DNA of 30,994 nt from a virus, in IMG/VR virus record IMGVR_UViG_3300038701_000032, positions 1 through 30,994 of that record; one strand, written 5' to 3'. Below are positions 1 to 30,994 of this stretch, in pieces. Under the pieces are notes generated by a model that had not been told where the DNA came from, ran no database searches, and saw only the letters and a list, made by a program, of their open reading frames with translations. Each line of letters begins with the position of its first letter. Position 1 is the first letter of the stretch. Made by a program: the position numbers and the translations under genes.

Positions 1-2001
1 TTTCCGCCATGCCCACGTGACCGTGTAGTTCGCCAGCGCCACGTCCACGTTGAACTCGAAGCCTAGCTGGCCGTTGTAGGTGATGTTGGCGGGTCGTGTG
101 GGTAGGTGCATCCGGTCGGTTGCCTCGAAGGCCCGAGCGGACGCCTGAGCCAAGCTGAGAGCGCCTTGGCTGGTCGTCGGCAGCATCTTGTAGAGGAAGG
201 CCGCACCGTCCGCATGGGAGATCGTGTCGAGGGTGTTGGAGCCGCTATCGAGACCGATGACTCGGGTGCCGCTCGGGTGCGATCTGGGGACGGTATCCAT
301 CATGCCCCGGCTGACCGTGAAGTCGTCTCCTACATAGTCGATGGCGGTGATCTCCATCACCTCGTCCGAGCCTTCGGGCCGGATCACGAACAGGTAGTCT
401 CCGACCCCGAGGTTGCCCAGCAGAGCAGTGCCCGAGATCGTGGTCTCGACCTCGGCGCTGAGCGACGATGGCAGGTTGAAGCTGGGCTGATCGTCCAGCA
501 GGCCGACCGAGTTGAAGGTCAAACTGGCACCGCCGTCGCCCGGCACGCCGCCGGGGTTGGGGTTCGGTGCGCGCCGGAGAGCGATGTCCCGCACGTCGTT
601 CCCGTTGGCGTCGGCCAGCACCATCGTAGCCGTCTGAGGGTAGGCAATGTTGCGAGCGTCACCGTCACCCAGTCGGGTCGCCACGAGATAGAAGGGCGCA
701 CCGTAGAAAGCGTATATCGACACGTCCTCCGGTGCCGAAGACTGAATCGGTAGCGTGGGAGCCACGTAGGCCGCCCGAGGGGTCGCCCCATAGCTGAAGA
801 TGTCCTCAGCCAAAGATACGGTCATGGACGAACTGTCTCGCCGTGTGGGCTGGACGGACATGACCCGCATGACGATGGGTTCGTTGAGCCGGAAGTCGGT
901 CTCGCCGTTGAGCGGGGCGTCTGTCCAGTCGAACAAGATCGGACGGCCCGGAACGACCCCCTCCATCGCCATGGGCACCTCGACCTTGGCCGTGCTCAGC
1001 AGCGCCGACCGTTGTCGCAGATCGCGCTCGACGACCTTCCACGCCACGTCGATGTTGCGGATGCCGACATAGCGTTCGGAGTTGTCCCGCACCTCGTTGG
1101 ACTGCACGGCCATGGCCGCCGCATCGTAGGCCGCGACCGTCTCGCTCTTCTCGTTGTCCGGGTTGATGAAGCTGACGGTCAAGTTGGCGATCACGTCGCT
1201 CCACGTCTTCCGCTGAAACTCCATCAGCTTGGAGTTGGCGCGTCCGATCACAGGGATCGTAGACTGATCGTAGTCGTCCCGGAGAAGGTAAAGTTGCCAC
1301 TGGCCGCGCTCGATGTCGAAGTTGATTCGGGCGTTGATGTGTCGGAGCACATCGTTGACGAACTCTTCCACCGGACCTTCCGGCTCCCAGATGAAGGACA
1401 GGCCGAACTCTTCGTCCTGAAGCACGGCTGCGGCCTCCAAGAAGGTGGCTCCGTGGACGGCGGTATCAGGATACCCCGCACCCCACACGTCGTTCCTCAT
1501 GCACTCGTGGATGATGGCCGCCGGGTTCGCATCGCCGTTGATCCCGCCCGCATAGCCCGGCAGTGTCTTGGGCATCCGTGTGACCTCCACCTCGGGCGGG
1601 GGCACGGTCGGGTTGTTGGTGCCCCACGTGAACCCGTCATTGTTGCCAGAGCCACAGAAAAAGAGACTGGTGAAGCCCCGATAGCCGGTCATGGTGTTGG
1701 TCGTGCGACCGAACTTCTGGGCCACGAACTCCGGCATGGATTGAGTTGCCCCACCGAGGAATCGGTAGATGCGGCCTTTGATCCCGCCGCCTTTTTCGGA
1801 CCCGCCGAACAACTCCATCTGGTCGGTGTCCACGTTGCCGTTGTTCGTCCACGGCAGCCCGAGGTTCGGGACTTCCCGGTCGTTGATGAAAATCTTGTTG
1901 ATCGAGTCCACGACCTCTGCGCAGACCGCCCAGTGGACGCTCATGCGATAGTCGATAACCTTGGCGCTGCCGCCCTTCTTTCCGCCGCCACCGCCGCCCA
2001 T
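1..2001 (-). CDS. Tail tip / host-specificity protein, J-like (partial, C-terminus cut by window edge)
   Basis: The frame stays open from the ATG at 2001 to base 1, giving 667 residues without a stop, so the C-terminus lies outside the window. The protein begins with a glycine/lysine-rich stretch (MGGGGGGKKGG), common in J-like tail proteins. It continues with segments typical of phage tail tip proteins, such as EEFVNDVLRHINARINFDI followed by a repeated beta-rich region. By position (last tail gene after tape measure and hub) it should form the distal tail tip and contact the host surface. The ATG directly follows the stop of the upstream 73-aa gene (TAAATG), with AAGGGG a few bases before it. 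The family call (Phage-tail_3 / lambda gpJ-like) comes from memory of such proteins; the receptor-binding part is probably in the missing C-terminal region. Confidence 0.75.
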   Translation of the reverse strand, partial: MGGGGGGKKGGSAKVIDYRMSVHWAVCAEVVDSINKIFINDREVPNLGLPWTNNGNVDTDQMELFGGSEKGGGIKGRIYRFLGGATQSMPEFVAQKFGRTTNTMTGYRGFTSLFFCGSGNNDGFTWGTNNPTVPPPEVEVTRMPKTLPGYAGGINGDANPAAIIHECMRNDVWGAGYPDTAVHGATFLEAAAVLQDEEFGLSFIWEPEGPVEEFVNDVLRHINARINFDIERGQWQLYLLRDDYDQSTIPVIGRANSKLMEFQRKTWSDVIANLTVSFINPDNEKSETVAAYDAAAMAVQSNEVRDNSERYVGIRNIDVAWKVVERDLRQRSALLSTAKVEVPMAMEGVVPGRPILFDWTDAPLNGETDFRLNEPIVMRVMSVQPTRRDSSSMTVSLAEDIFSYGATPRAAYVAPTLPIQSSAPEDVSIYAFYGAPFYLVATRLGDGDARNIAYPQTATMVLADANGNDVRDIALRRAPNPNPGGVPGDGGASLTFNSVGLLDDQPSFNLPSSLSAEVETTISGTALLGNLGVGDYLFVIRPEGSDEVMEITAIDYVGDDFTVSRGMMDTVPRSHPSGTRVIGLDSGSNTLDTISHADGAAFLYKMLPTTSQGALSLAQASARAFEATDRMHLPTRPANITYNGQLGFEFNVDVALANYTVTWAWRK

Positions 2002-2223
2002 TTACTCTACCCCTTGTCGCTTCTTCGCATATTCCAGAACGCGCCGACCGTTGGCGTCATCCCACGCTCCGAGGTCGATCAGTTCTTGGATGGTATACCT
2101 GCCTTTGACTAAGGTTCGCAAGTCCACACCGTTGGCGTCACACCACTCTCGTAGACCGTCTACGCAGAAACCCGCGTCTCTCACGTCGCTGGTCGTGACC
2201 TTTGCCTCGGTCGTCCTCATCAT
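2002..2223 (-). CDS. Small hypothetical tail-module protein (73 aa)
   Basis: A 73-residue soluble protein with no membrane segment, starting MMRTTEAKV and ending AKKRQGVE. It has a compact helical look, with a central LREWCDANGVDLRTLVKGR segment followed by IQELIDLGAWDD. Its start overlaps the stop of the upstream 72-aa gene by four bases (ATGA), and its stop abuts the ATG of the J-like gene. It is therefore translated within the tail-tip gene set. Its place between the hub and J-like genes suggests a role in tail-tip assembly. I do not recognise a characterised family, and it lacks the features of lambda gpK. The second in-frame ATG, one codon in, is an equally possible start. Confidence 0.7.
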   Translation of the reverse strand: MMRTTEAKVTTSDVRDAGFCVDGLREWCDANGVDLRTLVKGRYTIQELIDLGAWDDANGRRVLEYAKKRQGVE

Positions 2224-2438
2224 GCGTCCCTCTTGTTCGTGCCCTTCTCAGCCGTCCCGATGCAGTTGACCGCAGTGATTCTCTTGGTGCCGAAGATGAT
2301 CGGCATGGGCTTGTCGGCCCGAGCGTCTGGCGCATCGAAGTCCTGCGGCTCGACTGAGGGTGGCTGCGGCTTGGGCATGATGAGGTAGGCGACAATCGAG
2401 AGGCCAATCCCGATGGCGAGCAGAGCGAAAAACGGCAT
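2220..2438 (-). CDS. Small membrane-anchored tail protein with a P-x-P-x-x-FGT motif (72 aa)
   Basis: The 72-aa protein starts MPFFALLAIG and has one strongly hydrophobic segment (about residues 2-21). A proline-rich linker follows, then the motif DKPMPIIFGTKRI (about 42-54). A P-x-P-x-x-FGT motif with similar context occurs near the N-terminus of many J-like or gpI-like tail tip proteins, so this may be a tail assembly factor or a separated N-terminal piece of that system. I chose the ATG at 2438 because it forms a TGATG junction with the stop of the hub gene. The frame is open further upstream, but that extension lies inside the hub gene and is not credible. It sits at the lambda gpI position; its function is inferred from position and motif only. 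Confidence 0.7.
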   Translation of the reverse strand: MPFFALLAIGIGLSIVAYLIMPKPQPPSVEPQDFDAPDARADKPMPIIFGTKRITAVNCIGTAEKGTNKRDA

Positions 2439-3268
2439 CAGTAGAACTCCGTGATCCGGTTGTGGGGCGACTTCAGCGGGATAAACGGCTGGCCCCCGAA
2501 GTTGAGGATGTTGTCGTGCCAGTCCGCACAAGCGTCTTCTGTCCGGGTGCAGCCCATAGCGATCTTGAAGTCGGTCACGCCCGAAGGCGGGTAGTCCACG
2601 ATGATGCTCAGGGTGCTTCCGTTGTCCCAGCAGCGCACGATGGTCCGATACTCGGTCTCGCCGGTCGTCGGATCGTCCCACGAGATTTCACCTCGGGCGA
2701 ACCGATCAGCGGAAACGTAGAGGTTGGGGTAGCTGACCCGGATCACAGAATCGCCGCCGACCGATCCCGTGACGACGCGGCGATAGCGGGTGGCAAGGCA
2801 GCGCGCACCGTAGAGGGCGTGGGGGCACGTCCGCTGGTATCGGTGGGGCTTACCGGGCAGCGCCAATTCTGTGGAGCCGGGCGTGACCGAAAGCTGAATC
2901 TTCCCGGCGTTGGTCCACTTGGACGACATGATCCGGCCTTGGAACCGGAGCCGAGTTTCCTTGTTCTGATCGAGCAGGTTGCCCTCCCAGACGTTGCACC
3001 GACCGACGAAGCTGGGTGGCCGGTTGAGCATCACCAGCCCCGCCTCGGAGTCGCCCTGCAACTCGATCTGCATGTCTGTCTCTTTGAGATCGCCATCCTC
3101 GCCGGGGAACTCACAAGTGAACGTGGCCGGGTCGAAGGTGTTGCCAAACACGGTCTTGCCCCGCTCGGTGTCGGTGTAGCGGTAGAACGTGTTTTCGTGC
3201 ATCTGGAACTCGACCAGCAGAAACGGGGCGCTCTTGCCCTCTGCGGTTCTGGTCAGGCTGTAACTCAT
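2438..3268 (-). CDS. Tail hub protein, DUF2163 / phiJL001 Gp84-like, gpL/GTA-hub type
   Basis: The 276-aa protein begins MSYSLTRTAEG. Its N-terminal half matches the DUF2163 (phiJL001 Gp84) pattern, and its C-terminal half has the Phage_BR0599 signature: CPHALYGARC, then MGCTRTEDAC, then NFGGQPFIPLKSP. Four cysteines in two pairs (about C148/C157 and C240/C247) are placed to bind an Fe-S cluster. Lambda gpL and the related gene transfer agent hub protein are known to carry one; its presence here is inferred. The role is the baseplate hub between the distal tail and the tip. The ATG at 3268 was chosen because GGGAGGA lies just upstream and the start overlaps the previous stop (ATGA). An upstream in-frame TTG at 3280 would include the ribosome binding site itself. 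Confidence 0.85.
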   Translation of the reverse strand: MSYSLTRTAEGKSAPFLLVEFQMHENTFYRYTDTERGKTVFGNTFDPATFTCEFPGEDGDLKETDMQIELQGDSEAGLVMLNRPPSFVGRCNVWEGNLLDQNKETRLRFQGRIMSSKWTNAGKIQLSVTPGSTELALPGKPHRYQRTCPHALYGARCLATRYRRVVTGSVGGDSVIRVSYPNLYVSADRFARGEISWDDPTTGETEYRTIVRCWDNGSTLSIIVDYPPSGVTDFKIAMGCTRTEDACADWHDNILNFGGQPFIPLKSPHNRITEFY

Positions 3269-4572
3269 GTGTCCTCCCAAGGATTGCTCGCCGGGTTAGG
3301 GAGAGGGGCGCTCGGCCACGCGACGTAGTAGTCGCCGAACATGATCCGAGTTTCGTTGATTCTGATCTCATGGAAACTATCAATGATCGCGGTGATAGCA
3401 AACGAAAAGTTGGCTATCTCATTGGTCTCCCAGTTCACGGCCAGCGTGTCGTTGGAGAAGCGAGACTTAGCGATCCACCGGAAGCTGGTCGCCCCGGCGG
3501 CCTCTGCCGAGATCGGGGTGTCGAGCGTGATGATCGCCCCGCCAGCCCCAGCCTCGACGTTCACGATGCCGTTGGCCTGCTTCCCGTCCTCGCTGACGAG
3601 CATGATGTTCCGCAGGATTTGCTCGTTCCACACGTCCAGATACTCGGGTTCGATGTCGGCCACGACCGCAAGGTTGGCCTCGACCGCCGGGGTGCGGAGC
3701 GGGATCGAAGGGAGGGCCACAGGCGCGTAGAACGACCCGTGACGACCCCGAGCGTTGATGAAAGCAGCGATGACCTCCCGGACCTCGGCTTGTGAGGCTC
3801 CGACCACCGCGTAGGTGCTCTGGTTGATTAGTTGCCCGACCTGCCGGTTGAAGGGCACGCCATACCCCTGATCGAAGTCGCGGCTATCGTAGCTAACCTC
3901 GTGCCGGGGTGGTGTCGCCCAGTTGACGCGGAAGTCGTGCAGGGGGTAGCCGCGATACTCGTCGAACGTGACCGCCGGGTTCAAGAGGTAGCTGCCACCT
4001 AATGGGGGCTGGATGCGATAGTCTAGCTGGCGCTGAGTCACCAGAGAAGTGGGCAGGGTCGAGGACCCTCGGTTCTCGTTCCGCACGACGTTGGTCAGGT
4101 GAATCGTGTAGGCCCCCTCGGGAGGGGCGTTGTCCACCGTCACGTCCATGACCGCGCCGGAAGGGCCTGCGATCACCACACTGGTCGCTGTGACCGTGCA
4201 GAAGCCGTGACCGTCCAGAAACAGCACGTCGCCGACCGTGAAGGTGTAGGTTTGCACGAACTGCCCAGCCACCTCGTCCCAGTGGGTCGGCTGGATGAAG
4301 GTGGCCGTGGCCGAGACCTCGACGATGAACTTCTCGACCGGATCGGGGATGCGCTGAAGCGACCCTTGGATACGTCCGGGCAAGACCCTTTCGCCGAGGT
4401 TCCGACCGTTGAAGCTGGCCGCCTCGTAAGCCCACGACACACGAGGCTCGACGGCGGTGCCCACCCGGACCTCTGTGCCGTCTTCTGATCGGAACACCGT
4501 CGTCTTGAACGCGATCTCCTGCGTGATCCGGTTGCCCCAGTTGGGCAGGGCCGGGCGATTGATGATCGTCAT
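3265..4572 (-). CDS. Minor tail protein at the gpM/distal-tail position, phiJL001 gp83-like (435 aa)
   Basis: A 435-aa protein that opens MTIINRPALPNWGNRITQEI and continues KTTVFRSEDGTEVRVGT. This N-terminal pattern (aromatic, then a stretch ending in DGTExR) is typical of a tail protein family found next to DUF2163 hubs in alphaproteobacterial phages. The rest is beta-rich. It has no signal peptide or membrane segment. Its start overlaps the tape measure stop by four bases (ATGA), and its stop overlaps the hub start the same way. Position corresponds to lambda gpM, between the tape measure and the L-like hub, so it probably forms the distal tail ring or joins the tube to the hub. The function is inferred from order and the weak family resemblance. 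Confidence 0.7.
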   Translation of the reverse strand: MTIINRPALPNWGNRITQEIAFKTTVFRSEDGTEVRVGTAVEPRVSWAYEAASFNGRNLGERVLPGRIQGSLQRIPDPVEKFIVEVSATATFIQPTHWDEVAGQFVQTYTFTVGDVLFLDGHGFCTVTATSVVIAGPSGAVMDVTVDNAPPEGAYTIHLTNVVRNENRGSSTLPTSLVTQRQLDYRIQPPLGGSYLLNPAVTFDEYRGYPLHDFRVNWATPPRHEVSYDSRDFDQGYGVPFNRQVGQLINQSTYAVVGASQAEVREVIAAFINARGRHGSFYAPVALPSIPLRTPAVEANLAVVADIEPEYLDVWNEQILRNIMLVSEDGKQANGIVNVEAGAGGAIITLDTPISAEAAGATSFRWIAKSRFSNDTLAVNWETNEIANFSFAITAIIDSFHEIRINETRIMFGDYYVAWPSAPLPNPASNPWEDT

Positions 4573-7500
4573 CCCGGAAAGCCCTTCACGATGTTGTAGA
4601 TGATCCGGCGACCCGCGTCGGTCTTGGCCCCAGCCTCGAAGAACTCAGCCGCGTCCATGTAGTTGCGGACCTCCACGTCCTGCTGCTTCTGCGGCGTGCC
4701 GGAGCCGCCGCTGCCGTTGAGCATGTGGCGAGGATCATCCTCGGTCAGAATCTCTTCGCCCTTCTTGGCGATGATCGGCACCTCGTTGGGGGCCAGACCC
4801 GCAATCCCGCCCGTGTGATAGCGCCGGGCACCCGCGAACAGAGCCGGGTGGACCGACCGGGTGTTGTTGCCCGAGCCGACCCGGCTCTCGCCGACCAAGC
4901 CGCCCGTATGTCCAAGGCCGATGATCGAGCCGAACGGGGTCCCACCGAACACCGCTTGCAAGGCGTTGAAGATCATCTGTTTGATAATCATCTGCGCGAT
5001 CTGAAGCAGGAAGTCAGCCGCGAACTGGCGGAAGGCTACACCCGCCGCTTGGATCGCGTTCTCGCCGTTGGCGACCGCCTGTGCCCAAGAGTCGATGGCT
5101 CCGGCCAACCCATCCACAAACATGCCTGAGACACGGTTCCATTGCAGGTAAGTGTTCTGGCCTTCCTGCCCGAAGTTCTGGGCCTCCATCTTGGCTGCAC
5201 GAAGCTGGGCGATGGCGACTTGCGATTCAGGGCCGCCGACCGCCTGCCACATGCGAATAGCGTTGTCGATGGCTTCCAGCATCGCCTGATTGACGCCTTC
5301 GATCTCCGTCTTCAGGGCGTTGGCCGTGGTCACATCGTTGTTCGCCAGAGCGACGTTGCGCTGCCGTTCCAAAGCCTCTCGCTGCTGAAGCAGTTGGTTC
5401 ACCCGCTCTTCTGCGGCCTCGTGGGCTTCCTTGGCATCCTTCCGGCGGCGCTCGATCTCTTCCAGATCGAACAGGCGACCAGCCTGCTCAGCAACCCGAG
5501 CCAGTTCCTCGTCGGTGATGGCCGCGTTCTCTTGCTTCGCCTGCCGGATCGCGGCTTGGATCGCGGCCTCACGTTCGAGACCTGCGTTCATGCGCTCCTG
5601 TTGCTCGATGTCGAACTCGCCTTCGGCCAGCCGGTCGGCAGTCGCCTCGGCGGCTCGGTCGCGCTCAGCCTGAGCACGCTCAGCAGCCCGCTCGGCCTCT
5701 TCGGCACGGCGGCGCTCGATCTCGATCATGCTTTCTTGGACGGCCAGTTCCTCTTCGGAGATGCCGACCTTGCGCTGTGCCCACGCAATGACTTCCTCTC
5801 GGGTCCGACCGTCGAGGATAGACTGGTTGCTGTTGATCGCGCCCTCCGAGAGCACGTCGTTGGCGACGGTGCCCCGAGGCGAGCCGATCAGGTCGATAGC
5901 GCCGCCCGGCCCGAGGAAGTGGGCGAGGTAGAGGTTGGCGTCTGTGATGGCGATACCGGCCCGTCGCAGTTGCTCAGCGTTCTCCCGCAGATACAACTCG
6001 GTCATGGTCCGAGACAGTTCCGCGTTCTCCCGGAGCGCAAGGATCGCCGCGTCGGTCAGGCCGGAAGCCCGATCCGGGAAGTATTGCTTGAACATCCGCA
6101 GCCACGTGGACTCGATGAACTGGCCCAGCCCCGTCGCGCTGCTGTTGGGGTTACGGGCCGATGGGTTCCCACCGCTCTCCACGCCGATGATCCGGTCCAC
6201 CAGAGACCCGCCGAGCGCGCTGCTGACATACTGGTCGTCCAGCGCGTCCTGAGCCTGCCGGATACGGTTCAAGGCGTCCAGATACTCCCCGAAGTTCGAG
6301 GCCGCTTCGAGGGCCTGCCGACCCTGCTCTGCGAGCGCCTGTGAGGCTTCCAGATACTCCAAGTGGCCGGTGACTTGTTCTAGCCCCTCGGACATCGCGG
6401 CCATGGCCGTAGTGAAGCGATCAGCCTGTGCCTGAGCCTCGGCCAACTCGTCGATCTGCTGCTCGACCGCGACCTTCAGGGTCTCGGCAGCTTCGGCGGC
6501 TTCTTCGGTCGTGCCGGTCTTGGCGTCCATGGCGGCCTCAGCCTCGTCGAGAGCCGTCCGCATCTCTTCGAGGTTTCGGGCTGCCGCGATCACACGGGTG
6601 GCGAACTCAGTCGAGGTCTCCCGGCCTTCACCCAGCGAGCGGTTGGCCTCGTCCACCCCGTCCCGGAACTCCTGAGCCGTGATCTGGCCGTCCGCATACT
6701 GTCGGCTCAGCGCCTCGATAGCGTCTCGCATCTCACGCGGCACCCGGATCACAGAGGCCCGGAGGTTGGTGCCGAAGAAGTTGGTCCAGAAGTCCTCGGT
6801 GCCGTTGGCCGTCAGCCGAAGCTGGTCTTCCAGCCCGTCGATGGCGTTGCTGATTCGGTCGATGTTGTTCTGAAGTTCGGTCTCGCTAATATCAGCCAGA
6901 GCCTCGCCCCACTTTTCGACCGAGCCACCCACCGCATCGTAGGCGTCCTTCACGTCGTCCACGATCTTCTTGTGGAGGTTCAACGCCTCGGTCGCCTCGT
7001 CAGCCTGTGTCGCCCAGTAAGCCACGCCAGCGCCGATGGCGGCCACCAGCAGACCGATGCCCGTCGAGGACAGGAGGGCCGTCAGAGCGCCCCGGAGAGC
7101 GGTGATGGAGGCCGTCATGGTGCCTGCCGATGCAGCCCCCGTCCGCAGGGCTGCCGCGCTCGCTAGGATGCCAGCGCCGAAGTCACGAAAGGCCAACGCC
7201 GCCGCGCCGATCAGGAACGAGAGACGGAAGGCGATGAAGGCCGAGATCGCGGCCAAAAGCAGATCGAAGTTCTCGACCCCCAGTGCCAAGAACTCGAAGA
7301 ACTTGCCCATGGCCGCGCCAGCCCGAGCCACGAAGGACTCGAAGTCTGCGCTGGTCAACAGAGTGGTCAGGCTATCGAGGAAGGTGCGGAAGCCGTCGTT
7401 GAAGCCGCTGTCTCCAAACAGGATCATCACGTCGAACAGGGCGTTTTGAAGCCGTCCCAAAGCGGCGCTGGTGGACTGGATCGCGTCGGGAAGCCCCGCA

Positions 7501-9233
7501 CCGAACCGGCGCTGGACCTCTTCGGCGAACGGCACAAGCGCATCGCTCGTGACCTGCCCTTGCTCCATCATCTTAATCAGTTCGGCAGTGCTGATCCCGA
7601 GGGCGTCGGCCATAAGCTGCACAGCACCGGGCAGGCGGTCGCCAAGCTGCTGCCGCAGTTCTTCCATCTGGACCGCGCCCTTCGACACGATCTGGGTCAG
7701 CGCCGTGAAGACACCCGCAAGTTCCTGTTGGCTGGCCCGATTGACCCGTGCCGCCTCGGCGATGCCCACGAAGATTCGCCGGGTGTTTTCGCCTTCGATA
7801 TTGGTGCCCTTGGTCGCCACGGCGAACTTGGAATACTCGGTCGCCAAGGATTGGAACTGGACACCCAGCCGGTCGGCTGTGCGACGGATGAAGTCCAACT
7901 CCTGAGCGGCCCGAGCACTGTCCTCGAAGGCCACCTTCAGGCGGGCGTTTACAGCCGCCAGCAACTCGGTCGCGTTGATCGTCTGTCGGATCGCCTCGAT
8001 AGCCGCGAACAAGCCGCCATAGGCCGCGACGAGGCTCAGGACCTCGCCACGGATGCGCTGCATGATCGAGAGCGACTGCCGGGTGTCTCCGTAGAACTGA
8101 CGGTAGGCTTGCGCCAGACGGCTCACAGAGGCCGCCTGCCGGTCGGCTGCGACTGCCCCATCTCTCTTAGCCCGAGCGGCTGTGGTGGCCCGTCCACGGA
8201 GCCTGTCCAGTTCCGCGTTGAGGGTCTTGGTCGATCCGGTGAAGCGGGAGACCGCCGCGTTGATGCTCTGCGTGCTGCTGCCCGCCTGAGCCATCGCTTG
8301 CCGCATCTGAGCGAGGGCGTTCCGGTTGGCGATGTATTCGTTCTTCGCCAGCGCAGCCCGAGCACGGGCCGCCTCGAACGACTGCACGAGGGCCTGCGAC
8401 GGACTCCGGGTCGCCGCCATCTGAGCGGCCAGTTCGCGGACGTTGCCGGTCGCTAGGTCCCACTGCGCCTTGGCGTCCACGGTCGCCCGCTTCTGCCGCA
8501 GCATCTCCGTCCGCAGTTGCCGCAGGCTGCCCGTTGCGAACTGCTGGATCGCGGCATCGGCCTTGTCGGTCGCTTGGCCCAGTTCGACCAGATCGCGTTC
8601 GGCTCGTTGTAGTTCGGCCTTGGACTTTTCGAGAGCCGCCCGAAGACGGTCCACGTCTTTCGCCATTCGCGTCTTCTGGCCGCCGGTCGCACGGACCTGC
8701 GCTCGCAGAGTGGCGTAGTTTTCCTTGATCGAGCGAAGCGCGGCCTCTTGGCGCTGGACCTTCTGGGTGGCCGCTTCGATGTCGGCCTCTGCTGTTTTCT
8801 GAGACCGGGAGAGCGCACGCAGTTCCGCCTTGGCCGCAGAGACCGCCGCCTTCTGCCGATCTTGTGCAGCGCGGGCACCTTCCAGCTTGCTCTGATACCG
8901 TTCAACGATGTCGGACTGGCGCTTCAGCGCCCGCTCCTGATCGCGCAGAGCGACCTCGGCTTCCTTAGTCTTAGCTTCCAGCCGATTGACCGCGTTGGCC
9001 GCGCGATCCATGCCCGCCGCCAGCTTATCGGTGCCGTCGCTCTGGGTCAGGATGCCGTTGAGGGTCTTCAGGGATTTGCCAAGGGCAGTAAGGGCCGTCT
9101 CGCCCTTCTCTGCGCCTTGGTCGAGTTTCTGGGTGCCTTCGTAGAAGTCGTTGAGTGCCCGAGTGATCGTATCGACCACTTTGGCGGCTTCATCCTTGGC
9201 GCGGATTACCAGATCAACGTCTTTACGTGCCAT
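4569..9233 (-). CDS. Tail tape measure protein with embedded lytic transglycosylase (SLT) domain
   Basis: The 1554-aa protein has the architecture of a tape measure. A long charged coiled-coil region (about 1-340) is followed by a TMP_2-type N-terminal domain (about 410-610, including QLGDRLPGAVQLMADALGI and the downstream GQVTSDALVPF). Hydrophobic segments lie near 650-690 and 715-740. Near residue 1012 the motif GVESGGNPSARNPNSSATG with GQFIESTW after it marks a soluble lytic transglycosylase fold; the Glu of VESGGN is the expected catalytic residue. A second coiled coil (about 1170-1330) and a hydrophobic helix near 1405-1435 precede a YHTGG-containing C-terminus. It sets tail length and probably cuts peptidoglycan during DNA entry. 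The ATG at 9233 lies 12 bases after the stop of the frameshifted chaperone, with GAGGGG upstream. Confidence 0.95.
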   Translation of the reverse strand: MARKDVDLVIRAKDEAAKVVDTITRALNDFYEGTQKLDQGAEKGETALTALGKSLKTLNGILTQSDGTDKLAAGMDRAANAVNRLEAKTKEAEVALRDQERALKRQSDIVERYQSKLEGARAAQDRQKAAVSAAKAELRALSRSQKTAEADIEAATQKVQRQEAALRSIKENYATLRAQVRATGGQKTRMAKDVDRLRAALEKSKAELQRAERDLVELGQATDKADAAIQQFATGSLRQLRTEMLRQKRATVDAKAQWDLATGNVRELAAQMAATRSPSQALVQSFEAARARAALAKNEYIANRNALAQMRQAMAQAGSSTQSINAAVSRFTGSTKTLNAELDRLRGRATTAARAKRDGAVAADRQAASVSRLAQAYRQFYGDTRQSLSIMQRIRGEVLSLVAAYGGLFAAIEAIRQTINATELLAAVNARLKVAFEDSARAAQELDFIRRTADRLGVQFQSLATEYSKFAVATKGTNIEGENTRRIFVGIAEAARVNRASQQELAGVFTALTQIVSKGAVQMEELRQQLGDRLPGAVQLMADALGISTAELIKMMEQGQVTSDALVPFAEEVQRRFGAGLPDAIQSTSAALGRLQNALFDVMILFGDSGFNDGFRTFLDSLTTLLTSADFESFVARAGAAMGKFFEFLALGVENFDLLLAAISAFIAFRLSFLIGAAALAFRDFGAGILASAAALRTGAASAGTMTASITALRGALTALLSSTGIGLLVAAIGAGVAYWATQADEATEALNLHKKIVDDVKDAYDAVGGSVEKWGEALADISETELQNNIDRISNAIDGLEDQLRLTANGTEDFWTNFFGTNLRASVIRVPREMRDAIEALSRQYADGQITAQEFRDGVDEANRSLGEGRETSTEFATRVIAAARNLEEMRTALDEAEAAMDAKTGTTEEAAEAAETLKVAVEQQIDELAEAQAQADRFTTAMAAMSEGLEQVTGHLEYLEASQALAEQGRQALEAASNFGEYLDALNRIRQAQDALDDQYVSSALGGSLVDRIIGVESGGNPSARNPNSSATGLGQFIESTWLRMFKQYFPDRASGLTDAAILALRENAELSRTMTELYLRENAEQLRRAGIAITDANLYLAHFLGPGGAIDLIGSPRGTVANDVLSEGAINSNQSILDGRTREEVIAWAQRKVGISEEELAVQESMIEIERRRAEEAERAAERAQAERDRAAEATADRLAEGEFDIEQQERMNAGLEREAAIQAAIRQAKQENAAITDEELARVAEQAGRLFDLEEIERRRKDAKEAHEAAEERVNQLLQQREALERQRNVALANNDVTTANALKTEIEGVNQAMLEAIDNAIRMWQAVGGPESQVAIAQLRAAKMEAQNFGQEGQNTYLQWNRVSGMFVDGLAGAIDSWAQAVANGENAIQAAGVAFRQFAADFLLQIAQMIIKQMIFNALQAVFGGTPFGSIIGLGHTGGLVGESRVGSGNNTRSVHPALFAGARRYHTGGIAGLAPNEVPIIAKKGEEILTEDDPRHMLNGSGGSGTPQKQQDVEVRNYMDAAEFFEAGAKTDAGRRIIYNIVKGFPG

Positions 9234-9245
9234 CAGCGGCCCCTC

Positions 9246-9943
9246 TTATTCAAACAGCCGGGGGTGTGCCCGAGTGGTGATGTTGAGTCGTTTTACCTGT
9301 TTGACCAGTTCGTTGCGAGCCTTCTTCGAGAAGACCGCCCAGACCGCCAGCTTCAGCAACTCGTTGACCGTGATGATCTGCCCGTTGACCCTTTCTGTAA
9401 TCAGGGCCGCCTCGTCAGAGAGACGGCCCAGAGTGTAGCGGTGCGCTTCAGTATGGCCGTGTTCGAGGCACAGGCTCAGTGAGCGACGGAGTCCCCAATA
9501 CCAGTCCCCGAAGCTGGGGATGTCACTTGCGAAAGGGTCGCTGTTCCCGCCACGAACATCCGCGTCAGAGACTCCACTAGCTTTTTTACGTCAGCCTCCG
9601 ACCGGAAGGTCAGAGTAAAGACCTTCTCGATGGCGTCGGCAGTGACGTGGGCTGGCACCTTCTTCAGACGGTTGACCAGATCGGGGTCATAATCGTCGGC
9701 GGCCATGCAGATCAGCGCGGCCAGAAGGTCCGGGAACTCCCGGCTCGCTTCGAGCACGGCTCCCCGGAGATCGGTCGTGTCGAAGTCACCCGCCTGCATC
9801 TTGGCAAAGACGGTCGCAAGCTGGGGGCCATAGTCAAAGGCCACCAGCATTAGGTCGTTGAGGGAAAGACCTCGCACCTCGAAGTTGACTTTCTCGTCAA
9901 CGGTCACGGTGTCGGTCAGGATCACGATGTCACGGATGCCCAT
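9246..9943 (-). CDS. Tail assembly chaperone fusion (gpGT-like), made by programmed -1 frameshift
   Basis: This is the inferred fusion product. Translation starts at 9943, shifts -1 on the heptamer A AAA AAG (9587-9581) after codon 121, and continues in the new frame to the TAA at 9248-9246. It gives about 232 residues. The -1 part reads ASGVSDADVRGGNSDPFASD and then IPSFGDWYWGLRRSLSL, ending TTRAHPRLFE. It has no start codon with a ribosome site of its own, and its frame is closed by a TGA just upstream of the slippery site (9593-9591). In lambda and many other siphoviruses, G and GT proteins made this way bind the tape measure and recruit tube subunits. The position directly before the tape measure gene fits exactly. 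Confidence 0.85.
9476..9943 (-). CDS. Tail assembly chaperone (gpG-like), unshifted product
   Basis: A 155-aa acidic protein starting MGIRDIVILTDTVTVDEKVN and ending GTGIGDSVAH. Its length and its location between the tail tube and tape measure genes match lambda gpG (about 140 aa). Those chaperones keep the tape measure soluble and guide tube assembly but are absent from the finished virion. The last 34 codons overlap the -1 frame used by the GT-like extension. A GAGAGGAC ribosome site lies upstream of the ATG. The alternative that the downstream frame is a separate gene is less likely, because it lacks its own start and joins this frame precisely at a classical slippery heptamer. Confidence 0.85.
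   Translation of the reverse strand: MGIRDIVILTDTVTVDEKVNFEVRGLSLNDLMLVAFDYGPQLATVFAKMQAGDFDTTDLRGAVLEASREFPDLLAALICMAADDYDPDLVNRLKKVPAHVTADAIEKVFTLTFRSEADVKKLVESLTRMFVAGTATLSQVTSPASGTGIGDSVAH
9576..9600 (-). promoter_or_regulatory. Programmed -1 ribosomal frameshift site (A AAA AAG with upstream SD-like GGAGG)
   Basis: On the minus strand the zero-frame codons GTA AAA AAG contain the heptamer A AAA AAG (9587-9581), the same slippery sequence used by E. coli dnaX. A GGAGG (9599-9595) sits seven bases upstream. An SD-like element upstream of the dnaX slippery site is known to stimulate shifting. Downstream, within about 80 bases, TCCCC and GGGGA can form a small stem (9520-9505), though it is farther away than a typical stimulatory hairpin. 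The -1 frame is open from the heptamer to 9246. Confidence 0.85.
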
Positions 9944-9966
9944 CAGGGGTAGTCCTCTCTGTCAGG

Positions 9967-10749
9967 TTAGGAATAGGCGGGCATACCGTCGCGGTAGAAC
10001 GCCGCCCGGTCGGAACGCTTCATAATCTCCACGTTCAGCGGGATTTGTTGCCACTCGTCGCCTTTGAGGGCGTAGTCACCGGCAGGCATGATCTTGCACC
10101 ACGGGATGAGGATCATGGAGTCGGCACCCTTGGGGTTGAACGAGGTGAACTGGATCGAACCCTCGACCGGCTGGTTGCCCGAGATCACGACTTCACGGGT
10201 CGAGGCCGCGACCGCATAGGACACGTCGATGTCGATCCCTGCTGTCGCCACCAGAGAGCCAGACAGGAACGTAATCATGCCGCGATCCAGATCGACCTCG
10301 TAGTCTGTGCCCTCGACCAGCGCAGTCGCGCCGACGTTGGTAGCCACAGCGAAGCCGGTCGCGTCGATGCCCTTGTAGCCTGCCGGGTTGGTGTCCGACA
10401 TGCCGAGGAAGTAGGACATGCCCGGAATGATCGCAGTGATCGTCTCGGTCGCCAGAGGCACAGCCGCTTGGGTCAATGCGCTCTCGGAGCCGAGGAAGAA
10501 CAACGCGACGTTTGCAGGCGAGATGTTGTCCGTGATGAGCGAGCCGGTGCGGGTCGCTTCCAGCGTGATCCCGTCGTCCTGCTCACGGATGCCCCGGTCG
10601 GAGTTGAAGTGGCGAAGTTCCTCGGTGTCGATGGAGATCGAGAACTCGGGCGTGTTGCCGAGGTAGCGATAGCCTTCCGGGTTCTTCGTGTTGGTGATGA
10701 AGCGGGAGAAGCGGACTTCGCCGCGACCCAGCACATAGTTGTTCGACAT
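9967..10749 (-). CDS. Major tail tube protein (gpV-like position)
   Basis: A 260-aa beta-rich protein starting MSNNYVLGRGEVRFSRF. It has the tube-protein pattern GYRYLGNTPEFSISIDTEEL followed by RHFNSDRGIREQDD, then a run of short strands with few cysteines. Tail tube proteins of related siphoviruses share the early segment in which a name-like peptide (LGNTPEF) is followed by an H-x-N/S motif. It polymerises into the tail tube through which DNA passes. The gene sits between the terminator-position gene and the chaperone pair, exactly where lambda V lies. GAAAGGA is found about 8 bases before the ATG. The extra length over lambda gpV core domain may reflect an added C-terminal Ig-like surface domain, but I cannot resolve the fold by eye. 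Confidence 0.85.
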   Translation of the reverse strand: MSNNYVLGRGEVRFSRFITNTKNPEGYRYLGNTPEFSISIDTEELRHFNSDRGIREQDDGITLEATRTGSLITDNISPANVALFFLGSESALTQAAVPLATETITAIIPGMSYFLGMSDTNPAGYKGIDATGFAVATNVGATALVEGTDYEVDLDRGMITFLSGSLVATAGIDIDVSYAVAASTREVVISGNQPVEGSIQFTSFNPKGADSMILIPWCKIMPAGDYALKGDEWQQIPLNVEIMKRSDRAAFYRDGMPAYS

Positions 10750-10780
10750 GATCGTGTCCTTTCAGGTTACGTGCGAAGTG

Positions 10781-11326
10781 TCAGACCTCGTAAGGTTCTT
10801 TTAAGTCCTCTGCGATGTCTAAGGCAAGTGTGAGCCAAAAATAGGCTTTCGCAGAGATTTCATCCGGCGGGCGCACAACCCCCTGCCCGATTACCATACC
10901 AGTGACCACACGTCCGATTCCGAACAGGCCCTTGGCTCCGAACTCGCCCTGCATCTTCTCTTTTTCGAGGGCCAGCCATTTCTTCACGTCAGCGAGGCCG
11001 ATGTAGGCTTCGTCGCATGGGTTATCCTTGTCGTCCTTGAAGAAGCCCTGCACCACCAGTTCCCACGGCCCCGCGCTCTCGGTCGCGTTCGATGGCGAGG
11101 GAATCTGATCGAGTGGGATCGGCGCTTCGAGGATCGAGAGCATCGGGAGCGGATCGCGGGCACCGTAGACCGCGCGTCCCCGGAAAACCCGGTTTTCCTT
11201 GGTCCCCTCGGCTCCTGAGAAGTCCATGGCGTAGCCGTTGTCCGGGGTGATCGTCCGCAGGCCCCCTTGCATCGTCTTGATGACGTGGAGCCGGAGCGGA
11301 TCGGTGATGGTGACTGGTGCAGGCAT
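10781..11326 (-). CDS. Tail terminator protein candidate (gpU position)
   Basis: A 181-aa soluble protein starting MPAPVTITDPLRLHVIKTMQ and ending AEDLKEPYEV. It has the alternating helix/strand look of tail terminator proteins, including an N-terminal helix (ITDPLRLHVIKTM), a central WELVVQGFF strand and a C-terminal amphipathic segment. By analogy it would cap the tail tube and connect it to the head. The gene follows the gpZ-like gene with a one-base gap (TGACATG) and precedes the tube gene, as in lambda Z-U-V. The assignment rests mainly on position. Confidence 0.65.
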   Translation of the reverse strand: MPAPVTITDPLRLHVIKTMQGGLRTITPDNGYAMDFSGAEGTKENRVFRGRAVYGARDPLPMLSILEAPIPLDQIPSPSNATESAGPWELVVQGFFKDDKDNPCDEAYIGLADVKKWLALEKEKMQGEFGAKGLFGIGRVVTGMVIGQGVVRPPDEISAKAYFWLTLALDIAEDLKEPYEV

Positions 11327-11327
11327 G

Positions 11328-11954
11328 TCAGATGTCCAATAGCCGGATGAACTCAGAGGTCAGGTCGTCTTCGATCTTGGGAACCATATCGTTGGCAACG
11401 CCTGTGCCGTCCCGGCTCCTGAAGACCTGATCGACCGATGGCCCATAGAGTAGATACAGTTGACGATCTTTACCGGAGAACGGCAGCGCGTCAACTTTGT
11501 TCTGAAGGCGCTCGCCGGGCCGGAGCCGAATCGCCAGACCTTTGTTCGCCAGATCAGGGTCGGTCGAGCCACCGATGCCTCGCAGGTTGATGATGAAGGC
11601 GCGGCGCATAAACCGGGCACGACCGGGCGCGACTTCCAGATGGACGCCTGCCTTGCCGGGCTTCGACGTGCCTTGCTGAAACCGGGCTAGGCTCGTCGGT
11701 CGGCCACGGGCTGTGATCCGGGCTTGCAGAGAGGCCGGGTTGGCCGTCTCAGAGATATAGAAGCCCTTGCCGCTGGGGGAGACGTAGCGGGCCGGAAGGT
11801 TGACCTGCTTCCTGATCTCACGAGCGCCAGCGGTGCGGGCTTTCCGGGTGATAGTGTTGATCGCTTTGGAGGCCGTGGATGCGATCTGGCGCTTGCCTAG
11901 ACCGTCAAGGTTCACGTCCGTCAGACCCTCGACGAAGACCGCGAACTCTGACAT
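11328..11954 (-). CDS. Minor tail protein Z-like
   Basis: The 208-aa basic protein starts MSEFAVFVEGLTDVNLDGLG and contains KAINTITRKARTAGAREIRK followed by QVNLPARYV. This is the signature of the Prophage minor tail protein Z family (Minor_tail_Z). Members act at the head-proximal end of the tail, probably in making it competent to join the head. No membrane or signal segment is present. The ATG is one base from the stop of the preceding gene (TGAGATG), and the stop is one base from the next ATG, so translation is probably coupled through the three genes. Confidence 0.8.
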   Translation of the reverse strand: MSEFAVFVEGLTDVNLDGLGKRQIASTASKAINTITRKARTAGAREIRKQVNLPARYVSPSGKGFYISETANPASLQARITARGRPTSLARFQQGTSKPGKAGVHLEVAPGRARFMRRAFIINLRGIGGSTDPDLANKGLAIRLRPGERLQNKVDALPFSGKDRQLYLLYGPSVDQVFRSRDGTGVANDMVPKIEDDLTSEFIRLLDI

Positions 11955-11955
11955 C

Positions 11956-12357
11956 TCACGCCCCGATAACAGAGCCGTCCGGTAAGGTCAGGCCGGTCAG
12001 GTCTTCTTCAGACAAAGGGGACACCTCGACCTTCTGGGTCTCGCCGTCCTTGGGGTGCGCCACGTCCACGTAGAAGCCCTCGGTCGCGCTGAAGACCACC
12101 CGGACGCCTCGGTCCAGAGGCAGCGGGATCGCGGCCAGATCAGCGTTCCAGAAGATCAGTTCGGTGGGGTGTTCTAGGGTCTCGGCATAGGACAGGTTCG
12201 TGCCCGCCAGATCGCCGACCCTCTTGCCCGCATAGTGCGTCCGCACGTCAACGGTCACGGGGACCAGAACGGCCTCCGTCTCATAGACTGAGGCTGGCCG
12301 AGACATCCTTCGATGCAGGGCCAGCCTCGACCGGGATTTGACCTCGGCCACGCTCAT
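11956..12357 (-). CDS. Head-tail connector / head completion candidate (gpFII position)
   Basis: A 133-aa protein starting MSVAEVKSRSRLALHRRMSR and ending LTLPDGSVIGA. The N-terminal helix is very basic and the rest is predicted beta-rich (VTVDVRTHYAGKRVGDLAGT, later VRVVFSATEGFYVDV), consistent with small head-tail joining proteins. Lambda FII is of similar size (117 aa) and lies at the same place, after FI and before Z. I see no diagnostic motif, so the name is positional. It starts two bases after the stop of the 148-aa gene. Confidence 0.6.
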   Translation of the reverse strand: MSVAEVKSRSRLALHRRMSRPASVYETEAVLVPVTVDVRTHYAGKRVGDLAGTNLSYAETLEHPTELIFWNADLAAIPLPLDRGVRVVFSATEGFYVDVAHPKDGETQKVEVSPLSEEDLTGLTLPDGSVIGA

Positions 12358-12359
12358 GG

Positions 12360-12806
12360 TCAGACGAGGTTTTCGTCGCCGTCGCCTTCCAGCAGCGCGA
12401 TCAGATCAGCCTTCTTGGCGTCCTTGTCATACTCGATCTCTTTCTCGTCGAGGGCTGCCTTCAGTTCCGCCACGGTCATGTCCTTCGGTTCCTTAGCCGT
12501 GGGCTTCGGTTCCGAGGTCTTGCCGCCGTCACCCGAGGATGCTGCGGGCTTAGCCGTAGCCTTCTTCTTGGTGCCGATCTGGACGGGCTTGGTGTCGTCA
12601 TCGTCGCGGGCTTTGCGGATAGCGCCAGCGTCGAGGTAGAACTGCGTCTCGGTGTCCTCGGGATCGAGCATGATCCGGTCGCCGGGATTGATGTTCTGCA
12701 TTTTCGGCTTCACGGGAGCCACGCCCTTGGCCTTGTCGCCAGCCTTGCCGGGGACGAGGACGATGGGCATGAGGTGAAGCGCCACGTATTTGATGGCCTT
12801 TGCCAT
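12360..12806 (-). CDS. Head-module protein with C-terminal HeH/LEM-like motif (gpFI position)
   Basis: This 148-aa protein has three parts. The first (1-65) is a small domain opening MAKAIKYVALHLMPIVLVPG. The second (66-108) is a low-complexity Lys/Ala/Pro/Ser/Asp linker. The third (109-143) contains MTVAELKAALDEKEIEYDKD and then AKKADLIALLEG, the helix-extended loop-helix pattern of HeH/LEM/SAP-like motifs found at the ends of many phage structural proteins. It follows the major capsid gene at the lambda FI position; FI assists terminase docking and DNA packaging, and the DNA-contact type motif would suit that. The function is inferred. It is separated from the capsid gene by a UUCG-capped hairpin. 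Confidence 0.65.
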   Translation of the reverse strand: MAKAIKYVALHLMPIVLVPGKAGDKAKGVAPVKPKMQNINPGDRIMLDPEDTETQFYLDAGAIRKARDDDDTKPVQIGTKKKATAKPAASSGDGGKTSEPKPTAKEPKDMTVAELKAALDEKEIEYDKDAKKADLIALLEGDGDENLV

Positions 12807-12838
12807 GGTGATGATCCTCTCAGTTCTCAGGGGGATGG

Positions 12839-12858
12839 AAGGGGGCCGAAGCCCCCTT
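12839..12858 (-). terminator. UUCG-capped hairpin after the major capsid gene
   Basis: On the minus strand AAGGGGGC pairs perfectly with GCCCCCTT around a TTCG loop, an 8-bp stem with the exceptionally stable C(UUCG)G closing. It begins three bases after the capsid stop codon. Only a short TTCC follows, not a strong T-run, so it may act as a partial terminator or as a 3' stabiliser of the abundant capsid mRNA. Confidence 0.7.
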
Positions 12859-12861
12859 GCC

Positions 12862-13920
12862 TTACGCGATCACGCGGGCGCGCAGAGTCGCGTTCGGGTT
12901 CATCGGCACCATGATCGGAGCCGACTGCGACATCACGAAGGTGGCAGACGGGTCTTCCGCGTTCCACATCTTCGGGAAGATCGCCAGAGGTGCGAAGTTC
13001 GACGCCACGTCTTGGATGGCGGCGAAGCAGCGCACCCCGTTCATGGACGGCGAGGTCAACACAACGTCACGGGAATCCATGAACTCGACCGCGTTGCCGT
13101 TTTCGTCCTCGTAGTAGTCCGAGTAGACGTAGACATCGGTCGTGCCATTGACGCGGCCCACCCACTCGACCTCAAGGCCCTCACGGACGCCGAGGTTGAT
13201 GCCCAGACCGTTCTTGGTCTCGGGCGAGTAGTCGGTCTTCAGAAGTTCGCGGATTTCCGCGTCGTCCTGCATGACTTCCCACGCTCCTGTGCCGATGGTG
13301 ACACGGTTGGCGACACCGCCGAACTTGGCCCGGCGCATCATGGTCTTCCACGATTCGAGAAGGCCGAGGATCGAGACGCCTGCGTCACCCCAGCGACCGC
13401 CACCCGGCAGGGTGATGGTGTGGGAGGCCAGACGCTTGAAGTCCACCACCTTGCGGGGGTAGTTGTCGTCTTCCAGCGTGACCTGACCGTGCTGGATCGC
13501 CTCGGAGGCCATCCATTCCCAGCGACGTTCGATGGCTTCCCGGTGCTGCCGCAGAATGTCGGCCACGATGGCAGCGTAACGCTGCTGGGGCGACATGGGC
13601 GCGGTGTTGTTCAACTCGCCGAAGCCCGCCACACGGCGAATCACACGGCTGGCCGACACAGCGTCCTTGGGTTTCACGTAGGCGGGCTTCAGGCTGACCC
13701 GCTCTTCCGCTGCCGAGTAGATCGGCACACCCTGAGCGGTGGGCACGACCAGCGGAGCGATCTTGCGGTTTTCCTGAATTTTGTTGAAGTCCACCTCTTC
13801 GGTATCGAACTGCACCGTCGAACCGAAGCCGAGCGAGAGCCAGTAGTCCGAGACAGGCTCGAACTGGCGCATCGTCCCCAGCAGGGTCGTGGTGTTGTAA
13901 ATGTTGTTGGCAATCGACAT
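12862..13920 (-). CDS. Major capsid protein (lambda gpE-type, Phage_cap_E)
   Basis: A 352-aa protein starting MSIANNIYNTTTLLGTMRQF. It shows the Phage_cap_E layout: an N-terminal arm, VDFNKIQENRKIAPLVVP, a helical region RYAAIVADILRQHREAIERR, and the C-terminal signature with NGVRCFAAIQDVAS and FPKMWNAEDPSATFVMSQSA. It builds the icosahedral shell with the HK97 fold. Length is close to that of lambda gpE (341 aa). It lies downstream of the protease/scaffold and decoration genes as expected. A GGAAAGGGG site precedes the ATG, and a strong hairpin lies immediately after the stop. Confidence 0.95.
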   Translation of the reverse strand: MSIANNIYNTTTLLGTMRQFEPVSDYWLSLGFGSTVQFDTEEVDFNKIQENRKIAPLVVPTAQGVPIYSAAEERVSLKPAYVKPKDAVSASRVIRRVAGFGELNNTAPMSPQQRYAAIVADILRQHREAIERRWEWMASEAIQHGQVTLEDDNYPRKVVDFKRLASHTITLPGGGRWGDAGVSILGLLESWKTMMRRAKFGGVANRVTIGTGAWEVMQDDAEIRELLKTDYSPETKNGLGINLGVREGLEVEWVGRVNGTTDVYVYSDYYEDENGNAVEFMDSRDVVLTSPSMNGVRCFAAIQDVASNFAPLAIFPKMWNAEDPSATFVMSQSAPIMVPMNPNATLRARVIA

Positions 13921-13947
13921 TTCCTATGCCCCTTTCCTGCCTGACGG

Positions 13948-14385
13948 TTACGAGTAGATCGCGTCCGAGTTGTGTTTCGCTTTCGACACGAGGATGGTCG
14001 GAGAGACGGAGCCTTGGAAGGCAGCCTTCTTCTTCGCGTCGGTGTCGTAGGAGGCGTCCCAGACGAGCGCGTCCATGGTGAAGTGGCCCGCCGTGTAGAC
14101 TGGAACCGACTTGGTTTCGCCGTCCAAGATCGTGATCTCGGTCGCCGCAATGTAGTTGGCACGGTCAGCGGCAGCAGCTTCCGTCTGCACCGCAGGCGTC
14201 CCGTCCGTGGCGATCACGGAGTAGAGGCCGATGGTCAGGTCAGCGCCCGTGGCCGTCACGTCGATAGTGACTTGGGCCAGAGGGGGCGTATCGGAATACA
14301 AAAGTTCCTGAAGGTTGCCGTAGGTCCGGGTCTGGTAGTCAGCGACACCCGGAACACCGCGCGGAATGTTCTCATCAACAGCCAT
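13948..14385 (-). CDS. Head decoration protein (gpD-like)
   Basis: A 145-aa beta-rich protein starting MAVDENIPRGVPGVADYQTR. It matches the HDPD family pattern: short N-terminal tail, a central TIGLYSVIATDG segment, the KSVPVYTAGHFTMDALVWD block and a conserved late region. Such proteins trimerise on the capsid surface and stabilise the expanded head. Lambda gpD is 110 aa and lies between Nu3 and E, the same place as here. AAAGGATAAACC precedes the ATG. The next gene starts 27 bases beyond the stop. Confidence 0.85.
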   Translation of the reverse strand: MAVDENIPRGVPGVADYQTRTYGNLQELLYSDTPPLAQVTIDVTATGADLTIGLYSVIATDGTPAVQTEAAAADRANYIAATEITILDGETKSVPVYTAGHFTMDALVWDASYDTDAKKKAAFQGSVSPTILVSKAKHNSDAIYS

Positions 14386-14423
14386 GGTTTATCCTTTCAA
14401 GCTGTGGGTTGCGTTGTGGCGGG

Positions 14424-14921
14424 TTACGCCGATTTCCGACCGAAGGATTCCCCGGTCACGGTGCCAAGGGCAGCCAGCAGTTCATTCGACTGATCGTCGG
14501 GATTGCCGGAGCCGCCTTCGGAGCCTTGCGGAGACGCACCGACACCTGTGCCCTCCATGCTTTGACCGAAGGGAGTCGGGTTGGAGCCGAGCGGAGCGTC
14601 CTTGCTCTGGCCCTGATCGGTGCCCTCTTCCTTCGGCTCTTCGGTCGAGGCTGCGGGCTTCTCTTCCGGCATACCGGCCAGAGCGGCCTTGGCAGCTTCC
14701 ACGTCCATGCCTGCGGAGATCGCCATGCGAGCCGCCGCCGGGCGGGTCTTGGCTTCTTCGCAGCCCATGATGCCGTCAATGCGGGCGCGTTCTGCGGCTA
14801 CGCCTTCAGCGTGGCCTTCCGCCTTGGCGGTCTCGGTCGCGGTCGCAACGGCGGCGTCGATGTCTTCCTGAGTGAATTGGCCGCCCGTGTTGGATGCAGC
14901 CGCTTTGGGTTTGGTGGTCAT
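14424..14921 (-). CDS. Nested scaffold protein (Nu3-like) from an internal in-frame start
   Basis: Within the protease gene, codon 298 is an ATG (14921-14919) preceded by AGGAG with eight bases between, an unusually good ribosome site for the inside of a gene. Translation from it gives a 165-aa protein starting MTTKPKAAASNTGGQFTQED that has the scaffold composition and ends GESFGRKSA. Lambda Nu3 is produced the same way from the 3' part of gene C, in frame. The product would form the internal core that guides gpE assembly and is then degraded. It is inferred from sequence and the lambda parallel. Confidence 0.65.
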   Translation of the reverse strand: MTTKPKAAASNTGGQFTQEDIDAAVATATETAKAEGHAEGVAAERARIDGIMGCEEAKTRPAAARMAISAGMDVEAAKAALAGMPEEKPAASTEEPKEEGTDQGQSKDAPLGSNPTPFGQSMEGTGVGASPQGSEGGSGNPDDQSNELLAALGTVTGESFGRKSA

Positions 14922-15812
14922 GTCCACGCTCCTGTTTTCGGCCTTCATGGCGGCCATCTCTTCATCCAACGTCCCGATCCGATCAGCAAAGCCAATCTCA
15001 ACCGCTTCGGACGCATCGTATGTAAGCGCCTCGGTGTCCCGAACCGCTTGCTCTTCCATCCCACGGTTCTCGGCCACAAGGCCGACAAACTCGCCGTAGA
15101 GACGGTCGATCCTCGCCTGAATACGGTCTTTGGCCGCATCAGGCAACTTTTCGTAGGGGTTGCCCTCTACCTTGTGCTTCCCGGCGTAGATAAACGTGAC
15201 CTTGATCCCGTTCTCTTTGAGCGCGCCGGAGTAGTCCACGTGCATGGTCACAACGCCGACCGACCCCACGCCGCCAGAGCGGGTCAGGACAATCTCTTCT
15301 GCCGCAGCGGCGAGGTTGTAACTTGCAGAAAATGCAAAGTCGTTGGCGAACGCGACGATTCGCTTCTCAGCACGGCCCGCCGCCACGTGCTCCACCAACT
15401 CGAAGTTCCCCGCGACCATGCCGCCGGGGGAGTTGTGGTCGAAGGCGATGGTGTGGACCTCGGGGTCCTCCATGCCTCGGTCGAAGGCCCGCTTGATATA
15501 CTCGTAGCCGGTCGCCCAGCTTCCGAACTTGAAGGACATCTTGTGGATCAGCACGCCGTAGACAGGGATCGTCAACACGCCCTCGTCCACGTTGTAGGGC
15601 CGGAGCCACGCCATCCACTCGTCGTCCTCGTCGCCCCAGAAGTCATCGGCAGCGTCCGCGCTGGCCGTGTCTTCGTGAGCCTGTGAGAACCGCTCGTCAG
15701 CCTGCATAGAGGTGATGAACGAGGCCAGCATCTCTTCGTGGCCGGGGGCGACCAACAGTGGCTCTTGGGCCATGCGAGTCAGCATGGTCGAGGCATTAAG
15801 CGTCTGAGGCAT
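14424..15812 (-). CDS. Capsid maturation protease with C-terminal scaffold, S49/SppA (gpC) family
   Basis: The first 290 residues of this 462-aa protein carry the SppA-like fold of lambda gpC: LTIPVYGVLIHK, the DHNSPGG turn (about 125-131), NDFAFSASYNLAAAAEEI with likely nucleophile Ser162, and IYAGKHKVEGNPYEKL with likely general base Lys214. Residues beyond about 298 are helical, Ala/Glu-rich and then Gly/Ser/Pro-rich, the composition of a scaffold. The enzyme would cleave scaffold and portal N-termini in the prohead. The start overlaps the portal stop by 17 bases and has AAGGA upstream. A nested scaffold start at 14921 is described separately. Confidence 0.9.
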   Translation of the reverse strand: MPQTLNASTMLTRMAQEPLLVAPGHEEMLASFITSMQADERFSQAHEDTASADAADDFWGDEDDEWMAWLRPYNVDEGVLTIPVYGVLIHKMSFKFGSWATGYEYIKRAFDRGMEDPEVHTIAFDHNSPGGMVAGNFELVEHVAAGRAEKRIVAFANDFAFSASYNLAAAAEEIVLTRSGGVGSVGVVTMHVDYSGALKENGIKVTFIYAGKHKVEGNPYEKLPDAAKDRIQARIDRLYGEFVGLVAENRGMEEQAVRDTEALTYDASEAVEIGFADRIGTLDEEMAAMKAENRSVDMTTKPKAAASNTGGQFTQEDIDAAVATATETAKAEGHAEGVAAERARIDGIMGCEEAKTRPAAARMAISAGMDVEAAKAALAGMPEEKPAASTEEPKEEGTDQGQSKDAPLGSNPTPFGQSMEGTGVGASPQGSEGGSGNPDDQSNELLAALGTVTGESFGRKSA

Positions 15813-17487
15813 TGGCGCTGTCCTTCTCTCCGTCGTCGGCCTCTCGGGTGGCCCCGGACGCGGCGTTGACGCTGTTGTCTTCCATCAGTTCGATGTCGAG
15901 GTCGTCCCGCATCCGCTTCTCTCGTGCAAGCTGAGCATAGACGCGCCGCCAGTCTTTGCCAAGGCGGGCCAATTCGTCCTCGTGGGTGGACAAGCCGAAC
16001 TTGATCCGAAGAGTCGCCGCTTGGGTTTCCTTCAGTTCGTCGATCTGGCCCCGAGCCGCCCCGATCCACTCAGCCTTGCAGAGCGCATCGAACATGAGGT
16101 TCTGGTGGCCGTTGCTGTAGAGCAGGCCCGCTTCCCGAGCACGGAAGGTCTCGATCTCGTCCGCGTTGATCGCCTCTTCCAGCCAGAGCCGGAAAATGAA
16201 GTTCGCTACACGGTCGGCCAGCACCTTCTTCTGGGACTGCATGTGCTTCCACGTGGTCATCACCGCGCCCCGGAAAGAGGCGTAGTTCGACCCACTGAAG
16301 TCGCCAGTCAGTTCTTCGTAGCTGATCCCCAGAAGTCGGGCAGTTGTCCGAAGCAGTGACGCCTCGAAGTCCTGCCCGACCCCGCCGGGGGTGCCCGCTG
16401 GGTGCAAGTGCATCTTCGTGCCGGGGAAGAGGTGCGGAATCTTCACACCATCAATCGCCATGTGCTTCGACGATCCGACATATTCCGAGATCGCGCCGAG
16501 ATAGGCTTCGGCATAGTTGGCAACAGCGTCACCGGCTCCGGTGTTCCCGGCCCCAAGCTGCTGCATGACGACTTCAGTCGGCAGTTCTGATTCGATGGCT
16601 GCCGCGTAGGTGGCGTTGACCACCGCGTTCTGAAGCGTGATGTCCTTGAACTTCTTCCCGATAGCCATCTCTCGGATACCGGCGGTCATCTTCGAGACGG
16701 CTCGGCTCTGATCGATGCGCTGGTGATCCTGCACGTGCAAAATTTGAGCGCGGCCCCACGGCTTACGGAACCCGACCTCGGAGAAGTCCAGTTGATCCGG
16801 CTGCATGATCTGGCCGAAGAAGTCGAAGGGGTGGTGCTTTCGGATGTAAGCCGAGACCGCGCCGCCCCACTTGTCGTGCTTGATGCCGCCCCGAACAAAC
16901 GGGTTGTGCATGTGCTCAGGCGGGGTCAGAAGCCGGTCAGTGTCGATCAGTTGGACCGCTGTGCGGAACTGACGGCGCTGGGTGCTCATCCACTCGGCGG
17001 TCGCAAGGAACTCGCCGCCGAAGAGGAACACGCCAACGGCCAATCGACACATCTCGGTCAGATCGAGTTTCCGGGCAGCGTCCACCCAGCGATGCTCCGA
17101 ATCAGCCCATGTCTGGAACTTGCCCTCGACCTCTGTCTGGAACTCTTCCGCCCGGTCCTCATCCCAGCCGAGAACACGAACGTCTGGGCGGCTGTTGAGC
17201 ATATACATCGCACCCACGATGGAGTCCTTGTGGACCTCCGTGGCGGTGAAGGCGTGCGGGTTGTTGCGGTGCATGTCGCGGGACCGAGCGTCGAGCACGG
17301 CCTTGTCCACGATCTGCTCGCTGTCCGCAGAGACGAGGGGCGGGTTCCAGCGGGCGAGGTCTTTGTCGATCCGGCTCGCTCCGTCGTAGGCCCCTCGGAA
17401 CGCCATGTCGCTCCACTCAGGCCCGACCAGTTCGGCGATGTCTTGCGCCGTCTGCATCTGTTCGGGGGTCTTGACCTGCACCGGCAT
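15796..17487 (-). CDS. Portal protein (lambda gpB family, phage_portal_2)
   Basis: A 563-aa protein starting MPVQVKTPEQMQTAQDIAEL. Family features include the N-terminal region with NPHAFTATEVHKDSIVGAMY, WVDAARKLDLTEMCRLAVG, VQLIDTDRLLTPPEH, the LHVQDHQRIDQSRAVSKM block and YEELTGDFSGSNYASFRGAV. These are hallmarks of lambda-type portals. It forms the 12-fold ring for DNA entry and exit. The ATG at 17487 was chosen because it makes a TGATG junction with the gpW stop and fits the known length (lambda gpB 533 aa). The frame continues open upstream to 17661, but that part overlaps gpW and is an artefact. The C-terminus is acidic and overlaps the protease start. Confidence 0.93.
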   Translation of the reverse strand: MPVQVKTPEQMQTAQDIAELVGPEWSDMAFRGAYDGASRIDKDLARWNPPLVSADSEQIVDKAVLDARSRDMHRNNPHAFTATEVHKDSIVGAMYMLNSRPDVRVLGWDEDRAEEFQTEVEGKFQTWADSEHRWVDAARKLDLTEMCRLAVGVFLFGGEFLATAEWMSTQRRQFRTAVQLIDTDRLLTPPEHMHNPFVRGGIKHDKWGGAVSAYIRKHHPFDFFGQIMQPDQLDFSEVGFRKPWGRAQILHVQDHQRIDQSRAVSKMTAGIREMAIGKKFKDITLQNAVVNATYAAAIESELPTEVVMQQLGAGNTGAGDAVANYAEAYLGAISEYVGSSKHMAIDGVKIPHLFPGTKMHLHPAGTPGGVGQDFEASLLRTTARLLGISYEELTGDFSGSNYASFRGAVMTTWKHMQSQKKVLADRVANFIFRLWLEEAINADEIETFRAREAGLLYSNGHQNLMFDALCKAEWIGAARGQIDELKETQAATLRIKFGLSTHEDELARLGKDWRRVYAQLAREKRMRDDLDIELMEDNSVNAASGATREADDGEKDSANASDA

Positions 17488-17729
17488 CAGAACATTCCCA
17501 CCGACATCGGGCCACTGTGGGCGATGCTCTTGCCGAGGGCTTTCCGCAAGTCGAGGATGTAGGCCCGCAACCGCGTCGAGTTTGCCATCGAGTATTCCAC
17601 CCGCTCGCCGTTCTGATCGACGAAGACGCGGGCGCTCTGGCCGAGTTGCAGTTCGTGCCAAGCGGCCTCGGCCTCAGTCAACCGGGTCTCGAAAACCGCT
17701 CGGTTGTCGGGGGTCACGTCGAACATCAT
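17487..17729 (-). CDS. Head-tail joining protein gpW
   Basis: An 80-aa protein starting MMFDVTPDNRAVFETRLTEA. The centre, AEAAWHELQLGQSARVFVDQ, and the following region, EYSMANSTRLRAYILDLRKA, match the gpW family of small alpha/beta proteins (lambda W is 68 aa). gpW binds under the portal and closes the packaged head before FII and the tail attach. It lies between terminase and portal as in lambda, 11 bases after the terminase stop, and ends on the portal start. Either of two adjacent ATGs could be used. Confidence 0.88.
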   Translation of the reverse strand: MMFDVTPDNRAVFETRLTEAEAAWHELQLGQSARVFVDQNGERVEYSMANSTRLRAYILDLRKALGKSIAHSGPMSVGMF

Positions 17730-17740
17730 GTGCCGTCACC

Positions 17741-19882
17741 TCATGCTAGGTTGGAAGCCAGCTTGCTCAGCGAACTCCGGGGTTTCTTCTCGGCCTCGAA
17801 AGGCTTGGCCTCCACTGTAGGATCAAATACGAGATCGTTCCAGTCCCACTCGGCGGCCCAACCCGGCGGCTCTTCCCAATTGATATGCTCGAACCGTATA
17901 GCTGGAGTCAACAATGCTGCCTCGCAATAGGCCAGCAAGTCCCAGCTTTCGTTCCGATAGTTCTTCGGATTGATCCACCCCTTGCTAGGGTCTTTTACCT
18001 CGACCGTCAACTCAATGTAGAAGTTGTCGTCCAGCCAATCGGGGAAAACGATCTGACCGCCCGGCTCCGTCCGGTCCAGCCGGTTGTTGATCTGGTTCTT
18101 CATCTCGTTGGTGTTGATGAAGAGGACCGGGATTTCCCCACGTGCTCCGGCGTGCCGGTCTTTCCGTTGGCTGTCAGGGTAGTCGATCTTGATTCGGGGG
18201 GCCGTCAAGGTCGAAGCGCCCTTCAGCAGCATGAACCGGCCCGCCCACATGGGGTCCCAGTCATACTCGGCCTCGTCCAGATCATCGGCCACCAGATCGT
18301 CAGGATCGCGGTCGCCGCGACGGAGCCAGCGGACGAACTCATAAGCGTTGGCCGTGAAGCCTTCCGAACCGGCGCTGTCCGAAAGCACGAACCGGATCGC
18401 CATCTCCCGACCGGAGCCGTCCGAGAGCGGATAAGACTTGCCCAAGACCTGCTCTCCGATCAGCTTCCAGTCTTCGGGGTGGGCACCGGGTTTCACCCAG
18501 AGCGCATCGCCATCCTCGTCCAATCGCTTGGACTTTCGGATGTCGAAGCGATCCACGATCACCCGGTCCCCGTTGGGGCAGATACCGTGGACCTGCACCA
18601 CGAAGCGATTCTTCTGAAGGTCGATGGTGGCGATCAGGAAGCGGACGTTGGCCGGGACTTCTCGCATCCCTAGGGGCTTGGCCCGGCCCTTGATCTCTTC
18701 CGGCACCCGAGTGTTCGCCAGTTGCTTGGGAGTGTAGGCTTCCCCCTGATCGGTGTTGACCGTCGTCTTCAGGGCTTCCTCGGAGCCGGTCTGCTCGTAT
18801 TCCTGCTCAGCCGAGAGATAGTTGAAGACCAGCGTCTTCCAGTCGGAGAACGCGGCAGCCACGCCCTTCAGCCAGAAGGACGCGATAGTGGATCGCGGCG
18901 GCTGTCCGACGACGTTGCGGTTCTCGTCGAACATGCAGTTGTCCGGGAGCCAGAGGCCGTTGATGTTCATGTCGAACTTGGAGAACTTGCCCGGTGTCGC
19001 ATCGTGGGGGTGGGCGTGGTTGCAGTGGGGGCAACACATCTCAGCCTGCTCGGCGCTCTCCATCAGGTCCGAGGACTTCGGCCACGAGAGCAGGGCGAAC
19101 GTCGGCTCAAACGGCTGGGCACATTTGGAGCAGAACCAATACCAGCGGCGACGGTCGCCTCGGTTGAACAGGGCCAAGACGCCCTGAGTCGGGGGAGCCT
19201 CGTGCTTGCTCTTGCGAACCCACTTGGGGTTCTCGACGACGAAGCCGGGAGATGATTCGGCCACACACATGCCGTGGCTGCGGAAGGTGGTCGCCCGCTT
19301 CCGGGCAAGGTCGAAGGGGTTGCCTTCGCCGTCCACGTCCATGCTCATCCGGTCGAAGTCCGTGAGCCAAAGACGGGGGATCGGTCGGCCAGACAGTTCG
19401 TTGATCGCAGGCCAACTCATCGTCAGCATCATGCCGGAGCGATACATCTTGTCGAAGGTGTTGTCCGACTGAGTGGTGGGGGCCAGCATCTCGCCGATCT
19501 CCGGGGAATGGCGGTGCAGGCGATCCACCCGGCGCATCGAGAAGTCCCGGCTGGTGGTCCGGGAGGTCTGGATCAGCATCATGTCGGCGGGGTCGCACTT
19601 GGCCGAGTAGCCCAGCCAGTTCGAGAACATATCGGTCTTGCCACACTGGGCGGGACCAGCGAAGACCATGCCCGTGTATCGCTGGCTTTGAAGCACGTTC
19701 ATCGGCTCCACCAGATAGGGAGTCGTGTCGTTGAGCCACGGGCCGACGTAGGAACCGGGGTTGTTGATCTTCCGGTAGGCTTCGGCGGCCTCGGCCACGG
19801 TCATCCGCTGGGCGGGTCGGACGGCTTCGGCGGCCTCGACGATCAAGTTTTCGAGGGTGAAGTTGGGGTCAAATAAGGCCAT
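17741..19882 (-). CDS. Terminase large subunit (lambda gpA / GpA family)
   Basis: The 713-aa protein has an ATPase with Walker A GPAQCGKT (76-83), a Walker B-like LWLTDFD (about 171-177) and the coupling region ATTFRSHGMCVAESSPG. A likely zinc ribbon follows (C251, C254, C284, C287), then the C-terminal nuclease region beginning near LIATIDLQKNRF. Size matches the lambda gpA family (641 aa). It cuts concatemers and powers packaging; lambda relatives cut at cos sites, so cohesive ends are expected. The ATG at 19882 overlaps the end of the small subunit gene by 14 bases. The stop lies 11 bases before gpW. Confidence 0.95.
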   Translation of the reverse strand: MALFDPNFTLENLIVEAAEAVRPAQRMTVAEAAEAYRKINNPGSYVGPWLNDTTPYLVEPMNVLQSQRYTGMVFAGPAQCGKTDMFSNWLGYSAKCDPADMMLIQTSRTTSRDFSMRRVDRLHRHSPEIGEMLAPTTQSDNTFDKMYRSGMMLTMSWPAINELSGRPIPRLWLTDFDRMSMDVDGEGNPFDLARKRATTFRSHGMCVAESSPGFVVENPKWVRKSKHEAPPTQGVLALFNRGDRRRWYWFCSKCAQPFEPTFALLSWPKSSDLMESAEQAEMCCPHCNHAHPHDATPGKFSKFDMNINGLWLPDNCMFDENRNVVGQPPRSTIASFWLKGVAAAFSDWKTLVFNYLSAEQEYEQTGSEEALKTTVNTDQGEAYTPKQLANTRVPEEIKGRAKPLGMREVPANVRFLIATIDLQKNRFVVQVHGICPNGDRVIVDRFDIRKSKRLDEDGDALWVKPGAHPEDWKLIGEQVLGKSYPLSDGSGREMAIRFVLSDSAGSEGFTANAYEFVRWLRRGDRDPDDLVADDLDEAEYDWDPMWAGRFMLLKGASTLTAPRIKIDYPDSQRKDRHAGARGEIPVLFINTNEMKNQINNRLDRTEPGGQIVFPDWLDDNFYIELTVEVKDPSKGWINPKNYRNESWDLLAYCEAALLTPAIRFEHINWEEPPGWAAEWDWNDLVFDPTVEAKPFEAEKKPRSSLSKLASNLA

Positions 19883-20549
19883 GGGTATCCCAGTCTGGAT
19901 CGACGTGATCTGGCAGGACCTCGGCCACGAGAGCAGCGGGGTCGCGGTTGGCTTTCACCAGCATCTCGTCCAGTTCGGCAAGCTGCGGCTTGGTCATGCT
20001 CTCTTTGGCGTTGTCTCGAAGAGAGTCGAACATCTGCTGTTGCAGTTCGTCCGTCATCCGGTTCAACAGTTCCCTCTGGTCCTCGCTCAACCCCGTCTGC
20101 CGTTCGAGGGTGTCGGCCCAGAGTTGGATCGTGAACTTGATGGTCTGGAACATGCTGCCGATCACACCAGCGATGGTCTCCGTTCGCCACAGTTGACCGG
20201 CCTGCTCTTCCCATTTCTGACGCTTCAGTTGGGCGTCCCAGTAGGCGGTCGAGATCGCCGGGGGCAGGTCCTCTTTCTTCAGCTTGCGGATGATCTCGTC
20301 CGGGTCAATCACCGGCTCCACGAGGAACGCGGCGGCCTTCGACAACTCATAGACTGGCTGCTTCCCGGTCACGCCTCGACGTTGGAACCGGAGCACGGGG
20401 CAGTTCGCCAGCTTTCGCCGAACCTTGTTGTGGTCCATGTCGAAGACCTCGGCCAGCGTCATCACCGTCACGCCGCCTCGCAGGGCCTCGACCATGCCCT
20501 GCATCTGCCGCTTCCGGGTTAGGGTCTGTTCTAGTTCTGCCGCGCTCAT
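19869..20549 (-). CDS. Terminase small subunit, Nu1-like (DUF1441 type)
   Basis: A 226-aa protein starting MSAAELEQTLTRKRQMQGMV. An N-terminal winged helix-turn-helix is visible (VTVMTLAEVFDMDHNKVRRK and the following wing). A helical middle with LPPAISTAYWDAQLKRQKW typical of DUF1441/Nu1-like subunits comes next, then a C-terminal helical part. It should recognise the packaging site and recruit the large subunit. I see no P-loop, unlike lambda Nu1. The start overlaps the stop of the SNF2 helicase by four bases (ATGA). The C-terminus ends HGLI, resembling the ends of several replication proteins here. Confidence 0.85.
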   Translation of the reverse strand: MSAAELEQTLTRKRQMQGMVEALRGGVTVMTLAEVFDMDHNKVRRKLANCPVLRFQRRGVTGKQPVYELSKAAAFLVEPVIDPDEIIRKLKKEDLPPAISTAYWDAQLKRQKWEEQAGQLWRTETIAGVIGSMFQTIKFTIQLWADTLERQTGLSEDQRELLNRMTDELQQQMFDSLRDNAKESMTKPQLAELDEMLVKANRDPAALVAEVLPDHVDPDWDTHGLI

Positions 20550-22069
20550 GCCGCCCTCTTCAACCTCACTCTGACGGCATCGGTGATCTGATCCTGCGTT
20601 GTCCCTCGCATCTTCAGCACTTCAACCACGTCCTCGTCGGCTGTCCCTCTCGCCAGTAGCCGGTGGAGAAACACCCGGTCTTCTTTCTGCCCAGAGCGGT
20701 GCAACCGCTTCACGAACTGACGATACAGTTCGAGGCTCCACGTCAGGCCATACCAGACGGCAATGTTGCTCGCCTTCTGGAAGTTCAACCCGTGCCCGGC
20801 GCTTGCCGGGTGGGTCACGAGCATCTTGATTCGCCCATCGTTCCAGTCCCGCATGTCCGACTTCTTCTCGCCGAACACGCGGGCGTAGGGGAACCGCTTG
20901 CATATAGCATCTTTGTCGAATTTGAAGCTATAGGCAACTAGAATTGGACGACCAGCCGCTTCCTCGACGATGGATTCCAGAACGTCCAGCTTCTCGTCGT
21001 GCAGCTTGATCGACTCCTTGGGGAGCCAGTCGTCGATCATCTCGTCCCAGATCGGGCCGGTGTAGATCGAGCCGTTGGCGATCTGAAGTAGCTTCTGGGT
21101 CAAGACCCCCTTGTTGACCGCTTCGATCTCTTCCCGGCCACGGGAGGCCATAACCTCCAACGCCATCTCTTGCTCCATCTCCCGGTAGGCGGCCAGCGCC
21201 TTTTTGGGTAGGCGGACGTGATGATCCCGGACCACGAGGGGTGGCAGGTCCAGATAGTCCTCTTCCTTCAGGCTGAAGAAGATGTCGTCGATCCGGGACA
21301 TGATCGACCGCTCCGCGCCCGGCAGCGGGTGGACGACGCGGGTGTATCGGTCCTCCATGAACCAGCGTTGCTTGTAGGCCGACATAGACGAGCCTAGGCG
21401 CTTGCCTTGGTCGATGGCGAAGATCGGGCCGAAGAGGTCGATCAGGCCGTTGGGGCTGGGCGTGCCGCTCAGGATTACAGCCTTCTTCGTCTTGCCGGAG
21501 ACGCGGGTCAGGCACCCCAACTCGGTCATCCGAGGGTCGGGGGTCTCACCGCTCTTGTTGGGTTTCGGGTTCGTCATCAGGACGCCACGCTTCAGCCTCG
21601 ACCCCTCGTCGTAGACGATCATGTCGAAGTTCCATCGCTTCATGCCGATGCCCTTCAGCAACCAGCGCAGGTTCTCCCGATTGACGATGGTGATCTGGGC
21701 CTTCAGTCGGAGCGCGGCCTTTCGCTCTTCAAGGTCGCCGGTCACGACCCGGTAGGACAGGTCTCGGGCGAAGTCCCACGTCCTGATCTCTTCCGGCCAC
21801 GTCTCTTCGGCCACCCGCAGCGGGGCGATCACAAGGACCTTCTTCACGGTGCCCGCGTCCAGTAGTTGCCGAATCGCCCAGAGAGTCGCGCCGGTTTTTC
21901 CCAGCCCCATCTCGGCCCCGAGGAAAACACCGTCCAGTTCCACGATCTTCTCGGCCATCCACCTCTGGTAGGGCCGGAAGTTGTGCTCGAACAGGATTTG
22001 CTCGGGCGGGTCGTAGATCAGTTCGATGGCCTCAATGTCGTTGAGGTGCTTCGGGTTGACGTGTTTCAT
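20546..22069 (-). CDS. SNF2/SWI2-family DNA helicase-translocase
   Basis: A 507-aa superfamily 2 enzyme with motifs in order: FRPYQRWM (Q/0 region, about 31-38), GAEMGLGKT (Walker A, 51-59), motif II as DEGS (154-157), SGTPSPNG (motif III, 201-208), then HPASAGHGLNFQKAS (motif V) and QFVKRLHRSGQKEDRVF (motif VI). The LHRSGQ form is diagnostic of SNF2 proteins. Phage homologues are found beside polymerases and VRR-NUC nucleases and probably remodel DNA or protein-DNA complexes in replication or recombination. The start overlaps the VRR-NUC stop (ATGA), and the stop overlaps the terminase small subunit start. No accessory domain is seen. Confidence 0.92.
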   Translation of the reverse strand: MKHVNPKHLNDIEAIELIYDPPEQILFEHNFRPYQRWMAEKIVELDGVFLGAEMGLGKTGATLWAIRQLLDAGTVKKVLVIAPLRVAEETWPEEIRTWDFARDLSYRVVTGDLEERKAALRLKAQITIVNRENLRWLLKGIGMKRWNFDMIVYDEGSRLKRGVLMTNPKPNKSGETPDPRMTELGCLTRVSGKTKKAVILSGTPSPNGLIDLFGPIFAIDQGKRLGSSMSAYKQRWFMEDRYTRVVHPLPGAERSIMSRIDDIFFSLKEEDYLDLPPLVVRDHHVRLPKKALAAYREMEQEMALEVMASRGREEIEAVNKGVLTQKLLQIANGSIYTGPIWDEMIDDWLPKESIKLHDEKLDVLESIVEEAAGRPILVAYSFKFDKDAICKRFPYARVFGEKKSDMRDWNDGRIKMLVTHPASAGHGLNFQKASNIAVWYGLTWSLELYRQFVKRLHRSGQKEDRVFLHRLLARGTADEDVVEVLKMRGTTQDQITDAVRVRLKRAA

Positions 22070-22368
22070 ATGAGAGGTGGGCCTCCATTATGACCGGGGG
22101 TCAACCAGAGGATCGCCAGAGCGTCCGAGATGTTGTCGCAGACGTGGACCTCCATGCCCGCCGCTCGCATCCTCCGGTGCTCTCGTAGCTGACCCGTCCG
22201 GGGCTTCTCGCCCGGCTTCTTGAACTCGATATATACCTCCCCCCGATCTCGTCTGGCGAACAGGCGATCCGGGGCATGGCGGCGTCCCTCCCACCGCAGT
22301 TTGCGGACGAAGTATCCGTGTCGCTCAGCCTTCGCTACGACATAGGTCTCGATCCCCGCCTCTCGCAA
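22066..22368 (-). CDS. VRR-NUC nuclease (PD-(D/E)XK)
   Basis: A 100-aa single-domain nuclease. The catalytic pattern is visible as APDR (D34), YIEFKKPGEKPR (E48 and K50) and QLREHRRMRAAG after it, the standard stand-alone phage VRR-NUC arrangement. Such enzymes are thought to resolve branched DNA, as in the related FAN1 nuclease domain. It sits four bases after the polymerase stop and overlaps the helicase start (ATGA), so it is part of the replication/recombination set. The C-terminus reads GGPPLI. Confidence 0.9.
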   Translation of the reverse strand: MREAGIETYVVAKAERHGYFVRKLRWEGRRHAPDRLFARRDRGEVYIEFKKPGEKPRTGQLREHRRMRAAGMEVHVCDNISDALAILWLTPGHNGGPPLI

Positions 22369-22372
22369 GGAA

Positions 22373-24487
22373 TCAGTCTTTCTTAAACACGGTCGAGGTG
22401 AAGCCCGCCGACCCCAGAGGACAGTCGTGTGCCCAGATCGGTGGCTCTTCCATGCAGTCGATCAGGCGTTGAAGATCGCGGTCGGCATCGTCCTCATCGG
22501 ACAGTGCGACGATCTGGTCGTGGACGTGGAGCCGGATGTCGAGGCCGTAGCGGCGATGGGCCAGCATCATGCCGTGGGCCAGCAGGTCCCGGCTGATCGC
22601 TTGGTCCGCGTTCTCCGTCAGCTTGCCGGGGTGGGTCGTCAGCCGCACCCACTGCTTTCGGTCGTCCACACCCATGTAGGTGATGGTGTCCTTCATGTCG
22701 CCCCACGGGGCACGGCGGCGCTCGATCCGGGGCTTGTAGTAGTGGAGATACCGGCCCGAGGGGAGTTGCATCCGCAGGAACGGCCCCTTCATGTCGAAGG
22801 CGATCTGGTCGAACTCGACGCGCTTGCCGGTCTTGATCGCTTTCTTGGCCGCTCGCTCGATCCCATACCAGTAGTCTTTGACCTCGGAGAACTCTCGACG
22901 GAAGGTCTGCACGGACAACTCTGAGTCCTTCAGCGTGAAGTGCTTCACGCCCATGTCCCAAGCGTAGCCCAGCAGCCCGGTCGCCGAGATTTCTCCGGTC
23001 TTGCGATCCTCGAAAACCTTGCCCGCAGAGAGCATGTAGCCACATCCCAGAACGCCCGGCTTGGCGATGGTGCGCTTGGCCCCGTTGCCCGCCTTATACT
23101 CGGCGATCAGGGTCGCGTAGGTCTGGTGGAAAAGATAGGTGGCGAAGTCCACGTAGGGGTCACGGTTGTTCTCGAAGACCGCCAGAATTTTCCGGCAGCG
23201 GGCCAGCCAGCCCAGCACCCGGTTTTCGATGGCGTTCAAGTCAGCGTCGATGAAGACCTTGCCCATGGGGGCCTGTGCGGCGGGCCTGATCGTAGAGGCC
23301 AGCACGTCGAACGTGTTGGGGTAAATCAGTTCGATAGACTCCCGGTCCAACCGAGCGACGTTGGCCGCGTGTATCTCGATCTCTTTCTCGAACTGCTTCT
23401 CGGGGCGGGGGAGGTTCTGGGCTTGGAATAGACGACCGGCCCACCGGGCCGTGCGAGGTGCCCCTGCAAACTGAAGGGTGTTCCGCAGCAGGCCGTCAGC
23501 GCCGTTGCCCTGCGGGTGGGTCGCCCGCAACAGAGCATCGAATTTCTTGATACTGGTCCGGGACAATTCGAGCCGCAGGTCGAGCACATCCACGAGGTCG
23601 CCGTTGGCGCAGTATTCCTCCCACTGGTCCTCTTCCCAGTGCTCCGGCTTGGAGTCGAAGTAGCTGCGGGCCTGCTTCACGTGGCCCTTCAGCATGTCGT
23701 CGAACATATAGCCTTCCCGCTGAAGCCATGGGAGAAGCTGCTGCGGGGACATCGGGTTGGCGAGGCCCGTGATCTCCTGCATCGTGCGGAAGCCGATGGC
23801 ATAGGACTCGTGGTAGAGCGCCGAAGCGTTCCGAACCATGTCGAGGTTGATCGGCAGACCGCGCTGATTGATCGTCTGGTCAAGGTGCCAGAGTGCCCAT
23901 TCTTCAGGGCCGGGATCATAGGGCATCAGCCCCTTCTTGATCGCGGTCTCCGTCACCACGTCGCCTCGGTTATAGCCCAGATACTCTTCCCACTTGTCGA
24001 GACGCTGATACCAGTGGGTTCGGATCATCTGACCCATCGTGGCCTTCCGGCGGCTCTTCTGCCGGATAGAGAAGATTCGCATCAGCTTCTTGCCGTCCGC
24101 GATCTTCAGCTTGTCGTCGCTCAGGCCGAGAGCCGGGCCTGCCTTTTCAAGCTGGCCGGGGAAGCCGCATAGCTGGGCGAGGACCATTGAGTCCTTCCAC
24201 TGGGTCACATCGACCGGGCGCTTCCACACGTTCTGGATGACCTGCATCTCGAAGCTGCTGTTCCAAGCCCATTTCTCAACCTCTGGGTCGTCGAGTGCTT
24301 CTTGGAACTCAGCGGGCGGGTCTTCACCTTCAGCCTCGGACCACTGCCGCACCCTCTGATCGTTGAGCCGATATGCGCCCATGAGGACTTCTGCGCTCGG
24401 ATCGCGGGTGTAGAGGTCAGCCCCCACGTCGCGCAGGTTCAGATCGCAGAATGTTTCAAAATCAAGGGATAAGGTGTCCTTGGGCAT
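22373..24487 (-). CDS. DNA polymerase, family A, with 3'-5' exonuclease domain
   Basis: A 704-aa polymerase starting MPKDTLSLDFETFCDLNLRD. The exonuclease motif I is LDFET (D9, E11). The polymerase motifs are FIDADLNAIENR (motif A, D414), TIAKPGVLGCGY (motif B, K476 and Y484) and HVHDQI (motif C, D657). Motif C has Gln658 where family A enzymes normally have Glu. There is no 5'-3' exonuclease domain. It is the phage replicative polymerase. The frame is open for 63 codons upstream, but that part is low complexity and overlaps the SSB gene; the ATG at 24487 directly before the exonuclease motif, with GGAG upstream, is preferred. A UUCG hairpin lies in the leader. Confidence 0.93.
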   Translation of the reverse strand: MPKDTLSLDFETFCDLNLRDVGADLYTRDPSAEVLMGAYRLNDQRVRQWSEAEGEDPPAEFQEALDDPEVEKWAWNSSFEMQVIQNVWKRPVDVTQWKDSMVLAQLCGFPGQLEKAGPALGLSDDKLKIADGKKLMRIFSIRQKSRRKATMGQMIRTHWYQRLDKWEEYLGYNRGDVVTETAIKKGLMPYDPGPEEWALWHLDQTINQRGLPINLDMVRNASALYHESYAIGFRTMQEITGLANPMSPQQLLPWLQREGYMFDDMLKGHVKQARSYFDSKPEHWEEDQWEEYCANGDLVDVLDLRLELSRTSIKKFDALLRATHPQGNGADGLLRNTLQFAGAPRTARWAGRLFQAQNLPRPEKQFEKEIEIHAANVARLDRESIELIYPNTFDVLASTIRPAAQAPMGKVFIDADLNAIENRVLGWLARCRKILAVFENNRDPYVDFATYLFHQTYATLIAEYKAGNGAKRTIAKPGVLGCGYMLSAGKVFEDRKTGEISATGLLGYAWDMGVKHFTLKDSELSVQTFRREFSEVKDYWYGIERAAKKAIKTGKRVEFDQIAFDMKGPFLRMQLPSGRYLHYYKPRIERRRAPWGDMKDTITYMGVDDRKQWVRLTTHPGKLTENADQAISRDLLAHGMMLAHRRYGLDIRLHVHDQIVALSDEDDADRDLQRLIDCMEEPPIWAHDCPLGSAGFTSTVFKKD

Positions 24488-24507
24488 AGGCGGCTCCGGC
24501 GAGGGTT

Positions 24508-24529
24508 CCCCGAGGCCGAAGCCTCGGGG
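24508..24529 (-). terminator. UUCG-capped hairpin between SSB and DNA polymerase genes
   Basis: On the minus strand CCCCGAGGC and GCCTCGGGG form a perfect 9-bp stem around TTCG. It lies about 20 bases before the polymerase ATG and has no T-run after it. It could cause partial termination or pausing, or protect the 3' end of a processed upstream mRNA, and would tune polymerase relative to SSB. Confidence 0.7.
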
Positions 24530-24550
24530 TGGATGACGAGATAAAGTCGT

Positions 24551-24566
24551 GGTCTCAGATGAGACC
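24551..24566. repeat. 16-bp inverted repeat spanning the SSB stop codon
   Basis: GGTCTCA and TGAGACC are perfect 7-base arms separated by two bases, with the TGA stop of the DUF2815 gene inside. It may be a small RNA stem (5 bp with a 6-base loop), or incidental to the coding of the C-terminal GLI residues. Confidence 0.45.
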
Positions 24567-25271
24567 ATCATCATCTTCGTCGTCATCGTCCTCGTCGTCG
24601 TCGAGGTCGTAGTCACCTTCTTCGCCGATCTCTTCGTCGCCAAGGATGTCGTTAGCATCCGGGCGCTGGGCTGCAAAGGGTTCGCCGTCTTCCCGGAACA
24701 TCACGATCTCGATTGTCGCATTGATGCGATTCGGGATGTTCTTCTTGGCGTCCTTCTTCTGGCCCCAGACTTCGATCACGGCGGTGACGTAGCACCCCGC
24801 ATAGGGCGATCCGGGCTTGCCTTCTTCGGCCTCAAGCCAGTCGCCGTTGCGGTCCTTGCGGTTCATCAAAACCTGCGGCGGTCGGCTGACCGGAGACGAG
24901 GCGTTGATAAAGTAATGGTCTTCGTTTTCCTCGGCGGTCGAGTGGTCCTCGTTGTCGCCGTCTTTAAGGAACTGCTGGTGGCTCGGGATGCGAGGCCACT
25001 TCGATTCGTCCTCACCCCAAGCCTTCTTCCGGGCTTCCTTTCCGGCGATCTTCAGCTTCTTCAGGAGGGGGTCGATGCCGTCGAGGTCCTTGGGGATCAG
25101 AAGACGGCAGTTGTAGTTCTCACGGGTCGTCCCGTCGTCGTTGTCGCGCTCTTGTGGACGGTAGAGGTGGGGGTAGGACAGACGCGCCCCCCGGATGATG
25201 ACGCGGCGCTTGTCGTCGCCCGCCTTCGGTTGGGTGGAGGTAGATTTTCTCTTGGTAGCAGAACGTGCCAT
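24555..25271 (-). CDS. Enc34-type single-stranded DNA-binding protein (DUF2815)
   Basis: A 238-aa protein starting MARSATKRKSTSTQPKAGDD. The core from about residue 22 reads RRVIIRGARLSYPHLYRPQE and later QVLMNRKDRNGDWLEAEEGK and PYAGCYVTAVIEVWGQ, the pattern of DUF2815, whose member Enc34 is a structurally known OB-fold ssDNA-binding protein. The C-terminal 40 residues are highly acidic and end DDDGLI, resembling the acidic interaction tails of bacterial SSB and T7 gp2.5. It would coat ssDNA at the fork. It starts ten bases after the nuclease stop, with AAGGA between. The basic N-terminal tail may also bind DNA. Confidence 0.88.
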   Translation of the reverse strand: MARSATKRKSTSTQPKAGDDKRRVIIRGARLSYPHLYRPQERDNDDGTTRENYNCRLLIPKDLDGIDPLLKKLKIAGKEARKKAWGEDESKWPRIPSHQQFLKDGDNEDHSTAEENEDHYFINASSPVSRPPQVLMNRKDRNGDWLEAEEGKPGSPYAGCYVTAVIEVWGQKKDAKKNIPNRINATIEIVMFREDGEPFAAQRPDANDILGDEEIGEEGDYDLDDDEDDDDEDDDGLI

Positions 25272-25281
25272 TGGATTTCCT

Positions 25282-26598
25282 TCAGATTAGATCACTGGCT
25301 GATTTGGCTGAGTTGGCTGAATCGGCTTCATCGTCCAACAGGTCGATAGCGGCTTTCATCGGCAGTCGGGGATCAGTTTCAGATACAAGCGCGGGTGCAG
25401 GGTCCCCTTCTATCACCATTGCTTGGTAGCGGGTCTTAAACCGCTGCTTCTTCACGTCGTCCTCAATCTGGGAGGGCGACCTGAGTTTGCGGTTGAACGC
25501 CTCGTCTCCGAAGTCCTGCTTCAGCAGCATCTCGGCTCGCTTCTCGTCCTTCCACTTCCGAGGCGGGCGGCGACCAGCCACTCGCTTCAGACCGGGCGTG
25601 TTCTTACCCAGACGTGCATCTTCCATAGCCTCTTCGTGAAGCTGTTCGAGGAAGCCTTCGATCAGCTTCCGGTTCAACAAGACATTCGATCTCTGGGTCG
25701 GTGTCAAGCTACGCGGCAGATCGACCGGCAGGCCCAGCATGAAGTCGTCGTCCAGATCATCTTCGTCCAGATCAAGCAGCGCCAGAACCTTCTGGGCGCG
25801 CTCTTTGCACGTGTTGTGACGGGCCGCTTTGCAGAACTTGCACTGCTTCTCGGCGGGGATGCGGGGGGCGTCCGGGTCCTCGGTCGCCTCGGCATCCTTC
25901 TTGATGAGCCGACCTTCTTCGATAAGGTCCTGCATGGTCGTGGTCCACGTCCCGCCGCCGCCCGGAGCACGGGGCTGCTCGATGCAGATCACCACTTCTA
26001 TGTCGGGGATGACCAGTGGGTTGGGATCGTCCCCATCGGGGCCTTTCCCCGCCATATGGGCTTCCCAGAACATCTCAGCGGCGTAGTCCTCCCAGACTCC
26101 AAGGGTATAGAGGATCGTCTGGTCGTTCCACTCGGGGCTGACGGGCACCCCGGCTCCCCACTTCCAGTCCCAGTTGATGATTCGCCAGTTGTGGATGTCG
26201 ATGATGAAGCAGTCCGCAGTCCCACTCTCGTCTGGGCCGACATACTTCTCCAAACTGACGCGGCGCTCGACGAACATGCGGGCACCGGGCGCGTCTTCCA
26301 TCGCCCGTAGCTGGATCAGGCCGGGCATCATCTTGTCGGCCATCTCTTTGGTGAAGGTGCGGGTGATCGTGACCACCTCGTCGTCCACGGTCTCATCCCA
26401 CGTCACGTCCTTGCCAACCGCCGACCATGGGTCGATCCCGTATTCAAGGCAATCCGCTGCGATCTCATGGAAACACGTTCCCTGACGGGCCTCTTCCCCG
26501 ACGCTATCGGGCAAGCCCTGCTCAGCGTTCACGGAGCCGGGGCAGAGCCGCCAGCGGTGGGCCGAGGATGGGGATCGTCGTGAGTGGAATAGTCCCAT
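25282..26598 (-). CDS. Cas4/RecB-like Fe-S exonuclease (DUF2800)
   Basis: The 438-aa protein shows a complete RecB-type nuclease signature: H44 (GTCFHEIA), D129 (SGTADCFI), D144-x-K146 (NWDWKWG) and Q160-x3-Y164 (QTILY). Four cysteines are placed as in AddB/Cas4 iron-sulfur nucleases: C19 near the N-terminus, then C253-x2-C256-x7-C264. DUF2800 proteins are common in phage replication clusters with DUF2815 and PolA. It probably processes DNA ends for recombination-dependent replication. The ATG at 26598 has GGAGG five bases upstream; that site can pair with CCTCCGA just after the preceding gene (see the regulatory entry). The C-terminus ends ASDLI. Confidence 0.9.
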   Translation of the reverse strand: MGLFHSRRSPSSAHRWRLCPGSVNAEQGLPDSVGEEARQGTCFHEIAADCLEYGIDPWSAVGKDVTWDETVDDEVVTITRTFTKEMADKMMPGLIQLRAMEDAPGARMFVERRVSLEKYVGPDESGTADCFIIDIHNWRIINWDWKWGAGVPVSPEWNDQTILYTLGVWEDYAAEMFWEAHMAGKGPDGDDPNPLVIPDIEVVICIEQPRAPGGGGTWTTTMQDLIEEGRLIKKDAEATEDPDAPRIPAEKQCKFCKAARHNTCKERAQKVLALLDLDEDDLDDDFMLGLPVDLPRSLTPTQRSNVLLNRKLIEGFLEQLHEEAMEDARLGKNTPGLKRVAGRRPPRKWKDEKRAEMLLKQDFGDEAFNRKLRSPSQIEDDVKKQRFKTRYQAMVIEGDPAPALVSETDPRLPMKAAIDLLDDEADSANSAKSASDLI

Positions 26599-26603
26599 GG
26601 GGT

Positions 26604-26664
26604 CCTCCGATTAAGGTGCCCCCAGCCGAAGCCGGGGGCGGGCTTTGGTCCGATGGGTCGGAGG
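26604..26664 (-). promoter_or_regulatory. Long RNA structure that sequesters the SD of the DUF2800 nuclease gene
   Basis: In the minus-strand RNA, CCUCCGA begins directly after the UGA of the 124-aa gene (26664-26658). Its perfect complement UCGGAGG (26610-26604) contains the Shine-Dalgarno GGAGG of the nuclease gene. Between them is a UUCG-capped stem (26639-26618). A competing short stem, CCGA with UCGG around CCCA, overlaps the anti-SD arm. The arrangement resembles translational coupling: a ribosome ending at the upstream stop would cover the anti-SD arm and free the SD. Confidence 0.6.
26618..26639 (-). terminator. UUCG-capped hairpin inside the nuclease leader
   Basis: GCCCCCGGC and GCTGGGGGC (one G-U pair) form a 9-bp stem around TTCG on the minus strand. 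No T-run follows, so a structural role within the leader is more likely than full termination. Confidence 0.65.
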
Positions 26665-27039
26665 TCAGACCATGCCTTCTTCGTCTTCGTCATCGAAGAC
26701 ACCCAGCGGGTCCTCGTCGTCCTCATACTGCGCCAGCATGTCGAGGGCTTCTTGGAACTGGTCCGGGTCCATCTTCGTGATGCGCTCGACCTCGAAGTGC
26801 TCGGTGATCGCCTTGACGACCTGCTTCGCTTTCTTCTTGGCTGCTGCGCTGCCGGTGTTCATGTAGGCACCGAACTTCTCGGCAACCTCGTCCACACCGG
26901 GGCCTTTCTTCGTGGTGGTCTTCTTGGCCGGTGCCTTCTTGGCGGGGGCCTTCTTCGCCGGAGCATCGCCACCCAACAGGGCAGCGGTATTGGCTTCGAC
27001 TGCTGCGGTCAGTTCCGCGATACGGTCTTCAAGTGACAT
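26665..27039 (-). CDS. First gene of the leftward operon: small basic/acidic protein of unknown function (124 aa)
   Basis: The protein starts MSLEDRIAELTAAVEANTAA, a short coiled-coil helix. A lysine-rich linker follows, built of repeated APAKK units (about residues 27-45), like histone H1-type tails. A helical domain comes next (about 48-108, VDEVAEKFGAYMNTG and later MDPDQFQEALDMLAQYE), and an acidic tail ends EDEEGMV. The basic linker suggests DNA or RNA contact, and the acidic tail resembles that of the SSB two genes on. It is the promoter-proximal gene of the long minus-strand operon, with AAAGGA eight bases before the ATG. I do not recognise a named family; a role in replication or early takeover is inferred from place only. 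Confidence 0.75.
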   Translation of the reverse strand: MSLEDRIAELTAAVEANTAALLGGDAPAKKAPAKKAPAKKTTTKKGPGVDEVAEKFGAYMNTGSAAAKKKAKQVVKAITEHFEVERITKMDPDQFQEALDMLAQYEDDEDPLGVFDDEDEEGMV

Positions 27040-27054
27040 GGTAGTCCTTTCATG

Positions 27055-27071
27055 CGTTGGCTATGTCAACG
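27055..27071. promoter_or_regulatory. Inverted repeat near the leftward start, possible second operator
   Basis: CGTTG and CAACG are perfect arms with seven bases between. The site lies just upstream of the first leftward gene and contains a third copy of GTCAAC (27065-27070), the half-site of the main operator candidate. Confidence 0.4.
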
Positions 27072-27088
27072 AGGTCTGGGGATACCGG

Positions 27089-27107
27089 ATAGAAATGGGG
27101 TTGTCAA
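27089..27107 (-). promoter_or_regulatory. Leftward promoter candidate, -35 region
   Basis: The minus strand shows a perfect TTGACA (27107-27102), followed after 17 bases by TATCCC (27084-27079) as a weak -10. It would drive the minus-strand operon starting at 27039 and is the only sigma70-like promoter I recognise for that gene series. Confidence 0.55.
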
Positions 27108-27129
27108 CACCCAGTTGACCATGTATAGA
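27101..27129 (+). promoter_or_regulatory. Rightward promoter for the HTH regulator
   Basis: TTGTCA (27101-27106) and TATAGA (27124-27129) are separated by exactly 17 bases. The start codon at 27157 follows about 27 bases later with CGGAG as ribosome site. The -35 box overlaps the leftward TTGACA almost completely, so the two promoters may compete. Confidence 0.65.
27103..27119. promoter_or_regulatory. 17-bp operator candidate between divergent promoters
   Basis: GTCAAC and GTTGAC are perfect inverted arms with a 5-base spacer. The site lies in the rightward spacer and covers the leftward -35. A dimeric HTH protein bound here would block both promoters; the product of the adjacent 99-aa gene is the obvious candidate. 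Confidence 0.6.
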
Positions 27130-27156
27130 ACCTTCTGACGAAAACCGGAGATAACG

Positions 27157-27456
27157 ATGCCGACGTTCAACGATCCGAGCGAAGCTGAGAGCAAGCTGAC
27201 CCAGCTTATGCTTCGTGCCGTTCCCCCGAACGAGCACGGCAACAAGACCGTGACCCACCTAGCGAAGTTGATGAAGCTGAGCAAGGCTGCCCTCTACAAG
27301 TGGATCGACGCTGATCGTATCCCGCCTGAGCGGGTCGTGCAGATCGTGGAGATCGGTCGAATCACTGGCTACAACCCCAAGGGCAAGCCGATCTACGGGA
27401 AGGAATCCCGCGTGGATCGGTCGGAGTTTGACGACTTCGTTTACAAGCCTCTCTGA
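27157..27456 (+). CDS. Cro/YdaS-like HTH transcription regulator (99 aa)
   Basis: The 99-aa protein contains a helix-turn-helix at about residues 31-66 (TVTHLAKLMKLSKAALYKWI then DADRIPPERVVQIVEI). The pattern fits small Cro/YdaS-type phage regulators in which a tryptophan follows the recognition helix. It has no enzymatic domain. The C-terminal 30 residues are extended and might serve dimerisation. It is the first rightward gene, placed beside two divergent promoters and a palindromic operator candidate, and is separated from the primase-helicase gene by 62 bases. It probably controls the switch between rightward and leftward transcription. Direct repressor or activator status cannot be told from sequence. 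Confidence 0.8.
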   Translation: MPTFNDPSEAESKLTQLMLRAVPPNEHGNKTVTHLAKLMKLSKAALYKWIDADRIPPERVVQIVEIGRITGYNPKGKPIYGKESRVDRSEFDDFVYKPL

Positions 27457-27474
27457 CACGACTACCTTCGGGAA

Positions 27475-27488
27475 GCCCCCTTGGGGGC
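27475..27488 (+). terminator. Small GC hairpin between regulator and primase genes
   Basis: GCCCC and GGGGC pair around CTTG (six-base arms if the loop is ignored). There is no T-run, so it is weak as a terminator; it could partly separate expression of the regulator from the primase-helicase. Confidence 0.35.
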
Positions 27489-27518
27489 ACCTGACATCAT
27501 CTGACACCGGGGAGCACC

Positions 27519-30341
27519 ATGGCAGTGAAATTACCTGCGATGCGGGTGACGGTATCTGTCGGCCAGCCGCAGAACCTTGCCGTATCGGACAACCACAGAA
27601 TTAAGTGGACGGAATTTGTAGAGTGGTTCAAGCAACCGCTTGTTACGCCAGAGAAATTTAGCAATTTCATCAACGCCAGCTTCAAGAAAAAGCAGGCTCT
27701 CAAAGGCTCCGCTGGATGGTATATCCGATGTGAGATTAAGGGCCGCACCCGGAACCGGAAAGCGGTTCGCCCCTCCCAGCTTATCACCTTCGACCTCGAT
27801 TCGGTTCCAGCCGAGATGGTGGATTCGATCCTGAGAGGCAAAGAACTGAAGGGCATCAGCTTCGTCGTCCACAGCACGCGATCCCACACCCCCGAAGACC
27901 CCCGGCTGCGCATGGTGATTCCACTGAGGGACGACCTGCCCGCCGAGGACTACAACCGTGTCTCCCGAATCATCGCCCTGCTGATCGACCCCAACCTCGA
28001 ACACGTCGATCCGGTCAGCTTCCGCCCCGCTCAGATGATGTTCAAGCCGTCCGTCTCCAAGGACATGCTGAAGCACTACATCTACTACGTGCAGGGCGGC
28101 CAGCCGCTCGATTGGCAGACTGAGGTCGCCGACTGGGAGCAGTTCAACGGCGATTCGTATGACTTCTCCAACCTGCCGAAAGCAGCCTCCGAAGCGACTC
28201 TCAGGGAGAGCGCAGAAGAGGCCGAAGACCCTCTGACGAAGAAGGGGCCGGTCGGTGACTTCTGCCGGGCATGGTCGATCACCGAACTGATCGTGGGCCG
28301 CGAAGACGAAAACGGCAACAAGGTCGAGGGGCCTCTGGCCGACAAGTATCAGGTCGATGACTGGGACAACGGTGTTGCCGTCCGATGCACCTACCTGCAC
28401 GGTCACAGCACCAACGGGGCCGTGGTCTATGAGGACAAGTTCATGTTCTCCCACCACGGCTCTGACGACGCCTCTGACCAGCTTCTCAACGCCTACGATC
28501 TGGTCCGCATCCACAAGTTCGGCGATCTCGACGAGAAGATCGACGAAGACACGTCGATGAAAGACCGGCCCTCCGTCAAGGCGATGAAGGAATGGATGCT
28601 CACAGACGTGGGTTTCCGCACCCAACAGACCGAGAGTCGGTATGGCGCGCTCGACATGCTGGACGACGAGGACGAAGGTGGCTGGGACGAACCAGAGGAC
28701 GAAGGGGGCGGCGACGAGGAAGATGACGACCTCGACGCTGACGACCTTCTGGGCGTGCCCTATGCCGACATCCGCAAGAACGCCTCATCCGTGGTCGAGC
28801 GCCGCCGGAAGATCGCCCCCAAGCCGAACAAGGGCTGGCGTCGTGATCTCGATCTGGACCAAGACGGGAAGGTCAAAACGACCGATCCGAACTGCGTCTC
28901 GATACTGACCAACGACAAGCGGTTCTGGCGCAGGATCGCCTTCAACGAGTTAAAGCAGGAGCCGGTGCTGCTAGGGGACATCAAGCCCCGGCACCCTATC
29001 CTTCAGCCTTGGCCCTGTAAGGATGAGGTCTACGGCGACCGCTGGCAGGACGGAATGACAAACCTGATCTCAGCCACTCTTCAGCTTCCCTCTGGGGAGG
29101 GCAACGTCGGCTATGGCGTCCGCTTCTCTGATTCGACGGTCAACAAGGCCATCGACCTGTGCAGCTACCACAATCGCTTCCACCCGATCAAAGACTACTG
29201 GGACGTGATCCGGCAGGAGAGCGACGAGGTGGACGAAGAGATGACTCTGCGGGTGTTGATCGACATATGCGGCGCACCCGACACCCCCTACGTTCGTGAG
29301 GCGTTCAAGATGATGCTGATCGCCAGCATCGAGAGGATCGAGCGACCGGGCTGCAAGTTCGACTACGCCATCATCCTCGAAGGCGCTCAGGGCACCGGGA
29401 AGTCCACCTTCATCAAGGTTCTCTATGGGGCCGAGTTTTTCTGCGAACTGGCCGGTGATCTCAGCAACGCCCAGCGAGTGGCCGAAGAGATCATGGGCAA
29501 GCACGTCGGTGAACTGCCGGAACTGTCCGCGCTGCACAAGTCGGACGTGAACGACCTGAAGGGCTTTATGACCAAGACGGGGGACGACGTTCGCCTCGCC
29601 TACGGTCGCAAGGTAACGGAACTGCCCCGGCAATGCGTCTTCTGGGGCACGACCAACGACTCGGAGTATCTGCGAGACCCCACGGGCAACCGTCGTTTCT
29701 GGCCGGTCCCGCTGGACGGTCGGCAGATCGACATCGAACGCCTCTACGCGATCAAGGACACGATCTGGCGCACAGGTCTCATGTGGCACGCTGAGATGCG
29801 GGCTGCTGCCGGGCCGCACGCAGAACTGGACTTCTCGCTGAAGGGCGTGGCTCTGGACGAGGCCGTCGAGACCCAGCAGAGCCGCCGCAAGACGGAGCAG
29901 TGGGAAGAATGGCTGGCACAGATTCTCGACTGGGCCGACGAGCCGACCACGATCCAAGAGATCATGCACGAGATCGGGGGCACGGCCTACGAGGCCGACG
30001 CTCTGGCCGAAGACGCCCACGACCCCGACACCCTCGCCCTGCGGATGGGGTTCACACGGGAGATGGCACGCCTCCACGGGATCGGCAGCAAGAGCGTCGT
30101 GTCCCAGACTTCAACCGAGGCCCTTTTGTGGAACAAGGTCGAAGAGGCGCTGGCTCAAAACGGCTGGTTCCAAGTCGATGGGGGAAAGCGAGACTCCCAC
30201 GGTCGTAAGATGAACAAAGTCAAGTTCGCGGGGACCAGCCGACGTTACTGGCTTCGGGAGGGGATCACCGAATCGGAGAAGAAGGAGGGCTACCGGGTAG
30301 TTGTGGAAGACGATCCCCCAGAAGACGACGACCTGATCTGA
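27519..30341 (+). CDS. Primase-helicase: AEP-like N-terminus fused to VapE-family SF3-like helicase
   Basis: A 940-aa protein. The N-terminal part has LITFDLDSVP (about 88-97, D92 and D94 as likely metal ligands) and FVVHSTRSHTPEDPRLRMVI, the pattern of phage archaeo-eukaryotic-type primases. A very acidic linker occupies about 382-412. The C-terminal part is a Virulence-associated E ATPase with Walker A EGAQGTGKST (621-630), GKHVGELPELSALHKSDVN as the Walker B region, and WGTTNDSEYLRDPTGNRRFW as sensor/arginine-finger region. It would unwind and prime phage DNA. GGGGAG lies four bases before the ATG. An intrinsic terminator follows the stop. The C-terminus is acidic and ends EDDDLI. Confidence 0.92.
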   Translation: MAVKLPAMRVTVSVGQPQNLAVSDNHRIKWTEFVEWFKQPLVTPEKFSNFINASFKKKQALKGSAGWYIRCEIKGRTRNRKAVRPSQLITFDLDSVPAEMVDSILRGKELKGISFVVHSTRSHTPEDPRLRMVIPLRDDLPAEDYNRVSRIIALLIDPNLEHVDPVSFRPAQMMFKPSVSKDMLKHYIYYVQGGQPLDWQTEVADWEQFNGDSYDFSNLPKAASEATLRESAEEAEDPLTKKGPVGDFCRAWSITELIVGREDENGNKVEGPLADKYQVDDWDNGVAVRCTYLHGHSTNGAVVYEDKFMFSHHGSDDASDQLLNAYDLVRIHKFGDLDEKIDEDTSMKDRPSVKAMKEWMLTDVGFRTQQTESRYGALDMLDDEDEGGWDEPEDEGGGDEEDDDLDADDLLGVPYADIRKNASSVVERRRKIAPKPNKGWRRDLDLDQDGKVKTTDPNCVSILTNDKRFWRRIAFNELKQEPVLLGDIKPRHPILQPWPCKDEVYGDRWQDGMTNLISATLQLPSGEGNVGYGVRFSDSTVNKAIDLCSYHNRFHPIKDYWDVIRQESDEVDEEMTLRVLIDICGAPDTPYVREAFKMMLIASIERIERPGCKFDYAIILEGAQGTGKSTFIKVLYGAEFFCELAGDLSNAQRVAEEIMGKHVGELPELSALHKSDVNDLKGFMTKTGDDVRLAYGRKVTELPRQCVFWGTTNDSEYLRDPTGNRRFWPVPLDGRQIDIERLYAIKDTIWRTGLMWHAEMRAAAGPHAELDFSLKGVALDEAVETQQSRRKTEQWEEWLAQILDWADEPTTIQEIMHEIGGTAYEADALAEDAHDPDTLALRMGFTREMARLHGIGSKSVVSQTSTEALLWNKVEEALAQNGWFQVDGGKRDSHGRKMNKVKFAGTSRRYWLREGITESEKKEGYRVVVEDDPPEDDDLI

Positions 30342-30352
30342 CACACAGAATT

Positions 30353-30377
30353 GGCCCCCACGAGGGGCCTTTTCTTT
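30353..30377 (+). terminator. Intrinsic terminator after the primase-helicase
   Basis: GGCCCC and GGGGCC form a 6-bp stem with a CACGA loop, directly followed by TTTTCTTT. It begins 12 bases after the stop codon and has all parts of a rho-independent terminator. Confidence 0.85.
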
Positions 30378-30490
30378 GCCCAGAATCCCGCATCGGGCGG
30401 ATGCCCCGTAACTCGCCCACCCCCAAGTTTACCATGACGGCGCTCACGGTGGGTATCAAAATACCCCACAGAATCGTCGGCCATGGCCGC

Positions 30491-30507
30491 GTTTGCTCTG
30501 AGCAAAC
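30491..30507. repeat. 17-bp perfect palindrome
   Basis: GTTTGCTC and GAGCAAAC are perfect 8-base arms around a single T. The spacing fits an operator for a dimeric regulator or a binding site next to the origin-like repeats that start 31 bases later. Confidence 0.65.
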
Positions 30508-30589
30508 CAGTAGAGGGGTTTCTGAGATGCTTAGTAGTGGAACTGGTGGAACCAAGCTAATTTACCCCAGTAATTCAGTATCTTACGCG

Positions 30590-30607
30590 GTTCCACGCCT
30601 GTGGAAC
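30590..30607. repeat. 18-bp palindrome 1 (GTTCCAC-N4-GTGGAAC)
   Basis: Seven-base arms with spacer GCCT. The right arm begins a run of three direct copies at nine-base spacing. Confidence 0.85.
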
Positions 30608-30681
30608 TGGTGGAACCAGTGGAACCAATAAGAGCCGTTGTCCGAGCGAGTTCCACGCATTTGCCCCAGTTCCACCCCTCA

Positions 30682-30699
30682 GTTCCACCCCTGTGGAAC
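30682..30699. repeat. 18-bp palindrome 2 (GTTCCAC-N4-GTGGAAC)
   Basis: Identical arms to palindrome 1, spacer CCCT, followed immediately by an AT-rich stretch. Confidence 0.85.
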
Positions 30700-30926
30700 G
30701 GCTATTTTTCCTTATCGCTCAGGGGCTTGGCCCCCAGAATCATGCCTAAGTTCCACCAATTCCACGTTCCACCCCCTCCCCTATATAGGCTATGTCTCAG
30801 GAGAGGTGTGGGGGCAAGGCCGATTCCTCAGCCCCAAGAATCTGGCTCTCTGAGGTTTTATACTTTTGATTCTGTGGAACTGGTGGAACTGAGGGTGTAA
30901 TACGCTGATTTTGCTGGGTTTTCTGG

Positions 30927-30944
30927 GTTCCACGTATGTGGAAC
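30927..30944. repeat. 18-bp palindrome 3 (GTTCCAC-N4-GTGGAAC)
   Basis: Identical arms again, spacer GTAT. The constant four-base spacer in all three sites while its sequence differs points to a protein dimer with fixed spacing. Confidence 0.85.
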
Positions 30945-30994
30945 TGTGTGTTTTAGGTGGAACCGGCCAAAAAATATGGAGACCCGAGTTCTCT

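Follow-up and report, generated by a model that had tools for sequence, protein, structure and literature searches.

The locus examined here lies between the major tail protein gene and the tape measure protein gene of a virus, where two overlapping frames, G and T, appear to encode the halves of a tail assembly chaperone, and it raises the question of how the second of these frames comes to be translated. The window, i.e., the whole stretch of DNA analysed, comprises 30,994 nucleotides (positions 1 to 30,994 of IMG/VR record IMGVR_UViG_3300038701_000032), and the relevant features are collected in the table below.

Features of the chaperone locus, in window coordinates
Feature	Coordinates	Strand	Evidence and remarks
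Major tail protein gene	9967..10749	-	PHROG 807, E=3e-63; directly upstream of G
Gene G (155 aa), tail assembly chaperone in the zero frame	9476..9943	-	ORF, Pfam, PHROG, AlphaFold, Foldseek
SD-like stimulator GGAGG (putative)	9595..9599	-	Family-wide excess over synonymous recoding
Slippery heptamer A_AAA_AAG	9581..9587	-	Codons 119-121, GTA AAA AAG; conserved at aligned codon
Possible downstream stem-loop	9535..9574	-	Covariation in 14 sequences of nearest relatives
-1 frame T part, entered at heptamer	9246..9587	-	Stop TAA 9248-9246; conserved core ~residues 24-102
Tape measure protein gene, 1554 aa	4569..9233	-	PHROG 2335, E=2e-207; Pfam TMP_3; directly downstream

The gene order is that of lambda, the tape measure ATG at 9233 lies 12 bases past the T-frame TAA, and the overlap of G and T between these two flanking genes is the siphovirus G/GT chaperone layout. 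G matches Pfam PF23789 (Pre_tape_measure; 99.8 bits, E=1.6e-28, against a curated cut-off of 27) as well as PHROG 5260 and PHROG 11703, its AlphaFold model has a pLDDT of 87.7, and Foldseek matches it to proteins annotated as tail chaperones in Casjensviridae-like phages. Profile hits of G to TAL-effector repeats were discarded as an artefact, in that weak repeats were summed with no single stretch passing in nearly all entries. The best match of the major tail protein is from Synechococcus virus S-ESS1 (59% identity), and on the sequence of this protein the window is placed near the Casjensviridae. Residues 1010-1213 of the tape measure protein match a transglycosylase family (PHROG 4067; Pfam SLT below cut-off).

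Relatives were sampled as 80 IMG/VR loci, found via the major tail protein, together with 20 annotated phage regions; close-relative searches of IMG/VR with G alone and with T alone returned no matches, and the major tail protein query succeeded. From these, a non-redundant set of 59 loci sharing <80% identity was drawn. In several loci (L062, L063, L065, L066, L067, L069, L070 and L073), the major tail protein match extends over ~1.13 kb versus 0.77 kb, pointing to an insertion of ~120 aa within the protein.

The T frame is open for 111 codons past the heptamer, such that a ribosome shifting after codon 121 of G would produce a protein of 121+111 = 232 aa. Upstream, the same frame is closed by a TGA located 3 nt ahead of the shifted-frame AAA AAA. 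The 232 positions of PHROG 11703 cover both halves, with G matching positions 1-130 and the -1 part matching positions 144-230 (E=7.9e-17); as a single family spans the two, databases evidently already contain the fused product from relatives. Indeed, a joined CDS is already annotated in BcepNazgul, AH2, RcPescado and Suzuki. The core of T is predicted by AlphaFold with a pLDDT of 93-97. A sequence-only reading of this DNA had previously placed the G ORF, A_AAA_AAG, GGAGG, the upstream TGA, the 111-codon -1 frame, its TAA, the 12-base gap and the 232-aa product, and all of these positions agree with the present ones.

Some GenBank records present T as a separate short CDS, which would be appropriate were T a gene in its own right, with GGAGG as its ribosome-binding site and translation beginning at a start codon of T itself or through reinitiation. 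The T frame of the window, however, contains no ATG, GTG or TTG before codon 76 and none upstream, and codon 76, the first possible start, falls within the conserved core, which begins at codon 24. Likewise, 53 of the 59 loci have no upstream start in the T frame, and in the window no start codon of that frame stands at initiation spacing after GGAGG. With no start codon ahead of the conserved core, frameshifting is the only good route to T, and a separately initiated T gene is very improbable.

Does the locus carry a credible site for such a shift? AAAAAAG occurs just once on the minus strand of the whole window (9587-9581, offset 356), and given the residues V-K-K, the codons GTA-AAA-AAG have a probability of 0.007 under the window's codon use. 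All 86 related loci having both parts place T at -1 relative to G. When a slippery sequence is defined as X_XXY_YYZ, GGAAAAN or GGGGGNN, the aligned codon carries one in 88% of the 59 loci, versus 0.2% at other G codons, and every one of the 59 has such a site within -9 to +12 nt (1.4% in the control). This exact site holds 31 of the 49 sense-strand occurrences of AAAAAAG in 404 kb. The commonest heptamers among the 59 loci are AAAAAAG (31), AAAAAAA (9), GGAAAAG (5) and GGGAAAC (4). In E. coli, A_AAG is the shiftiest tetramer, and A_AAA_AAG is among the most efficient heptamers when accompanied by stimulators (PMC4066793).

Slippage might instead be attributed to RNA polymerase, which on the A run would generate mRNAs with one base more or two bases fewer and thereby the -1 product. 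The six A's at the site, and up to seven in relatives, would provide the substrate, but bacterial cases have been described on runs of nine A or T (reviewed in PMC5009743). Furthermore, relatives bearing GGAAAAG, GGGAAAC or CCCAAAA preserve the same frame relation, and the conserved SD-like element discussed below acts on ribosomes. Polymerase slippage is thus a highly unlikely source of the fusion, and ribosomal frameshifting is the reading followed here.

Some relatives have no canonical heptamer, which, like the absence of SD motifs in others and the unexceptional downstream folding of the window (both below), speaks against this reading. The sequence-only reading would have counted against frameshifting any close relatives with both frames intact and the heptamer gone, and taken literally such loss does occur: in L006, L008, L014 and L016, whose major tail proteins, at 58-64% identity, place them among the window's closest relatives, TTG GAA AAG or CTG GAA AAG replaces the window's GTA AAA AAG. 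The same four loci retain TCGGAGG at unchanged spacing. Since these four still have A_AAG for the slip, together with the SD-like element and an unchanged frame relation, they are better regarded as having a variable slip site than as evidence against frameshifting. G_GAA_AAG is also found in Rhodobacter phage RcPescado, where it lies in the gene annotated as a joined chaperone, and in Ruegeria phages. In all, it stands at the aligned codon in L006 (1871-1877), L008, L014, L016, L066, L067, L073, L087, L092 and L101, representing at least four separate groups of relatives; most of these loci have an SD-like GGAG or GGAGG at the same spacing. Slippage on G_GAA_AAG would oblige the P-site tRNA-Glu to re-pair from GAA to GGA through a central G:U pair. 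PRFect lists 'twofour' among the slip motifs of phage genomes, and its authors discuss G:U re-pairing for a related motif (PMC10885494); as a motif name, 'twofour' would fit GGAAAA. That G_GAA_AAG naturally takes the place of A_AAA_AAG in loci retaining the SD-like element is apparently unreported.

The GGAGG of the window lies 7 nt 5' of the heptamer and 11 nt before the A-site codon AAG. Only the zero frame must code upstream of the slip, making synonymous recoding a fair null; accordingly, each locus was recoded with its own codon use and anti-SD pairing was scored by 8-mer start. The excess of pairing is greatest (z -5.4 to -7.0) for 8-mers beginning at approximately -16 to -12 relative to the heptamer, and it disappears a few bases to either side; nearer the heptamer, pairing falls below the synonymous null. 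Averaged over the peak offsets, z is -6.6 for the 59 loci, -5.7 for 48 and -3.9 for the 38 most divergent, values that are only indicative given that related loci are not fully independent, and none of 1000 simulations reached the observed pairing in any of the three sets. By the definition of Sharma et al. 2014 (PMC4066793), SD motifs are present in 43 of the 59 loci, against 29.5 expected and a maximum of 41 across 1000 simulations, and absent in 16. Together with the slip-site enrichment, this supports the earlier proposal of a -1 frameshifted chaperone with A_AAA_AAG and an SD-like stimulator.

It could be argued that frameshifting is real and that the SD-like element plays no stimulatory role, being a by-product of a conserved S/T-E-A/G stretch combined with GC-rich codon use. 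The protein sequence does provide a favourable amino-acid context, to which selection would add: more than half of the pairing strength is already given by the protein-only null, and the majority of loci, the window among them (p 0.17), fall short of significance when taken singly. Nonetheless, the pooled synonymous tests reject a by-product at all three redundancy cut-offs, and the excess is confined to a few bases. Codon choice argues in the same direction, with GAG preferred over GAA at the key codon (32:7 versus 308:252; p=7e-4) and G as the wobble base preceding the key E in 25 of 39 cases versus 170 of 560 elsewhere (p=3e-5). A mere by-product is therefore improbable, and comparison of the sequences indicates that the SD-like element is selected across relatives beyond protein requirement. 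Such family-wide SD conservation in Casjensviridae chaperone genes is apparently unreported, no account of it having been found in a literature whose coverage of key older work was incomplete.

Downstream RNA structure tells a different story. Family-wide, the region 5-55 nt past the heptamer folds with z -0.59, compared with -0.11 to -0.74 for control segments, and structure as a family-wide stimulator was rejected on this basis. In the window, folding downstream of the heptamer does not exceed that of shuffled sequences (z -0.66, or +1.3 when the nearer 48 nt are taken), and a candidate long-range stem at 9488-9580 was no better than shuffles. In the nearest, S-ESS1-like clade, a stem GARUCCC/GGGGYUC (alignment A4, columns 14-23 with 44-53) starts 6 nt past the heptamer and covaries among 14 sequences, with six cells changed on both sides, a level that 0 of 500 shuffles attained and that was lower in slid controls. 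Both frames are coding at this point and independent events are few, rendering the covariation no more than suggestive; the stem is apparently unreported. Read from the alignment, 6 of the 9 pairs of the stem are retained in the window, where it is partly eroded.

Taken as a whole, the sequence elements, their frame relation, the homology and predicted folding of both halves, and the conservation of both the slip site and the SD-like element in excess of protein need make it nearly certain that programmed -1 frameshifting at A_AAA_AAG, aided by an SD-like stimulator, yields G and G-T chaperones; from these we infer the slippage itself, its rate and the chaperone function. Normal translation of G would give the 155-aa chaperone. 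Where lysyl-tRNAs occupy AAA and AAG, some of the ribosomes would slip back one base, a step promoted by GGAGG pairing behind them with the 16S anti-SD, and would read on in the -1 frame to the 232-aa fusion. In the lambda model, both G and GT attach to the tape measure protein, and recruitment of the major tail protein falls to T (PMC5009743). By analogy, the G part common to both products may here coat the tape measure protein, with the T part recruiting the major tail protein, in which case the slip rate would set the G:GT ratio. More tentatively, and with the balance tipping slightly against it, the SD-like element at fixed spacing may be the main conserved stimulator in Casjensviridae, kept as the heptamer drifts (including to the non-canonical G_GAA_AAG recurring in several lineages), with downstream structure being lineage-specific. 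Were this so, the chaperone ratio in this family would be determined by the anti-SD interaction and not by RNA folding.

The locus offers a clean, testable phage frameshift signal in which the SD-like stimulator appears to be under family-wide selection and the slip site is naturally variable. It also allows annotation to be corrected, as many Casjensviridae records lack G and/or T, split them or label them wrongly. It had been anticipated that annotation would miss the C-terminal half, which is in fact absent from many records. For example, the public record of S-ESS1 (L002:5796-6538, NC_052968), the closest named relative, annotates neither G nor T, and in many others T appears as a short CDS of its own or G bears the label 'tail length tape measure protein'.

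The closest known systems are AH2 and other Casjensviridae (BcepNazgul, RcPescado and Suzuki), which share homologous G and T, the same gene position and the same -1 shift. A_AAA_AAG in a tail chaperone had been put forward as notable for the window, but AAAAAAG had already been predicted for AH2 in a 2012 study of the Burkholderia phages KL1 and AH2 (PMC3483164), and the published site corresponds to the same aligned codon as the window's heptamer. That study also lists AAAAAAG, after Xu et al. 2004, for VT1-Sakai, psiM2, PVL, PV83, ul36 and a Borrelia prophage; for AH2, the heptamer and an mfold stem-loop are named, and the terms 'slippery' and 'Shine-Dalgarno' are absent from it (PMC3483164). 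Lambda gpG/gpGT likewise relies on a -1 frameshift that yields a fusion and lies immediately ahead of the tape measure gene, with the same gene order and proposed role. The lambda slip site is G_GGA_AAG, unlike that of the window, and the window's G falls in a sequence family of its own (PF23789). HK97 gp13 (PDB 2ob9) bears a weak fold resemblance to G (TM 0.52 by target), but at E=2.5 and 10% identity it is not a demonstrated homologue.

E. coli dnaX pairs A_AAA_AAG with an upstream SD-like element, as here, and has a stem ~6 nt downstream, as does the window's nearest clade, whereas in the window itself this stem is either weak or lost. In dnaX, frameshifting gives a shorter product at ~50% with the SD 10 nt away (PMC5009743); in the window, a longer fusion is predicted and the SD-like element is 7 nt away. 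The combination of A_AAA_AAG with an SD-like stimulator is familiar from dnaX and from IS elements (PMC5009743, PMC4066793), and of 13 IS and prophage clusters studied by Sharma et al., 3 had conserved SD elements (PMC4066793). G/GT frameshifting is already known in many tailed phages; the window's case is well supported and ordinary in kind, and the family-level result is modestly new.
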